From NCBI RefSeq assembly GCF_021729155.1, contig NZ_JAJQYA010000031.1, positions 246 to 60,251 of the forward strand: a stretch of DNA of 60,006 nucleotides, in the 5' to 3' direction. Of the stretch, positions 1 through 60,006 are shown in pieces (the stretch's first letter is position 1; each line of letters starts with the position of its first letter). Below the pieces are notes generated by a model. The model was not told the DNA's origin. It ran no database searches and saw only the letters and a program-made list of their open reading frames with translations. The position numbers were made by a program, and so were the translations under genes. The DNA comes from Membranihabitans marinus (GTDB lineage Bacteria; Bacteroidota; Bacteroidia; Chitinophagales; Saprospiraceae).

Positions 1-77
1 CTGAATGTAGTCACGCAGTGACCAAATACCGTAAAAGGGTATTTGATGAAGGCGCCGAAACCAGCGTGTTTCGGGTG
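1..77 (+). repeat. Three-hairpin intergenic module (copy 1)
   Basis: This 77-bp unit contains three successive inverted repeats. Hairpin a is GTCAC-gca-GTGAC at 10-22. Hairpin b is CAAATACC(g)-taaaa-(G)GGTATTTG at 23-45. A linker reading atgaaggcg follows, then hairpin c, CCGAAAC-cagcgt-GTTTCGG, at 55-74. The same 77 bp recur at 169-245. Units with the same layout but different stem sequences recur throughout the intergenic regions of the window. No protein-coding role is supported. Confidence 0.85.
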
Positions 78-168
78 GGCTGGCCTAAAGATAGTTGTCA
101 AATCGAGAATTAAGTTTGAGTTATGATGCGCTGCGAATCAGCATCTAAAAATACAAATCTGAAAACAA

Positions 169-245
169 CTGAATGTAGTCACGCAGTGACCAAATACCGT
201 AAAAGGGTATTTGATGAAGGCGCCGAAACCAGCGTGTTTCGGGTG
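169..245 (+). repeat. Three-hairpin module (copy 2, direct repeat of 1-77)
   Basis: This is an apparently exact second copy of positions 1-77, offset by 168 bp. It is followed without a gap by a further module carrying different stems. The 91 bp between the copies hold an imperfect hairpin (GATGCgCTG / CAGCATC) near 124-144 and no gene. Confidence 0.85.
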
Positions 246-326
246 TGAACGACCAAAATGCAAAGCATCGTAGACCGTTAATCGGTCTACGGGGAGTGAA
301 GTCGCAGCCACTGTGCTGTGACGAGA
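246..326 (+). repeat. Three-hairpin module with different stems
   Basis: Directly abutting the previous unit, this module keeps the layout but changes every stem. Hairpin a is ATGC-aaa-GCAT. Hairpin b is CGTAGACCG-ttaat-CGGTCTACG at 269-291, perfect over 9 bp. Hairpin c is GTCgCAGC-cactgt-GCTGTGAC with one G-T wobble. The linkers gtgaacga and the CACTGT loop are shared with other copies. Confidence 0.8.
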
Positions 327-377
327 GTACATTAATATCAATAGTTACCAACTTGATTTCACCCAGCAATAAAGTAG

Positions 378-445
378 TTGTTTAGGAACCACGACCACTG
401 CGTCGTTGGTGGGTTAGCCACTACGCCGCGACGAGATTCCATAAA
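378..445 (+). repeat. Decayed three-hairpin module (hairpin c only)
   Basis: A c-type hairpin is visible, CCACGAC-cactgc-GTCGTtGG, followed by the typical gtgggttagcc tail and a second partial CACT/GCGACGAG end. Hairpins a and b are missing, so this looks like a fragment of the module. Confidence 0.55.
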
Positions 446-449
446 GATG

Positions 450-545
450 AGATGTGACAAATCCATATGCATCACCATTCATCTTATCATTCAATTCACA
501 TCAATCATTGAATTTGATAGAAAAATGATGTTTGCTGTAGATTTA
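450..545 (-). repeat. Fragment of composite dispersed repeat
   Basis: The segment reading gtgacaaatccatatgcatc through gatgtttgctgt is repeated at about 678-765. In opposite orientation it is repeated at about 4560-4655, 13665-13745 and 14525-14610. It is the tail of the composite repeat, here without its GTCCTGAAGGGAC hairpins. Confidence 0.7.
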
Positions 546-650
546 CGGGGCAGTCACGCCTCGGCGCAATGGCCTCGGTTCCTTCATCCAATTGATATTT
601 AATCAATTGGGTTGCACTTCGTGCAACTGCATTCAGTCATCCCGCCAGCG
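546..650 (-). repeat. Three-hairpin module, reverse orientation
   Basis: Read on the minus strand, the order is hairpin a, hairpin b, linker, hairpin c. Hairpin b is CCAATTGAT-attta-ATCAATTGG at 588-610. Hairpin a is GTTGCAC-ttc-GTGCAAC at 611-627. Hairpin c around 558-577 is degenerate. Almost the same unit recurs near 42715-42800. Confidence 0.8.
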
Positions 651-665
651 GGGGACATAAGAGAT

Positions 666-905
666 ACTGGGCAAAAAGTGTGACAAATCCATATGCATCA
701 CCATTCATCTTATCAATCAATTCACATCAATCTTCGATTTTGAAAGAAACATGATGTTTGCTGTGGATAGAAATGAATTCCCTCGTCCCTTCAGGACTTT
801 TTTCTAGGGAGTCATCCTTTTCATAGGGTTTCACCCTATGCTATAAGACTACGTCCTTTCAGGACTTTTCTCTTGTTATATTAGATTGGTTTACCCAAAG
901 CCAGG
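666..905 (-). repeat. Composite dispersed repeat, copy A (empty MITE site)
   Basis: On the minus strand this copy carries, in order, ccaatctaatataacaag, two GTCCTGAAGGGAC-type hairpins flanking the CATAGGGT-gaa-ACCCTATG hairpin, then the gaattcatttct and caaatccatgac-like tail. Related copies lie at 4145-4680, 13254-13790 and 14379-14650. Near 881-883 it has an uninterrupted ctaatataac sequence where the copies at 4 and 13 kb carry a 241-bp insertion. Confidence 0.8.
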
Positions 906-1206
906 GGCTAAACCCTAACGAATTACGGGGCAATCACGCCGGAGTGAACGAATGAAGTACACGACTGAATAAAGTTGCTCAAGAGAGCAACGAAATTCGG
1001 TCCTGTCTAAAATATTGTAGATTGAGACTTATTAATATGTTTTTTATAGCTATAATTTAATTTACTATAATGATGCGTCGTCATGCCACAGGAGGTGAAC
1101 GAGTATGACAGAATGCAGTACTTTTATGAAAAGTTGATTAATGGCTAAAAATTAGTGGATTATTCTTCCTTCTATAGATGGTCCATGATTACCATTTGGT
1201 TTTTAT
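906..1206. other. Gene-free stretch with module fragments
   Basis: Module pieces are present: cgaattacggggcaatcacgcc at about 917, gtgaacgaatgaagt at about 943, and an a-type hairpin GTTGCTC-aaga-GAGCAAC near 974-991. A second gtgaacgagtatgacag piece lies near 1096. The remainder is AT-rich leader for the downstream gene. No open reading frame here looks real. Confidence 0.6.
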
Positions 1207-1278
1207 TTGTTAAATTTAACTGAACCCTCGCAAAGTACTCCTGGCAGAGCACTTTGTACCTATATAAAAAGAAACATT

Positions 1279-1869
1279 ATGAAATTGAAATCTTGTATTT
1301 TAATCCTCGCTTTTTTTTGCCTAGTAAGTAATGCCTATTCACAATACGACGGGTATAAACGAAATCCTGATGGAAGCTATTCCGTTGGCGGATGCTATGA
1401 CAGCTATAAGAAAAACGATGATGGAAGTTATGCCGTAGGAGGGGGGTACAAAAGTTATATTAGAAACGCAGACGGCAGTTATGTATGTGGCGGTGCCTAC
1501 AATGGATACAAACGGAATCCTGACGGCACTTATGCATGTGGCGGTGCCTATAACGGGTATAAACGCAATCCAGATGGGACCTATGTATGCGGTGGCGCTT
1601 ATAATGGTTATAAAATAAATCCAGACGGGAGTTTCGTCCTTGGGGGAAAATATAATGGTTTTAAACGCAATCCAGATGGGACCTATGTATGTGGGGGCGC
1701 TTATACAGGATACAAAAGAAATCCAGATGGCAGTTATGCTGTGGGTGGCCGATATAATGGCTATAAAAGCAATCCCGATGGCAGTTTTGCTGTGGGGGGA
1801 AGCTACAATAGTTATAAGCGTAATGCTGATGGAAGCTATTCCGTGGGCTGGGGTATTTGTAACGAGTAG
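1279..1869 (+). CDS. Secreted protein of ten tandem 17-residue repeats
   Basis: I do not recognise a named family. The 196-residue product begins with a clear signal peptide (residues 1-22, hydrophobic core ILILAFFCLV, cleavage near AYSQ). Residues 23-192 are exactly ten tandem units of 17 residues with consensus YNGYKRNPDGTYVCGGA, and the protein ends ICNE. The open frame extends upstream to a TTG at 1207. I chose the ATG at 1279 because it directly precedes the signal peptide. Cysteine occurs at unit position 14 in units 3, 4, 5 and 7 and at position 17 in unit 1, so disulphide or metal-linked stacking is conceivable. The aromatic and glycine-rich, NPDG-turn pattern suggests a repetitive beta structure on or outside the cell surface, which is inference. 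It stands alone, between repeat-rich DNA and a DUF3024 gene. Confidence 0.85.
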   Translation: MKLKSCILILAFFCLVSNAYSQYDGYKRNPDGSYSVGGCYDSYKKNDDGSYAVGGGYKSYIRNADGSYVCGGAYNGYKRNPDGTYACGGAYNGYKRNPDGTYVCGGAYNGYKINPDGSFVLGGKYNGFKRNPDGTYVCGGAYTGYKRNPDGSYAVGGRYNGYKSNPDGSFAVGGSYNSYKRNADGSYSVGWGICNE

Positions 1870-2011
1870 TGGGTTCTGCCCTCAGATTTTATTTTTATAT
1901 TTTCATGTGGAGTAAATCCTAAAGTATTTTTTATTCGATTATTAATTCTTAGCTTAGATGTTTCAGTATCTATCTAACCATTTGTGAAAGCTGAAGTAAA
2001 AACGGATAATA

Positions 2012-2356
2012 ATGAAAAACACCACTATAGATATAAACGAATCGACTATTAAACAATACGTTAATTCGTTGCGACCCGAGGATCCTGAAATTCGCGCTAA
2101 GCTCGATTTTGGATATTCATATGAAAATAATGTTTTTATTCTTTATACCATAAGACCGATTTGGAACAAACCAAATGAATACCAGAATTTGGAGTATGCT
2201 AAAATTAGGTTTTATAAAACTAGACAAGAATGGAGTTTGTTTTGGAAGCGCGGTAACGGTAAATGGGAACTTTATGAAGCCCTTCCTAAATCCAATCATT
2301 TGGATAAAATAATTGAGGAAATAAGACAAGATAAATTCTCTTGCTTTTTGGGATAA
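2012..2356 (+). CDS. DUF3024 domain-containing protein
   Basis: This small 114-residue cytoplasmic protein of unknown function matches the DUF3024 pattern as I remember it. It has an N-terminal helix, then IRPIWNKP, a KIRFYKTRQEWSLFWKR strand pair, W.LYE.LP, and the terminal D.F.CFLG. It has no signal peptide or membrane segment. The ATG follows an AT-rich leader 142 bp after the repeat-protein gene, so it is probably transcribed on its own. The full family length appears present. Family function is unknown and the context gives no hint. Confidence 0.8.
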   Translation: MKNTTIDINESTIKQYVNSLRPEDPEIRAKLDFGYSYENNVFILYTIRPIWNKPNEYQNLEYAKIRFYKTRQEWSLFWKRGNGKWELYEALPKSNHLDKIIEEIRQDKFSCFLG

Positions 2357-2791
2357 TGCCAATCGAATGATGGTTAAAGAAATTGGGGGTATATTGATGT
2401 AAGGGTATTACGGTGATTATGATTTATACGAAATGGAGGAGATGTAATTATGTAATCGTATGATGTTATTTAAATTTCCTTCTCTAGAGGTTTTCAAATA
2501 GGTTGATAATTTAATACCTGATTCTTTAAAGAGACGATCTAGTAGTAAGAAGGTAGGCATTAGAAAAAGAGAACCGAAGAGTGGTGAGATATTATCAGCA
2601 AATGGATTGAATCGAAAGAAATTGATTTTAATTGCCAATATATTTTTACAGAATAAGGATGTAGCTATTCTTGAGGTTTTTATATGAGTTTTAATGCATA
2701 CCCATGAATTAAATATAGATTGGGATTTTCATCATTAAACCAATTTGTTTATTTTGTATCTATATAGCAGAACCCCCGTAAATATTGAAAC
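2357..2791. other. Gene-free AT-rich intergenic region
   Basis: No convincing gene is seen. A 73-codon minus-strand frame at 2417-2638 has no recognisable family. A plus-strand frame ending near 2687 reads KRRSSSKKVGIRKREPKSGE but has no start and may be a decayed gene end. None of the hairpin modules found elsewhere is present. Confidence 0.5.
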
Positions 2792-4012
2792 ATGAATAAC
2801 CAAGTAGTTTTTTTTCTATTACTAAGTATGTTTTTGTCATGTTCTAATGACGATGTGGTCGAACCTGAAGAAATGCCAGAATTAGAAACCATCGACATCC
2901 CTGAATCGACGGTTAATTACAACTCAAATGATAATTGGGTATTTCATCCAAATAAAACAACGATTTTACCTAATTTTAAGCTCGATATTGCCGTCATAGA
3001 TAAAGATTTAGAAGTAGAGCAGATCATTCCCATTACCAATAACTCTGTGACCAATACCGGTATCGATGTGTTTTTTGTACATCCCACGGTATTGACTCAA
3101 AATGCAAAACCGGAAAATATCGACATTGAAGATCAAATTGACTTTCAAATCGCCGGAACGGTTTTGGCCCAAGGCGGTCTACTCGCCAAATACGGTAGAA
3201 TGTTTGCGCCGAAATATCGACAATCAACGGGTAAAACCTATCAATCCAATGTGGACAAAGAAGAGCAGGCCAATATTATCGCCACTTCCTATAGTGATGT
3301 CAAGGCTGCCTTTCTCCATTATTTGGACCATTACAACAATGGAAATAAGATCATTTTGGCTGGACATTCCCAAGGTTCTTATTTGCTTTCACTGTTGTTG
3401 AGAGATGTATTTGATAACGATGAAAATCTAAGAAGTCAATTGGTCACCGCTGCCCTTGGAGGAATGAGGTTTATTTTTGCCGATAATGGACAATACAAAG
3501 GCGGTTTTTATGAAAACATTCCTCTGTGTACCACGACAGATCAATGTGGATGTATCAATACTTGGGCCAGTTTTGATGAAGATCGATCCTTGGCCAGTGT
3601 GAATTATGCCATGCCTCAGTTTAATCCATATCTCATCAATAGCGGTCTGGTTTATCGGGCGTATAATGAAAACGAAGATTGGTTGGTTCAAGATTTTAGC
3701 TATTACGGAGAAAATCCCAGTGAGTTAATAAATTATATTACCCCTGATGCCAGTTACAACTTCAGTCCCGGGAATAATTTTATTGCATTCAATGGTCTAT
3801 ATACTGCAAGGTTTAAGAGGGAGGACAGGGAAAGAGTTGCATTGAGTATAGATCATAAACCGCAAATAGATGACGATAGGCCCAATGAATTATTGGATGA
3901 AAAAAACACTTTTAATTATCCGGTATGGGGTTATCATGTAAAAGATTACCACATCTATCTATGGGCTTTAATGGAGCAAATAGATGCAAAAATCCAAGGT
4001 TGCAGTAATTGA
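2792..4012 (+). CDS. DUF3089 alpha/beta-hydrolase lipoprotein
   Basis: The 406-residue protein starts with a lipoprotein signal (FLSC, Cys17) followed by the acidic SNDD stretch typical of surface-exposed Bacteroidota lipoproteins. The rest matches DUF3089, an alpha/beta-hydrolase-fold family. It has the DVFFVHPT strand around residue 90, a Y.DV..AF.HYL helix, and the nucleophile elbow GHSQG at residues 191-195 (Ser193). C-terminal DYHIYLW supplies the expected late histidines. Substrate is unknown; lipase or esterase activity is plausible by family. It is monocistronic and followed by a repeat cluster shared with the convergent OmpA gene. Confidence 0.8.
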   Translation: MNNQVVFFLLLSMFLSCSNDDVVEPEEMPELETIDIPESTVNYNSNDNWVFHPNKTTILPNFKLDIAVIDKDLEVEQIIPITNNSVTNTGIDVFFVHPTVLTQNAKPENIDIEDQIDFQIAGTVLAQGGLLAKYGRMFAPKYRQSTGKTYQSNVDKEEQANIIATSYSDVKAAFLHYLDHYNNGNKIILAGHSQGSYLLSLLLRDVFDNDENLRSQLVTAALGGMRFIFADNGQYKGGFYENIPLCTTTDQCGCINTWASFDEDRSLASVNYAMPQFNPYLINSGLVYRAYNENEDWLVQDFSYYGENPSELINYITPDASYNFSPGNNFIAFNGLYTARFKREDRERVALSIDHKPQIDDDRPNELLDEKNTFNYPVWGYHVKDYHIYLWALMEQIDAKIQGCSN

Positions 4013-4020
4013 ATAGATAA

Positions 4021-4144
4021 TGAATGGAGGCCACTGTGTCGAGGTGAACGAATGAAGTTGCACAAAGGGCAACCCGATGGACTAAATCTAACTGAGTAGG
4101 GTCCGCAGGACCATTGGTAGTCAATCTACCAATGACGAAAGCTC
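4021..4144 (+). repeat. Mosaic of two three-hairpin modules
   Basis: A truncated unit (gtgaacgaatgaagt, a-hairpin GTTGC-acaaag-GGCAAC, half of a b-stem CCGATGGAC) is fused to a complete one. The complete unit has hairpin a GGTCC-gca-GGACC, hairpin b CATTGGTAG-tcaat-CTACCAATG at 4112-4134, and hairpin c CCAAAGC-cactg-GCTTTGG at about 4144-4162. The c hairpin continues into the composite repeat. The same mosaic recurs at 12840-12963. Confidence 0.8.
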
Positions 4145-4680
4145 CAAAGCCACTGGCTTTGGGCAAACCAATCTAATACGAATTACATTTATAATTTATA
4201 AGCTTACCCACCCACGACACGGGGGTCGTGGTGCCCTCGTTGAAGGTAGATTTACTACCTTCAGTACTTCGTACTTTACTCGGTTATCTTTCGATTTATT
4301 TGAAGTTTTACATCGTTTAAAATACTCGCCGTAGCTACGGCTATGCCTGTGTTTTTAGCCTCGTCTAACTCCAAATATTTTCGAAATCTTTTCCGTCATC
4401 ATAAAATGTAAATCGTATAATATAACAAGAGAAAAGTCCTGAAAGCGGCGCACTGAGCTTGGTCGAAGTGGACGTAGTCTAATAGCATAGGGTGAAACCC
4501 TATGAAAAGGATGCCTTCCTAGAAAAAAGTCCTGAAGGGACGAGGGAATTCATTTCTATCGTCAGCAAACAACATTTTTCTATTAAAATCAATGATTGAT
4601 GTGAATTGAATGATAACATGAATGTTGATCCTCATGGATTTGTCACACTTTTTGCCCAATCTATCCTATTATATCATTAC
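4145..4680 (+). repeat. Composite dispersed repeat, copy B (with insertion)
   Basis: This is nearly the same sequence as 13254-13755 over about 500 bp. In order it has gccactggctttgggcaaac, the 241-bp insertion, a GTCCTGAA hairpin, CATAGGGT-gaa-ACCCTATG, a second GTCCTGAAGGGAC hairpin, gaattcatttctatcg and the tail ending in a tttgtcacactttttgcc-like sequence. The first GTCCTGAA hairpin carries extra bases (agcggcgcactgagcttgg, then tcgaagt) that are absent from the copies at 13 and 14 kb. Confidence 0.85.
4177..4417 (+). mobile_element. MITE-like 241-bp insertion, copy 1
   Basis: The element is bounded by TACGAATTACATTT on the left and AAATGTAAATCGTA on the right, a terminal inverted repeat matching at 13 of 14 positions. 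TAA flanks it on both sides (4174-4176 and 4418-4420). Two related copies of the host repeat (near 881 and 14404) have a single TAA and no insertion, which fits insertion with a 3-bp target duplication. Inside are hairpin-module parts (CCACGAC-acgggg-GTCGTGG, TGAAGGTAG-attta-CTACCTTCA, AGTAC-ttc-GTACT). There is also a long imperfect hairpin centred on GCCGTAGCTACGGC. It encodes no protein, so it would need a transposase in trans. Confidence 0.7.
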
Positions 4681-4769
4681 AGGGAATGAAAAGATATGAT
4701 CTCTTCTTGTCAGAAGATTGACAATGCAAAAAGTCCGCCAAATCATCATTGTTTGATGCCGATACATCT

Positions 4770-4885
4770 CACCCACTCGAGGGAATAATCCCTCGGTTCC
4801 CTCATCAAATGCCTTTAGTAGGCATTTGGCTCTTTGAGCTGCATTCGGTCATGTCTCTACGTTCAGTCGTGACTGCCCCATAAAT
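4770..4885 (-). repeat. Three-hairpin module, reverse orientation
   Basis: On the minus strand this unit has an a-type stem GCTC-aaa-GAGC and hairpin b CAAATGCCT-actaa-AGGCATTTG (4806-4828). The atgaggg-type linker and a c-type stem CGAGGG with a six-base loop follow. The flank reads gtgactgcccc, the usual outer border of these units. It lies between the convergent DUF3089 and OmpA genes. Confidence 0.7.
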
Positions 4886-5006
4886 CGACAGTGTTTTACC
4901 TTCGACTAAGGCTAGATTACAATAGCTCATAAGATGAATAACATCGATTATTCGAAATATAACCGACGATTATACACGGAGTATTAAATGGTGGCTTCCT
5001 CTGTGG

Positions 5007-5942
5007 TTAACTGCCTTCGTTCTCAAAGAGTTTATAGAGGATTTCGAGATTGGGTTCGAGGATGATTTCAGTCCGACGATTGAGGTTTTTATTCTCTTCC
5101 GTATCATTGGGCGCGACAGGACTGTAGAATGCTCTACCCGATGCGATGATTCGTTCTGGGTTCAGACCATTGGCCGTCAATATTTGAACGACGGCAGTTG
5201 CGCGTTCTACACTGAGCTGCCAATTTCTAAACGGTGTGCCATCGGAATCGGTATGACCCTCTACATTGATATTGATCTCGCGATTGTCTCGCAATACACT
5301 GGCCAACTGAATCAATGCTTTTCGACCTTGGTTGTCAATTACGTTTGAACCTTTGGCAAAAAGAAGTTCTTGACTCAAACTCACGTATATTTTGCCATCT
5401 TTTTCACGGATGGATAAGTCCGTCTTAGAAAAACTATTTAAAGCTTCGGTAATGGTAGATTTCAACATGTCCATTTGCTCCTTTTGCTGATTGGACTCGT
5501 CCCGCAATTGGGTTAACTTTCGCTCACGCATTTCGATATCCCTCATTAAGCTGTCCAGGCTAACTTTTTGATCGTTGAGATCTTTTTCCTTCGTGGCCAA
5601 TTCTCTACTGAAAGCGGCCATATCTTCGGAATAGGTCGTGATAAGTTTATCTTTTTCCACCAATGCATTGTCATATGATTTTTGCAATTGTTGGTGACTG
5701 CCTTCCAGGGAAGCTAATTTTTGCTTGGTTTCGTTGAGTTCTTCGCGAAGGTTTTCCAAGAGTGCTGCTTTCTGTTCGAGATCGGCGATAACCTTCTCAT
5801 TGTATTCATTCGATTTTTGCAATTGGGTTACTTTTCGATCTGCTGATCGGTAGCGTTTATCCAATTCTTCATATTTTTTTGTGGGTACACAAGAACTGAG
5901 TAACCACGCAAAAATGAAAATCACAAAAATTTTTTGATACAT
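5007..5942 (-). CDS. OmpA-family peptidoglycan-associated lipoprotein with coiled coil
   Basis: The 311-residue protein is a lipoprotein (LSSC, Cys18). Residues about 25-165 are heptad-rich, charged and predicted coiled coil (repeated E/K/Q-rich helices). Residues about 185-300 form an OmpA C-terminal domain. Its landmarks are NVEGHTDSDGTP, LS.ERA..V...L...GL.PERI..SG, and NRRTEIIL, the residues that bind meso-diaminopimelate in this fold. It probably tethers the outer membrane to peptidoglycan, with the coiled coil as a periplasmic spacer. The ATG at 5942 directly precedes the signal. It is divergent from the pyrophosphatase-like gene across a 70-bp AT-rich promoter gap and is likely monocistronic. 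Confidence 0.9.
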   Translation of the reverse strand: MYQKIFVIFIFAWLLSSCVPTKKYEELDKRYRSADRKVTQLQKSNEYNEKVIADLEQKAALLENLREELNETKQKLASLEGSHQQLQKSYDNALVEKDKLITTYSEDMAAFSRELATKEKDLNDQKVSLDSLMRDIEMRERKLTQLRDESNQQKEQMDMLKSTITEALNSFSKTDLSIREKDGKIYVSLSQELLFAKGSNVIDNQGRKALIQLASVLRDNREININVEGHTDSDGTPFRNWQLSVERATAVVQILTANGLNPERIIASGRAFYSPVAPNDTEENKNLNRRTEIILEPNLEILYKLFENEGS

Positions 5943-6012
5943 ATTCCTTAAAATTACAAATGCAAATATAAAATTTAATAATATTGGCAGTAGATTAATA
6001 ACTATATATTTA

Positions 6013-6627
6013 ATGCTAAACGATTATAATTTTATTATTATACTGATACTAGGGCTATTAACATCTTGTAAACATTCTGTTAATCCCGTCGAATCCGGTG
6101 ATAAGACCAGTAAATTGGATGAATTGCCGCCCACCATCTATTTGGAAGATAGTGTTTTTAGTGATTCTATGCAATTAATGTTTCTAGTCGAAAACCCAGC
6201 AGGAAGCTATCGATATCGCAAATATGACTTTCAAACTTCTGCTTGGTATGCCGTGGATAAACTGATGGAAAGAAAATTTTTGCCGGGACCACTTCACAGT
6301 GGAAAGGTCGTATATCGAAGAGAAGAAAAAAATATTGTCGGCAATTATTTTCTGATGAGCAAGGACAAAAGACCTGGCGATGTTGTTGCCGTCATGCCCT
6401 TGGCTCAATTGCAAATTAACAATAAAGAGAGTATCGTGATTTTTAAGCCTGTGGATGAGTCCGATCAATTGGATCACTGTATGGACTTTGACGAATGGTT
6501 TACCATCTGCGATGAATACCGCTATTTTATTCAATATTGGCTAGAACGTCAATACAATATCAGATCCATAGAACGAATTCAATGGTTGCCCATCAATACG
6601 AGTGATTTTATAACGAGTAATCTTTAG
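6013..6627 (+). CDS. Inorganic-pyrophosphatase-like lipoprotein, active site degenerate
   Basis: This 204-residue lipoprotein has a clean lipobox (LLTSC, Cys19). The mature part resembles soluble family I inorganic pyrophosphatase (PF00719) by pattern. ENPAGSYRYRKYDF at residues 60-73 parallels the ENPAG..KYEYD strand. FLPGPLHSG parallels F.PYPGNYGF, and GDVVAVMPLAQLQI parallels the G..V.V.PIG...M stretch followed by I.F.PVDE. The metal-binding D.DP.D signature is absent: the corresponding position reads SKDKRPGD. It therefore looks like a catalytically dead member kept as a cell-envelope protein. The resemblance was judged by eye and no profile search was run. Its end almost abuts the convergent anti-sigma-like gene (7 bp). 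Confidence 0.6.
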   Translation: MLNDYNFIIILILGLLTSCKHSVNPVESGDKTSKLDELPPTIYLEDSVFSDSMQLMFLVENPAGSYRYRKYDFQTSAWYAVDKLMERKFLPGPLHSGKVVYRREEKNIVGNYFLMSKDKRPGDVVAVMPLAQLQINNKESIVIFKPVDESDQLDHCMDFDEWFTICDEYRYFIQYWLERQYNIRSIERIQWLPINTSDFITSNL

Positions 6628-6634
6628 CAATAAT

Positions 6635-7012
6635 TTAGTGATTAGATTTATTCTTATTGACCATCAATGGTTTGTCGGCTAATATTTGATAGTTGGGTAG
6701 CAATTTGCCTTTCTTGTTGTGATATTTTTCTTGAATTAAATCCAAGTTCGAAGAAGAATAGAGGTTTGATACCATTTCTTGATGCTTGGGAATGTCCAAA
6801 CTTTTGATTTCATAGGGAATAGAGGAAGAGGTTTGGATGGTGAAGTAGGATACCAACAACAGGAGAACAGTGGCGGCCACGGCAAGTCCTTGTTTGAAAC
6901 GCATATTTTTCTGCTGCAATTTTTTAATCTTTAATTCAGCATCTATTTTTTCCCACACCAAGGGGCTGGGGTTTATACTATGTCCGTGTAATTTATCTTG
7001 TAAATTTTTCAT
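6635..7012 (-). CDS. Putative anti-sigma factor, single-pass membrane protein
   Basis: The 125-residue protein has an N-terminal cytoplasmic part, one membrane segment at about residues 42-60 (GLAVAATVLLLLVSYF), and a short periplasmic tail rich in polar residues. The N-terminal part (PLVWEKIDAEL) resembles the start of Bacteroidota small anti-sigma-type proteins. A TTG two codons upstream is also in frame, and I chose the ATG. It starts 19 bp after the ECF sigma gene and is surely co-transcribed with it. The functional call is based mainly on that pairing. It lacks a recognisable zinc-finger (ZAS) motif. Confidence 0.6.
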   Translation of the reverse strand: MKNLQDKLHGHSINPSPLVWEKIDAELKIKKLQQKNMRFKQGLAVAATVLLLLVSYFTIQTSSSIPYEIKSLDIPKHQEMVSNLYSSSNLDLIQEKYHNKKGKLLPNYQILADKPLMVNKNKSNH

Positions 7013-7031
7013 GTTCAATTATTTAGATGAC

Positions 7032-7577
7032 TTACATCGTCTTTTTATTGTTAGCGCTTTGATTTTTTTTTAAAATACTCTGCAATTTTTTCTTAGCCAT
7101 GATCAATTGCGATTTCGATGTATGAATACTAATGTTTAAAATCTCAGCTATTTCTCTGTGTTTATATCCTTCGATGGCGTACAAGTTAAATATCGTTCTA
7201 TAGCCTTCCGGAAGTTCGGCTATGGTCTGTAATAACTCGTCGGCATTGAGTCGGGCGATCGCTTCGGGATCTATGGCTATTTCAAGATCATCTAAGGGTA
7301 TATGTAGAAGATTTCGCTTATTCTTCCTAATTTTCATTAAGCATTCATTAATCATAATCCGCTTAATCCATCCTTCAAAACTGCCTTCGTTTTTGTAGGA
7401 GGTAATCTTGGTGAATATCTTAATAAATGCTTCTGCCAATGCATCTTCGGCTTCTTCAACGTTTTTTAAATACCGAATCCCGATAGACATAAATAACGGG
7501 GCATAGGTGTCGTAGAGCTTTTTTTGATCTACTCTATTGCCTTTTTTGAGCCCTGTAATTAATTTATCTACCTCCAT
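7032..7577 (-). CDS. ECF-type RNA polymerase sigma factor
   Basis: The 181-residue protein has the two ECF sigma domains. Region 2 spans about residues 22-85, with IRYLKNVEEAEDALAEAF followed by FEGWIKRIMIN for -10 binding and melting. Region 4 spans about 115-170, with LPEGYRTIFNLYAIEGYKH then EIAEILNIS and SKSQL.MAKKKLQ for -35 recognition. It directs core RNA polymerase to a small regulon. The downstream membrane protein is the probable anti-sigma factor. The ATG follows an AT-rich leader and there is no Shine-Dalgarno sequence. Target genes cannot be inferred from the window. Confidence 0.9.
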   Translation of the reverse strand: MEVDKLITGLKKGNRVDQKKLYDTYAPLFMSIGIRYLKNVEEAEDALAEAFIKIFTKITSYKNEGSFEGWIKRIMINECLMKIRKNKRNLLHIPLDDLEIAIDPEAIARLNADELLQTIAELPEGYRTIFNLYAIEGYKHREIAEILNISIHTSKSQLIMAKKKLQSILKKNQSANNKKTM

Positions 7578-7863
7578 ACATTTATTATTAGATGAACAAA
7601 ATAGGTAAAATGTTGTACGTAAGTCTTATTTTTTCTCTGGGAGTAGGGGAACTCTACAGGGGATATGATTAAAGCGCATTATGAGGAGAGGTCGAAAAAT
7701 GGTTTAATGAGTACTGTATCAAGAGGTAAGCATTTTTTCTATAAAAAATAATACAAAGGAAGGTTAATATAAATGAATTTCAGGTTTGCCAAGCCAGGGG
7801 TTTGAGAAAATGGGGTAAGGATTATGGGGATTTATAAAATTTCATGCTAATCAAAAGAAATAA
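7578..7863. other. Divergent intergenic region, no gene
   Basis: This gap between the sigma gene and valS holds no convincing reading frame and none of the hairpin modules. It must carry the promoters of both divergent transcripts. Confidence 0.6.
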
Positions 7864-7871
7864 TATATTTG
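7864..7871 (+). promoter_or_regulatory. Candidate -7 box of valS
   Basis: TATATTTG fits the Bacteroidota TAnnTTTG -7 consensus and lies 22 bp before the chosen valS ATG. No clear -33 TTTG was found at the right distance, so this is a motif match only. Confidence 0.4.
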
Positions 7872-7893
7872 CCTATAAATATAAAATGTGGTT

Positions 7894-10536
7894 ATGGCAG
7901 AACTAGCTTCAAAATATGATGCTTCCAGTGTAGAAGATAAATGGTATAATGAGTGGATGGAAAAGGATTATTTTTCTTCGGTGCCCGATGAAAGAGAGCC
8001 TTATGCGATAGTAATTCCTCCGCCCAATGTGACAGGTATTTTACATATGGGTCATATGTTGAACAATTCGATTCAGGATATTTTGATTCGAAAAGCGCGA
8101 CTGGATGGGAAAAATGCTTGTTGGGTGCCCGGTACCGATCACGCTTCTATAGCAACTGAGGCCAAGGTCGTTCAATGGTTGCGAGAAAAGGGGATGAAGA
8201 AGGGTGATCTTACACGAGAAGAGTTCTTAACCTATGCATGGGAATGGACGGATAAGTATGGAGGGATAATTCTCCATCAACTGAAAAAACTCGGTGCATC
8301 TTGCGATTGGTCTCGGACCGCATTTACCATGGATGAGTCTAGATCTGAGCAGGTGATTCAAGCCTTTATCGATATGTATAATTCGGGAAAATTGTACCGG
8401 GGGTTGAGAATGGTGAATTGGGATCCAGAAGCCAAGACTGTTTTGTCCAATGAGGAAGTTCTGTATTCAGAGGAAAATTCTAAATTGTATCACCTCAAAT
8501 ATCCAGTGGCCGACAGTGACGACTACGTAGTAATAGCCACTACCAGACCTGAGACTATTTTGGCCGATACCGGTGTGGCGGTTCATCCTGAGGACGATCG
8601 ATATGCGGGATTAAAGGGGCAGTCGGTCGTGGTGCCGATAGTCAATCGAGCAGTCCCCGTTATTTTTGACGATTACGTAGATCGCGAGTTTGGAACCGGA
8701 GCATTGAAAGTCACTCCGGCACACGATGTCAATGACTATGAAATAGGTCAGCGTCACAATTTGGAAGTGATTAATATTTTTGAAGAAGATGCTACCCTAA
8801 ATGCCGACGGTCTGCACTATGCTGGCCAGGATCGATTCGAGGTGAGAAAGGCCATCGTGAAAGAATTGGAAGAAAAGGGATTTTTGATAAAAGTAGAAGA
8901 ATATGTCAACAATGTAGGACGTTCAGAACGGACAAAAGCCGTTGTTGAGCCTCGACTTTCTTTGCAATGGTATGTGAATACGGAAGCATTGGCCGAGCCG
9001 GCATTGAAGGCCGTAATGGATGATGTCATTCGGTTTTTTCCTGAAAACATGAAAAACACTTATCGACATTGGATGGAAAACATCCGCGATTGGTGTATTT
9101 CGAGACAGTTGTGGTGGGGGCATAGAATTCCGGCCTATTATTACCAAGACGAGATAGTAGCGGCTGCCAGTCCAGAAGAAGCTTTGGCTCAAATGCAGGA
9201 GAAATTTCCAGAGACACAACTGACCATCGATGATCTTCGACAGGATGAAGATGTGTTGGATACTTGGTTCTCCAGTTGGTTGTGGCCTTTCTCGGTTTTC
9301 AATGGTATGAGAAGCAATGCCGAGGTGGATTATTATTACCCTACGGCCACCTTGGTGACGGGATGGGATATTATATTTCTTTGGGTCGCTCGAATGGTGA
9401 TGGCAGGTTATGAGTGGAAAGGAGAACGTCCGTTTAAAGAAGTGTATTTCACGGGAATGGTGAGGGATAAACAGCGCCGAAAAATGAGTAAATCATTGGG
9501 TAATTCACCAGATGCCCTTCAATTATTGGCGGATTATGGGGCTGATGGAGTACGATTTGGACTACTGTCATCTTCACCTGCAGGTGGAGATTTGTTGTTT
9601 GACGACAAGCTCTGTGAACAAGGTCGTAACTTCTGTAATAAAATGTGGAATGGTCTTCGATTGATCAAAGGTTGGACGGTAGATGATGCCGGAGTAGATG
9701 ACCGCGATGTATTGATGCGGACAACGGCATTAGATTGGATCAGCAACCAATTTCAGGCTCTCTTGGCCGAATTGGATCAAGAGTTTGAACAATATCGTCT
9801 ATCTGAGGTAGCTAAGAAATTGTACAATTTTATATGGAATGAATTTTTCTCATGGTTTTTGGAGATGGTAAAACCTCCCTATGGTCATCCCATTGATCGT
9901 GCGAGTTATGAAAGAATATTAAATATTTATGAGGAATTGATGATTGCTCTTCATCCATTTATGCCTTTTATTACGGAAGAAATTTATCAAAATTTAAGGG
10001 AGAGATCTAGTGACGATCACGTAATGGTGGCTCAGTGGCCGAAGCAAGGCAATATTGATTCTTCGCTATTTTCATCTTTTGAATTGGTCAAAGATTTGGT
10101 GTCCAATGTCAGGGATTTGAGAAATAAGAATCAGATCAAACAGCGTGACCCCTTGACCATGAAAATGTTGGCAGGTGTGGAAAGTAAGGAATTATTGTCC
10201 AATGCGGGATTGCGTGAATTGTTGCTTAAAATGGCCGTTGTAGAAGAACTGGAAATCGTAGATGCCGCTCCAGAAGTACCTCATGCCAATATTGTCGCAC
10301 AGACGGTAAAAGCTTTTGTGATATTGCCAGCTATGGATGTAGAAGAAGAGCGGGCAAAATTAAAAGCAGAATTGGATTATGCCCTCGGTTTTGTAAAATC
10401 GATCTCGGGAAAACTGAGCAATGCCAAGTTTGTAAATAATGCACCAGCGGCGGTAGTGGACAAAGAGCGCAAAAAATTAAGTGATGGACAAGCGAGGGTG
10501 TCCATGTTGGAAGAGAGTTTGGCTCGGCTTAAGTAA
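7894..10536 (+). CDS. valS: Valine--tRNA ligase
   Basis: This cytoplasmic class Ia aminoacyl-tRNA synthetase charges tRNA-Val. The 880 residues include the HIGH-type motif HMGH (residues 51-54, within PPPNVTG.LH) and a CP1 editing domain (about 185-330, with TTRPETILADT and GTGALKVTPAHD). The KMSKS loop is at residues 530-534. The anticodon-binding helical domain and a C-terminal coiled-coil arm (last about 65 residues, ending K.KLSDGQARV) complete it. The frame opens at a GTG two codons earlier (7888), and I preferred the ATG at 7894. Length is normal for the family. The gene is monocistronic, with a rho-independent terminator just after it. It converges on the GH43-like gene. Confidence 0.97.
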   Translation: MAELASKYDASSVEDKWYNEWMEKDYFSSVPDEREPYAIVIPPPNVTGILHMGHMLNNSIQDILIRKARLDGKNACWVPGTDHASIATEAKVVQWLREKGMKKGDLTREEFLTYAWEWTDKYGGIILHQLKKLGASCDWSRTAFTMDESRSEQVIQAFIDMYNSGKLYRGLRMVNWDPEAKTVLSNEEVLYSEENSKLYHLKYPVADSDDYVVIATTRPETILADTGVAVHPEDDRYAGLKGQSVVVPIVNRAVPVIFDDYVDREFGTGALKVTPAHDVNDYEIGQRHNLEVINIFEEDATLNADGLHYAGQDRFEVRKAIVKELEEKGFLIKVEEYVNNVGRSERTKAVVEPRLSLQWYVNTEALAEPALKAVMDDVIRFFPENMKNTYRHWMENIRDWCISRQLWWGHRIPAYYYQDEIVAAASPEEALAQMQEKFPETQLTIDDLRQDEDVLDTWFSSWLWPFSVFNGMRSNAEVDYYYPTATLVTGWDIIFLWVARMVMAGYEWKGERPFKEVYFTGMVRDKQRRKMSKSLGNSPDALQLLADYGADGVRFGLLSSSPAGGDLLFDDKLCEQGRNFCNKMWNGLRLIKGWTVDDAGVDDRDVLMRTTALDWISNQFQALLAELDQEFEQYRLSEVAKKLYNFIWNEFFSWFLEMVKPPYGHPIDRASYERILNIYEELMIALHPFMPFITEEIYQNLRERSSDDHVMVAQWPKQGNIDSSLFSSFELVKDLVSNVRDLRNKNQIKQRDPLTMKMLAGVESKELLSNAGLRELLLKMAVVEELEIVDAAPEVPHANIVAQTVKAFVILPAMDVEEERAKLKAELDYALGFVKSISGKLSNAKFVNNAPAAVVDKERKKLSDGQARVSMLEESLARLK

Positions 10537-10553
10537 AGATAATCAATATCAAG

Positions 10554-10585
10554 AGGCAAGGTTTATCCTTGCCTTCTGCTTTTTT
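10554..10585 (+). terminator. Rho-independent terminator of valS
   Basis: The stem is AGGCAAGG-tttat-CCTTGCCT, an 8-bp perfect pair, followed by tctgc and six T residues. The T run reaches into the last codon of the convergent gene. The opposite strand has no T run, so it serves valS only. Confidence 0.8.
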
Positions 10586-11543
10586 AGGGATATTGTTTTA
10601 AGAGTTGAGACAGCAGGGATTTGGGAATCGTGAGGGCTGTTCCGTGACGCAGGCCTTTGGGGAAAGATATTTGATCAGAGATGTCTGTCCAAGTTTGCCA
10701 ATCCGAGGTTTTCATTGCACCCATTCTATGTCTGGTATATTCATCGTAATAGACGATATATTCCTTTCCTATTTTTAATACTGTTGGTCCTTCTATCCAT
10801 GAAGGGGAAAAACTGGGCAAGGCAGGGCCATACCCTTTATTCATTCTTTTGCTGGAAGTTATACGAAGATTTTTTTTGGCCTCGGGATATTTGGTTTCAT
10901 CTTTCACGATCATTTTATAGCCCTTGTCGACGGGGACGATAACGCCGTCAATTACATTGAACCCATCATCGTATAGCAACTTCGTAGGGCTAAAAGTCTC
11001 GAAATCATCGGTTAGAGTATAATACATGCGATGATTGTAATTTTTGTCCCCACTGTTATCGGTTTTGGGGAATTTGCCGGGAATAGTCGTCGACCAATAT
11101 ATCATATATCGCTTCTTGTTGTCATCGTAAATGATTTCTGGCGCCCAGCAATTGAGGGCTGAATCTTCGTCATCCATCACCGGGATAAATTTTTGATCGG
11201 ACCAATGAATGAGGTCTTTGGTGGAGGCATAGCCAATGCCTTTTTCACCCCAACTCACCGTCCACACCATGTGATAGCTGCCGTCCGGACCTTGAATCAT
11301 ACATGGATCGCGCATCAGTTTGTCTTCGCCTACCACGGGTTGCAATATTGATTGATCCTGATTGAGGCTTATCCATTCTATTCCATTGTCACTATAGGCT
11401 ATATGTAATCCGTCTTCTCCATTGTTTTTAAAATAGGTGAAAAGATATGCCGAATCCGATTGACTGTATAGGGGGAGGATAAATCCGATTAAAAGGAGGG
11501 TGATTGTTTTTCTGGAATCGAAATTAATTTGTTTCCGTTTCAT
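10584..11543 (-). CDS. GH43-like glycoside hydrolase (five-bladed propeller), exported
   Basis: The 319-residue protein has a signal peptide (residues about 12-28, TITLLLIGFILPLYSQ). It has the glycosidase beta-propeller pattern of the GH43/GH32/DUF377 group. MRDPCMI carries a probable catalytic Asp79, NCWAPEIIYD a probable acidic Glu136, and IEGPTVLKIGKEYIVYYDEY the later glutamate. Substrates in GH43 are arabinosides, xylosides or galactosides, and this one cannot be assigned. It probably acts in the periplasm. The ATG at 11543 precedes a basic stretch and the hydrophobic core. It is divergent from the AI-2E-type permease and no Sus-type transporter adjoins it. Confidence 0.75.
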   Translation of the reverse strand: MKRKQINFDSRKTITLLLIGFILPLYSQSDSAYLFTYFKNNGEDGLHIAYSDNGIEWISLNQDQSILQPVVGEDKLMRDPCMIQGPDGSYHMVWTVSWGEKGIGYASTKDLIHWSDQKFIPVMDDEDSALNCWAPEIIYDDNKKRYMIYWSTTIPGKFPKTDNSGDKNYNHRMYYTLTDDFETFSPTKLLYDDGFNVIDGVIVPVDKGYKMIVKDETKYPEAKKNLRITSSKRMNKGYGPALPSFSPSWIEGPTVLKIGKEYIVYYDEYTRHRMGAMKTSDWQTWTDISDQISFPKGLRHGTALTIPKSLLSQLLKQYP

Positions 11544-11634
11544 AGGATTAATGGAATTAAATGATTTTAATTATATCTTAGATAAAGATATAATTTTATG
11601 TTTTTATCGTTTAATTTCTGTTATTTTTAACCAC

Positions 11635-12741
11635 ATGAAGCAATCCACCGCGGCCAAATTAGTTTCTGTTACCATAATTATTGGTGCAATGTATTTATTG
11701 CAGGGCGTTTTGGTGCCATTGCTTTTTGCCAGTTTAATATCTGTTATTCTATGTCCACTTACGGTGTTTTTGGAAAAGAAAAAAGTGCCCAGTATACTGG
11801 CTGCTGCTCTTACGGTATTGATCGCTTTTATAGTGATTAGTGGAATAGTTTGGTTTATTGTAAATCAAGTTATTATTATTGGCAGTATTGATTATCAATT
11901 TCAAGAAAAGTATACAGAGATTATCTCGGCTTTGGAAAATTTCTTTATGACAAGGTTCAATCTTCAGCCCACCGACGTATGGGAGTGGATTAAGGAACAA
12001 TCTCAAGATCTTATCAATTCTGTGACGGGATATGTATCGGTGTTATTTAGTTCTGCGGGCAATACAGTGGCCAACTTTGTATTAATGCCATTGTATATAT
12101 TTTTTATGTTGTACTATCGCGATTTTTTTGTTGCCTTTTTTTACCGAGCTTTTCCCAATACTCCTGAGGATAAGGTGTCCAATACCTTGAATCGAATCTA
12201 TTATGTGATCCAAAGTTATATTCTAGGGTTGGTCACGGTAATGGGTATAGTGGCCGTGCTGAATACCATCGGATTATGGGTTATGAATATTCAGTACGCA
12301 TGGTTTTTCGGGGTGTTGGCTGCCCTGTTGTTATTGATTCCCTATATTGGGATAGCCATAGGGTCGATTTTACCGGCTGTGTTTGCCTTGGTGACTATGG
12401 ACAGTGGATGGTACGCCGTCGGTGTTTTGGTTTGGTTTCAAGTGGTTCAATTTTTTGAAGGTAATTTTATTACCCCCAATATAGTAGGAGGAAAAGTCAG
12501 CGTCAATCCCATGTTTGCCATTATTTCTTTGTTGTTGGGCAGTATGCTTTTTGGTTTGCCAGGTCTAATTTTGGCCATGCCCATGATGGCAGTATTGAAG
12601 GTTGCCATGGATGCCAGTCCAGAATGGAGTGCTTTTGGTTTTGTGATAGGAGAGCCAGAAAAACAGTATCTTCATAAAAAGTCCAAGAACAGGAGAAAAA
12701 GAAAATGGCGGATCCCCAGTCAATATAGAAATCGAAAGTAA
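11635..12741 (+). CDS. AI-2E transporter family (PF01594) membrane protein
   Basis: The 368-residue protein has about eight hydrophobic segments. Two paired N-terminal helices (about 8-65) precede an extracytoplasmic stretch (about 75-140), and four or five helices follow. The conserved PF01594 region includes FFGVLAALLLLIPYIG..IG.ILP and EGNFITPNIVGGKVSVNPMFAIISLLLG. The family includes autoinducer-2 exporters and Na+/H+ antiporters, so the substrate is open. The basic C-terminal tail (KKSKNRRKRKWR) is cytoplasmic. The frame opens earlier at 11500, overlapping the divergent gene. I chose the ATG at 11635, which begins MKQSTAAKLVS and gives normal family length. A repeat cluster starts right after the stop. 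Confidence 0.85.
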   Translation: MKQSTAAKLVSVTIIIGAMYLLQGVLVPLLFASLISVILCPLTVFLEKKKVPSILAAALTVLIAFIVISGIVWFIVNQVIIIGSIDYQFQEKYTEIISALENFFMTRFNLQPTDVWEWIKEQSQDLINSVTGYVSVLFSSAGNTVANFVLMPLYIFFMLYYRDFFVAFFYRAFPNTPEDKVSNTLNRIYYVIQSYILGLVTVMGIVAVLNTIGLWVMNIQYAWFFGVLAALLLLIPYIGIAIGSILPAVFALVTMDSGWYAVGVLVWFQVVQFFEGNFITPNIVGGKVSVNPMFAIISLLLGSMLFGLPGLILAMPMMAVLKVAMDASPEWSAFGFVIGEPEKQYLHKKSKNRRKRKWRIPSQYRNRK

Positions 12742-12763
12742 TGTAAATCACAATAACTCTTGG

Positions 12764-13010
12764 TGAAACTGCATTCGGTCATGTCTCTACGTCGAGGCGT
12801 GATTGCCCCGTAATTCGTTAGGTATTTTGCCACTGTGCCGAGGTGAACGAATGAAGTTGCACAAAGGGCAACTCGATGGACTAAATCTAACTGAGTAGGG
12901 TCCACAGGACCATTGGTAGTCAATCTACCAATGACGAAGGCACCAAAGTCACTGGCTTTGGGTGGGTAAGCCAGATTAGAGAAGTCATGCCCACTGCGGC
13001 ATGACTAGTA
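12764..13010 (+). repeat. Mosaic of three-hairpin modules
   Basis: Visible in order are a module border (gtgattgccccgtaattcg), a truncated unit with GTTGC-acaaag-GGCAAC, and hairpin a GGTCC-aca-GGACC. Hairpin b CATTGGTAG-tcaat-CTACCAATG (12911-12933) and hairpin c CCAAAG-tcactg-GCTTTGG follow, with the gtgggtaagcc tail. A separate c-type hairpin comes last: AGTCATGCC-cactgc-GGCATGACT, nine perfect base pairs. The first part repeats the arrangement at 4021-4162. Confidence 0.8.
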
Positions 13011-13084
13011 TTTATGAAAACTGACTGTGTGGTTTTGATATTAAAAGATAAGAATATGTGTCAGGAATTCACCCGATTCTATTA

Positions 13085-13175
13085 TGTCGTCCTTTCAGGA
13101 CTTCTTTTCAAGATGACAATTAATTCATAGGGTTTCACCCTACGCTGACATATTTTGTCCTTTCAGGACTTATTT
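13085..13175 (-). repeat. Triple-hairpin repeat of the GTCCTTTCAGGAC family
   Basis: Two GTCC-tttca-GGAC hairpins flank CATAGGGT-ttc-ACCCTAcG. The same trio, with small spacer changes, is embedded in the composite repeats at about 790-866, 4433-4536, 13554-13637 and 14420-14503. Here it stands alone. Confidence 0.75.
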
Positions 13176-13253
13176 ATCAAGCTGGCTCCGGCGTGACCGC
13201 AATATATGTTAATAGGTTTTATATCACCATTCCGAGGAATGACAGCAACATAA

Positions 13254-13790
13254 TTCGATAGGTTTTTAGCCACTGGCTTTGGGCAAACCAATCTAATACG
13301 AATTACATTTATAATTGATAAGCTCACCCACCCACGACACGGGGGGCGTGGTGCCCTCGTTGAAGGTAGATTTACTACCTTCAGTACTTCGTACTTTACT
13401 CGGTTATCTTTCGATTTATTTGAAGTTTTACATCGTTTAAAATACTCGCCGTAGCTACGGCTATGCCTGTGTTTTTAGCCTCGTCTAACTCCAAATATTT
13501 TCGAAATCTTTTCCGTCATCATAAAATGTAAATCGTATAATATAACAAGAGAAAAGTCCTGAAGGGACGTAGTCTAATAGCATAGGGTGAAACCCTATGA
13601 AAAGGATGCCTTCCTAGAAAAAAGTCCTGAAGGGACGAGGGAATTCATTTCTATCGTCAGCAAACAACATTTTTCTATCAAATTCAATGATTGATGTGAA
13701 TTGTATGATACCATGAATGGTGATGGTCATGGATTTGACACACTTTTTGCCCAGTATCTCTTATGTCCCCCGGCCGAGACATGAGTATGT
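13254..13790 (+). repeat. Composite dispersed repeat, copy C (with insertion)
   Basis: This copy is nearly identical to 4145-4680. Unlike copy B it has the short form of the first GTCCTGAAGGGAC hairpin. Its right part (13541 onward) continues unbroken into a duplicate of the 3' end of the downstream ABC exporter gene. Its counterpart is at 14407 onward, with a constant offset of 866 bp. Confidence 0.85.
13297..13537 (+). mobile_element. MITE-like 241-bp insertion, copy 2
   Basis: It has the same length, terminal inverted repeats and TAA flanks (13294-13296, 13538-13540) as the copy at 4177-4417, with only a few base differences. The neighbouring direct repeat at 14404-14406 has one TAA and no insertion. 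Both filled copies sit at the same point of the same host repeat. One insertion followed by copying of the composite is therefore more likely than two independent insertions. Confidence 0.7.
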
Positions 13791-13894
13791 TTTCTAGATA
13801 AAAATATTCTTCAGACATGCAAAATCTAGATTGTAAGACTTACAAATCGTCAGTATACATTTATCACAATATTTTCATTTCGTCCTAGGTCGTA

Positions 13895-14054
13895 TTATTG
13901 GTAGCCCTTGGCTTGCAATCCGTAGAGTTCAGCGTACTTCCCATCTATATCAATGAGTTCATCATGAGATCCTTCTTCGATGAGTTGACCGTGCTCCAAA
14001 AACAGGATGCGATCAGCCATTCTCACCGTTGAAAATCTATGGGATATAATCACG
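13895..14054 (-). pseudogene. Duplicated 3' fragment of the ABC exporter gene
   Basis: The last 160 bp match the 3' end of the exporter gene at 14761-14920 with no difference I can see. They encode its terminal 52 residues, from VIISHRFSTVRMADR to GLQAKGYQ, including the switch histidine. Upstream of the fragment the sequence breaks at the bases tcacg into hairpin modules, so there is no ATP-binding site or membrane domain. An open frame of 77 codons exists only by read-through into repeat DNA. It is a non-functional duplication remnant. Confidence 0.9.
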
Positions 14055-14378
14055 CCTCGGCACAGTGGCCTCCTACCCACCCGAGCCCAGTGGTCTCGGT
14101 TCCTTCGCCAAATGTCCCTTAAGGACATTTGGTTGCTCTAAGGAGCAACTTTGCTCAGTCATCTTCGTCAAAGGTCGATTTACGACCTTTGGTTGCCATT
14201 CTGGCAACTTTACTCAATTACGCCGTAGCTACGGCTATGCTGGAACCCCTCCCGAAACGCGGAGGTTTCGGCTCCTTTATCAAATACCCATTAAGGGCAT
14301 TTGGTAGTCTTTCAGACTACTTCATTCAATCGTGTATCTACGTCGAGGCGTGACCGCCCCGTAATTCGTTAGGGTTTA
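14055..14378 (-). repeat. Array of three-hairpin modules between the duplicated gene ends
   Basis: On the minus strand several units follow each other with different stems. The b-hairpins are CAAATGTCC/GGACATTTG at 14109-14131, CAAAGGTCG/CGACCTTTG at 14169-14191 and CAAATaCCC/GGGCATTTG at 14281-14303, each with a 5-nt loop. The a-hairpins include GTTGCTC/GAGCAAC, GTTGCCA/TGGCAAC and GTAGTCT/AGACTAC. A c-hairpin CCGAAAC-gcggag-GTTTCGG lies near 14249-14268. A perfect palindrome GCCGTAGCTACGGC lies near 14222. Frames through it are not genes. Confidence 0.85.
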
Positions 14379-14650
14379 GCCACTGGCTTTGGGTAAACCA
14401 ATCTAATATAACAAGAAAAAAGTCCTGAAGGGACGTAGTCTAATAGCATAGGGTGAAACCCTATGAAAAGGATGCCTTCCTAGAAAAAAGTCCTGAAGGG
14501 ACGAGGGAATTCATTTCTATCGTCAGCAAACAACATTTTTCCATCAAATTCAATGATTGATGTGAATTGAATGATACCATGAATGGTGATGGTCATGGAT
14601 TTGTCACACTTTTTGCTCAGTATCTCTTATGTTCTCCGGCCGAGACATGA
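14379..14650 (+). repeat. Composite dispersed repeat, copy D (empty MITE site)
   Basis: It matches copy C without the 241-bp insertion (junction ccaatctaatataacaag at 14399-14415). It continues to the 3' end of the intact ABC exporter. Non-coding bases differ from copy C at several positions, although the adjoining coding fragment appears identical. Confidence 0.85.
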
Positions 14651-14760
14651 GTATGTTTTCAAGATGAAAATATCCTTCAGACATACAAAATCTAGGTTGT
14701 AAGACTTACAAATCGTCAGTATACATTTATCACAATATTTTCATTTCGTCCTAGGTCGTA

Positions 14761-16611
14761 TTATTGGTAGCCCTTGGCTTGCAATCCGTAGAGTTCAGCG
14801 TACTTCCCATCTATATCAATGAGTTCATCATGAGATCCTTCTTCGATGAGTTGACCGTGCTCCAAAAACAGGATGCGATCAGCCATTCTCACCGTTGAAA
14901 ATCTATGGGATATAATCACGGCACTCTTGTTGACCATTAATTCAGTGAAGCGCTCGAAAACTTCGTGTTCTGCTCTGGCATCTAGGGCAGAGGTTGGTTC
15001 GTCGAGTATAAAGAGTTGGGCATCTCTTACATAAGCCCTTGCTAAGGCTATTTTTTGCCATTGTCCTCCTGATAATTCGACTCCATCGTTAAATCGTCGT
15101 CCCAGCATTTGATCAATCCCATTGGGCAATTCACTGACAACTTCTGAAGCCAAACTTTTTTCTGCTGCATAATCTATAATGTCATTTAGCTGATGACCAT
15201 TTTTTTGATTTTTGCTAATGATATCAATATTGCCTATGGCTATATTTTCTTTTGCCGTAAAGTCCAGTCGAATATAATCTTGAAAAATGATACCAATATT
15301 TTTGCGCAAGTCATCCAATTGGATGCGGTCTAGTGGAATGTTGTCCACATATATTTTCCCTTCGCTGGGATCATATAATCGTGATAGCAGCTTGATTAAA
15401 GTGGTTTTTCCAGCGCCATTTTCTCCAACTAGCGCTATTTTTTCATTTGCTCCAATGGTGAAACTGATGTTTTTTATGGCGTAAATATTGCTTCCTGGAT
15501 ATTTAAATCCGACATTTTCAAATCGAAATCCCTCTTTGATGGGATTGGGAAAAGGCAGCATTTCAGCACTTTGTTTTATGGTGGGTTGAATTTCAAAAAA
15601 GTCAAATAAATCGGTTAAATATAGGGAGTGTGAAGATATCTGTGAGAATCTCAACATGATACCCTGTAGTCCAGATTGCATTCGCTTAAAAGTTCCAGAT
15701 AAAAATGTCAGTGTTCCCAAGGTGATTAGACCTTGAATGGTTTGTAAAATGATGACTACATAGGCCCCATAATAGGCCAAACTACCCAATGCGGAAAGCA
15801 ATCCGGCCCAAGTGGATTTTTTAATGATGAGTTTGCGATTGGCCAAATAGTATTCGTGAGCTAGGGTCTTAAATCTCTGAGCGAGAAAACGAGCTAGGTT
15901 AAAGATTTTCACTTCCTTGGCCGCCGTATTTGATGCCCCTAAAAAACGCAGATAATCGAGTTCTCTTCTTTCTTGTGTCCACGATCGAGTCAGTGAATAG
16001 GACTGCATATTGAAGTGCATTTCACCGATAAATGTGGGGATTACCGCAATGATGAGGAGAATAATAAGCCAGGGACTAAATACAATAAGTCCCAATGCCA
16101 GAGACAACAATGATATCAATTCCTGCAGCTGAGTGAGGACCAAAGACAATAGTACCGTCCTACTATTGGTTTGTTGCCGTGCGCGTTCCATTTTGTCATA
16201 AAAGTCAGCATTCTCGAATTGGTATAGATCGAGAGTGGCTGCGTGATGGATTATTTTTTCCGAGGTATGGTTGCTAAACAAATCTCCGAGCAATCCATCG
16301 ATTAGTTGGATCAATTGTCTTAGGAAAATTTGGACGATGACCAGTCCGGCTTCTAAACCCAACATATACCATAGGTAGGTCTTGGACATTTGGTTGTCCT
16401 CCATTAAGGCAATAACCGTGTCTATTATTTCTTTGCCCACATATAGTATGGCCAGAGGTAGGAGGGCTGCCACCAATCTGAGACCAATATTCCAAAGCGT
16501 CATAGTCGGTTGGGTCTCCCATATCAAACGAAGAAATCGCGGCAGATTGCCCATGGCTTGCCATTGCTCCTTTAGCGATAATTTTGGTGGTTGTTTTTTT
16601 CGTGGAGGCAT
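14761..16611 (-). CDS. ABC exporter, fused permease and ATPase
   Basis: The 616-residue half-transporter has an N-terminal membrane domain (about residues 20-345, six helices, ABC type 1 fold) and a C-terminal nucleotide-binding domain (about 365-600). Walker A is GENGAGKTT at 396-404. The signature LSGGQ is at 513-517, followed by Walker B LFILDEPTSALD and the switch histidine in ISHRFST. It should act as a homodimer or heterodimer in the inner membrane to export a lipid, peptide or drug. The substrate is not identifiable. The basic, proline-rich N-terminus (PPRKKQPPK) is cytoplasmic. It has no operon partner. Its last 160 bp and downstream flank are duplicated just beyond it. Confidence 0.92.
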   Translation of the reverse strand: MPPRKKQPPKLSLKEQWQAMGNLPRFLRLIWETQPTMTLWNIGLRLVAALLPLAILYVGKEIIDTVIALMEDNQMSKTYLWYMLGLEAGLVIVQIFLRQLIQLIDGLLGDLFSNHTSEKIIHHAATLDLYQFENADFYDKMERARQQTNSRTVLLSLVLTQLQELISLLSLALGLIVFSPWLIILLIIAVIPTFIGEMHFNMQSYSLTRSWTQERRELDYLRFLGASNTAAKEVKIFNLARFLAQRFKTLAHEYYLANRKLIIKKSTWAGLLSALGSLAYYGAYVVIILQTIQGLITLGTLTFLSGTFKRMQSGLQGIMLRFSQISSHSLYLTDLFDFFEIQPTIKQSAEMLPFPNPIKEGFRFENVGFKYPGSNIYAIKNISFTIGANEKIALVGENGAGKTTLIKLLSRLYDPSEGKIYVDNIPLDRIQLDDLRKNIGIIFQDYIRLDFTAKENIAIGNIDIISKNQKNGHQLNDIIDYAAEKSLASEVVSELPNGIDQMLGRRFNDGVELSGGQWQKIALARAYVRDAQLFILDEPTSALDARAEHEVFERFTELMVNKSAVIISHRFSTVRMADRILFLEHGQLIEEGSHDELIDIDGKYAELYGLQAKGYQ

Positions 16612-16801
16612 ATTATATTAACTTGTTATTTTATACAATTAAAAGTAATAAATAGTTGTAAAGGGATTGGGGCTGGAAAAGTGATTGATGAGAATTTTAA
16701 TAAAAAAATTCATCGTGTAAATTAAGTTCAAATTATTGAATATCTTCGAATTATTAGTCAAGCTATTCATGTGTGGGAGTGAAGTTCTTCCTTTATGACT
16801 G

Positions 16802-16831
16802 TTGAGACGGCGTATAATTTCAGTATATTTG
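16802..16831 (+). promoter_or_regulatory. Candidate dnaE promoter
   Basis: TATATTTG at 16824-16831 matches the Bacteroidota TAnnTTTG -7 box. A TTG at 16802-16804 sits 19 bp upstream, the usual -33 spacing. The dnaE ATG is 20 bp downstream of the -7 box. This is motif evidence only. Confidence 0.5.
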
Positions 16832-16850
16832 TAATACTAAATACGAACCT

Positions 16851-19800
16851 ATGTCAGATTTCCTACACCTTCATTGCCATACTCAGTTTTCCCTGTTAGA
16901 TGGTGCCTCCAAGATCGATGTGATGATGAACAAGGCAGCCCAAGACGGACAAAAAGGCATTGCTTTAACCGATCACGGCAATATGTTTGGCGCCTTTAAA
17001 TTTGTAGCGGAAGCCGACAAGCGAGGGATTAAGCCCATAGTGGGATGTGAGTTTTATTTAGTAGAGGACCGGTTTAAAAAATCGTTCTCTCGCAAAGCCG
17101 GAGAAAAAGACAAACGTTACCATCAGTTGTTACTGGCCAAGAATATTACCGGGTATCGCAACCTGTCGATGCTGTGTAGTTTGGGATTTATGGAAGGACT
17201 GTACAATGATTTTCCTCGTATCGATAAAGGATTATTGGAAAAATATCACGAGGGTATTATTGCCACGAGTTGCTGTATTGGAGCAGAATTACCACAAAAT
17301 ATATTGGCTGGAGATCTGGCCTTGGCTGAGGAAAATTTGAAATGGTGGTTGGAAATGTTTGGCGAAGATTACTATATTGAATTGCAGCGCCACCGCGGTT
17401 TGGATGATATCGATGGCAGGGGAGTGAGCCAAGAAGATATCAATCAAGAATTGTTGAAGTTGGCCAAGAAATACAATGTCAAAACCATAGCTACCAACGA
17501 TTCTCACTATGTGGAGGAAAGCGATTGGAAAGCCCATGATATTCTACTCTGTATCAATACGGGGAATAAAGTCAATGAGGATAAAAGGTTTAAATTTCCG
17601 AGTTCAGACTTTTATTTTAAGACTCAAGCCCAGATGCAGCAGTTGTTTGCCGATGTTCCTCAGGCCATTGAGAATACCATGGATATATACGACAAGATAG
17701 ATCATCTCAAGTTGTCACGGGACATATTGGTGCCTGCTTTTCCTGTTCCCCCTGAATTTCCAAGCCAGGAAGAATATCTCCGTCATATCACCTATGAAGG
17801 AGGTAAAAAGCGATATCAGGAAATCAACGAAGTGGTCAGAGAACGACTGGATTTTGAATTGAGTGTAATCAATGGAAGTGGATATGCTGGATATTTTTTG
17901 ATCGTCCAGGATTTTACCACGATTGCACGGAAACTGGGCGTGTCCGTGGGACCGGGCAGGGGATCGGCAGCTGGATCTGCTGTGGCCTATTGTCTGGGGA
18001 TTACCAATGTAGATCCCATAAAATACGATTTGCTGTTTGAGAGATTTCTAAATCCAGAAAGGGTGTCCATGCCCGATATCGATATCGATTTTGATGACGA
18101 GGGGCGAAGTAAAGTGATCGATTATGTAGTCGATAAGTACGGGCGCAATCAGGTGGCTCAAATAATAACCTATGGTTCGATGGCGGCTAAAATGTCAATT
18201 CGAGATGTGGGGCGGGTTTTGGATATTCCTTTATTTGAAGTCAATCAGATTTCTAAAAATTATCCCAGTCACCCCAAGGCCAGTTTGGAGAGGTTGTTGA
18301 AAAAGGGCAATATTGATGAGAAAATTCGAGGAGATTTATCTCCTGAGGACGAACAGAAAGCCCAGCTTATTCGCAAGATGTCTGAAGAGGACAGCCCTAT
18401 AGGCGAGATGTTGCGAACGGCTAGAAACCTAGAGGGTTCGGTTCGAAACACTGGGATTCACGCTTGTGGAGTGATAATAACTCCCAAGGATATTCGAGAA
18501 ATTATTCCTGTTTCGGTAGCTAAAGATTCAGATTTATTGGTCACTCAGTTTGACAATTCAGTGGTGGAAGATGCCGGATTGTTGAAAATGGACTTTTTGG
18601 GTTTGAAAACCTTGACCATTATTAAAGATGCCATTAAACTGATTAAAAAGCGCTATCCCGATGTAGATATTGATCCCGATAAAATTCCATTGGACGATGA
18701 ATTGACTTATGAGAAAATATTTCAAAAAGGTCAGACCATCGGAGTATTCCAGTACGAGTCCCCCGGAATGCAAAAAAACCTTAAACTATTAGCACCCAAT
18801 AAATTTGAGGATTTAATTGCCATGAATGCCTTGTATAGGCCGGGGCCGATGCAGTACATCCCCAACTTTGTCGAGCGTAAACACGGTCGTGAGGAAATTG
18901 TCTACGATTTGGCCGATATGGAAGAATACTTGGCCGAGACTTATGGGATTACCGTTTATCAAGAACAGGTAATGCTACTTTCGCAAAAATTGGCAGGATT
19001 TAGTAAAGGTCAAGCCGATATCCTGAGAAAGGGTATGGGTAAAAAGAAGAAAAAAATTATTGATGAACTATGGCCTTTGTTTTTAAAAGGTGGAGAGGAA
19101 CGCAATCACCCCCGCAAGGTATTGGAGAAGGTGTGGAAGGACTGGGAGGCATTTGCTGCCTATGCCTTTAACAAGTCACACTCTACTTGTTATGCCATAG
19201 TGGCCTTTCAAACGGCCTATCTCAAGGCCCATTATCCCGCCGAATTTATGGCAGCGGTATTAATGCACAACTATTCGGATATCACCAAGTTGGAATTTTT
19301 CCTAAAAGAGTGCCGGGCTATGGGGATTAATGTATTGGGACCTGATGTCAATGAGAGTTCATTAAATTTTGATGTCAATCCTGATGGAAATATTAGAATC
19401 GGTCTATACGGACTGAAAGGAGTGGGGGAATCAGCGGCCAAATCTTTGGTGGAAGAGCGCGAACAGAATGGTAAATTCCAAAGCGTTGAAGATTTTATTA
19501 AGAGGATCAATTTGAGAACGGTCAACAAGAAGAGTATTGAAAATTTAGTCTATGGCGGAGGCTTTGATACTTTTCCCGATATTCATAGGGCGCAGTATTT
19601 TGAACCATCAGACAAATACGATACCTTTATTGAACACATCGTTCGATATGGGAATATGTATAAAGACGCCAAAAATTCAATGGAAAACTCATTGTTTGGC
19701 TTTGAATCTACGGTAACCCTTCAAATGCCCAGCCCCCCAGAAGTAGAGCCTTGGCAGTTGATGTATAAACTGGAGAAGGAAAAAGAAATCGTAGGCATAT

Positions 19801-20408
19801 ACGCCAGCGGACATCCCCTGGATCAAGTCAGTAGATTGTTGAAGGAAATGACGGACTGCGATTTGAGGACTATGGAAGATCACATTGTGGCCGGTAGAAG
19901 ATTCAAAGTAGGTGGGCTAGTGACTTCTGCGAGAGCGGGAATTAGTAAGCGTGGTTTGGAATACTGCGTATTTACGATTCAGGATTACAGCGGAACCTAT
20001 GAGTTTTTTATCAGTGGTAAGACCTACCTTAATAATAGGGGGTTGTTGGAAGTGGGAAATTTCCTTCTGTTGTCGGTAGCTTTTAATCAAACCAGAGGGG
20101 GCGATGTGAGACATTCTATTGAATCGGTCAATCTCTTAAGAGAAATAGCTGCCAAATCCATTGTCGGAGTTCAATTAATCGTTCCTATTACCGACATCAA
20201 CGAAGTGTATATTCATGAGGTAGAAAGTTTTATCAGTCATTATCCAGGACAACAAAAATTGAAATTAATCGTTTTCGACAAGGAGAAGAACGATGTGCAA
20301 GTAGGATTTCAGACTACTACCGAAGGGGTGACAGTAGATAATGATTTATTGGATGAATTGGCTTTTAAAGGACATCAATACAAGGTTTTGTTGGGAAATG
20401 CTTCATAA
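16851..20408 (+). CDS. dnaE: DNA polymerase III alpha subunit
   Basis: This is the replicative polymerase catalytic subunit, 1185 residues. The PHP domain starts at once (FLHLHCHTQFSLLDGA, ALTDHGNMFG, about residues 1-290). The palm carries the catalytic aspartates in PDIDIDF (408-414) and in KMDFLGLKTL (about 580). GPGRGSAAGS, the thumb and fingers, and AYAFNKSHSTCYA all match DnaE1. The tandem helix-hairpin-helix region (NGKFQSVEDF.KR) and the C-terminal OB fold (about 1000-1080) follow. The C-terminus is shorter than in E. coli but usual for Bacteroidota. The next gene starts inside its last codons (11-bp overlap), so a thioredoxin-like pair is translationally coupled to it. Confidence 0.97.
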   Translation: MSDFLHLHCHTQFSLLDGASKIDVMMNKAAQDGQKGIALTDHGNMFGAFKFVAEADKRGIKPIVGCEFYLVEDRFKKSFSRKAGEKDKRYHQLLLAKNITGYRNLSMLCSLGFMEGLYNDFPRIDKGLLEKYHEGIIATSCCIGAELPQNILAGDLALAEENLKWWLEMFGEDYYIELQRHRGLDDIDGRGVSQEDINQELLKLAKKYNVKTIATNDSHYVEESDWKAHDILLCINTGNKVNEDKRFKFPSSDFYFKTQAQMQQLFADVPQAIENTMDIYDKIDHLKLSRDILVPAFPVPPEFPSQEEYLRHITYEGGKKRYQEINEVVRERLDFELSVINGSGYAGYFLIVQDFTTIARKLGVSVGPGRGSAAGSAVAYCLGITNVDPIKYDLLFERFLNPERVSMPDIDIDFDDEGRSKVIDYVVDKYGRNQVAQIITYGSMAAKMSIRDVGRVLDIPLFEVNQISKNYPSHPKASLERLLKKGNIDEKIRGDLSPEDEQKAQLIRKMSEEDSPIGEMLRTARNLEGSVRNTGIHACGVIITPKDIREIIPVSVAKDSDLLVTQFDNSVVEDAGLLKMDFLGLKTLTIIKDAIKLIKKRYPDVDIDPDKIPLDDELTYEKIFQKGQTIGVFQYESPGMQKNLKLLAPNKFEDLIAMNALYRPGPMQYIPNFVERKHGREEIVYDLADMEEYLAETYGITVYQEQVMLLSQKLAGFSKGQADILRKGMGKKKKKIIDELWPLFLKGGEERNHPRKVLEKVWKDWEAFAAYAFNKSHSTCYAIVAFQTAYLKAHYPAEFMAAVLMHNYSDITKLEFFLKECRAMGINVLGPDVNESSLNFDVNPDGNIRIGLYGLKGVGESAAKSLVEEREQNGKFQSVEDFIKRINLRTVNKKSIENLVYGGGFDTFPDIHRAQYFEPSDKYDTFIEHIVRYGNMYKDAKNSMENSLFGFESTVTLQMPSPPEVEPWQLMYKLEKEKEIVGIYASGHPLDQVSRLLKEMTDCDLRTMEDHIVAGRRFKVGGLVTSARAGISKRGLEYCVFTIQDYSGTYEFFISGKTYLNNRGLLEVGNFLLLSVAFNQTRGGDVRHSIESVNLLREIAAKSIVGVQLIVPITDINEVYIHEVESFISHYPGQQKLKLIVFDKEKNDVQVGFQTTTEGVTVDNDLLDELAFKGHQYKVLLGNAS

Positions 20409-20886
20409 AACACTCTATATATTATTAATTCTGGGACTTGGTCTATTTGATGGGAATAGTCAATCCCCTGATAATTTTAAGGGAGTGATACAGTTTGCAG
20501 ATGTGGAAGACTTGATAGAATCATCATCGGATACCTTACTCATTAATTTTTGGGCGACATGGTGTGCCCCTTGTATCGAAGAATTGCCGCGAATAGATTC
20601 TTTTGCGATGAATCATCCAGATGTGAAGATCGTATTGATTAGTCTGGATTTTGAAAATCAACTCGCATCAAAATTAATTCCCTTTATGGAATCTACAGAA
20701 CTCTCTCATGATGTATATTTGTTGTCGGATCCCGATGTGAATACATGGATTCCCAAGGTAGCGGAACAATGGTCGGGAGCTATACCAGCCAGTTTAGTTT
20801 TGACCAGAGGGGAACGATTTTTCTATGAAGGATTGTTTACAACTATAGAAGAAATTGAAAATTTTACGAAAACAGGAAAAATATGA
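20398..20886 (+). CDS. TlpA-like thiol:disulfide oxidoreductase, exported
   Basis: The 162-residue protein has an N-terminal signal (MLHKTLYILLILGLGLF) and a thioredoxin fold with the redox motif WCAPC in NFWATWCAPCIEELP. The cis-proline region reads WSGAIPASLV. It should work in the periplasm reducing or exchanging disulphides. I chose the ATG at 20398, which overlaps the dnaE stop by 11 bp. The frame itself opens earlier, inside dnaE. The gene ends in ATGA shared with the next gene, so the pair is coupled. A paralogous pair in the same order lies at 43456-44710. Confidence 0.85.
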   Translation: MLHKTLYILLILGLGLFDGNSQSPDNFKGVIQFADVEDLIESSSDTLLINFWATWCAPCIEELPRIDSFAMNHPDVKIVLISLDFENQLASKLIPFMESTELSHDVYLLSDPDVNTWIPKVAEQWSGAIPASLVLTRGERFFYEGLFTTIEEIENFTKTGKI

Positions 20887-21500
20887 AAGGTTTAATTTAC
20901 GGAATTGGTGGTTTAATTGCCTTAATGGCGACTGGCGTAGGCACATTTTTAGGGATAAATAATGATATTGTCGCTTATAAAATAGGTGATGTAGTTGCCG
21001 ATTTTTCATTAAAAGATTTCGATGGCAAAACGGTTTCCCTGTCAGATTATAATGGTTCCAATGGATATATCGTAGTCTTTACTTGTAATACTTGCCCCTA
21101 TGCAAAGTTGTATGAAGATCGAATTATACAATTGAGTGAAAAATACAAGGCAAAAGGAATTCCTTTGATTGCCATCAATCCCAATGATCCAAGTCTTAAG
21201 CCCGGTGATAGTGCCGATGAAATGAGAAGTAGAGCAGAAGAAAAGAGCTATCCTTTCCCTTATTTAGTGGATACTAAAGGGATTTACGCCCTTTTTGGTG
21301 CCAAAAAAACACCTCAAATCTATGTGTTGGATTCGGCTAAAAAAATTCAGTATATAGGGGCCATCGACGACAATGCTCAGAGTGAGGAAGGAGTAAAAGT
21401 CAATTATGTTGACGCTGCTATTGAAGCTGTTCAATCGAATAAAGCCCCAACGGTAAAGGAAACTAGAGCCATTGGATGTACGATTAAACCGCGTTCGTAG
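20883..21500 (+). CDS. Peroxiredoxin/thioredoxin-like protein with N-terminal membrane anchor
   Basis: The 205-residue protein has one N-terminal hydrophobic segment (residues about 4-25, uncleaved anchor or signal). An AhpC/TSA-like fold follows: VVADFSLKDFDGKTVSLSDY, FTCNTCPYAKLYEDR carrying a CxxC at the peroxidatic position, PNDP, and TPQIYVLD with the cis-proline. A third conserved cysteine lies near the end in AIGCTIK. The family is usually annotated thioredoxin family or redoxin; peroxide or thiol reduction in the periplasm is likely. The start overlaps the upstream TlpA gene by 4 bp. The paralogue at 43456-44184 keeps CNECPFAK and AIGC. Confidence 0.8.
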   Translation: MKGLIYGIGGLIALMATGVGTFLGINNDIVAYKIGDVVADFSLKDFDGKTVSLSDYNGSNGYIVVFTCNTCPYAKLYEDRIIQLSEKYKAKGIPLIAINPNDPSLKPGDSADEMRSRAEEKSYPFPYLVDTKGIYALFGAKKTPQIYVLDSAKKIQYIGAIDDNAQSEEGVKVNYVDAAIEAVQSNKAPTVKETRAIGCTIKPRS

Positions 21501-21573
21501 TCGGGCAGGGGTTGATACTTCCTTCTACATATAGGATAAGAATTAAAAATGCTGACTAAACTATTATAGGATA

Positions 21574-22311
21574 TTAAAGGGAAATTCTTTTAATCAGTCT
21601 TTCTATTTTTTCACCGTTTGTTTGTAAATAATTGTAATCGTGAATATCTTCCAAATTCACTAAGGTTAGTGATTTGTTTCTATATTCCATTGTGCTTTTA
21701 ACGTCGATTTTCCCCGAGAGATGAAATTCCTTGGCTTGGGTATATTCGTAGACATCTAGAATATTGTTTTCATTGATTCCTCCCCCAGGCATTACGATGA
21801 TATCATCACCGGCCAACTTAACTAGGGATTGAAGCTGTTTGACTCCTTCGGAGACTGAATTCTTACCGCCGGAAGTCAATACTCTGGGAATGCCGAGTTC
21901 AATTAAATCGGTTAGGGCTTTTTCTTGATCCAAGCACTGATCGAAGGCTCGGTGAAAGGTAATGTCCATGTTGCCTGCCAGTGTTATTATTTCCTTGGTT
22001 TTGTCGATGTCGATACAACCATCTTTGGTTACAAATCCTATAACAATTCCGTGAACACCAACTTCTTTACAAAATTGGATGGTGGAGGATATTTCTTTCA
22101 TTTCCGAAGGGGAGTAAATAAAATCTCCACCTCTAGGCCTAATGAGTACGTTTATTGGTATCTTGACCTCGGCTTTGGTACATAGTATTTGACCGGGACT
22201 GGGCGTGGTGCCACCGATTTCTAAATTGGAACATAATTCGATCCTATGAGCACCCGCTTGATCTGCTATTAAAGCCGATTGTAATGAATTTGCCGCTATC
22301 TCTATTTTCAT
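21574..22311 (-). CDS. cutC: CutC family protein (copper homeostasis/TIM barrel)
   Basis: The 245-residue cytoplasmic TIM-barrel protein matches CutC throughout: EIAANSLQSALIADQAGAHRIELCSNLE.GG.TPS at the start, then VLIRPRGGDF.YS, GIVIGFVTKDG.ID, TFHRAFD and GIPRVLTSGG. MPGGGIN and EFHLSG close the fold. CutC has been linked to copper tolerance, though its biochemical role is unsettled. Length is standard. It is convergent with the thioredoxin pair and divergent from a small lipoprotein gene 53 bp away. No other copper genes are nearby. Confidence 0.93.
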   Translation of the reverse strand: MKIEIAANSLQSALIADQAGAHRIELCSNLEIGGTTPSPGQILCTKAEVKIPINVLIRPRGGDFIYSPSEMKEISSTIQFCKEVGVHGIVIGFVTKDGCIDIDKTKEIITLAGNMDITFHRAFDQCLDQEKALTDLIELGIPRVLTSGGKNSVSEGVKQLQSLVKLAGDDIIVMPGGGINENNILDVYEYTQAKEFHLSGKIDVKSTMEYRNKSLTLVNLEDIHDYNYLQTNGEKIERLIKRISL

Positions 22312-22364
22312 AAGTAGTATCAGAAAAATTTATAATCTTTGCCAAACTAAATAATAAATACGGT

Positions 22365-22847
22365 ATGAAGAATATTATCTATGGTTTTGTTGCATTTATT
22401 TTTGTCACAATGTTTGCATGTGGTAACGATCAAACCAATCTAAAGTATAAAGATTTATTGGAATATGGGATCCCTATTGAGATTCTAGCCCCTGATAGTG
22501 TCACTGTTTTTTCTAGTGATATGGGGATTCAGAAAGATGTAAGCCTCAAGGGAGAAGACGGTTATGAGATTCAACTGTTTTATTCCGATGCCTTTCGCAA
22601 TCAAAAAGATGCGGTTAGTGATTTAAAAGAGGTTATCCAAGCCAATCCCTATTTTAAGGAAATATTAGAGGAATCAGAGAATGGATTCATTTATTCCAAT
22701 CAATTGGATTCTACCTTAGTCAATTATGGTTTTCGCTATTTAATTGTGAAGGCGGGCAAGGAATTTATTGTTCAACCAGGGATGTTGGGAATCTATACCT
22801 TGGACGAAGTGAAGAAGCTATACGATATTGCTGAAAAAATAAAATAG
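22365..22847 (+). CDS. Small lipoprotein of unknown function
   Basis: I do not recognise a family. The 160-residue protein has a lipoprotein signal (MKNIIYGFVAFIFVTMFAC, Cys19) and a mature domain of alternating strands and helices. Features include a YEIQLFYSDAF strand, an acidic helix KDAVSDLKEVI, and a C-terminal LYDIAEKIK helix. Only the signal and one compact domain of about 130 residues are visible. It is divergent from cutC and not part of an obvious operon. Confidence 0.7.
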   Translation: MKNIIYGFVAFIFVTMFACGNDQTNLKYKDLLEYGIPIEILAPDSVTVFSSDMGIQKDVSLKGEDGYEIQLFYSDAFRNQKDAVSDLKEVIQANPYFKEILEESENGFIYSNQLDSTLVNYGFRYLIVKAGKEFIVQPGMLGIYTLDEVKKLYDIAEKIK

Positions 22848-23135
22848 CATTGAGGTTTAAATCGATTTAGTCTAAAAGAATTATAGGTTATTTTGGCCCT
22901 AAAGGTCAAATAGAGATTGATTTCTTGTGTTGGATTGGAATTTTTTTGGCTTTGATCGATTATACCGTTTAGAAAAATATAAAATTAGTAGAAATCGAGG
23001 GCTTTCTATGGTAAAGCGAAAATTATTTAATTAATTTGAGTGCTTTATAAAAAGTCCTGGCTATTTAATTCTGATTTTAGTGGAAAAGGATAGTTTAGGG
23101 CTAATATTTTTTAATGTATAATCGATAAAAAAACT

Positions 23136-23981
23136 ATGAAATTAATACGATTTGGAGAAGTTGGAGCCGAGAAACCAGGATTGTTAATCGACAATAAGAG
23201 GTATGATGTCAGTCATCTGGTTTCGGATTTTGATTTCGAATTCTTTGCGGCTAATAAATTAGCAGAATTAAGTGAAGCAGTTGCCGGCGCAGAATTAACA
23301 GAAGTGGGGGCAGATGTACGTTGGGCAGCTCCTGTACACCGTCCTGGAAAAATAATTTGCATCGGTTTGAATTACGCCGATCACGCATCAGAATCTGGAA
23401 TGGAATTGCCCAAAGAACCAGTTGTATTTTTCAAAGCATCGAGCGCAGTTGTTGGACCTTATGACGATGTGGTAATCCCTAGAAACAGTGAGAAAACCGA
23501 TTGGGAAGTTGAATTGGCTGTAGTGATCGGTAAGAAAGCATCTTATGTATCATTGGAAGATGCATTGGATCACGTTGCCGGTTATACCTTGCACAACGAT
23601 GTGAGCGAGAGAGGATTCCAATTGGAGAGAGGAGGTCAATGGGTGAAAGGAAAGAGTTGTGATACTTTTGCGCCAATAGGTCCTTGGATATCTACTCCAG
23701 ATGAAATGGGAGATATCAATCAACTAAATTTGTGGTTGACTGTGAACGATAAGAAATACCAAGATGGTAATACTAAAAACTTGGTTTTTGATATACCTTA
23801 TATCATTCATTATTTAAGTCAGTTTATGACCCTTGAACCCGGAGATATTATCTCTACTGGTACACCTGCAGGAGTTGGTTTGGGTTTCAATCCACCGATA
23901 TACTTGAAGGCAGGAGATGTCATGGAGTTGGGTATTGATGGTTTAGGGAGTAGCAAACAAAATGTAGTTCAACACCCATAA
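23136..23981 (+). CDS. Fumarylacetoacetate-hydrolase-family diketo acid hydrolase (fucose/rhamnose pathway)
   Basis: The 281-residue cytoplasmic enzyme belongs to the FAH family. Landmarks are IICIGLNYADHA around residue 73, KEPVVFFK, metal-binding acids in DWEVELAVVIGK, and ISTGTPAGVGLG near the end. In non-phosphorylating L-fucose and L-rhamnose oxidation the FAH member cleaves 2,4-diketo-3-deoxy-L-fuconate (or rhamnonate) to pyruvate and L-lactate. That assignment follows from the five enzymes downstream. It heads the operon, 13 bp before the mutarotase gene. Its sequence alone does not separate fuconate from rhamnonate substrates. Confidence 0.85.
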   Translation: MKLIRFGEVGAEKPGLLIDNKRYDVSHLVSDFDFEFFAANKLAELSEAVAGAELTEVGADVRWAAPVHRPGKIICIGLNYADHASESGMELPKEPVVFFKASSAVVGPYDDVVIPRNSEKTDWEVELAVVIGKKASYVSLEDALDHVAGYTLHNDVSERGFQLERGGQWVKGKSCDTFAPIGPWISTPDEMGDINQLNLWLTVNDKKYQDGNTKNLVFDIPYIIHYLSQFMTLEPGDIISTGTPAGVGLGFNPPIYLKAGDVMELGIDGLGSSKQNVVQHP

Positions 23982-23994
23982 TTAAATAATTGAG

Positions 23995-24351
23995 GTGAAA
24001 AAATATTGTTTGGCGCTGGATCTCGTACCGGACGAAAAGAAGATAGCCGAATATGAAGCATATCACAAGGCTGTGTGGCCCGAGATATTGAAGAGTATCC
24101 ACGATAGTGGGGTGACGAAGATGGAAATCTATCGCTTCGGCTATCGCATGTTTATGATTATGACGGTCACGGATGATTTTTCATTTGAACAAAAAGCCAA
24201 GGCCGATGCAGACAATCCTAAAGTACAAGAATGGGAAACATTGATGTGGGAATATCAACGTCAGATCCCGGGGTGTAAGCAAGGTGAGAAATGGGTGCTG
24301 ATGGATAAAATTTTTGAAACAGAAAGTACAGAATTTTATGAAAATTATTGA
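23995..24351 (+). CDS. L-fucose/L-rhamnose mutarotase (RhaM family)
   Basis: The 118-residue protein matches the L-rhamnose mutarotase family: KYCLALDLVPDEKKIAEYEAYH...VWPEI with the catalytic histidine, IYRFGYRMFMIM, and W...M..YQ..IPG...GEKWVLM. It interconverts the sugar anomers so that the dehydrogenase gets its preferred form. Translation appears to start at GTG (23995), since no ATG lies at the N-terminus. The gene overlaps the next by 14 bp. RhaM-type proteins replace FucU in several L-fucose operons, so the context favours fucose. Confidence 0.85.
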   Translation: MKKYCLALDLVPDEKKIAEYEAYHKAVWPEILKSIHDSGVTKMEIYRFGYRMFMIMTVTDDFSFEQKAKADADNPKVQEWETLMWEYQRQIPGCKQGEKWVLMDKIFETESTEFYENY

Positions 24352-25186
24352 TGCCCACCAACATTATTGGAATTATAACCCAGTTCGAGATGCTTGGATT
24401 AACGATGAAATGTCTGTGATCCAACGCGACTTTTTGCCGGAAGACTTGCAGGGGATATTGGCAGAAAATAAAGTGTCAGGGACGATAGCGGTGCAGGCCG
24501 ATCAATCATTAGACGAAACCAGATTTTTACTGAACTTAGCAGAAAACAACGATTCAATTCTAGGTGTGGTCGGTTGGATCGATCTGCGCAGCCCCAATTT
24601 GGAAGAAGACTTGAAAGAGTTTGAAAGCCAAACCTATTTATCTGGCTTTAGACACGTAGTCCAGGGGGAGTCAGATCCCTTGTTTATGCTGCGTCCGGAT
24701 TTTCTTCGCGGATTGGAGATAATCTTTGAGCGGGGATATACCTATGATATTTTAATCTATCCCCATCAATTGATCGCTGCATTGGAGTTGGCCAAACTTT
24801 TCCCCAATCAACCCATGGTTATTGATCATATGGCCAAACCCTACATCAAAGATGGTTATATAGACGGATGGGCTGCCATTATGAAAGAGTTGTCCAATTA
24901 CGAGCAGATGTATTGTAAGGTGTCGGGTCTCATTACAGAGGCCAATTGGAGTCAATGGACGGATAAAGATATTTTTCCTTATTTGGATCATGTGACTAAG
25001 TATTTCAGCAGTGATAGATTGATGTTTGGTTCCGATTGGCCTGTGGCTTTGGTCGCTGGTCAATACAAGGAAGTACTGGATCTGGTCAAAACCTATATTC
25101 AAGTATGGGAAGAGGAAGATCAGCGAAATATCTTAAGTCGTTCGGCTGAAGAATTTTATTTAAAGCAAATAATAGATGAATCATGA
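24338..25186 (+). CDS. Amidohydrolase, probable L-fucono-1,5-lactonase
   Basis: The 282-residue enzyme is an amidohydrolase of the COG3618 type. MKIIDAHQHYWNY supplies the metal-binding HxH at the N-terminus, FRHV and a VIDHMAKP strand lie mid-protein, and LMFGSDWPV supplies the C-terminal aspartate. Such proteins hydrolyse sugar lactones, including L-fuconolactone, to the acid. The frame opens eight codons earlier at 24314. I preferred the internal ATG because the family begins with this motif. It overlaps the mutarotase gene by 14 bp and the following dehydrogenase by 4 bp, so the three are translationally coupled. Confidence 0.87.
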   Translation: MKIIDAHQHYWNYNPVRDAWINDEMSVIQRDFLPEDLQGILAENKVSGTIAVQADQSLDETRFLLNLAENNDSILGVVGWIDLRSPNLEEDLKEFESQTYLSGFRHVVQGESDPLFMLRPDFLRGLEIIFERGYTYDILIYPHQLIAALELAKLFPNQPMVIDHMAKPYIKDGYIDGWAAIMKELSNYEQMYCKVSGLITEANWSQWTDKDIFPYLDHVTKYFSSDRLMFGSDWPVALVAGQYKEVLDLVKTYIQVWEEEDQRNILSRSAEEFYLKQIIDES

Positions 25187-25968
25187 ATTTAGGATTAGAA
25201 AATAAAGTATACATTGTCACTGGAGGATCAAAAGGAATAGGAGGAAGTATCTCCGATGTGCTGGCCGAAGAAGGAGCCATAGTGATTATCGCCGGACGTA
25301 AATCGGTGGACGGAGAAAAGAAGGTCAGTGAGATAGTTAGTAAGGGCGGAAAAGCCGATCATTTTCAAATAGAGTTGACCGATACTGAACGTTGCAAAGC
25401 CTTAATAGATTACGTCGTTGAACAACATGGCGGGATCGATGGTTTGGTTAACAATGCTGGTGTCAATGATAGTATTTCATTGGAAAATGGTTCTCCAGAG
25501 GAGTTTATGGCTAGTTTTCAACGCAATGTTATCCATTTTTATGCCCTGGCTCATTATGCCTTACCGCATTTGAAGGCCAGCAAGGGAAGCATTGTCAACA
25601 TTGGATCTAAAGTAGCAGAAACAGGTCAGGGGAATACTTCTGGTTATGCTGCGTCGAAAGGAGCTGTCAATGCATTGACCAGAGAATGGGCCGTAGAGTT
25701 ATTGCCTTATAGTATCCGAGTAAATTGCGTCATCCCCGCAGAGGTATGGACGCCACTGTACGAAAGATGGATCAATAGTTTGCCCAATTCCGAGGAAAAA
25801 TTGGCTTCTATTGTTAGCAAAATTCCATTGGAAAAAAGATTTACCACAGCTGAGGAAATTGCCAATGCTACCGTATTTTTATTGTCAAATGACAAATCAG
25901 GTCATACGACGGGACAAATACTGTATGTAGATGGTGGTTATACCCATCTCGATAGATCTTTGACCTAA
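25183..25968 (+). CDS. SDR oxidoreductase, probable L-fucose dehydrogenase
   Basis: This is a 261-residue classical short-chain dehydrogenase. The NAD(P) site is TGGSKGIG near residues 13-20, NNAG lies near 90, and the catalytic Ser/Tyr/Lys are in NIGSK...GYAASKGA. C-terminal GQILYVDGGYTHLD is typical. By operon position it should oxidise L-fucose to L-fuconolactone. The second SDR in the operon would then be the 2-keto-3-deoxy-L-fuconate dehydrogenase, but the two roles could be swapped. The ATG is shared with the upstream stop (ATGA). Confidence 0.85.
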   Translation: MNLGLENKVYIVTGGSKGIGGSISDVLAEEGAIVIIAGRKSVDGEKKVSEIVSKGGKADHFQIELTDTERCKALIDYVVEQHGGIDGLVNNAGVNDSISLENGSPEEFMASFQRNVIHFYALAHYALPHLKASKGSIVNIGSKVAETGQGNTSGYAASKGAVNALTREWAVELLPYSIRVNCVIPAEVWTPLYERWINSLPNSEEKLASIVSKIPLEKRFTTAEEIANATVFLLSNDKSGHTTGQILYVDGGYTHLDRSLT

Positions 25969-26021
25969 TATTGATTTTCAATATACATACACTAACTAAA
26001 AATTGAATTACAACAAAAAGT

Positions 26022-27650
26022 ATGACTAGTCAAAGAGAAAAAAAAGTATTGCTTATTCATCCCAATGACAATGTCTTGGTGGCATTGGAAGACCTAAAGG
26101 CAGGGGATCGTGTGCGCAATAACGATGGCTATATTGAAATAAAAGAAGATATAGCAGCTAAGCATAAATTTCCCATTGTCGATTTAGATGCCCAGGATAC
26201 TGTAACCATGTATGGAGTATTGGTAGGGGTAACACAGATGCCTGTTGGACAAGGATGTCTGTTGACTACTGAAAACCTTCACCACGCTTCCAATGAGGAT
26301 TATAAAAAAGAGATTGACGACTATAGTTGGGATCCTCCTCAAATCGATCATTTAAAAGATTTGACTTTTAATGGATATCATCGCAGTTCTGGAGAAGTTG
26401 GGACGAGAAATTATTGGTTGTTTGTGCCTATGGTTTTTTGCGAAAACAGAAATCTCGACATCATTCGTGAAGCTTTATTGACGGAGTTGGGGTATGAACC
26501 GGAGAATAAATATCGGAGTTATGTAAGACAAGTATTGTCGCCCAATGGAGGTTCAGCCGCAGAAGCTGTAGTCAAAGAAAGAAAGTTTAAAAATATAGAT
26601 GGGATTAAGTTTCTAAAGCATCAAGGTGGATGTGGAGGAACTCGAGAAGATTCCATTGTTTTGGGAAAACTTTTGGCTGGATATGCCGATCATCCCAATG
26701 TGGCTGGAGTTACCGTACTCAGTTTGGGATGTCAGCATTTGCAAGAAGATGGTTTTAAGAAACATATAACGGATCGAAATCCTGATTTTGATAAGCCATT
26801 ATTGTTTTTTGAACAGCAGCGGTATACCAGTCAGGATGAGATGATATACGACGTCATAGATCAGACATTGGCAGGTATTTCGAAGGCCAACGAAGAGGAG
26901 AGAAAACCAGCCCCACTCTCAAAGCTCATCATGGGTATGGAGTGTGGCGGTAGTGACGGATTTTCAGGTATTTCGGCCAATCCTACCGTGGGTAAAATTT
27001 CAGATTTTGTCACTAGTTTTGGAGGTAAGGTTATGTTGGCTGAATTTCCAGAATTGTTTGGTGCCGAACAGGATTTGGTCAATCGAATGACGAAGCCAGA
27101 GATGGTAGAGAAATTTACCTATTTGATGAAAAATTACAATGCAGCAGCTTTAAAGGTAGGCAGTGGATTTGATATGAATCCATCGCCAGGAAATATCAGA
27201 GATGGATTGATTACCGATGCCATCAAGTCTTTGGGAGCAGCTCAGAAAGGAGGCCGTTCACCGATCAACGATGTGTTGGATTATACGGAGAAGGTTAAAG
27301 AAGATGGACTTAGCTTATTGTGTACTCCTGGAAATGATGTAGAATCAACTACGGGATTAGCAGGAAGTGGGGCGAATATGATATTGTTTACTACTGGATT
27401 GGGCACACCGACAGGGAATCCTATTACACCAACTGTAAAGATATCGTCTAATACCATCTTAGCAGAAAGGATGCATGATATTATAGATTTTGATACGGGT
27501 AGTATTATTGAGGGTAGTGAAGGAGTAACTGAGGTGGCCGAGAGGTTGTTGAAGACGATAGTTCAGATAGCCAGTGGAGAAGTCCATACCAAGGCAGAGT
27601 TGCTCGGGCAAGACGATTTTATTCCTTGGAAGAGAGGGGTTAGTTTATAA
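26022..27650 (+). CDS. UxaA-family sugar-acid dehydratase, probable L-fuconate dehydratase
   Basis: The 542-residue protein belongs to the altronate/galactarate dehydratase family. An N-terminal SAF domain (about residues 12-95, with HPNDNVLVALEDLKAGD and VGVTQMPVG) joins the catalytic part. That part has GYHRSSGEVGTRNYW, HQGGCGGTREDS, LGCQHLQEDG, MGMECGGSDGFSGISANP and TPGNDVEST, with conserved cysteines for a metal centre. It would convert L-fuconate to 2-keto-3-deoxy-L-fuconate. UxaA-type genes occupy this slot in the Campylobacter jejuni fucose locus, whereas Xanthomonas uses an enolase-type dehydratase. It lies 53 bp after the SDR. Confidence 0.85.
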   Translation: MTSQREKKVLLIHPNDNVLVALEDLKAGDRVRNNDGYIEIKEDIAAKHKFPIVDLDAQDTVTMYGVLVGVTQMPVGQGCLLTTENLHHASNEDYKKEIDDYSWDPPQIDHLKDLTFNGYHRSSGEVGTRNYWLFVPMVFCENRNLDIIREALLTELGYEPENKYRSYVRQVLSPNGGSAAEAVVKERKFKNIDGIKFLKHQGGCGGTREDSIVLGKLLAGYADHPNVAGVTVLSLGCQHLQEDGFKKHITDRNPDFDKPLLFFEQQRYTSQDEMIYDVIDQTLAGISKANEEERKPAPLSKLIMGMECGGSDGFSGISANPTVGKISDFVTSFGGKVMLAEFPELFGAEQDLVNRMTKPEMVEKFTYLMKNYNAAALKVGSGFDMNPSPGNIRDGLITDAIKSLGAAQKGGRSPINDVLDYTEKVKEDGLSLLCTPGNDVESTTGLAGSGANMILFTTGLGTPTGNPITPTVKISSNTILAERMHDIIDFDTGSIIEGSEGVTEVAERLLKTIVQIASGEVHTKAELLGQDDFIPWKRGVSL

Positions 27651-27674
27651 TAAGACGTAAATATTAATATACAC

Positions 27675-28451
27675 ATGAAAAAGTTTGAAAATAAAATAGT
27701 AGTTATCACCGGTGGAGCGAGTGGTATTGGTTGGGCGATAACTGAGGCTTTTGCTGCTGAGAATGCCATAGTCTATATGTTGGAGATCAACCAAGAAGCT
27801 GGATTGTTTCAATTGGAATCCCATGGATATTCGACAGATGTGATCAAGTGTTTGGCTTGTGATGTATCAGATCAGGGACAGGTAGATACTTGTATTAAGA
27901 GTATATTGAGTGTTCACGACAAGATTCATGTATTGATCAACAATGCAGGGATAGCCCACATCGGCAATGCCGTGACTACTACTGAGAGCGATATGGATAG
28001 AGTATACCAAGTCAATATAAAGGGGGTATACAATTGTCTCCATGCCGTAATACCCAATATGGTGCAAACAGGAGGTGGAGTAATTCTCAATATGGCTTCC
28101 ATTGCAGCTACTTTGGGGTTAAGCGATCGATTTGCATACAGTATGAGTAAGGGTGCGGCTTTGACTATGACCTATTCTGTGGCCAAAGATTTTATTGATA
28201 AGGGGATTCGATGTAATGCGATTTCACCGGCTCGCGTGCACACTCCGTTTGTGGACGGTTATTTGGCGAAAAATTATCCGGGGAAGGAGGAAGAGATGTT
28301 TGAAGCATTATCCAAGACCCAACCCATTGGTAGGATGGCTAAGCCTTCAGAGATAGCCGCATTGGCCGTGTTTTTGTGTAGTGACGAAGCTGGGTTTATT
28401 ACAGGCTGTGATTACACTATAGATGGAGGGTTTACGAAATTGAACACTTAG
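27675..28451 (+). CDS. SDR oxidoreductase, probable 2-keto-3-deoxy-L-fuconate dehydrogenase
   Basis: The 258-residue classical SDR has TGGASGIG near residues 12-19 and NNAGIAHIG near 90. The catalytic Ser and Tyr-x3-Lys are in NMASIAATLGLS..AYSMSKG, and the end reads TGCDYTIDGGFTKLN. It most likely oxidises the C4 hydroxyl of 2-keto-3-deoxy-L-fuconate, forming the 2,4-diketo acid for the FAH enzyme encoded first in the operon. It is the last fucose-pathway gene, 24 bp after the dehydratase and 40 bp before an unrelated DUF2061 gene. Confidence 0.83.
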   Translation: MKKFENKIVVITGGASGIGWAITEAFAAENAIVYMLEINQEAGLFQLESHGYSTDVIKCLACDVSDQGQVDTCIKSILSVHDKIHVLINNAGIAHIGNAVTTTESDMDRVYQVNIKGVYNCLHAVIPNMVQTGGGVILNMASIAATLGLSDRFAYSMSKGAALTMTYSVAKDFIDKGIRCNAISPARVHTPFVDGYLAKNYPGKEEEMFEALSKTQPIGRMAKPSEIAALAVFLCSDEAGFITGCDYTIDGGFTKLNT

Positions 28452-28491
28452 ACAGTTGTTTTATTAAATTATTATATTAAAAATTATCGAG

Positions 28492-28740
28492 ATGGCTGAA
28501 GTAGAAAAAGTAGCAAAGGTAAAGGAATCTCATGCGAGGTCTTTCATCAAGGGAGTTACTTGGCGGATCGTGGGAACATTGGATACGATGTTGATATCAT
28601 ATTTTGTGACCGGTAATTGGACCTTTGCTTTTTCCATAGCCAGTATTGAAGTGATTACCAAATTGTTGTTGTATTATTTTCACGAGCGGGCTTGGCAGTT
28701 GTTGCCAAGGGGGTCTGTAAGGACTTGGTTTAAGAAGTAA
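28492..28740 (+). CDS. DUF2061 small membrane protein
   Basis: The 82-residue protein matches DUF2061. SFIKGVTWRIVGTLDTMLISYFVTG gives the first membrane helix. FSIASIEVITKLLLYYFHERAW gives the second helix and the conserved histidine/glutamate pair, followed by a basic end. Function is unknown; in other bacteria it can occur near sulphate assimilation genes. Here it may be read through from the fucose operon (40-bp gap) but has no evident link to it. It is convergent with the lrgB-like gene. Confidence 0.85.
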   Translation: MAEVEKVAKVKESHARSFIKGVTWRIVGTLDTMLISYFVTGNWTFAFSIASIEVITKLLLYYFHERAWQLLPRGSVRTWFKK

Positions 28741-28751
28741 ATTATACGGTC

Positions 28752-29417
28752 TTAGAAAAATAATTCCCAAATAATAGGTGCCATGATTACCGTGAAAATG
28801 GCATTGAAAACCATGGCCAATCCGCTGTAAATTCCTGTTTCATCACTGATTTCTATAGCGCGAGCTGTGCCTATTCCGTGACTGGCTGTGCCTATCGCAG
28901 TGCCCATGGCTGGAAAGTGTTGGATGCCCATATACCGAAGTAGTATAGGGGCAAACATGTTTCCAAATAATCCCACTGCTATTACCAGAACAGAAGTGAC
29001 CGTAGGGTCCCCATTTAGGTTTTGGGTCACTTCGATGGCTATAGGTGAAGTGATGCCCATAGGGAGTAGAGTAGCGATGATGGTTGTTGGGAAGTCCAAC
29101 CATCGTCCAATCGCCACAATCAATAATAAACTAATACAGCAACTGCTAAATATAGAAAGTAAAAAGGGATAAATGTTTTTCACAATGGAATGAAGCTGCT
29201 TGTACAGCAGGGTGCCTAGAGCTACCACAGTGGGGCCTAGCAGAAAAGTGAGGAACCTACTTTCGTGAAAATAGGTAGTAAACGGAGTCTCCGTTGCTTT
29301 TAGGGTAATGATGGTTCCCATAATGGCAAAGAAAACGGGGATAAAGAGAATCAATGACCAGCGTTTGTAAAGTCGTCGTGCCATTAAGAATAATAAGATA
29401 GTAATAACAGTGATCAT
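28752..29417 (-). CDS. lrgB: LrgB/CidB-family membrane protein
   Basis: The 221-residue protein has about seven hydrophobic segments and the LrgB signature. FLLGPTVVALGTLLYKQ lies near residue 60, LPMGITSPIAIEV in the middle, and GTASHGIGTARAIEI near 175. LrgB works with LrgA, described as a holin/antiholin-like pair influencing murein hydrolase activity. In plants the fused homologue exports glycolate, so a carboxylate-transport role is also possible. Its ATG overlaps the lrgA stop by 4 bp, showing coupling. Confidence 0.9.
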   Translation of the reverse strand: MITVITILLFLMARRLYKRWSLILFIPVFFAIMGTIITLKATETPFTTYFHESRFLTFLLGPTVVALGTLLYKQLHSIVKNIYPFLLSIFSSCCISLLLIVAIGRWLDFPTTIIATLLPMGITSPIAIEVTQNLNGDPTVTSVLVIAVGLFGNMFAPILLRYMGIQHFPAMGTAIGTASHGIGTARAIEISDETGIYSGLAMVFNAIFTVIMAPIIWELFF

Positions 29418-29806
29418 TGGAATCTATTAATGATGTTTTTAAATCGGGTAAATAAGTGTCCAACAATCAGTAAGCTTAAGATAGTGGTTCCGATGGCAAT
29501 GGCGACGATGGGTAGGCTCCATTGTTCAATGGCTTGATATGAATCCATAATACCCACTCCATAAGGCACAAAGAACAATGCTAGGAAACTCAATAGTAGG
29601 GTAGAAGCATGGTCCACCCAGGACAAAGGGATTATATTCAATTTTAAAGCGGTGAATAATAAAATCATACCTATAATACTGCCTGGAATGGGGAATGGAA
29701 TAAAGGGGGCTAAAAATTCTCCCAGAAAGAAAAGGAGAACGATAATTCCGAATCCACGAACTAAGATAAATCCTGTTTGAATTAGGGGAATCAATTTATT
29801 TTTCAC
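29414..29806 (-). CDS. lrgA: LrgA/CidA-family holin-like membrane protein
   Basis: The 130-residue protein has four membrane helices and the CidA/LrgA signature PFPIPGSIIGMILLFTAL near residues 37-54, followed by LLSFLALFFVPYGVGIM. It is the partner of the overlapping lrgB-like gene. The start appears to be GTG at 29806 (reading MKNKLIP), as no ATG is better placed. Upstream lies a repeat-rich intergenic region of about 830 bp, so its promoter must lie in or near that DNA. Confidence 0.88.
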   Translation of the reverse strand: MKNKLIPLIQTGFILVRGFGIIVLLFFLGEFLAPFIPFPIPGSIIGMILLFTALKLNIIPLSWVDHASTLLLSFLALFFVPYGVGIMDSYQAIEQWSLPIVAIAIGTTILSLLIVGHLFTRFKNIINRFQ

Positions 29807-30044
29807 AATGTATTTTTATTCATTCAATAGTAATGGCTGGGCAAAATACTAATTTCTAAAGAGATGGTTAATTTTTGACTTTGTATTTCGTATTAAGCTA
29901 GTGGTTTGGAAAGAAGTGTGGGAGCCGAAACGTTGAACTGAGCCGAGTTAAAGTGTGGAAGTAGAATAATATTATTTTTCAACAAAGATACCATTAAATA
30001 AACTATCCCAAGTCGATGTAAAGGAATCGGAGCCGGTGGCTCAG
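29807..30044. other. Intergenic region with module border fragments
   Basis: Most of this stretch is AT-rich lrgA leader. From about 30024 a c-type fragment appears (ggaatcggagccggtggctc). No gene is seen. Confidence 0.5.
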
Positions 30045-30167
30045 GCGTGATTATAACGTCGTCAGACTATTTCCGGCGTGACTGCCCCGTAATTCGACAG
30101 TAATTCACTTTTGATATAATGTCGTCCACTTCGACTCAGCTCAGTGCGCCGCTTTCAGGACTTCTGT
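30045..30167. repeat. Direct repeat with single GTCC-GGAC hairpin, copy 1
   Basis: The sequence gcgtgattataacgtcgtc, gtgactgccccgtaattcgac, ttcacttttgata and gtcgtccacttcgac through gccgctttcaggacttctgt recurs at 30410-30557. The GTCC...GGAC hairpin here holds the extra acttcgac...agctcagtgcgccgc segment also found in composite copy B. Confidence 0.8.
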
Positions 30168-30409
30168 AGAAAATATCATCCTCCCCATTAGTATAAACAA
30201 TATTTTACCTCTCGGTTGCCATAGGTATTACATAAAGAAGCCACATAGTGGTGACCTATTAATAGATAAATATGATGAATCAGGTTAAGTTCTAGAGGAG
30301 GGACATGTATATTGTTCTTCCACAGCGCCTCCATGTTTTTCTGTCTGGAACAGGATTTATAAAATTACAAGATTAACAAGATTTACTGCCTCGAGTTGTC
30401 ATTTTTTTT
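30168..30409. other. Gene-free spacer between direct repeats
   Basis: No reading frame, terminator or hairpin module could be supported here. Confidence 0.5.
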
Positions 30410-30557
30410 GCGTGATTATAACGTCGTCAGACTATTTCCGGCGTGACTGCCCCGTAATTCGACAGCAATTCACTTTTGATATTATGTCGTCCACTTCGAC
30501 CAACACTTCGACAGAGCTCAGTGCGGCGGCTCAGTGCGCCGCTTTCAGGACTTCTGT
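30410..30557. repeat. Direct repeat with expanded hairpin insert, copy 2
   Basis: It matches 30045-30167 except inside the hairpin, where cacttcgac and ggctcagtgcgcc segments are duplicated, lengthening the unit by about 25 bp. The expansion suggests slippage or repeated insertion within the hairpin. Confidence 0.8.
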
Positions 30558-30642
30558 CAGTTATCAACTTGATTTTATCCAAGATTCTTCAAAATAATTC
30601 AAGCTTGCTGCTAATCATAAACGAGTTTCATATTGAGCTATA

Positions 30643-31110
30643 TCAATATCGCATTTGCCAGCTCTTGATTTTATCGCCTTCAACCGTAAACAAAAAGTTG
30701 GCCTTGTTGGTATATCCACGGCTATGGTATTGTCCTTTTACGACTACTTCATGGCCATTTATTTCAAATTGAGGGGCATCGACCTGCCCTTTTCTCTCGA
30801 TAATATCACTTTCCAACCAACTGAAAAAGTCTTTTCCAGATTTCCATTCTCCATTTCCATAAGCCTGCTGAGCATTTTTGTGAAATAAGGAACGGATTTT
30901 TTCGCCATCATTTTCGGACATGGCAGCTATTAATGATTGAACCACCAGTTCTGGATTATTTTGTAAATTTTCAATATTTGAATTCATAGATATTGTATTT
31001 GTTTTGTTTGTGTTTTGTTGTTTGATCTCTTGATTAGAATGGTGTGCACTCGGATGTCCACAAGCATTTATTGTTATAAATAAGGTAGCTAGGATGCAAT
31101 AAAATTTCAT
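30643..31110 (-). CDS. NTF2/SnoaL-like lipoprotein
   Basis: The 155-residue protein has a lipoprotein signal (LFITINAC, Cys17) and a low-complexity linker rich in His, Asn, Gln and Thr (residues about 18-45). An NTF2-like domain (about 47-155) follows: a helix VVQSLIAAMSENDGEKIRSLFH, then strands ending TNKANFLFTVEGDKIKSWQMRY. Such domains bind small molecules or act as isomerase-like folds, and no catalytic set is evident. It probably faces the periplasm or cell surface. The gene is downstream of, but 154 bp from, the CE15 gene. Confidence 0.75.
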   Translation of the reverse strand: MKFYCILATLFITINACGHPSAHHSNQEIKQQNTNKTNTISMNSNIENLQNNPELVVQSLIAAMSENDGEKIRSLFHKNAQQAYGNGEWKSGKDFFSWLESDIIERKGQVDAPQFEINGHEVVVKGQYHSRGYTNKANFLFTVEGDKIKSWQMRY

Positions 31111-31165
31111 GAACTATAGATTTTGTAAAAGCTATAGTAAATATATGATTAATGTGGATTAAGAG

Positions 31166-31197
31166 CAAAAAAAAGGAAGACCATTGGCCTTCCTTTA
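31166..31197 (-). terminator. Terminator after CE15 esterase gene
   Basis: The stem is AAAGGAAG/CTTCCTTT with additional inner pairing CCA/TGG. On the minus strand it is followed by a run of eight T residues. It lies 67 bp beyond the esterase stop codon. Confidence 0.7.
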
Positions 31198-31263
31198 TTA
31201 TCTTAATGAATCTATGTTCTACGTTTATTTATCGATGGAATTGAAGCAGTACTTCGACTTTAA

Positions 31264-32547
31264 CTATCTGACAAATCGATCTGCAAATTCAATATACTGT
31301 ACCCAGTCGTATCGGGTTACATCGTGCTTGCCCGATCTTTTGTGATAGGAAACTCCAGGGGTAAATCTGGCCTCGTTGACCTTGGGAGGAGTAACATCGT
31401 TCAGTGAAGGAATGCCGTATAAATCATAGGCCGGCTTGGCATAATAACCTGAGAGATATTCCCCTTTGGGATCGGCCCACTCATCCTGCTCTGCACTGGC
31501 AATGTATACTGGGCGGGGAGCCATCAGTGATATCAACATATGTTGATCAAAGGGCAATTCACTTTCTTTGTTGTTGTATTTTATGAAATTGTCGTTAAAC
31601 CAATGGGGGAAATTTTGATTGATCACAGCGACTCGTTCGCCAAATTCTCTTTTGGACAAGGCTGCACCACCACATCCAGAATCATTGGAAATGGCTGCTG
31701 CAAATCGAGGATCGGTGACTCCAGCCCAAAGAGAGGTCTTACCCAATCGCGAATGACCAAAAACGATAACCTTGTTTTCGTCGATGTCATTATCCGTTCC
31801 CAAGTAATCCAATGCTTTGGAAAGTCCATATGACCATATTCCAATGCTTCCCCATTCTTCAGAAGTCGGTTTGGTCTGGCCATCTTTGTAGAATAATGGA
31901 TGAAGTCCATTTTGGAATCCATCATCGAAATCGGGATCGATATCGCCGTAGTAGATTAATCCCAATCCATATCCCTGAGATACGATGTATTCCACCGGCC
32001 ATCGTGAAGAACGTACGCCCCTGGACACTTCATCGGCTCGATTTCCGAAAATATGGAAATTTGCATTGTCTCTTACCCAACTCGAGTGGATAGAGATGTT
32101 TTCATTGGGATTGGCAGTGTGGTTGCCATAAAAATTTAGCCCTAAAAACATGGGAGCCGGTTTGCTTACCTTTCTCGGAATAAATAGAGTGAGTCGAACG
32201 GAATGTCTACCGTTGGCATTGGAAAATATCATGTCTACTTCCTTGATGTCGGCAAGATCTGGGATGGCATTTTCTATATCTTTTACCACTACATAATGCA
32301 CTTTGACCTCGGTGTCTGGTTGTGTACCATACATTTGTTGTCTGAATATATCTAATATTTCTGGTCGTCTAATCTTTTCCCAGGCTTCAACAGTATTTAC
32401 TTTTTGTCCATCGGTAGTGGACAATACATCTACAATATCGAATTTGGGCACTTTGGCCTCATCGTAATTGGCTTTTTGTGCATGAGTATATTGGACACTG
32501 AATAGAAATAGGCAGAAGGCCAAGGTTGTTTGGATAGATTTATTCAT
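31264..32547 (-). CDS. CE15-like glucuronoyl methylesterase, secreted
   Basis: The 427-residue protein has a signal peptide (residues 1-24, ending YTHAQ). It matches carbohydrate esterase family 15, which cleaves ester links between lignin alcohols and 4-O-methyl-glucuronic acid of xylan. PAPMFLGLNFYGNHT forms the oxyanion region. The nucleophile elbow is GHSRLGK with Ser266, then SNDSGCGGAALSKR and MAPRPVYIASAEQDEWADP. The catalytic histidine is in SGKHDVTRYDW. The usual cysteine before the serine (GCSRxG) is His here, as in many bacterial members. The frame opens 35 codons upstream, and I chose the ATG that starts the signal. It is divergent from the SASA esterase gene. Confidence 0.87.
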   Translation of the reverse strand: MNKSIQTTLAFCLFLFSVQYTHAQKANYDEAKVPKFDIVDVLSTTDGQKVNTVEAWEKIRRPEILDIFRQQMYGTQPDTEVKVHYVVVKDIENAIPDLADIKEVDMIFSNANGRHSVRLTLFIPRKVSKPAPMFLGLNFYGNHTANPNENISIHSSWVRDNANFHIFGNRADEVSRGVRSSRWPVEYIVSQGYGLGLIYYGDIDPDFDDGFQNGLHPLFYKDGQTKPTSEEWGSIGIWSYGLSKALDYLGTDNDIDENKVIVFGHSRLGKTSLWAGVTDPRFAAAISNDSGCGGAALSKREFGERVAVINQNFPHWFNDNFIKYNNKESELPFDQHMLISLMAPRPVYIASAEQDEWADPKGEYLSGYYAKPAYDLYGIPSLNDVTPPKVNEARFTPGVSYHKRSGKHDVTRYDWVQYIEFADRFVR

Positions 32548-32791
32548 AGTTATTATATTATTCTCATAAAAATAAACAAGTCTATGGTGAATTGAAAGAT
32601 TTATAGTGATGTTTATCCATTTTTTGTAAACTATAATATAAACAATAGACAATAATTGAATGGAATTCCTGGCAGTAGTTGGAGCGATATTGTGTTAGGA
32701 TGCCAAATTATTATAAGAATTTCATAATTGTGATCTTTAATAAATGCTTCAAATTTTCCTACATTAGTTCTTTTAAAATTAAATTACCAAT

Positions 32792-34189
32792 ATGAACAAA
32801 ATGATATTTCGAATGCTTGGCCTGGTTATGGGGCTAATCCCTTTTTTATTGTCAGCTCAAACCAAATTGCCTACTTTTTTTGGTGATCACATGGTGCTTC
32901 AACAAAAAGAATCAGTCGATATTTGGGGGTGGGACAAGCCCGGACAGACGGTGAAGATAAAATCTTCTTGGGGACAAGAAAGTAAGGCGAAGACCGATGA
33001 CGATGGCCGATGGACGGCATCTATTAATACACCAGCTGCTGGCGGCCCTTATCAAGTGTCCATATCTGGTAGTGAAAATGTTCAGTTGCGCGATGTAATG
33101 ATAGGTGAAGTTTGGATTTGTTCTGGTCAGTCCAATATGTCGATGGCGTTGAAGGGCTATGATAATCAACCCATCTTCGAAGCTGGAGAGACCATTCTAA
33201 AAGCCAATCAATCCAATATTCGGATGTATACAGCTGGGCGTAAGGCCAGTGTAGAAGCCTTGGACGATCTCGAAGGCGATTGGAAAGTATCGAGTACAGA
33301 AACGGCCAGTGACTTTAGTGCTGCGGCCTATCATTTTGGTTTATATCTAGAAGAAATGTTAGATGTTCCGGTTGGATTAATAGTGACAGCTTGGGGCGGA
33401 TCTAGAGTGGAAGCTTGGATGAATGAGGCTGGACTCAAAGATGCGGGAGTAAATAATATTCCTACTGAAATACCTTCGAAAAGTCCTCACCATGCACCTA
33501 CATTATTGTACAATGCTATGATAAGTCCCCTCGTCCCATATAAGGCAAAAGGATTTTTGTGGTATCAAGGTGAGTCTAATGTGGGCAATGCCCATGAGTA
33601 CACGAAATTGTTTTCTAATATGATAGAGGGATGGCGGAAAGATTGGAATAATTCAGAGATGCCTTTTTATTTTGTTGAAATAGCTCCGTATAATTATGGA
33701 AGTCGAAATTCTGCTTATTTAAGAGAAGCTCAATTGAATACCCAAAAAAATCTGGCCAATACCGGAATGGCAGGGACCATGGATTTGGGTAATTGCAGCA
33801 ATATTCATCCCGGAGACAAAAAGAATGTAGGACGAAGATTGGCTTTGTGGGCTTTGAGTCAGACTTATGGAATGAAAGGTATAGAATATTCTGGACCAAT
33901 CTATAAATCCATGGAAATCAATGATGCCAGTATCGAATTGAGTTTTGATCATGCGGATCGTGGATTTTCAACCTACGGGGAACCGATACAAGGATTTGAA
34001 ATTGCCGGGGAGGATGGCGATTTTGTTGAAGCCGATGTTTCGTTTAACCGAAGTAAGAAAACCATTGTAGTTAGTTCTAAATCCATTGCTGAACCCAAGG
34101 TAGTGAGATATGGTTTTGGCAATTGTCCAGAAGCTAATCTATTTAATACCTATCAATTACCAGCCCCTTCTTTTAGGACGGATCAGTAA
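32792..34189 (+). CDS. Sialate O-acetylesterase-type (SASA/DUF303) SGNH hydrolase
   Basis: The 465-residue secreted protein (signal peptide 1-23, ending LLSAQ) has a short beta-rich N-terminal domain (LPTFFGDHMVLQQ, W.A.I..P..GGPY). The SASA domain follows: catalytic serine block ICSGQSNMSM near residue 110, GGSRVEAWM, FLWYQGESNVGNA, and the C-terminal Asp/His region in CSNIHPGDKKNVGRRLALWAL. Members remove acetyl groups from sialic acids or plant polysaccharides. Next to the CE15 enzyme, xylan or pectin deacetylation is more likely than sialate. It ends before two tandem bidirectional terminators. Confidence 0.88.
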   Translation: MNKMIFRMLGLVMGLIPFLLSAQTKLPTFFGDHMVLQQKESVDIWGWDKPGQTVKIKSSWGQESKAKTDDDGRWTASINTPAAGGPYQVSISGSENVQLRDVMIGEVWICSGQSNMSMALKGYDNQPIFEAGETILKANQSNIRMYTAGRKASVEALDDLEGDWKVSSTETASDFSAAAYHFGLYLEEMLDVPVGLIVTAWGGSRVEAWMNEAGLKDAGVNNIPTEIPSKSPHHAPTLLYNAMISPLVPYKAKGFLWYQGESNVGNAHEYTKLFSNMIEGWRKDWNNSEMPFYFVEIAPYNYGSRNSAYLREAQLNTQKNLANTGMAGTMDLGNCSNIHPGDKKNVGRRLALWALSQTYGMKGIEYSGPIYKSMEINDASIELSFDHADRGFSTYGEPIQGFEIAGEDGDFVEADVSFNRSKKTIVVSSKSIAEPKVVRYGFGNCPEANLFNTYQLPAPSFRTDQ

Positions 34190-34224
34190 AAAAGTATAAT
34201 CTATTGTCAATAGAAAAATAAAAA

Positions 34225-34256
34225 AGACCATTGGAGAAATCCAACGGTCTTTTTTT
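34225..34256 (+). terminator. Bidirectional terminator 1
   Basis: AGACC-a-TTGGA pairs with TCCAA-c-GGTCT around a short loop. It is preceded by an A run and followed by seven T residues, so it can stop transcription from either side. It lies between the convergent acetylesterase and fumarase genes. Confidence 0.85.
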
Positions 34257-34292
34257 ATCTGTCACAATATATTCATTTCGCAATATGTATAT

Positions 34293-34327
34293 AAAAAAAC
34301 CGCTCAGTAATCGAGCGGTCTTTTTTT
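34293..34327 (-). terminator. Bidirectional terminator 2
   Basis: CCGCTC-agtaatc-GAGCGG, with extra A-T pairs, is flanked by seven A residues on one side and seven T residues on the other. It lies nearer the fumC stop and probably serves fumC. Confidence 0.85.
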
Positions 34328-34410
34328 AACTTGCTTTCGTCTTTTGTAAGCAACGGAATTTTGTGCTTATACGCGAAAAAACGATTCGATAATTATAAAC
34401 GTAGTTTGTA

Positions 34411-35805
34411 TTATATCATATCTTCTGGTCGTACCCAGGCATCAAACTCTTCTGCGGTAAGATAACCCAGGGATAGTGCGGCTTGTTTAAGAGTGGTGTT
34501 CTCTTTGTAGGCTTTTTTGGCTATTTCCGCTGCCTTGTCATATCCAATCTTGGTATTGAGGGCAGTAACCAACATCAATGAATTTTCAAGCTGTTGTTGA
34601 ATTCTCGGATTGTTGGGGACTAGACCTTGGATACAGTTGCTGTCGAAACTAATACAAGCATCGGCGATAAGGTCGGCTGACATCAAGAAATTGAATATCA
34701 TAACTGGTTTAAAGACATTCAATTGAAACTGTCCATTCATACCCCCAACACTAATGGCCACATCATTTCCCATCACCTGTGCCATAGCCATAGTTAGGGC
34801 TTCGGCTTGAGTTGGATTGACTTTGCCTGGCATTATTGAACTACCCGGTTCGTTGGCAGGAATAATGTATTCTCCAATACCACTTCTCGGACCAGAGGCC
34901 AACATTCTAATATCATTGCCTATCTTCATCAGGGAAACAGCCACTGTTTTTAATGCACCGTGACTTTCAACTATGGCGTCATGAGCCGACAAAGCTTCAA
35001 ATTTATTGGCTGCAGATACAAAAGGTTTACCCGTCAATTCGGCGATTTTTTCCGCTACTAAAGTTGCATAACCTTCTGGAGTATTGAGTCCAGTTCCCAC
35101 CGCTGTACCACCTAGGGCCAGTTCAGATAAATGGGGAAGGCTGTTCTCTATGGTTTGAATTCCGTGATCCAACTGGCTTACATAACCAGATAATTCTTGA
35201 CCTACGGTTACAGGGGTAGCATCCATAAAGTGAGTTCTACCAATTTTTACGACGTCTTTGTATGCTTCTGATTTTTCAGCCAAGGCGTTGCGCAATTGTT
35301 TAATGGCTGGAATCACTTTGTCTACCAATTTTTGATAGGCTGCTATATGCATGGCCGTAGGGAAGGTGTCATTGGAAGACTGAGATTTATTGACATCGTC
35401 ATTGGGATGTAATATTTTGGAATCATCAGTTAAACTTCCTCCTCGCAATACATGTCCTCTATTGGCGATTACTTCATTGACATTCATATTGGATTGAGTA
35501 CCAGATCCTGTCTGCCACACTACAAGGGGGAACTCCTCGTTTAATTTTCCAGCGAGGATTTCGTCGGCCACTTCGCCGATCAGTTGGCTTTTGTCAGCGG
35601 GTAAGACACCCAATTCCATATTGGCCATGGCTGCTGCCTTTTTTAAGATTGCGAAACCGTGAATTACTTCGGTAGGCATTTTTTGACCACCAATCTTGAA
35701 ATTTTCCATTGATCTTTGGGTCTGAGCAGCCCAATATCTCTGAACGGGTACATCGATATAGCCGATACTGTCTTTTTCTTTTCTACTATCCATTGAATTT
35801 GTCAT
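34411..35805 (-). CDS. fumC: Fumarate hydratase class II
   Basis: This iron-independent fumarase interconverts fumarate and L-malate in the TCA cycle. The 464 residues match FumC closely: [54 protein letters not shown], and the fumarase/aspartase signature [13 protein letters not shown] near residue 320. [18 protein letters not shown] distinguishes it from aspartase. It is cytoplasmic and forms tetramers. The start is the first of two nearby methionines ([10 protein letters not shown]), and the second at 35793 is also possible. It is monocistronic and divergent from kdsB. Confidence 0.96.
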
Positions 35806-35955
35806 TTAAAAGATCATTGTTTTTTAGTACTTCTAATATTGTGTAGTATTGAGGTGGTAACCCTAGTGGTCGTCTCGATAACTACTTGAATTAATAATCA
35901 AATTTATAATATTACCTATATTTATCCCTAATTTGCGCCATTAAATGCAAAAAAT

Positions 35956-36681
35956 ATGAAAGTAATTGCTGCAATTCCAGCTCGTTATCAGTCCACTAGA
36001 TTGCCGGGAAAGTTGATGGCCGATCTGGGGGGAATGACTGTGATAGAAAGGACGGTAGAAAATATTCAAGCGATGAATCTCTTTGACGACGTCATCGTAG
36101 TCACCGATTCACAGGAAATAGAATCGCAATTACAAGGTCAGTGTAAGATTTATCGCAGTGCACAAAATCATATCTGTGGAACGGATAGAATTGCCGAATT
36201 TGCCCACGATTTTGACGCTGACCTTATTGTCAATGTGCAAGGTGACGAACCTTTTCTTCAAAAAACAGACATAGAAGCCATTATAGAACTTATGTCCAAA
36301 CCGGAAAATCAATCCATCGATGTAGTATCGCTAAAACATCCCATCGAACATTCTATGGAACGCTCCAATCCCAATTATGTAAAGGTGGTGACTGACCTCA
36401 AAGGTCAAGCCCTTTATTTTAGCCGATCCGACATCCCGTTTCGGCGACACAATGGATCGGTAAATACTTACCGACATATTGGTATTTATGCTTTTAGAAA
36501 GTCCGCCCTTATTGCTTTTGCCCAACAATCACCTACTCCATTGGAGGAAGTAGAGGTGATTGAAGCCCTCCGAGTCCTCGAAATGGGGATGACATTTCAA
36601 TTGTTGCTCGCCCAACATGTGACCATTGGTATCGATACCAAAGAAGATTTGATATGGGCCAACAACTTTTTGTCCGAATAG
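35956..36681 (+). CDS. kdsB: 3-deoxy-manno-octulosonate cytidylyltransferase
   Basis: This enzyme activates Kdo to CMP-Kdo for lipid A inner-core synthesis. The 241-residue product begins IPARYQSTRLPGKLMADLGG, the nucleotide-binding loop. It continues with VVTDSQEI, ICGTDRIAEF, VNVQGDEPFL with the metal-binding Asp, YFSRSDIPF, HIGIYAFRK and the terminal GIDTKEDL. Length is typical. It confirms a Gram-negative organism making Kdo-containing lipopolysaccharide. The ATG lies 150 bp from the divergent fumC start. It is apparently monocistronic. Confidence 0.96.
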   Translation: MKVIAAIPARYQSTRLPGKLMADLGGMTVIERTVENIQAMNLFDDVIVVTDSQEIESQLQGQCKIYRSAQNHICGTDRIAEFAHDFDADLIVNVQGDEPFLQKTDIEAIIELMSKPENQSIDVVSLKHPIEHSMERSNPNYVKVVTDLKGQALYFSRSDIPFRRHNGSVNTYRHIGIYAFRKSALIAFAQQSPTPLEEVEVIEALRVLEMGMTFQLLLAQHVTIGIDTKEDLIWANNFLSE

Positions 36682-37228
36682 GGTAGAGGGATACTTTACT
36701 TGGAAAGATTGATTTAGGGTAAAATGTATGGACGCCTGAGTTTTATCATTTATTGATCTAGATTAGAAGCAGAGCATTTAGTATCGATCAGTATATCGAA
36801 AGTTTACCCTTCATTATAGCTGAATTTCGTATTAGATATCATTTCTATCATGGAATTGCTTTAGTATAATTATTGAAAATAGATTTTTACTTGAGTATGT
36901 TATTATCGGACGTTTTTATTTTTCTGCCTATACATTTATTTAAATATTCTGCGTTTATTTAACAGTTTTAAATTATGTTAAAATGGAATATTTGCACAAT
37001 AATACAAATGAAAGTATATTGTTAAATAAATTCTGTTTTTATTACGTCGTATATTGAAGGATTGTAGTTTTTTTTGATTTTATTTCTTATTTTTTAAATA
37101 AAAATTAATTTGCTGCGTTTTGTATTTGTGAATAGTCGAAAATTATTAGCTGTTCTGGCTATAATATTTCTGTTCTAAGGATTTAATTTATTTTACTAAT
37201 ACTCTATTATTTAATTAAAAAACGACGC
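36682..37228. other. Long AT-rich leader, no gene
   Basis: About 550 bp, very AT-rich with many T tracts, separate kdsB from the RskA-domain lipoprotein. I see no reading frame, module repeat or clear terminator. It is the longest upstream non-coding stretch in the window that lacks repeats, so an unrecognised regulatory RNA or leader cannot be excluded. Confidence 0.5.
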
Positions 37229-38125
37229 ATGAAAAGATCAATTTTATTTCTAGCAATGTCCTTTGTATCCGTATTTACCATAATGAGTTGTGACGACGAT
37301 GATGATAATAATACAACCACGGAGGAAAGTATTACCATAGCTATTTCAGGATTGGAAGATTTGGGGGAAGATTTTGTGTATGAGGGCTGGTTACTCGTAG
37401 GGGGAACTCCGGTTAGTGCAGGTACATTTACGGTAGACAGTACTGGTGCACTGTCAAAAACCACTTTCGAAAACACCATAGAGAATATCAATGACGCTAC
37501 CGCTTATATAGTGACGATTGAGCCTGCACAGGATACCGATACCTTGCCGACCAGTACTCATATTTTAGCTGGTGATTTTTCCAATGATGTTGCCACACTT
37601 ACTGTAGGTCATAGCGCAGCCTTGGGCAATGACTTTACATCTGCTACTGGCGGCTATATATTAGCTACGCCGACTGATGGGAATACGGACACTAATGAAG
37701 AGAGTGGGATATGGTGGTTAGATCCCAATGCTGGACCAGCAGCCACACTTACTTTGCCTACTTTGCCCGAGGGTTGGAATTATGAAGGATGGGTAGTGAT
37801 CGATGGTATTCCTGTAACTACAGGGACATTTAAAACCAATGCAGGTGCCGATGATTCAGCACCATATAGTAGTATGACGGCCGACGGACCTCCGTTTCCA
37901 GGTGAGGATTTTTTAGAGAATGCACCTGATGGGATTACATTTCCTGTAGATTTAAAAGGTAAAACTGCGGTGATTTCTGTTGAACCTTCACCGGATAATA
38001 GTGCTGCTCCATTTACATTGAAACCATTATTGGGTCCTATTGCAGCCGACGCTGCAGTAAGAACGGTTTACGATATGAATAATAATGCAGCAGGCAGTAA
38101 TCCGACAGGAACGGTAATGCGATAG
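37229..38125 (+). CDS. Surface lipoprotein with two RskA-like (anti-sigma-K C-terminal) repeats
   Basis: The 298-residue lipoprotein has a signal ending TIMSC (Cys21) followed by DDDDDNN, a surface-export-type acidic stretch. Two homologous halves each carry the motif YEGWLLVGGTPVSAGTF (near residues 50-66) or YEGWVVIDGIPVTTGTF (near 190-206), then a strand on F and an Ala/Pro-rich strand reading VTIEP or ISVEP. This resembles the extracytoplasmic RskA domain (PF10099) of anti-sigma-K factors, here without a membrane helix or sigma-binding part. The role is unknown. Resemblance was judged by eye. It is monocistronic. Confidence 0.65.
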   Translation: MKRSILFLAMSFVSVFTIMSCDDDDDNNTTTEESITIAISGLEDLGEDFVYEGWLLVGGTPVSAGTFTVDSTGALSKTTFENTIENINDATAYIVTIEPAQDTDTLPTSTHILAGDFSNDVATLTVGHSAALGNDFTSATGGYILATPTDGNTDTNEESGIWWLDPNAGPAATLTLPTLPEGWNYEGWVVIDGIPVTTGTFKTNAGADDSAPYSSMTADGPPFPGEDFLENAPDGITFPVDLKGKTAVISVEPSPDNSAAPFTLKPLLGPIAADAAVRTVYDMNNNAAGSNPTGTVMR

Positions 38126-38359
38126 ATTGAGGCCTTGATGGGCAACTAATCAATTATAGAGAGAAATGTAAACGGAAGCGAAAACGGTGATGGTTTATCG
38201 GTTGGTAATTTTGATAATGACTTATGGTTTCAACAATAGGAAATTAATCAAAACTTGATATGAAAAATAAAAAAAATACCTACTTTCGAGGTAAACATTT
38301 CATATACTGAAACATTGTACATTGAAATCATTCATTAAATACAAAAACGAAAATTAATT

Positions 38360-38968
38360 ATGGCTTTCAAACTTCCAGAATTACCTTATGCTTTTGATGC
38401 TTTAGAACCAAATATTGACGCAAAAACCATGGAAATTCACCACGGTAAACATCATGCTGGTTATACCAATAATTTAAATGCAGCTATTGAGGGAACGGAT
38501 TTAGCTGATGCTTCCATCGAAGACATCCTTGCTAAAGTCGATCAATTGCCTGCTGCTGTGAGAAATAATGGTGGTGGTTTTTACAATCACTCTTTGTTTT
38601 GGGAAATATTGTCACCAAACGGTGGTGGACAGCCAAGCGGTGAATTAGCAGATGCCATCAACGAAGCTTTTGGTTCGTTTGAGGATTTTAAATCGGCTTT
38701 TAGCAAAGCTGCCGGTACTAGATTTGGATCTGGTTGGGCATGGTTATGTGTAAATAAAGGCGGAAAAGTATCTGTGTGTTCTACACCGAATCAAGACAAT
38801 CCATTGATGCCTGTTACTGAATGTGACGGAACACCAATTTTGGGATTGGATGTATGGGAACACGCTTACTATTTGAATTATCAAAACAGAAGACCTGATT
38901 ACATTGCAGCATTTTTCAATGTGATTAATTGGGAAGTAGTTGCCGCAAAATATGCAGCAGCGAAGTAA
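38360..38968 (+). CDS. Superoxide dismutase, Fe/Mn family
   Basis: The 202-residue enzyme dismutates superoxide in the cytoplasm. Metal ligands are His27 in MEIHHGKHH, a His in [11 protein letters not shown] (near residue 76), and Asp/His in [16 protein letters not shown] (near 164 and 168). The text GGGQPSGEL and [10 protein letters not shown] resembles manganese or cambialistic members more than strict iron enzymes, but metal preference is not certain. The ATG is preceded by an AT-rich leader. A strong terminator follows 18 bp after the stop. Confidence 0.95.
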
Positions 38969-38986
38969 TTCTTTCTAAAATGATAC

Positions 38987-39023
38987 AAAAGGGATGATTT
39001 TTTATAAAGTCATCCCTTTTTTT
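38987..39023 (+). terminator. Terminator of superoxide dismutase gene
   Basis: The stem AAAAGGGATGA / TCATCCCTTTT pairs over 11 bp around a 12-nt loop and runs into seven or more T residues. The upstream A run could also allow minus-strand termination. Confidence 0.85.
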
Positions 39024-39210
39024 ATGTGATAGATGGAGGATACAGTTTTGGGTTTCGTGTTGTCGTCATTGTGTTTGGCCCGTATATCCTATGGAGTCAC
39101 CACTGAGTCAGGCTAGGTATAAGAATTGTGAAGATCTCCACTGTGTTGTGACGAGACTGCATTAAAATTGACAGCATAGTGATTAAAGTTTTACCGTCCT
39201 CTTTGCATTA
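39024..39210. other. Convergent spacer with a decayed module piece
   Basis: Near 39130-39165 the text ctccactgtgttgtgacgag resembles a c-type hairpin with its CACTGT loop and gacgag end, but the stem no longer pairs well. No gene is present. Confidence 0.4.
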
Positions 39211-41067
39211 TTATTTAAATAAGGGTTTGCCCTTTTTCCATTTCTCAATATAGTTTTCAATCACATCCATGGCTTCATCATCTTGAAGGGCTAAATTGTC
39301 CCGCTTTTTTATTTTGCTTTCCTCGGTTCTATTGTATCGTATTATGGGTTGATCATCGGAGACGGCCAATACATTTTGCGATACTAAATTTTCCTCGGCC
39401 TTGTGAAATCGCAATGGAGATTTGGCAATATTGTATATTATATTTCCCGAAACCAATACATCCTTGGTCCCCTCGTCCAAAAACATTCCATTGCTCTCTG
39501 CTCTACCGGCGTTAAGGGTCACATCGTGAATGAGATTATTGGTCAATTGACTTCCGGGCTGCAATCCCAAAGAATAGATCCCCCCGCCATCACTCAGGGT
39601 TTTCATAATATGATGAATGTGATTGCGGTCGATGATATTGTCTCTACAAGGCGTAGGTACTGGAGACCACATCCAACCAATGGAAATTCCAGTATAGGGG
39701 AGATCCCATAATGTATTGTTGACGATCTTGGTCTCAGCGCTTAGACCAACCCATATACCTACAGCGCCATAAAACTGAACCCCGCAATTACTGATTTCGC
39801 ACTGGTCTATTGTATTTTTATTGGCTACCTCATCGGGTTGGACTTTCCACCAACTCTCTTGATCTATGAGTCGATCCTGTCCTTCTCCGACCATGATGCC
39901 ATTGCCTGAAATATCGCTAAATGTAGAGGTTGTTACCGAACAATTTTCACTGCCCGTACCCAGCCATAGACCGGATCCCCCTAATTTGTCAAACTTACAT
40001 TTGTCAAAACTGCAATATTTGCCCCACTCTACAAAAACCGCAGGACTAACCACATTCCAGCCCTGGGCATTGGCCGATCGTTTGTCGTAATGACAAGCTT
40101 GGATACCTGCATACCCCAAATCTGGACTGTCCCATCTGCAATGCTCAAAATGAATGCCCTCCACACTAATATTTCGGATGGGTTGGTCTTTCTGGCCTTT
40201 TAAAATGAGGAGTTGTTTGAGATGAGGAATAATTATGTCGGTATTGTTGGGATCTTGATTTTCGGGCATTTGAATATATATTTCTCCTTTGTCCTCATTG
40301 ATATACCATTCATAATCGATGTCGATTAAGTCGTATGCATTTTCGAGATAATACCGAGGTTGTTTTTCCCAGTGATCGATTTTGAAAAAATCTAAATTTT
40401 TGGCCCCCATATGATCCACGGTAGATAAATTGTGGCTTGTGTAATTGATTTCCTCAACCGGAATTCGGGAAATAGACCAATCGTGTAACAACACTACTTC
40501 CAAGCCAGGAATGGAATCTAATTGGGGGAAGTCATTGGGTTTGAAATAAAAATTGCTGCGCTGGTCCGAACCTGCGGAATCGATGCGCAAATATTCTGCA
40601 TTGGGGTAGCGACTTCTAGTAGCTCGCAGATCATTTACGAATAATTCTCGAATTTTACCCCCTGCAACCACTTGTTTTGGCAGTGCGGCCTTCCATATAT
40701 TTTGATCGTATTGCTGCCAATCGATTACTTTTATCCCACCGGAAATTCTAGCATGGGCTTTTCGATAGGCTTTAATATTGACCTTGGTGTTGCCGATGTC
40801 AGAAGAAGTCAACTCTAGAGGTTCAGAAAGATAATGTCTACCTTCTAATAAATACATCGTCACCTCAGCAGGTGATTCTGTTTGAATTATTTTAATAATT
40901 TTTTCTGTGGCTTGATTTATCGAAGAGAAGGGCTGGGACTTACTTCCCGTTTCCAATTGAGATCCAGTTGGGGAAACATAAATTTTCTGGGATTGAAGAT
41001 TGGGGGAATAAATCATTAGCATTATTCCCATCCATAAAAAGGAAAGTTTCAGGCGAGTATTTTTCAT
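39211..41067 (-). CDS. Secreted right-handed parallel beta-helix protein
   Basis: The 618-residue protein has a signal peptide (residues 1-27, ending NLQSQ). KIYVSPTGSQLETGSKSQPFSSINQAT then marks the usual start of pectin-lyase-like proteins. From about residue 290 to 560 it shows beta-helix rungs: I.VEGIHFEHC, FDKCKFDKLGGSGLWLG, TSTFSDISGNGIMVG, NTLWDLPYTGIS and NIIDRNHIHHI. The DGGGIYSLG and SNGMFLDEG rungs may hold active-site acids. The fold serves polysaccharide lyases and glycosidases; substrate is unknown. The frame opens nine codons earlier; I chose the methionine before the signal. Confidence 0.83.
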   Translation of the reverse strand: MKNTRLKLSFLWMGIMLMIYSPNLQSQKIYVSPTGSQLETGSKSQPFSSINQATEKIIKIIQTESPAEVTMYLLEGRHYLSEPLELTSSDIGNTKVNIKAYRKAHARISGGIKVIDWQQYDQNIWKAALPKQVVAGGKIRELFVNDLRATRSRYPNAEYLRIDSAGSDQRSNFYFKPNDFPQLDSIPGLEVVLLHDWSISRIPVEEINYTSHNLSTVDHMGAKNLDFFKIDHWEKQPRYYLENAYDLIDIDYEWYINEDKGEIYIQMPENQDPNNTDIIIPHLKQLLILKGQKDQPIRNISVEGIHFEHCRWDSPDLGYAGIQACHYDKRSANAQGWNVVSPAVFVEWGKYCSFDKCKFDKLGGSGLWLGTGSENCSVTTSTFSDISGNGIMVGEGQDRLIDQESWWKVQPDEVANKNTIDQCEISNCGVQFYGAVGIWVGLSAETKIVNNTLWDLPYTGISIGWMWSPVPTPCRDNIIDRNHIHHIMKTLSDGGGIYSLGLQPGSQLTNNLIHDVTLNAGRAESNGMFLDEGTKDVLVSGNIIYNIAKSPLRFHKAEENLVSQNVLAVSDDQPIIRYNRTEESKIKKRDNLALQDDEAMDVIENYIEKWKKGKPLFK

Positions 41068-41224
41068 TTGACAGTTGGCGACTGTGGTATGCATAACTTA
41101 AGGTTTTCGAAGTAAGATAATTATTTTGCATCATTCATTAAAGCCCTATGTCATTGTTCTCGATATAAAATATAATTGTATTTTTGGTGTTTTTACTCTA
41201 TTCATTGTTTAAATATCGATCGAA

Positions 41225-42490
41225 ATGTCATCTAGACGAAATTTTATTAGAAATCTTAGTGTGGGACTACCCGCTTCCATTATAGCAGGTGAAGTTGCAG
41301 CAAATAATTATAATCCTCAGGTACTAAAAAGTCAAGACAAAGATGAGGCTTATTGGTCGGCAGTAAGATCGGCGTTTCCTTTGACTAAGAATAGAGTGTA
41401 TCTCAATAATGGCACATTTGGCCCCTCGCCCTATCCAGTGATGGAGACCATCCAAAAAATGCTGTGGGATTATAATGAACGTGGAGAATATGGTCATACC
41501 TCGGAATATCGTGAAAAAATAGCCCAGTATGTCAAGGTAAAGTCGGAGGAAATATCCCTTACTCACAATACCACAGAAGGCATCAATGTCGTGGTGTGGG
41601 GACTGCCTTTGAAACGAGGAGATGAAGTCATTATTACCAAACAAGAACACGTAGGCAATGCCTTGCCATGGTTAAATAGAGCCAAACTCGACGGTATTGT
41701 GCTAAAGACCATTGACTTGGGTCAGACAGCTGCTGAAAATTTACAAATTATCGAAGATGCGATTACGTCCAAGACCAGGGTTATCGCTATTCCACATATT
41801 TCTTGTACCTATGGATTGGTACTGCCGATTAAAGAGATATCGGCTATGGCAAGGTCTAAAGGTATATTTACTGCTGTAGATGGCGCCCATGGTTCGGGAA
41901 CATTTGATCTCGATCTTCGAGATTTGGGATGCGATACTTATTCGACTAGTTGTCATAAATGGATGTTGGGTCCCAATGGAACTGGGTTTTTATATGTTAG
42001 AGAAGAATTATTGGATACCATTCAGGCCTACTGGGTAGGGAGTTATTCCGATACGGGATGGGATTTGCAGAACAATCCGCCTTCTATGAAAGGTTATGTG
42101 GCTACAGCTCACAGATATGATTTTGGTTCCCAGAGTGCACCTTTGTATGCTGGCGTGGATGCGGCCATCGATTTTATGATGACCATTGGACAAAAGGATG
42201 TAGAGGCTCGGGTGAGGGAATTGTCTTCACATCTTCAACGTGGGTTATTGGCATTGGACAATAAGGTAGAGATGATTACTCCAGTGGAGGATGAGTCTAA
42301 GATTTGTATGATTGGTTTCCGTCCCCGCAATATGGATTATTTGGCCTTTAATAAGTTGGCTCAGAAAAACCATTTCAGGATCCGGGTTGTGCCAGAAGGA
42401 GGATTGAACAGTATTCGAATCTCTACACATATATATAATAGCAAGGCGCAGATCGATGATTTCTTAGCCATGGTCGAGCAGGAGGCATAG
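41225..42490 (+). CDS. PLP-dependent class V aminotransferase with Tat signal
   Basis: The 421-residue protein begins MSSRRNFIRNLSVGLPASI, a twin-arginine-type signal, so a fold-type I PLP enzyme appears to be exported folded. The catalytic domain has NNGTFGPSP, THNTTEGINVV, AVDGAHGSG with the PLP-binding Asp/His, and TSCHKWMLGPNGTGFLY with the Schiff-base Lys245. It resembles isopenicillin N epimerase and cysteine-desulfurase-like class V enzymes. Its substrate is unknown. Export of PLP enzymes is unusual but recurrent in this family. A repeat cluster follows its stop codon. No operon partner is seen. Confidence 0.85.
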   Translation: MSSRRNFIRNLSVGLPASIIAGEVAANNYNPQVLKSQDKDEAYWSAVRSAFPLTKNRVYLNNGTFGPSPYPVMETIQKMLWDYNERGEYGHTSEYREKIAQYVKVKSEEISLTHNTTEGINVVVWGLPLKRGDEVIITKQEHVGNALPWLNRAKLDGIVLKTIDLGQTAAENLQIIEDAITSKTRVIAIPHISCTYGLVLPIKEISAMARSKGIFTAVDGAHGSGTFDLDLRDLGCDTYSTSCHKWMLGPNGTGFLYVREELLDTIQAYWVGSYSDTGWDLQNNPPSMKGYVATAHRYDFGSQSAPLYAGVDAAIDFMMTIGQKDVEARVRELSSHLQRGLLALDNKVEMITPVEDESKICMIGFRPRNMDYLAFNKLAQKNHFRIRVVPEGGLNSIRISTHIYNSKAQIDDFLAMVEQEA

Positions 42491-42549
42491 GGGATTTTTG
42501 GTAGTTATATCAAATGAATTTACAATGGTCGGATATAATTCGATTAATA

Positions 42550-42860
42550 TATGTAGAGACGCAATGCCTTGCGTCTCCTAACACCACCTATTTGAGACGC
42601 AAACCCACCCGGAGCACAGTGGCTCCGGTTCCTTCTGGCTTACCCACCCGAAACACGGAGGTTTTCGGCTAAATATCCTCGGCACAGTGGCTAAATACCT
42701 ATCGAATTACATTGCAGTCACGCCTCGGCACAGTGGCCTCGGTTCCTTCATCCAATTGATATTTAATCAATTGGGTTGCACTTCGTGCAACTGCATTCAG
42801 TCATGTTCGGTCATCATTCTGGCAACTTTACTCAGTTATTCAAAGTTAATCTTTGAACCT
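42550..42860 (-). repeat. Module cluster between convergent genes
   Basis: The cluster includes the hairpin GAGACGCAA-tgcc-TTGCGTCTC (about 42555-42576), c-hairpin CCGGAGC-cactgt-GCTCCGG (minus), and CCGAAAAC-ctccgt-GTTTCGG. The border cgaattacattgcagtcacgcc comes next. A full unit follows with hairpin b CCAATTGAT/ATCAATTGG (42752-42774) and hairpin a GTTGCAC/GTGCAAC, nearly identical to 546-650. A GTTGCCA-like remnant follows. It fills the gap between the aminotransferase and the DUF4180 gene. Confidence 0.8.
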
Positions 42861-42923
42861 GAACACTAAAAAAAATATAATGATAATAGTAATACCTGGA
42901 TAGGGTTGATTAATCTGTCTATT

Positions 42924-43271
42924 TTACTTGAGAACTTCTGCTGTGGATGAATAAAAATTTACCGTGTCGCCTTTGTTGCTTTCGTATATAAAGTCACGTA
43001 AACTTTTACTTTCGTACAAGGAAAAATCACCTACAATAACTAGTTGTAAACCATAATTCGAAAATTTTTGTAGAATCTCTCCTGCAAGACCAGTTCTTAG
43101 TTCAAAAAAATCGGGATGGAAATTTTTCTGATGAAGAACAACCTTATCAAAACCATTATAATAAATATTGCCCAATAAGTCTAATCCATCTGTTGCGTTG
43201 TTGATGATGGTTTCTTCTGAGCTTACTTCGGCAATTTTAGTTTTTCCTATTTCATGGGTTTTGATAATCAT
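42924..43271 (-). CDS. DUF4180 domain-containing protein
   Basis: The 115-residue cytoplasmic protein matches DUF4180 along its length. It has a first strand pair (KIAEVSSEETII), D.LDLLGNIYY, and the well-conserved block DFFELRTGLAGEILQKFSNYG. LVIVGDFS.Y.SKSLRDFIYESNKG completes the match. The function is unknown; the fold is thought to resemble STAS-like proteins, which is uncertain. The ATG at 43271 has no competing start. It is monocistronic, convergent with the aminotransferase across a repeat cluster. Confidence 0.87.
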   Translation of the reverse strand: MIIKTHEIGKTKIAEVSSEETIINNATDGLDLLGNIYYNGFDKVVLHQKNFHPDFFELRTGLAGEILQKFSNYGLQLVIVGDFSLYESKSLRDFIYESNKGDTVNFYSSTAEVLK

Positions 43272-43369
43272 CGGATTGGTTTTGGTCGGTGTTTGTGTTT
43301 AGTACAACAATTATATGGACTCTATTGAAGATAACTATTTACTTGAACTATTTTATTTATATAGGGCTT

Positions 43370-43424
43370 AAAAAAAATTACGCCATTGCGCAACTCATTT
43401 TATTTGAGGATGGCAATGGCGTAA
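43370..43424 (-). terminator. Terminator of the second thioredoxin-like pair
   Basis: TTACGCCATTGC at 43378-43389 pairs perfectly with GCAATGGCGTAA at 43413-43424, 12 bp around a 23-nt loop. On the minus strand it is followed by eight T residues, 32 bp beyond the operon's last stop codon. Confidence 0.85.
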
Positions 43425-43455
43425 AAGATTTATAAATTAACTTACTCCCTGTATT

Positions 43456-44184
43456 TTAACTAGCTTTAACGGGGCAGCCAATGGCTTTGGTGAAGTTGGG
43501 GTTGGGCTTTGCACCGTTTTCTAATGCTTCAATAGCGTTTTTAACATAATTCATTTTTACATTGTCGGCTGATTTGGCATTGTCGTCTATAGTGCCTATG
43601 TATTGAACTTTGCGTTCACTGTCCAACAAAAACACATGAGGAGTTCTTACTGCTCCGTATTTCGGGAAAATTTCATGATTGGTGTCTGCTAAATAAGGAT
43701 AGGGGAAGTTTTTTTCTTCCGCTCTTTTACGCATCGCTTCAAAACTTTCTTTATCGTTGTCTTCGCTTACATTAGGGTTGATCGTAATCACGGGATAACC
43801 TTTTGCTGCATAAGTATTGTGCAATTCAATCAATCGATCTTCGTACATTTTAGCAAAGGGACATTCATTGCATGTAAATACAACTATATAACCTTTCGCT
43901 TCTTTAAATGTGGATAAAGACACCATACTGCCGTCTACATTTTTTAATTCAAAATCTGCAGCGGTTTCTCCCAATTTATAACCTCCAATCTCTTCAAGGG
44001 TTTTTGTTTGTTCTGGATTGTGACCTCCTCTTGGCGGTCCTTTTCGCTCTCCGTCCTGTCTCGGTCCATGTTCTGGTCTGTCATTTTCCTGTTGATTATT
44101 TTGAGCGTTGCCGTTGTTACTACAAGAAGTCATTACGCCGGTAATTAAAATGGCGAATACTAGAAATTTAGTGATTATCTGCAT
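43456..44184 (-). CDS. Peroxiredoxin/thioredoxin-like lipoprotein (paralogue of 20883-21500)
   Basis: The 242-residue protein has a lipoprotein signal (TGVMTSC, Cys21) and a low-complexity linker rich in Asn, Gln, Arg, Gly and Pro (residues about 22-62). The same redoxin fold as the protein encoded at 20883-21500 follows: ETAADFELKNVDGSMVSLS, FTCNECPFAKMYEDR with CxxC, TPHVFLLD, and the terminal AIGCPVK cysteine. It should act in the periplasm on thiols or peroxides. Its start overlaps the upstream TlpA gene by 17 bp. Conserved gene order in both pairs implies a functional partnership. Confidence 0.83.
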   Translation of the reverse strand: MQIITKFLVFAILITGVMTSCSNNGNAQNNQQENDRPEHGPRQDGERKGPPRGGHNPEQTKTLEEIGGYKLGETAADFELKNVDGSMVSLSTFKEAKGYIVVFTCNECPFAKMYEDRLIELHNTYAAKGYPVITINPNVSEDNDKESFEAMRKRAEEKNFPYPYLADTNHEIFPKYGAVRTPHVFLLDSERKVQYIGTIDDNAKSADNVKMNYVKNAIEALENGAKPNPNFTKAIGCPVKAS

Positions 44185-44710
44185 AATTAATTGTTTTATA
44201 AATTTGATTTTCTAAATCTAGAAGGCTTTTAAAATTGCCTTCATAATACGAACGAGTTTTATTATTGTGAATAATGGTAAAAGGCAGTGCCCCAGACCAA
44301 TTGGGATCGATCTTGTCTATCCAACCATTGGCATCTGCGTCGTCTAAAAGCACAACTTTGGAAGTAATTCCTTTTTCTTTTAGAAAGGGTTTTAGTTCAG
44401 TTTCAATGTCTTGGGGAAAATCAAGGCTGACGAGTAGGATGTCGACATTGGGATTGTTTTTTTGATATTCTTGAATGATGGGTAATTCTTCAACACAAGG
44501 TGCACACCACATAGCCCAAAAATTGACGATGTGGGTTTTATCTGAATCGGTATATAAATATGGTTCTAATTCTTCAAAATTAAAAACGGGAATACTATCT
44601 GTTGTGGTCTTGGTTATAGGTGTATTTACTTTATTTTCATTGTCTACACAACTCATGTTAAATATGGAGCAAGTAAAAAGGATAATTAAAACGCTTATCT
44701 GTTTTATCAT
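44168..44710 (-). CDS. TlpA-like thiol:disulfide oxidoreductase lipoprotein (paralogue of 20398-20886)
   Basis: The 180-residue protein has a lipoprotein signal (SIFNMSC, Cys21) and a thioredoxin fold with WCAPC in NFWAMWCAPCVEELP, LLVSLDFPQD, and WSGALPFTII at the cis-proline. It is the first gene of a two-gene operon ending at the strong terminator near 43400. The paralogue downstream of dnaE keeps the same motifs and partner but has no lipobox. Both probably pass electrons to the peroxiredoxin-like partner, which is inference. Confidence 0.85.
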   Translation of the reverse strand: MIKQISVLIILFTCSIFNMSCVDNENKVNTPITKTTTDSIPVFNFEELEPYLYTDSDKTHIVNFWAMWCAPCVEELPIIQEYQKNNPNVDILLVSLDFPQDIETELKPFLKEKGITSKVVLLDDADANGWIDKIDPNWSGALPFTIIHNNKTRSYYEGNFKSLLDLENQIYKTINYADNH

Positions 44711-45290
44711 ATTTTAAAAATACTTTTGATATAGGGATTAGAGATACTTTTACCCCAAAGGTTTAAATGGTTTTTAAAAATCAATTCATTTTTTTATTAA
44801 TGATTTAGCTATAACCTAATTCCAGCCTAAATAGTATGTTGCGATTAAAATTTTTGTGTTTATTGAAATAATTTGTCTAAATCTCATTTTTTTGATATAA
44901 AACTGGATGTTTTAGTCAATTTTATGTCTTTTAGATGGTTTTTTGGTATTTTTTCTCTTGGGAATAGGGATTGTATTATTTATGTAGATAGAGTAGTCGA
45001 TCACTTTCAGTGGTTTATGGATTTTTTTATATTGAATTATTACCTATAGAATACTAAGTCAATATATTTGTTTTAAATTATAAATATTTCATTGTGTTAT
45101 TTTAGATGCCCTTAATTCATTGAATGGTTTTATTACCGTGGAGGTAATGATAAAAACCGTTTTAAAATAATTTTCCAATCTTATAGGATTTGATATTTGA
45201 TGGAATTTATTGGTTGGAAAACTTTAGCAGAGGATTGTCATGGATTTTATTAATGTCAAGATGGAGCCAATGACTGAGAACCTGACGATT
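44711..45290. other. AT-rich region without a gene
   Basis: About 580 bp of AT-rich sequence precede the TlpA operon on the minus strand. I found no gene, tRNA or hairpin module until the repeat border tttacggtgcagtcacgcc near 45288. Confidence 0.5.
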
Positions 45291-45522
45291 TACGGTGCAG
45301 TCACGCCTCGGCATGGTAGATGACACTATCGAATTATGTTGCAGTCACGCCTCGACGTAGAGACGCAATGCCTTGCGTCTCCTATCACCACCTATTTGAG
45401 ACACGAGGCTCACCCACCCGGAGCACAGTGGCTAAAAACCTATCGAATTACGTTGCAGTCACGCCTCGACGTAGAGACGCAATGCCTTGCGTCTTCCAAC
45501 ATAGATTTTAATTAATGCCAAG
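45291..45522 (-). repeat. Module borders and two GAGACGCAA hairpins
   Basis: The sequence gttgcagtcacgcctcgacg plus tagagacgcaatgccttgc occurs twice (about 45340-45382 and 45453-45495), each with the 9-bp hairpin GAGACGCAA-tgcc-TTGCGTC(T). Between them lie cacccacccggagcacagtg and the border cctatcgaattacgttgcag. These are mosaic pieces of the same families as at 42.6 kb. Confidence 0.75.
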
Positions 45523-45730
45523 CCAGAGCACAGTGGCTCCGGCTCCCTCGACTTGGCTCACCCACCCGGAGCACAGTGGCTCCGGCTCCCTCGACTTGGC
45601 CAACCCACCCGGAGCACAGTGGCTCCGGTTCCCTCGACTTGGCTCACCCACCCGGAGCACAGTGGCTCCGGCTCCCTCATCCGATGGACATTAAGTCCAT
45701 CGGGTTGCTCTATTGAGCAACTTCATTCGG
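45523..45730 (-). repeat. 43-bp tandem array of c-hairpins ending in a full module
   Basis: Four consecutive copies of a unit reading tcacccacccggagcacag, tggctccggctccctcgac, ttggc are present. They are one partial copy, then 45558-45600, 45601-45643 and 45644 onward, and each holds hairpin CCGGAGC-cactgt-GCTCCGG on the minus strand. The last copy joins hairpin b CCGATGGAC-attaa-GTCCATCGG (45681-45703) and hairpin a GTTGCTC-tatt-GAGCAAC (45704-45721). It lies directly at the 3' end of the DUF1343 gene. Confidence 0.88.
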
Positions 45731-45733
45731 TCG

Positions 45734-46966
45734 TTATTCAAAGTCGGGATAGAGAAGGTATTTTTTTCTCATTTTTTTGTATTCCGATAATTCCTCAGTC
45801 CAACTATTTTCAATCTCCTCTGCCGTCCAGCCTTTTTTGATTTTTTCTTGCAAACTCGCATTTCCTGCCAACTTATTGAAAAACTCTGATCGAACGATAA
45901 ATTTATCTTTGAAATCGGATTTTTGATAAAAATCCACAAAATACTTCATGGTAAAAGTAAAGGTCTTGGGATCAATGGACCTTAAATCAATTCCATAACA
46001 GGTCTTTCCTTTTTGTTCCACATGGGCGGCCATCCCTTCTCTTACTCCTGGGGTGAAAGTGAATTCGCCAAATCGAGGATCAGCATAACCAATGACCTGA
46101 AAGGGAAAATCAGTGCCTCTACCTACGCTGATATCAGTACCCTCAAACAAACACAGCGAAGGGTAAAGTCGAATGGATAGATAGTTGGGTAAGCTGGGTG
46201 AAGGAATTACTGGCGGTTCGTATAGGGTGGAATGGTCGTAATTCTCAACTGGGATAATGGTGATGTCACAAGTCTTGCCATTGTTTAACCAACCTTCACC
46301 ATTGATCATGGTGGCAAGCTCTCCTACAGTGAGTCCATGAACCATCGCTATTTTGTGATAACTGACCGTAGATTTGTATTTGTCATCTTTTCGAACAGGT
46401 CCAGCCACTTGGTCTCCATTGGGATTGGGTCTGTCTAATATCAAGAGCGGTGTTCCCTGATTTACACATAGTTGCATCAATCGATGCATAGAAGTGATAT
46501 AGGTGTAGAATCGAGCCCCTACATCCTGTAAGTCATAGATCATTATATCCACTGACCCCACTATCGAGTCCGCTTTGACATTTTTGCCGTAAAGGGTATG
46601 AAGGGCGATTCCTGTTTTGGAGTCAATATCGTTATCTACTTTTTCTCCTCGTTCTATTTTTCCTCTGAATCCGTGCTCTGGAGCAAAGGCAAATCGCACA
46701 TCAATACCGTTCGCTATTAATACATCTACCAGATGTTCTTGACCCACAACTGAGGTTTGATTACCCAAAATACCTACTTTCTTGCCCTTGAGTAAGGGCA
46801 GATATTTGGATAATTGATCCGCACCTGGAATGACTTCCTTTACCGCGGAAATCGTCGTGGAATCTGTATCGTTCTTGCTATCTTGTGGGGCTGTGGAAGC
46901 CTGGCATCCAATCACAAATAGCATAAAAATCAATGACAAACAACGGGTATATATATTTATTAGCAT
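45734..46966 (-). CDS. DUF1343 lipoprotein, NamZ-like exo-beta-N-acetylmuramidase
   Basis: The 410-residue lipoprotein (lipobox FVIGC, Cys21) matches DUF1343, now known to include the muropeptide exo-acetylmuramidase NamZ (GH171). Its motifs are LLKGKKVGILGNQTSVV, FAPEHGFRGKIERGEKVDN and LHTLYGKN. They continue with MIYDLQDVGARFYTYI, LLILDRPNPNGDQV, MVHGLTVGELA.MINGE, SLCLFEGTDISVGRGTDFPFQ, and a C-terminal half with YGIDLR. It probably trims peptidoglycan fragments in the periplasm for recycling. It is followed within four bases by a module array and is divergent from glyQS. Confidence 0.87.
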   Translation of the reverse strand: MLINIYTRCLSLIFMLFVIGCQASTAPQDSKNDTDSTTISAVKEVIPGADQLSKYLPLLKGKKVGILGNQTSVVGQEHLVDVLIANGIDVRFAFAPEHGFRGKIERGEKVDNDIDSKTGIALHTLYGKNVKADSIVGSVDIMIYDLQDVGARFYTYITSMHRLMQLCVNQGTPLLILDRPNPNGDQVAGPVRKDDKYKSTVSYHKIAMVHGLTVGELATMINGEGWLNNGKTCDITIIPVENYDHSTLYEPPVIPSPSLPNYLSIRLYPSLCLFEGTDISVGRGTDFPFQVIGYADPRFGEFTFTPGVREGMAAHVEQKGKTCYGIDLRSIDPKTFTFTMKYFVDFYQKSDFKDKFIVRSEFFNKLAGNASLQEKIKKGWTAEEIENSWTEELSEYKKMRKKYLLYPDFE

Positions 46967-47175
46967 AGGGATTGTTTTCTTAATATAGTCAATGAAAATG
47001 TAAAATCAAGATACAAATTTAATGCATTTGTCTATATTAATCGAGGATTGTCTTTACTTGTCATTAATATTACTAAATTATGTCAATATCAATGAATGTA
47101 ACTGGGGGATTGAGGACAAGCATCAAATTTTTTTCTTTATCATAGCCAATTTCGAGGAATCCACCTACAATTGTA

Positions 47176-47183
47176 TATTTTTG
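47176..47183 (+). promoter_or_regulatory. Candidate -7 box of glycyl-tRNA synthetase gene
   Basis: TATTTTTG fits TAnnTTTG and lies 42 bp before the ATG. No good -33 partner is visible, so support is weak. Confidence 0.3.
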
Positions 47184-47225
47184 CATTTTTAAAAATCTCT
47201 TGACATCGAATATTAAAAGTATAAA

Positions 47226-48770
47226 ATGGACGATCAATTTAAAAAGATAATCTCTCACGCTAAAGAATATGGATTTGTTTACCCTTCAAGTGAAATTTAT
47301 GAAGGACTAAGTGCGGTGTATGATTATGGCCCCATGGGTGTTGAACTAAAGAATAATATTAAGTCTTATTGGTGGAAATCTATGGTGCAAATGCACGACA
47401 ATATTGTGGGATTGGATGCCGCCATATTTATGCATCCTAAAACATGGAAAGCCTCTGGTCACGTAGATGCTTTTAATGATCCGATGATCGATAATAAGGA
47501 TTCCAATAAGCGATACAGAGCCGATGTATTGGTAGAGGACCATATTGCCAAAATAGAAGCCAAAGTCAATAAAGAAGTAGCTAAAGCTGCCAAAAGATTT
47601 GGTGATAGCTTTGATGAAGCACAATATAAGTCGACCAATCCTCGGGTAATGGGGTATTTGGATAAAATGCAGGGAATTCAAGATCGACTCAATGAGGCTA
47701 TGAAGGCAGGTGATATGACTGCTATGAAAACATTGATTGAAGATGAAGGAATCGTTTGTCCTATTTCAGGAACTAAAAATTGGACTGAAGTCAGACAATT
47801 CAATCTAATGTTTTCCACTCAATTGGGGAATATTGCCGGTGAAGAAACCGCTTTATACCTTCGTCCTGAGACCGCCCAGGGAATATTTGTCAATTTCCTT
47901 AATGTCCAAAAGACTACGAGACAGAAAATTCCATTTGGAATTGCCCAAATAGGTAAGGCTTTTAGAAATGAAATTGTAGCTAGACAATTTATTTTTAGAA
48001 TGCGTGAATTTGAACAGATGGAAATGCAGTTTTTTATTCAGCCTGGAACAGAGATGAAATGGTATGAATACTGGAAAGAAACCCGAATGAAATGGCATCG
48101 ATCTTTGGGAACTCCTGAGTCACATCTCCGTTTTCACAAGCACGAAAATTTGGCTCACTATGCCAATGCTGCCGCCGATATAGAATTTCAGTTTCCATTT
48201 GGATTTAAAGAATTAGAAGGTATTCATTCAAGAACTGATTTTGACTTGGGCAGTCATCAAGAATTGTCAGGAAAGAAATTGCAGTATTTTGATCCCGAAC
48301 TCAATGAAAATTATGTGCCATATGTATTAGAGACTTCCATAGGTTGTGATCGAATGTTTTTGGCAATGTTGTCGGAATCATTACAAGAAGAAGTAGTTCC
48401 GGATTCAAAAGGGAATGAAACTACTCGTACTGTTATGAAATTACATCCCGTATTGGCACCAGTTAAAGCTGCTATTTTGCCTTTGGTTAAAAACAAACCG
48501 GCTTTGACCGAGCATGCCAAAAAGATTTTTGACGAACTCAAGCTATATACCAACTGTCAGTACGATGAGAAAGATGCCATCGGAAGAAGATATCGAAGAC
48601 AGGATGCCATCGGTACCCCGTATTGTATAACAGTAGATTTTGAGACCATTGAAGACGATGGCAAGGTAACCTTAAGGGACAGAGATTCATTGGAACAAAA
48701 GAGAGTGACTGTCGCCGAAGCCAAAGCCATTATTCTTGAAAATTGCAGTGAGGCGAGTTTGTTGGGATAA
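47226..48770 (+). CDS. glyQS: Glycine--tRNA ligase (dimeric, eukaryote/archaeal type)
   Basis: This single-chain class II synthetase charges tRNA-Gly. The 514 residues start DQFKKIISHAKEYGFVYPSSEIYEGL...YDYGPMG. They include motif 2 in GKAFRNEIVARQFIFRMREFEQMEMQFF, LRPETAQGIFVNF, and HSRTDFDLGSHQ. Motif 3 is in VLETSIGCDRMFLAML. The anticodon-binding domain occupies about residues 395-505, with GRRYRRQDAIGTPYCITVDF. It is of the alpha2 dimer type rather than the bacterial GlyQ/GlyS alpha2beta2 type, as is usual in Bacteroidota. It may be read through into the esterase genes 45 bp downstream. Confidence 0.96.
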   Translation: MDDQFKKIISHAKEYGFVYPSSEIYEGLSAVYDYGPMGVELKNNIKSYWWKSMVQMHDNIVGLDAAIFMHPKTWKASGHVDAFNDPMIDNKDSNKRYRADVLVEDHIAKIEAKVNKEVAKAAKRFGDSFDEAQYKSTNPRVMGYLDKMQGIQDRLNEAMKAGDMTAMKTLIEDEGIVCPISGTKNWTEVRQFNLMFSTQLGNIAGEETALYLRPETAQGIFVNFLNVQKTTRQKIPFGIAQIGKAFRNEIVARQFIFRMREFEQMEMQFFIQPGTEMKWYEYWKETRMKWHRSLGTPESHLRFHKHENLAHYANAAADIEFQFPFGFKELEGIHSRTDFDLGSHQELSGKKLQYFDPELNENYVPYVLETSIGCDRMFLAMLSESLQEEVVPDSKGNETTRTVMKLHPVLAPVKAAILPLVKNKPALTEHAKKIFDELKLYTNCQYDEKDAIGRRYRRQDAIGTPYCITVDFETIEDDGKVTLRDRDSLEQKRVTVAEAKAIILENCSEASLLG

Positions 48771-48815
48771 TCATAGAGTTATTAATATAGGTTGTATTAC
48801 ATTAAATAATATGGA

Positions 48816-49742
48816 ATGAATATGAAACGAATTGCAATTTCTGTCTTGATGGTTATTCAATTTATGATGACTCCTTTATGGGGACAAAATGAAACCATTA
48901 CACTTTGGGAGAAAGATCAATTGGTCATTTCAAAAGATTATGAGGGTGAAATACACGATACAACCGATTTGATTAGAATCCGAAAGGTGACCAATCCCAT
49001 TATGGATGTTTATTTGCCATCGATCAAAAATCGGAAAAAATTGGCCGTTGTTATTTGTCCTGGTGGGGGATATCGGCATTTGGCTTGGAATTCGGAAGGT
49101 GGTGATTTCGCAAAGTTGTTGAATGCTCAAGGAATCACCGCCATCGTGCTTAAATATCGCCTACCCTACGAAGTAGACGGAGTGATCGATGACACCATGC
49201 CATTGCGCGATGCACTTAGGGCTATTCAAATAACTCGCTCTAATGCCGATAAATGGAATATTTCTGGCACTAAAGTCGGAATAATGGGGTTTTCTGCAGG
49301 AGGTCATTTGGCTGTGTCTGCAGGTGTACATTATGTGGATCAGGACAAACTTCAAGGCTTGGACGAAATCAATCAACCTTCTAGACCGGATTTTCTGGGA
49401 TTAATCTATCCGGTAGTATCCTTTAGCAAGTCTTATGCACATAGCGGGTCTAGAAACAATCTTTTGGGTAAGAATGCTAGTCAGGAAAAAATGGATTATC
49501 ATTCTGCCGAAAAACACGTAACAGAGGATACGCCTCCTACTTTTTTCTTACACGCCAGTGATGATAAAAGTGTACCAGTTAGCCACAGTATAGATTTTTA
49601 CCAAGAGTTGATTGCAAATAATGTTTCTGCTGAAATGCATATTTACCCAAAAGGGGGCCATGGTTTCGGTCTGGGATTTAAGGACGAGCATTTACAGAAA
49701 TGGCCCAATTTATTGGTTGAATGGATGTTGTTACAAGAATAG
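48816..49742 (+). CDS. Secreted alpha/beta hydrolase (BD-FAE/esterase type), paralogue 1
   Basis: The 308-residue protein has a signal peptide (residues about 3-23, ending LWGQ). It has an alpha/beta-hydrolase fold with CPGGGYRHLAW (oxyanion HGGG-like loop), the nucleophile elbow GFSAGGH near residue 163, and YPVVSF. HASDDKSVPVSHS supplies the acid, and KGGHGFGLG the histidine. Similar proteins act as acetylxylan or feruloyl esterases, though substrate is unproven here. A second in-frame ATG two codons on is possible. A close paralogue follows at 50022, separated by 279 bp. Confidence 0.87.
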   Translation: MNMKRIAISVLMVIQFMMTPLWGQNETITLWEKDQLVISKDYEGEIHDTTDLIRIRKVTNPIMDVYLPSIKNRKKLAVVICPGGGYRHLAWNSEGGDFAKLLNAQGITAIVLKYRLPYEVDGVIDDTMPLRDALRAIQITRSNADKWNISGTKVGIMGFSAGGHLAVSAGVHYVDQDKLQGLDEINQPSRPDFLGLIYPVVSFSKSYAHSGSRNNLLGKNASQEKMDYHSAEKHVTEDTPPTFFLHASDDKSVPVSHSIDFYQELIANNVSAEMHIYPKGGHGFGLGFKDEHLQKWPNLLVEWMLLQE

Positions 49743-50021
49743 TATTTTCAATATCAATTCATTTTCGTATTAAACACTCATTAGAAACCCCGTTCATGGA
49801 AGGTGATCTAATACCTAATGCGTTTTTAATATATACAGGTGTTACATATTGAATCCGTAGTTAACCTAGACTATATCTGTACAATGATGAATACTTTTTT
49901 AGTTATAAGCCTTGATCATAGATAAATAGTTTTGAAAAAAATGGATTGAGTTGGTTTCTCGCTACGATTTTTAATAAATTACGTGAAAATTGAAATAACT
50001 AAATAGATTAAAACACTTCCT

Positions 50022-50948
50022 ATGAAATTGAAACAAATAATATTTTTGACTCTTGTATGTTTTCAATGGAATAATTATCAACTTATGGCTCAAAATGAAA
50101 CCATAGAAATATGGGAGAAAGATCAACTCATCGTACCTCCAGGGTATGAAGATGAGGTGCACGAAATCAATGATATACTCAGAGTAAGCAAAGTGACCAA
50201 TCCTATTATGGATGTTTATTTGCCCTCTAAGAAAAATAGAAAAGACCTAGCCATGATTATCTGTCCAGGGGGTGGATATAGAATTTTGGCCTATGAATGG
50301 GAAGGTGGTGATTTTGCGAAATTGCTGAACGCCCAAGGCATTACTGCGATTGTGTTAAAATATCGACTGCCGTTTGAACACAATGGAAAGATAGATGACA
50401 CCATGCCTATGCGCGATGCTTTAAAAGCCATTCAAATCACCAGAAAAGAAGCAGAAAGATGGGGGATGAATAACCCTAAAGTCGGAATAATGGGCTTTTC
50501 GGCAGGTGGACATGTTGCTTCTTCGGCAGGGGTGCATTATGTAGATCAAGACAAATTGGAAGGACTAGATGAAATCGACCAACCTTCTAGACCGGATTTT
50601 TTGGGATTGATTTATCCTGTTGTTTCTTTTAGTAAGGAATATTCTCACATTGGTTCGAGAAATAATTTATTGGGCGAGAATGCAAGTGATGAAAAAATAG
50701 ATTACTATTCAGGAGAAGAACACGTAACAGCGGATACCCCGCCGACCTTTCTTATGCATGCCAGTGATGATAAAGGAGTTCCCGTTTCGAATAGTATAAA
50801 ATTTTATGAGGCTTTGATTGCTAATAATGTGCCGGCAGAAATGCATATTTATCCTCGAGGAGGCCATGGTTTTGGATTGGGTTTTAATGACAAACATCTT
50901 CAACAATGGCCCAATTTGTTAGTTAATTGGGTATTAGATCAACAATAA
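50022..50948 (+). CDS. Secreted alpha/beta hydrolase, paralogue 2
   Basis: This protein is the same length (308 residues) as its upstream neighbour and clearly duplicated from it. It shares the signal peptide layout, CPGGGYRILAYEWEGGDFAKLL, GFSAGGHVASSAGVHYVDQDKLEGLDEI, HASDDKGVPVSNS and RGGHGFGLGF. All catalytic elements are kept, so both copies look active. Divergence is concentrated in the first about 50 mature residues and scattered surface positions. The S9 peptidase gene begins 25 bp after its stop and is probably co-transcribed. Confidence 0.87.
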   Translation: MKLKQIIFLTLVCFQWNNYQLMAQNETIEIWEKDQLIVPPGYEDEVHEINDILRVSKVTNPIMDVYLPSKKNRKDLAMIICPGGGYRILAYEWEGGDFAKLLNAQGITAIVLKYRLPFEHNGKIDDTMPMRDALKAIQITRKEAERWGMNNPKVGIMGFSAGGHVASSAGVHYVDQDKLEGLDEIDQPSRPDFLGLIYPVVSFSKEYSHIGSRNNLLGENASDEKIDYYSGEEHVTADTPPTFLMHASDDKGVPVSNSIKFYEALIANNVPAEMHIYPRGGHGFGLGFNDKHLQQWPNLLVNWVLDQQ

Positions 50949-50973
50949 TTTTTAGATTTTAAAAACATAAGAA

Positions 50974-52884
50974 ATGACGGATTCATCGAAGCTCCCGGGC
51001 AATCCAGCCTTGGTTACATCGGATTCTATTCTTCACGAAATTGCAAGCCAAGAACAGGGTGATTACACTTATTCTGTAGAAGATTTTTTTAAGACGCCTT
51101 TACAGTCTGGTTATACCATTTCACCTGATGGGCAGTATTTGGCTTATTTGAGTCCTTACCAACAGCGTAAAAATATTTTTATAAAGAATATTTCAGACAA
51201 CAGTATTGTTCAGATTACTTTTGAGGAGGATAGGGATATTAGTGGTTATTTTTGGGCGAACAATCAGCGGATTATCTACCTTAAGGATACTGGAGGAGAT
51301 GAAAATTTTAAGTTGTTCGGCGTCAATAAAGATGGGAAAGAACCAATTGATCTAACTCCTTATGATAAAGTTACGGTACAGATCATTGATGATTTAGAAG
51401 ATCACGAAGATTTTATCATTATTGGAATGAATAAAAACAATCCTCAGTTGTTTGATCCTTATCGATTGAATATCCACACGGGGGAATTGGTTCAATTGGC
51501 GGAGAATGATCCAACGGCGCCTATTGGAAGTTGGATGACGGATCACGAAGGATTGTTGAGATTGGCGATTCGTACGGAGAATGGGACAGAGACGGTTATC
51601 ATGTATCGCAAGACGGAGTCAGATGATTTTCAAGATGTGATAAAAACCGATTTTACCGAGGAATTGGAGCCTGCCTTTTTTGATTTCAATGAACCACATA
51701 TCGTTTATGCTTTATCCAATTTGGGCCGCGATAAGAAGGTGATGGTAAAGTATGATCTAGAAGCTGGATGCGAAATGGGCCAGCCTATATTCCAACACGA
51801 AGATGTCGATTTGGGAGGCATTCATTATTCCAGAAAGAGAAAGGTATTAACGGCAGTGTCTTATGTGTCAGATAAACGATATAGACATTTTTTTGATGCT
51901 GAAATGGAGGCCTTGTTTCAGATGTTAGAAGAGCAATTACCTGGACGAGAGATCAGTATCGTAGATTCGGATAAGGAGGAAGAAACATTCTTAATCAGAA
52001 CCTATACCGATCGGAGTTTGGGTAGTTATTATATGTATAGCAAGGTCGATCAACGACTACAGAAAATGGCCGATGTCAGTCCTTGGTTGTCCGAGGAGGA
52101 AATGTCGAATATGGAAGCGATAACTTACACTTCTAGAGATGGCCTTGAAATCAATGGTTATTTAACCTTGCCTCAAAACCATGTTGCCGGGAAGACGCCT
52201 TTTATCGTATTGCCTCATGGTGGACCCTGGGTGAGAGATGTTTGGGGGTATCATCCTGAGGTACAATTGTTTGCATCGAGGGGCTATGGTGTATTGCAGA
52301 TGAATTACAGAGGTTCTACTGGATATGGTAAGGATTTTTGGCGAGCTTCATTTAAGGAATGGGGGAGAAAGATGCAAGATGATATTACCGATGGAGTAGC
52401 TTGGTTGATTGATGAAAATTTAGCTGACCCCAAAAAGGTTGCGATATATGGTGGTAGTTACGGAGGATATGCTACACTGGCTGGTGTGACTTTTACACCT
52501 GATTTGTATGCCTGTGCTATTGATTATGTAGGAGTGTCGAACCTATTTACTTTTATGACAACCATCCCCCCGTATTGGGAGCCTTTTTTGGCCATGATGT
52601 ACGAGATGGTCGGTCATCCAGAAAAAGATGAGGAAAGAATGCGTGGTGCTTCTCCGATTTTCCATGTGGACAAAATAAAAGCGCCCTTGTTGGTTATTCA
52701 GGGAGCTAATGATCCGAGGGTGAATATTGATGAATCTGATCAGATTGTATCTGAATTAAGAGGTATTGGTGTAGATGTACCTTATATGGTGAAGTACAAC
52801 GAAGGGCATGGATTTCGCAATGAGGAAAACCGATTTGAGGTGTATAAAGTGATGTTGGGATTTTTGGCCAAGTATTTAAAGTAG
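50974..52884 (+). CDS. S9 family prolyl oligopeptidase-like peptidase
   Basis: The 636-residue protein has an N-terminal beta-propeller (about residues 35-370, with repeated SPDGQYLAYLSP- and DPYRLNIHTGEL-like blades). The catalytic alpha/beta-hydrolase domain (about 385-636) carries LPHGGPWVRD, the nucleophile in GGSYGGYATLAG near residue 493, QGANDPRVNIDESDQI with the acid, and EGHGFRNEENR with the histidine. It cleaves short peptides, often after proline or as an acylaminoacyl peptidase. No signal peptide is visible, so it is probably cytoplasmic, unlike its two secreted neighbours. Confidence 0.9.
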   Translation: MTDSSKLPGNPALVTSDSILHEIASQEQGDYTYSVEDFFKTPLQSGYTISPDGQYLAYLSPYQQRKNIFIKNISDNSIVQITFEEDRDISGYFWANNQRIIYLKDTGGDENFKLFGVNKDGKEPIDLTPYDKVTVQIIDDLEDHEDFIIIGMNKNNPQLFDPYRLNIHTGELVQLAENDPTAPIGSWMTDHEGLLRLAIRTENGTETVIMYRKTESDDFQDVIKTDFTEELEPAFFDFNEPHIVYALSNLGRDKKVMVKYDLEAGCEMGQPIFQHEDVDLGGIHYSRKRKVLTAVSYVSDKRYRHFFDAEMEALFQMLEEQLPGREISIVDSDKEEETFLIRTYTDRSLGSYYMYSKVDQRLQKMADVSPWLSEEEMSNMEAITYTSRDGLEINGYLTLPQNHVAGKTPFIVLPHGGPWVRDVWGYHPEVQLFASRGYGVLQMNYRGSTGYGKDFWRASFKEWGRKMQDDITDGVAWLIDENLADPKKVAIYGGSYGGYATLAGVTFTPDLYACAIDYVGVSNLFTFMTTIPPYWEPFLAMMYEMVGHPEKDEERMRGASPIFHVDKIKAPLLVIQGANDPRVNIDESDQIVSELRGIGVDVPYMVKYNEGHGFRNEENRFEVYKVMLGFLAKYLK

Positions 52885-52938
52885 AAGGTCGGTCGTTGAC
52901 TCCCCATCAATAGAAACATGGACAATACTGATAAATTA

Positions 52939-52968
52939 GAGCCAGGAGGTAGCAATCTTGGCTTTTTT
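52939..52968 (+). terminator. Weak terminator after S9 peptidase
   Basis: AGCCA and TGGCT pair over 5 bp, with possible further pairing, and six T residues follow. The stem is short and the call is tentative. Confidence 0.4.
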
Positions 52969-53090
52969 GTAAAGTTTAGTTGTCTATTGAAATAGATTAC
53001 ATTGGTATCAAAGTTGTAAAATTTTCCATTTATAAATAATACGATTTCCGTTAATGATAAACATAATTCGCATAAGATTTGAATATTTAC

Positions 53091-53852
53091 CTATTCCCTT
53101 ATGGCAATAACTCTTTGGGATTGACCGATAAATCCAAAAATACCAAAACCGGACTCAAAATTTGAGTACACTTGATGGGGATCGGCCACTCCATCGTCAA
53201 AGGTAGAGTGAAATTCACTAACGGACTCAAGAAAAGTAATGACATCACTTGAAGGTTTGTTTAATATAAAATAAGTGGTATCTCGGTGGAGATCTAAAAC
53301 ATGGGTTAAGGTCGAAGGGATTTTGGTATCCGTATTGGATATGATGTCAGAAAAAGAAATCTTATTATTATAGTCACCATCTTTATTAACTTCTGTAATT
53401 AAGTATTCTCCTTTTACGTCCCTGTTGGTCCAATTAAAAGCAACAATATCTCTGTTGACTAAGATGGAGTCGATCCGTATGGATCCTTCATAGAGCTGAG
53501 GCTTGGATCGAAATTCGTCGGAGCCTTTTATTTTTACACCAAGGGAATATATTTTACCTTCAATGGGTTGATAGAGGATGTCTGTTTTGTCAGTCTGGGA
53601 CTGCGAATTTGTATACACGGCTTGTTCTCCTTCATATAGGGTAATATATTCGATGTCAAATGAAATACTCTGTCCATTGTCGGCCCGCTTAGTAGGAGTG
53701 ATTAAGATTTCCCAACCATGTTTGGAATAATGGATGACCTCAATGTAAGGGAAGGACAATCCAGGGGGGTGCGCTAGTTCGAGGGTAATGGTTTCTAGGC
53801 AGGATGTAAGGGTGGTCAGACCCAGCAATGATATAATATATATAACTTTCAT
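53091..53852 (-). CDS. DUF4249 lipoprotein
   Basis: The 253-residue lipoprotein (LTTLTSC, Cys18) matches DUF4249, usually found directly downstream of CarboxypepD_reg TonB receptors in Bacteroidota. Visible features are a beta-rich N-terminal half with YEGEQAVYTNSQSQT and YSLGVKIKG, then DSILVNRDIVAFNWTN near the middle. The end reads DGVADPHQVYSNFESGFGIFGFIG, which is the conserved family terminus. It probably sits on the outer membrane beside the receptor as a substrate-binding or lid partner. Its ATG overlaps the receptor stop by 4 bp. Confidence 0.83.
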   Translation of the reverse strand: MKVIYIISLLGLTTLTSCLETITLELAHPPGLSFPYIEVIHYSKHGWEILITPTKRADNGQSISFDIEYITLYEGEQAVYTNSQSQTDKTDILYQPIEGKIYSLGVKIKGSDEFRSKPQLYEGSIRIDSILVNRDIVAFNWTNRDVKGEYLITEVNKDGDYNNKISFSDIISNTDTKIPSTLTHVLDLHRDTTYFILNKPSSDVITFLESVSEFHSTFDDGVADPHQVYSNFESGFGIFGFIGQSQRVIAIRE

Positions 53853-56194
53853 AGTAAGCGGTGGATTTTAAAATTAATGTAGGGTAGGGCTTGAAATAAA
53901 ACTTCTCCTTTTATTGCGAAATATTCTCCGCCTTCTAAGAAAACATCGGGATACACAACAATGGGATTCTTCTTGCTGTAGGCGTTGTACACTCCAAATT
54001 TGATGGCAAAATTGTAGACTTTATTGATCTGTTTATTCCAAACGGCACCTAAGTCCAATCGATGGTAGGGGGGAAGTTCAATGTTGTTTCTCTGGTTAAA
54101 CAGGAAAAAGTTTCGAACTAGATTGGAATTTTCGACATAGGCAACCGGAAAGGAAAACCTTTGACCAGAGTTGAAGACAAAATTACTGGATAAGGACCAG
54201 CGCTCCGACAATCGATATATCGCATTGAGACCAATATTGTGTTCGCGTTGAAATTTAAAAGGAAATTCTTTGCCGTCAAAGACATCATCGAATTGACGAA
54301 ATGATTTCGTCCAAGTATAGGTTGTATGTAGCTGTATTTTATCCCCAAGTATTGTTTCGGCTGTGGTTTCTATTCCATAGGCTCGGCCACGTCCATTGTA
54401 ATTCAGGTATTTTTCAGGTTCAAAAAAAAGCTCAAAGCCGGTGGCAGAATTTTGTGCACTGATCAAATGATTGTAAAATTTATAAAACCCATCAATACTC
54501 CAATTGATTTTATTATTGAATATCGGTTTGATTAATCCCAGGGACAATAATTTGGAACTTTGAGGTTTTGTATTTTTATTGGTTGACTGCCAAATAGCCA
54601 TGGGTTGTCTTTCGTTGTTGCCCAGCACCAAAGGGTGTAAATATTGATGGTGTAGATTGGCGCTTGCTTTGAAAGTGATGTCTTTCCAGCTGTAAAATAT
54701 TGCAAGACGCGGTTCGAGGCGCAGGTAAGTGGAGTTAGAGATTGCTGTAGTTATCCGCAGTCCTAGGTTACTTCGGATATTTTTGCTAAGCTTACCGTCA
54801 ATGTTGCTAAATAATGATATCTGAGTTAGGTGTTGATTAGATTGAGTTAGTCGATTGGAAGATTGAGTTTTTTCATTACCAAATTGGGATAGGTATGAGG
54901 TCGACAGTTGACCTGGGGCTAGAGTATGTAATATAGTTTCAACCCCATTGATCCATCGAAAATTGTTGTTTAAAAGTCTATCCAGATTGATGCGGGCGTA
55001 AATATCTTGAATTTGGGCCGAGAAATTATTTTCTGTTAAATTAGAGAGTTGGTCAAAGGCAAATCCAAAGCCATTATAGATATCACTTTTATTGGAGGTA
55101 TAGCCAAGGTGGGCCGTTAGGAAAGATTTTTTGTCAATGGCATTGGAATACCGAAGGGATAGTACAGCATTGGAAATGTTTTGTTTTTCAAGATCAGACT
55201 TTGTTTCCATTACCGTGGATGGAGGGCGGTATTTTCCTGTCCTAAGGTGGTCTCGGCCATAGAAATAGGAGAGTTCTATTTTGCTTTTATCATCAATTTC
55301 CATATTGGCTTTTACATTGAGATCGTAAAAATAATAGTTGACAGCTCCCTCTTCTTTTCTCAGCTCATTGATCAAGGGAATGATATAGAAGGCACGAGAC
55401 GATATAATAATGGAAGATTTTTTCTTTTTAAACAGGGGGCCTTCGATGGAGGCATCGCTATCGATAAGTCCAAAGTCGCCATTAAATTCCCATCTATTGC
55501 TGTTGCCATTTTTGGTTTCGATGGCGGTAAAAGAAGAAAGTCGACCACCGTATTGACTGGGTACATGGCCTTTGTAAAAATTGGCTTTTTTGATGATGTT
55601 GCCGTTGAAAATAGAGCTCAATCCCAATAAATGTCCCGTATTGTACATGGGGATGCCGTCCAAGTAATATTGATTTTCGTATAATCCTCCACCTCGCACC
55701 GATATCTGAGCGAAACCTTCAACCCCTGTGGTGACCCCGGATTGCAGGGCTAGGTATTTGATGATATCTGCTTCGCCCAACATCAGCGAAGCATTGGCTA
55801 GGTCACTTGATTCAATGGTTTGAGCACCGGGCAATTGATCTTTATGAGTTTTAAATTTTTGGTCGTAAATCACTTTTAGCGTTTCCAATTCATGAACCTT
55901 CATCAGAAAATTGATCACAGAGTCATTGTCAGGGTTGAGTTTTATGGATTGTGGTTCAAACCCCACATGCGATACGGTAAGTGTTATTGGTTGGTCGGCT
56001 TTTAAACTTAAACTAAAATACCCATGGGCGTTGGTGGTGGTATATTGGTTTTGTGTTTGGATGACAGCATCTATAATTACTTCATTGTTGGTGAAGTCTT
56101 TCACATAGCCGCTGATGGTGAGGGATTGGCCGCAGAGGCTTGACGCAGTAAAAAGTAAAAGGAGCCACACTGTAGTTATCTGTTTTAAAGCCAT
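53849..56194 (-). CDS. TonB-dependent receptor with CarboxypepD_reg domain
   Basis: The 781-residue outer-membrane protein has a signal peptide (1-22, ending SSLCGQ). A carboxypeptidase-regulatory-like beta sandwich (about 24-108, LTISGYVKDFTNNEVI..A) and a plug domain (about 115-235, with QSGVTTGVEGFAQISVRGGGLYENQYYLDGIPMYNTGHLLG) follow. A 22-strand-type barrel runs to the C-terminus. It imports an unknown ligand using TonB energy. Pairing with DUF4249 rather than SusD suggests a peptide, siderophore or small-molecule substrate rather than a glycan. No TonB or ExbBD genes are in the window. Confidence 0.92.
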   Translation of the reverse strand: MALKQITTVWLLLLFTASSLCGQSLTISGYVKDFTNNEVIIDAVIQTQNQYTTTNAHGYFSLSLKADQPITLTVSHVGFEPQSIKLNPDNDSVINFLMKVHELETLKVIYDQKFKTHKDQLPGAQTIESSDLANASLMLGEADIIKYLALQSGVTTGVEGFAQISVRGGGLYENQYYLDGIPMYNTGHLLGLSSIFNGNIIKKANFYKGHVPSQYGGRLSSFTAIETKNGNSNRWEFNGDFGLIDSDASIEGPLFKKKKSSIIISSRAFYIIPLINELRKEEGAVNYYFYDLNVKANMEIDDKSKIELSYFYGRDHLRTGKYRPPSTVMETKSDLEKQNISNAVLSLRYSNAIDKKSFLTAHLGYTSNKSDIYNGFGFAFDQLSNLTENNFSAQIQDIYARINLDRLLNNNFRWINGVETILHTLAPGQLSTSYLSQFGNEKTQSSNRLTQSNQHLTQISLFSNIDGKLSKNIRSNLGLRITTAISNSTYLRLEPRLAIFYSWKDITFKASANLHHQYLHPLVLGNNERQPMAIWQSTNKNTKPQSSKLLSLGLIKPIFNNKINWSIDGFYKFYNHLISAQNSATGFELFFEPEKYLNYNGRGRAYGIETTAETILGDKIQLHTTYTWTKSFRQFDDVFDGKEFPFKFQREHNIGLNAIYRLSERWSLSSNFVFNSGQRFSFPVAYVENSNLVRNFFLFNQRNNIELPPYHRLDLGAVWNKQINKVYNFAIKFGVYNAYSKKNPIVVYPDVFLEGGEYFAIKGEVLFQALPYINFKIHRLL

Positions 56195-56215
56195 GGTCTG
56201 TTATTTCTTTGATGG

Positions 56216-56260
56216 TTAAAAAGCTGCTGTATGACTCATTATTGAAGGCATACACTAGCT
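56216..56260 (-). terminator. Imperfect terminator after first barrel paralogue
   Basis: AGCTgcTGTATG and CATACActAGCT pair imperfectly. On the minus strand a TTTTT tract follows. The sequence is a diverged copy of the perfect terminator at 58069-58114, showing that the 3' flank was duplicated with the gene. Confidence 0.55.
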
Positions 56261-56275
56261 TATGAAAAACCTGTG

Positions 56276-56986
56276 TCAATCCTTAAACAAATTCCGTCTG
56301 AGGACAAGGGAGTAAAACATATTCTTGGAGGATACCAGTTTTTTATCCATCATTTTCTTGAATTCATCGTCGAAGGTGTAGTAATCTTTATCAAAAAGAA
56401 GCAAGTTCTTTTTATCGGCATTATTATTATAAAAGGTAGAAAAACTGTGGTTTGCGAAAAATCCAATGTACCAATTATCAAAGAGTTGAAGTTGAACTCC
56501 TAATCGACTTCCCAATTCTAGCTTTCTGAATTCCGCTTCTTCAGTATATCCTGGAATACTTACTACCGTACCTGGAGTGATAAACCATTCATTGATTCCG
56601 TACTCTAAGACTGATGTTTTATTCATTCCAATATAAAGCCCTCCATAGATGCTGAGTCGCTTAGTTAAATTATAGGATGCCAATACCGGCAGGGTAATCT
56701 GATGGTAACGGTACTTAAAGGTCACATCGTAATTGGGAATGGGTACTCCATTTTCGCCCCCCTTATTGTGGTATTCGAGGCCAGTACTTAGGCCCCATTT
56801 ACTTCGGCGGATGAGGTCGGTGTACAGTCCCACTTCGTAGCCAAGGATGCGACTTTTTTCGTATTCGGTAAGGTAACTGTACAGACCGCCAGCACTTAGG
56901 CTGACTCTGCGATCTAGCTTTTGTGCGGATATAGATGTAGTCATAGACAACACTAAAATGATCGGAAAAATTTTATTCAACTTCAT
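56276..56986 (-). CDS. Outer-membrane beta-barrel protein (PorT-like), paralogue 1
   Basis: The 236-residue protein has a signal peptide (residues 1-21, ending TSISAQ). Alternating amphipathic strands are typical of an eight-stranded OmpA/PorT-type barrel: LSAGGLYSYLTEYEKSRILGYEVGLYTD, KWGLSTGLEYHNKGGE, YRYHQITLPVLASY, LSIYGGLYIG and the terminal YSLVLRRNLF. It resembles type IX secretion PorT-family proteins, but with no secretion context that function is not assigned. The frame opens 19 codons earlier. I chose the ATG before the signal. It is the most diverged of three tandem copies in its C-terminal half. Confidence 0.83.
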   Translation of the reverse strand: MKLNKIFPIILVLSMTTSISAQKLDRRVSLSAGGLYSYLTEYEKSRILGYEVGLYTDLIRRSKWGLSTGLEYHNKGGENGVPIPNYDVTFKYRYHQITLPVLASYNLTKRLSIYGGLYIGMNKTSVLEYGINEWFITPGTVVSIPGYTEEAEFRKLELGSRLGVQLQLFDNWYIGFFANHSFSTFYNNNADKKNLLLFDKDYYTFDDEFKKMMDKKLVSSKNMFYSLVLRRNLFKD

Positions 56987-57226
56987 GATTTTTATTTTTT
57001 TGTGTTGTAATGGTTGTTTTCGATTAATGGCAGTCGAAACCAATTCAGTTTTTAATACTGTCGATATAAAGTGGAAGGTTGATAAAGTTAAGTCTAGTAA
57101 GATGTTGAGTAAGAGGTCTTATGTTTATATCGTTTTTCAAAAGTCATTTATTTAAATTTTGAGTTTTATAAAAAGCTATAGCATGGATAATTATTGAAAG
57201 CAAACAATAGTTATTGAAAAGTCGTA

Positions 57227-57940
57227 TTAATACTTAAACAAATTCCGTCTGAGGACAAGGGAGTAAAACATATTTTTAGCCGACTTTAATTTGTCGTCCA
57301 TCATCTGCTTAAATTCTTGATCAAAATATAAGTTATCATCATTTTGAAGAAAAAGAAAGTTGACTCTGGATTTCTTACGGTAGATAGAATTAAAAGCATG
57401 GTTGGCATAGAAGCCCAGAAACCAGTTATTAAACAATTGAAATTGTAATCCCAAACGGCTACCAACCTCTAATTTTTTAAGTTCTTCTGATCGCAAATCG
57501 AGAAAGTCTTTATAGTCTGGAGGGTTTGCACCAAATGACCATTCATTTACATGATATTCAAAATAAGAAGGGCTGTTATAGCCCATATAAAGGCCTCCAT
57601 GAATGCTGAGTCGCTTAGTTAATTTATAGGATGCCAATACCGGTAGGGTGATTTGATGGTATCGGTACTTAAAGGTCACATCGTAATTGGGAATAGGCAC
57701 ACCATTTTCTCCACCTTTATTGTGGTATTCGAGGCCAGTACTTAGACCCCATTTACTTCGACGGATTATGTCGGTGTACAGTCCCACTTCGTAACCGAGG
57801 ATACGACTTTTTTCGTATTCGCTAAGGTAGCTGAAGAGGCCACCCGCATTAAGGCTGACTCTATGATCTAGCTTTTGTGCTGATATAGATGTTGCCAAGG
57901 TCAATAATAATATGATTGGAAAAATTCTATTCATTTTCAT
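57227..57940 (-). CDS. Outer-membrane beta-barrel protein (PorT-like), paralogue 2
   Basis: The 237-residue tandem paralogue has signal peptide residues 1-21. It is nearly identical to its neighbours over about residues 22-125, including GLEYHNKGGENGVPIPNYD and KYRYHQITLPVLASY. The later loops differ, for example YFEYHVNEWSFGANPPDYKDFLDLRSEELKKLEVGSR. The last residues (YSLVLRRNLFKY) match paralogue 1, whereas the middle of the C-terminal half matches paralogue 3. That pattern suggests gene conversion. A leader of about 190 bp separates it from paralogue 3, so each may have its own promoter. Confidence 0.83.
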   Translation of the reverse strand: MKMNRIFPIILLLTLATSISAQKLDHRVSLNAGGLFSYLSEYEKSRILGYEVGLYTDIIRRSKWGLSTGLEYHNKGGENGVPIPNYDVTFKYRYHQITLPVLASYKLTKRLSIHGGLYMGYNSPSYFEYHVNEWSFGANPPDYKDFLDLRSEELKKLEVGSRLGLQFQLFNNWFLGFYANHAFNSIYRKKSRVNFLFLQNDDNLYFDQEFKQMMDDKLKSAKNMFYSLVLRRNLFKY

Positions 57941-58068
57941 GTATTCAATGTTTTCGGTGTAATCACTGAGAGTATTGGTCTACCTCCATAATGCCGATCT
58001 GGTGATAAGGTAAGTAATCCAATGATCCATAGGTAGTTACTATTCATAAATATCAGATTCTATTGTTG

Positions 58069-58114
58069 TTAAAAAAGCTACTGTATGACTCAATATTGAA
58101 GGCATACAGTAGCT
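58069..58114 (-). terminator. Terminator of third barrel paralogue
   Basis: AGCTACTGTATG at 58076-58087 and CATACAGTAGCT at 58103-58114 pair perfectly over 12 bp. On the minus strand the stem runs straight into six T residues. It lies 15 bp beyond the stop codon of the gene at 58130. Confidence 0.88.
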
Positions 58115-58129
58115 TATGAAAAATCTGTG

Positions 58130-58843
58130 TCAATACTTAAATAAATTTCGTTTCAATGTAATGGAATAAAAAATATTCTTGGCTGACACTAATTTGTCGT
58201 CCATCATCTGCTTAAATTCTTGATCAAAATCTAAGTAATCATCATTCTGAAGAAAAAGAATGTGAAATCTAGAGTTTTTACGGTAAATAGAATTAAAAGC
58301 ATGGTTGGCATAGAAGCCCAGATACCAGTTGTCAAACAACTGAAACTGTAGTCCTATTCGACTGCCTACTTCCAACTTTTTGAGTTCATCTGATCGAAAA
58401 TCTATAAAGTCCTTATAGTCTGGAGGACTGGCCCCAAATGACCATTCATTTACCCCATACTCAAAGTAAGTAGGGCTGTTATAGCCCATATAAAGGCCTC
58501 CATAAATACTGAGACGTTTGAATAAATTGTAGTTAAGCAGTAATGGTAGGGTGATTTGATGGTATCGGTACTTGAAGTCGACATCGTAATTGGGAATAGG
58601 CACTCCATTTTCGCCCCCCTTATTGTGGTATTCGAGGCCAGTACTTAGGCCCCATTTACTTCGACGGATGAGGTCGGTGTACAGTCCCACTTTGTAGCCC
58701 AGGATGCGACTTTTTTCGTATTCGGTGAGGTAGCTATACAGACCGACAGCACTTAGGCTGACTCTGCGATCTAGCTTTTGTGCGGATAATGATGTAGTCA
58801 ATGACAACATTAAGATGATCGGAAAAAATCTATTCATTTTCAT
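58130..58843 (-). CDS. Outer-membrane beta-barrel protein (PorT-like), paralogue 3
   Basis: This 237-residue protein is the first of three tandem paralogues in transcription direction. The signal peptide ends TSLSAQ. It shares the conserved N-terminal barrel half and the NEWSFGA.PPDYKDF loop with paralogue 2, and differs near the end (YSITLKRNLFKY). Distinct substitutions include the VDFKYRYHQITLPLLLNYNLFKR strand. Role unknown, as for the others. A 1-kb gene-free AT-rich stretch lies upstream and should contain its promoter. Confidence 0.83.
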   Translation of the reverse strand: MKMNRFFPIILMLSLTTSLSAQKLDRRVSLSAVGLYSYLTEYEKSRILGYKVGLYTDLIRRSKWGLSTGLEYHNKGGENGVPIPNYDVDFKYRYHQITLPLLLNYNLFKRLSIYGGLYMGYNSPTYFEYGVNEWSFGASPPDYKDFIDFRSDELKKLEVGSRIGLQFQLFDNWYLGFYANHAFNSIYRKNSRFHILFLQNDDYLDFDQEFKQMMDDKLVSAKNIFYSITLKRNLFKY

Positions 58844-59847
58844 GGACTCAATGGTTTTGGTGAAATAATTTTTTCAATGAATGTCAGTCGAAACCGATCC
58901 AGGTTTTAATATCTCCTCCCTGTTTAAAAGTTTATATTAAATACTGTATATCCTCCTGTCATTGAAGGATATAGATCTAGGGGCATTTGGTATAAGTCAT
59001 TGTGTGTCTTTTATTTGACTACTTTGAGCATTCTATTTAACAGGTGTCAGCATCTTCCAAAATTTTAAAATCAGTAGTAAATGAAATACTGGGTTTATAT
59101 GTATATCAATGACTTTTTCATTAACAGGTAGTTGTAAGGAAAGGGCATGTTAATTCCGTTTAATAGGGATGGTTCTTGATTCACCATTAATACCAAATGA
59201 ATTACTACAATTTTCTATCGATTCATTTGGAGTAATAATTTATTAATGATCCTTACTTTATTCATTAATATGGTTGAGTTTCAGGAATAATCCCATCGAT
59301 TATTTTTAATATCTAGATTGGCTATCGAATGATCTAGAATTTCGACTACAGATCTAGCTTTAACTTATTTGGGGTTGTTATTAGAGAAAATTAAAACAAT
59401 GAAATCCCTGGATTCTATAATGGATCAGAGAAATGAAACAATTTTCTATTAATTGGGGGTGGAGCTTTCCTAAAGCTAATATTATTTTTCAATAATCAAA
59501 AATATTGCATAAGAAAAGTTGATTTTATTCCCTCTTGATAGAATCCGGAACTTGTGACTTCTCATAAGAGGTAGAGTATTCAAAATTGCGATCTTTATAT
59601 AATTTCATATATAAGTAGTCATCTAGTTTTACAATCAATTTAATGATACTTCAACCGATCCATTCGATTTATTCATCGAACTTAGGGCAATATCTATTTA
59701 AGTTCAATCCAAAAATTTAAGGAGAGAATGGAATAATGCAAATGATTCTAATTCTTTTGGGGAAGAAAATCATTCACATTGAGTTTTTGATGGAGTTAAG
59801 GGGGGGTGTGAGTGTGGAATGAGTTTGGAGTGGATATAATTAGTTAT
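58844..59847. other. 1-kb AT-rich region without a gene
   Basis: No convincing reading frame is present. A 10-bp inverted repeat CCAAATGAAT / ATTCATTTGG (59193-59202 and 59221-59230, 18-nt loop) is the clearest structure. A G-rich sequence, gggggggtgtgagtgtgg, near 59800 lies about 45 bp beyond the transposase stop and might be the insertion sequence's terminal repeat, but the other end is outside the window. Confidence 0.45.
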
Positions 59848-60006
59848 TTAGTGGATAATGTCTAAATAGGTTCGTGGTCTATGACGAACCATGCGCTCCA
59901 ATAAATGATCGAAGATTTCAGCCTTCATTTTATTGCGATTAAAACGATAGCAAAATTCGTCCAAATAATACTGCAATAATTCGGCATGGTGATGAGTGCC
60001 TCTCAA
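59848..60006 (-). CDS. IS1595-family transposase, C-terminal end (cut by window edge)
   Basis: The last 52 residues of a minus-strand gene read LRGTHHHAELLQYYLDEFCY, RFNRNK and IFDHLLERM, ending in HRPRTYLDIIH. The LxGT(H/Y)H...L..YLDEFCYRFNRR...FD.LL pattern is the typical end of ISXO2-like DDE transposases of the IS1595 family. The stop is TAA at 59848-59850. Whether the gene is intact upstream cannot be seen. It is the only transposase sequence found in the window. Confidence 0.75.
   Translation of the reverse strand: MRGTHHHAELLQYYLDEFCYRFNRNKMKAEIFDHLLERMVRHRPRTYLDIIH

What the first reader, a model, noticed from the sequence alone, without database searches (positions are those of the whole stretch)
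14055..14378. Undescribed-looking intergenic module made of three consecutive hairpins with variable stems and constant linkers
The sequence shows about 77-bp units with fixed order: hairpin a (5-7 bp, 3-4 nt loop), abutting hairpin b, a linker like atgaaggaacc, hairpin c with a six-base CACTGT-like loop, then a gtgggtnagcc tail. Units differ in stem sequence while loops, linkers and stem lengths persist. Examples lie at 1-77, 169-326, 546-650, 4021-4162, 4770-4885, 12840-13010, 14055-14378, 42600-42800 and 45523-45730. Constant shape with changing stems implies selection or copying at the level of structure. I know of no named family with this layout. Novelty is inference.
Basis: partly seen in the sequence, partly recalled or inferred. 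Interest (0 to 1): 0.9.

Follow-up and report, generated by a model that had tools for sequence, protein, structure and literature searches.

The report
Mobile folded hairpin repeat, Saprospiraceae
A short DNA repeat of about 85 letters, scattered in hundreds of copies through this bacterium, keeps the same folded shape while its sequence changes, and appears to jump into other hairpins and, in relatives, into pieces of tRNA genes, with no jumping enzyme identified.

Summary
Window 14055-14378 (minus strand) holds three units of a repeat family with about 390 copies in this genome (extrapolated from 50 units in 698 kb). The fold is more elaborate than reported. The "constant linkers" pair with each other in a covarying helix (P1) carrying two tandem G-A pairs, so hairpins a and b form a three-way junction with P1, and hairpin c follows. 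Stems covary strongly. Among sampled genomes the family occurs only in one bacterial family, judged Saprospiraceae (34 of 199 genomes, this one included). No Rfam model matches.

The unit behaves as a discrete mobile element. Forty-seven pairs of copies at least 97% identical have unrelated flanks on both sides. Empty/filled comparisons mostly give the same unit ends, with host bases replaced (5-19, median 8, in 22 filtered junctions). Hosts include sibling units and other hairpin repeats; in relatives, fragments of tRNA genes. No enzyme was identified: 10 of 34 carrier genomes lack a Y1 transposase match, and this genome lacks a reverse transcriptase match.

Closest kinds: cyanobacterial SDRs, REP/BIMEs, mitochondrial double-hairpin elements. 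RNA versus single-stranded DNA, and the mover, remain open.

The parts
14245..14332 (-). full unit (P1, P2=a, P3=b, P4=c, tail)
   Evidence: (91.4 bits)
14162..14220 (-). unit without hairpin c; its 3' P1 strand runs straight into the next unit
14074..14161 (-). full unit; hairpin c imperfect (CCGAGAC/GGCTCGG)
   Evidence: (89.4 bits)
1..81 (+). unit, 5' end cut by the window edge
   Evidence: first 77 nt identical to 169-245
166..249 (+). full unit
250..328 (+). weaker unit
   Evidence: 40.2 bits with R1; not listed with R2
552..639 (-). full unit
   Evidence: it serves as the empty site for a filled copy at G000:C31:17969
4045..4088 (+). 5' part of a host unit interrupted by the nested unit
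   Evidence: by eye
4089..4169 (+). unit nested in the preceding one
4770..4851 (-). full unit, short hairpin a
12844..12887 (+). 5' part of a host unit interrupted after the loop of its hairpin b
   Evidence: same arrangement as the junction at C10:49733
12888..12968 (+). nested unit
   Evidence: 65.9 bits; 98% identical to the unit at C10:49733 with both flanks unlike
12974..13004 (+). remainder of the host unit (3' strand of P1 and hairpin c)
   Evidence: by eye
42716..42803 (-). full unit
45645..45733 (-). full unit
   Evidence: (101.2 bits)
45535..45660 (-). tandem copies of hairpin c with linker and tail only (extent approximate)

Best explanation
The unit is a non-autonomous mobile repeat of about 82-90 nt that is recognised and copied as one folded single strand. 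The fold is a three-way junction: P1 with two tandem G-A pairs, P2 = hairpin a, P3 = hairpin b. Hairpin P4 = c follows, then a GTGGGT tail. Copies enter intergenic DNA, often inside other hairpin repeats, and replace a few host bases; in several relatives they lie inside partial copies of tRNA genes. Only copies that still fold are re-copied, so stems drift by paired changes while loops, tandem G-A pairs and stem lengths persist. Shown here: covarying structure, a one-strand G-U excess, copy number, near-identical copies in unrelated flanks, common ends, nesting. Inferred: movement of the folded strand itself, re-copying of well-folded copies only, and a host-supplied activity (replication/repair or an unrecognised enzyme) as the mover.
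For: Covariation of P2-P4 and of P1 (89.7% of cells paired v 75.2% shuffled, 148 double-change cells v 56, 0 of 500 shuffles reach either; covariation score 0.531 v 0.290 shuffled, at most 0.096 when slid). Tandem GA/GA in 116 of 150 rows (outer) and 127 of 150 (inner). G-U exceeds A-C in P2-P4 on the unit's own strand: 68 v 25 in this genome, 34 v 10 in others (102 v 35, p 9e-9, copies not independent). Dispersal: 47 of 164 pairs at least 97% identical have both flanks unlike (best ungapped identity under 55% over 60 nt; pairs overlap in clusters). Ends: of 38 distinct empty/filled junctions, 26 start at -1/0 of the unit and 27 end at -1 to +6 (my count of the listing). Location: convergent gene pairs 44 of 111 arrays v 99 of 527 background gaps (p 8e-6), divergent 10 of 111 v 113 of 527 (p 0.002). 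tRNA genes within about 105 nt of units in loci of 7 of 21 genomes; pieces of the neighbouring tRNA abutting units in 5 of them, although in G192 and G099 some of these matches are only 11-16 nt.
Against: No enzyme found. Host hairpin preference is modest: one arm lost in 12 of 22 filtered junctions v 7.0 expected (375 of 20,000 simulations reach it), and the flanks of units are not complementary more than chance (mean 3.73 v 3.73 nt over 267 units here; 3.74 v 3.83 over 57 elsewhere). Empty sites can only be seen in repeated hosts, so target preference is biased by design. 12 of 38 junctions do not start at -1/0, and 5 of 38 overlap rather than lose host bases; I judge these to be mostly tandem-repeat artefacts. 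Orientation against replication skew is weak (44 same, 67 opposite, p 0.036). P1's G-U v A-C is only 82 v 64. No tRNA fragment by units in this genome's sample (14 tRNAs). In congener G001 two units ride in a roughly 410-nt element with inverted ends, so some copies spread as passengers.
Confidence: 0.6

Rival explanations
1. The units are REP-like elements moved by a Y1 (HUH, RAYT/TnpA-REP) transposase acting on single-stranded DNA, making mosaics like BIMEs.
For: High copy, extragenic, convergent-biased location as reported for REPs (PMC3733652); CYGA in the unit resembles the CnGA foot of class 3 TnpAY1 repeats (PMC6006769); the C5 Y1 gene of this genome has units about 0.65 and 1.0 kb upstream.
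Against: 10 of 34 carrier genomes have no Y1_Tnp match, among them G015 and G067 with at least 19 and 17 units. No GTAG foot. The hairpins nearest the C5 gene score as sub-threshold Acido-Lenti-1, not as this unit. The PF01797 search could miss divergent Y1 proteins, and some of these assemblies are incomplete.
Confidence: 0.13
2. The units are functional RNA elements (regulatory or processing RNAs, perhaps tRNA-processing related), spread by duplication and kept by selection on the transcript.
For: Strong covariation, tandem G-A pairs, G-U over A-C on one strand, tRNA proximity in relatives.
Against: No expression data.
Confidence: 0.13
3. No dedicated mobility: hairpin arrays arise by replication slippage, template switching and recombination between similar hairpins, with arm-to-arm correction making the paired changes.
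For: Nested units share the host's orientation (13 of 13 sibling hosts recognised by motif), expected of template switching; one hairpin arm is often lost; segmental duplications exist (e.g. 13890-14050 v 14766-14900).
Against: Near-identical units in unrelated flanks, insertion starts clustered at -1/0, loops and linkers alike across genera while stems differ (by eye), G-U over A-C asymmetry.
Confidence: 0.14

Closest known systems
SDR elements of Nostoc (Elhai et al. 2008, Genome Res. 18:1484; content recalled, paper not held; citation seen in the reference list of PMC3116915)
   Same: as recalled: small dispersed repeats with a shared fold, compensatory changes, nesting inside copies of themselves, confined to one lineage, no known transposase
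   Different: recalled as 21-27 nt simple hairpins in cyanobacteria; here 82-90 nt, a three-way junction plus a further hairpin with tandem G-A pairs, other phylum, tRNA-gene hosts in relatives
REP/BIME repeats with RAYT transposases (PMC3733652: abstract and one section read; PMC6006769: passages and one section read)
   Same: high-copy extragenic palindromes, mosaics, convergent-biased location, recognised as folded single strands
   Different: longer, three hairpins, no GTAG/CGTC foot, no consistent Y1 gene, host bases replaced
Mitochondrial double-hairpin elements of chytrid fungi (Paquin et al. 2000, recalled; that paper was not listed; five fungal papers using the term 'double-hairpin' appear in the listing, not opened)
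   Same: as recalled: constant loops and stem lengths with changing stems, inferred mobility
   Different: two hairpins, fungal mitochondria
BOX elements of Streptococcus pneumoniae (PMC3049150, passages read)
   Same: modular repeats with variable numbers of modules, predicted to fold when transcribed
   Different: terminal inverted repeats and target-site duplication reported for BOX; none seen for this unit

Membership tests
REP/RAYT | GT[AG]G (or CGTC) foot beside the hairpin | tested here: not met
   units start TGACYGA; GTAG not conserved (alignments, by eye)
REP/RAYT | repeats flank a Y1 transposase gene | tested here: inconclusive
   3 Y1 genes in own genome; one has units 0.65-1.0 kb upstream, other hairpins lie nearer
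REP/RAYT | carrier genomes encode a Y1 transposase | tested here: not met
   24 of 34 carrier genomes have a PF01797 match; 10 do not
REP/RAYT | extragenic, between convergent or co-directional genes | tested here: met
   22 of 128 arrays overlap an ORF of 100 aa or more (mechanical ORFs, some may be spurious)
SDR (cyanobacterial; features recalled) | common fold with compensatory changes and nesting in own copies | tested here: met
SDR (cyanobacterial; features recalled) | 21-27 nt length | tested here: not met
   82-90 nt here
SDR (cyanobacterial; features recalled) | sequence of a named SDR family | not tested
   SDR sequences were not at hand
MITE | terminal inverted repeats | tested here: not met
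   unit ends TGACYGA...GTGGGT are not inverted repeats (sequence itself)
MITE | target-site duplication | tested here: inconclusive
   33 of 38 junctions lose 5-47 host bases and 5 overlap by 10-28 (tandem repeats); the 22 filtered junctions were chosen for a loss of 3-20
Any Rfam 15 family | match over the unit | tested here: not met
Retroelement-moved repeat | reverse transcriptase (RVT_1) in the genome | tested here: not met
   own genome none; 9 of the 16 carrier genomes tested (of 34) have a match
Mitochondrial double-hairpin element (features recalled) | two hairpins, mitochondrial | tested here: not met
   three hairpins plus P1, bacterial genome

The most novel reading that the evidence does not exclude
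A bacterial mobile element made only of a folded strand: it spreads without a transposase or reverse transcriptase of its own, targets structured sites (hairpins, tRNA-gene arms), and its three-way junction with tandem G-A pairs is the unit of selection.
Probability: 0.27. Interest if true: 0.9.

Novelty: new variant of a known kind. Interest (0 to 1): 0.72.

Why it matters
Very small mobile repeats without transposases have been proposed, but the mover and the moving form (RNA or single-stranded DNA) are unknown. This family offers hundreds of copies, common ends, many empty/filled pairs, genome-by-genome variants, a fold with non-canonical pairs that can be tested, and an unexpected tie to tRNA genes. 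It makes the question of how a folded strand can spread directly testable. It also gives Rfam and annotators a repeat that is easily missed in Saprospiraceae genomes.

Tried and rejected
Reversed-sequence control for hairpins: invalid, replaced by a Markov control. One search assumed minus-strand loci were reversed; the overlap check failed and one search used the right orientation. Unit always sitting on a retained outer stem: flank complementarity not above chance. Replication-strand preference: weak and uneven (44 v 67; positive-skew regions 28 plus, 53 minus, 8 tied; negative-skew 14 plus, 16 minus, 2 tied). Y1 transposase as mover. Reverse transcriptase as mover: (16 of 34 carriers tested). 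Phage or plasmid carriage: no blastn match of 14055-14378; 16 viral contigs matching a motif pattern contain no unit by model R2 at E up to 1, so chance. A shared neighbour gene: ORF layouts around 22 arrays in other genomes were listed, but their proteins were not searched against family libraries. Hammerhead-like core: considered from memory because of CTGANGA-like letters, dropped because hairpins a and b abut without the GAA strand. Distribution outside the family: order sample 7 of 198 carriers (own genome included), all own family; class sample 2 of 295 (own genome included), both own family. Other phyla were not sampled; metagenome scans were capped at 0 and none was tried.

Limits of counts: the genome search scored at most 22 candidates per genome (stricter filters) and 150 of 3191 (all 150 matched), so copy numbers there are floors and misses are possible. 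One search found 185 units, of which the alignment and the later counts held 150. The 1.98 Mb is partly picked near known hits. Units are not independent. About 390 copies is an extrapolation from two contigs.

Full report
1. Observation. The window lies at G000:C24:246-60251 of a 5.40 Mb assembly. The closest relatives of a window ABC transporter in named genomes are mostly Saprospiraceae (60-63% identity at the top of the list, with some Dyadobacter), so the lineage is very likely Saprospiraceae. A structural scan for a 7-bp hairpin directly followed by a 9-bp hairpin gave 114 hits in 1.29 Mb against 4 in a Markov resampling; 102 of the 114 also carry the linker motif. BLAST with the window stretch finds 75 matches in this genome (40 of 270 candidates scored).

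2. Anatomy. In 5' to 3' order the unit reads TGACYGARYRWA, hairpin a, hairpin b, RYGARGGAR, hairpin c, GTGGGT. RNAalifold on 67 distinct units (67 of 84 parsed rows; duplicates and misparsed rows dropped) found four further pairs joining the two linkers. With 150 aligned units the linkers vary together: T2-A63 or C2-G63, C5-G60 or A5-U60, Y6-R59, R9-Y56, Y10-R55, with G3A4 facing G61A62 and G7A8 facing G57A58. So P1, a and b make a three-way junction with no unpaired bases between a and b, and c starts next to P1. The tandem-GA pattern also occurs inside some c hairpins (CCGAGGC/GCCGAGG). Statistics: for a, b and c; for P1. Two P1 measures do not stand out: pairs with double changes (328 of 500 shuffles reach the observed 5 of 5) and pair types (26 of 500). 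Single-sequence folding finds most of the hairpins but P1 in only 1 of 8 RNA folds and 0 of 4 DNA folds, as expected with non-canonical pairs. The complement folds about as well by energy, so strand choice rests on the G-U over A-C excess: P2-P4 102 v 35, while P1 alone is only 82 v 64.

3. Copy number and range. Two contigs (698 kb) hold 50 units by model R2. Regions largely picked near known hits hold 130 in 549 kb and 185 in 730 kb. By R1, 34 of 199 genomes of the family carry it, this one and the two congeners included. In other genomes the stems differ but TAAAT loops, TGACYGA and GARGGAACC linkers and the GTGGGT tail mostly persist (by eye). Of 94 distinct b arms, 3 are shared between this genome and others. 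Samples of the order (7 of 198) and class (2 of 295), own genome included, show carriers only in the own family.

4. Mobility. Among 281 full units, 164 pairs are at least 97% identical: 47 have both flanks unlike, 34 one side alike, 9 both alike, 74 intermediate. Of 322 units with flanks, 116 have a paralogous place that looks empty. 41 pass identity limits, giving 38 distinct junctions, 33 with loss of host bases and 5 with overlap. Several of the 38 look like tandem-repeat artefacts. The 22 filtered ones were chosen by start (-2 to +1), end (-2 to +12) and loss (3-20 nt); they lose 5-19 host bases, median 8. Hosts there are mostly sibling units in the same orientation (13 of 13 recognised by motif; five more of the other nine by eye). 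The remaining four hosts, by eye, are an Acido-Lenti-1-like hairpin, a roughly 150-bp inverted-repeat element (twice) and the palindrome AGCCGCAATGCATTGCGGCT. Loss of one hairpin arm is 12 of 22 against 7.0 expected, suggestive only; a general outer stem is not supported. The window itself shows nesting at 12844-13004.

5. tRNA genes. In other genomes tRNA genes lie next to units: 4 of 16 loci by Rfam, and by ARAGORN loci of 7 of 21 genomes represented (39 loci; sequences). In five genomes (G099, G105, G166, G188, G192) partial copies of the neighbouring tRNA abut a unit; the longest matches are 26-37 nt, those of G192 only 11-12 nt. In G188 one unit sits between tRNA positions 6 and 15 of a Val copy, and another after position 25. 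In G166 and G192 the two flanks are pieces of the tRNA 3' end in opposite sense. G151 and G100 show similar pieces by eye. In this genome only 2 of 131 arrays lie within 300 nt of one of 14 sampled tRNAs, and no tRNA fragment abuts a unit. So tRNA genes are hosts in some relatives, not the main host here.

6. Context. Of 128 arrays, 22 overlap an ORF of at least 100 aa. Convergent gaps are enriched and divergent gaps depleted. Between co-directional genes the unit is sense 22 times, antisense 26 times. This fits tolerated extragenic elements better than a cis mRNA element.

7. Who moves it. A Y1_Tnp match is absent in 10 of 34 carriers. An RVT_1 match is absent in this genome and 6 more of the 16 carriers tested; G015 has neither match. 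In G001 two units lie in a roughly 410-nt element with inverted ends CCCGC...GCGGG, bounded by short repeats (three copies with both ends and one diverged copy aligned), so a DDE-type carrier may also spread them; that class is inferred.

8. Known kinds. Literature searches in the open library (titles and starts of abstracts seen) listed no description of this repeat; subscription papers are mostly not held. Elhai 2008 is recalled, and its closeness is why I rate this a new variant of a known kind rather than categorically new.

Noticed in passing
window 822-866, 13555-13599, 14421-14465; L173:1167-1209, 1391-1436: Acido-Lenti-1 (RF01687) matches recur in the window, and sub-threshold ones lie just upstream of a Y1 transposase gene at C5:22577. 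This Rfam 'sRNA' may be the REP-like repeat of a Y1 transposase.
   Followed up: partly
window 13890-14050 and 14766-14900: The 3' end of an ABC transporter gene is duplicated about 870 bp apart; the detached copy ends where the unit array begins.
   Followed up: no
L227:8590-9040 and 11215-11640; L229 around 10086-10312: A roughly 410-nt element with inverted ends and short flanking repeats, carrying two units, at several places in congener G001.
   Followed up: partly
window 4170-4430 and 13290-13550; L172, L173, L174: A roughly 150-bp imperfect inverted-repeat element (TACGAATTACATTTATAAT...GCCGTAGCTACGGC...) is scattered through the genome and hosts units.
   Followed up: no
window 42555-42600, 45350-45500: GTAGAGACGCAATGCCTTGCGTCTC hairpins look like GTAG-tagged REPs and serve as hosts for units.
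   Followed up: partly
L224:9624-9995; L237:562-1057: Repeated unit arrays with periods near 78 nt (G099) and 135 nt (G100).
   Followed up: no
L174:961-1620: Beyond the 3' end of a Y1 transposase gene of this genome (1453-1983, minus strand) lies a second copy of the gene's 3' part, split by the 150-bp inverted-repeat element (by eye).
   Followed up: no
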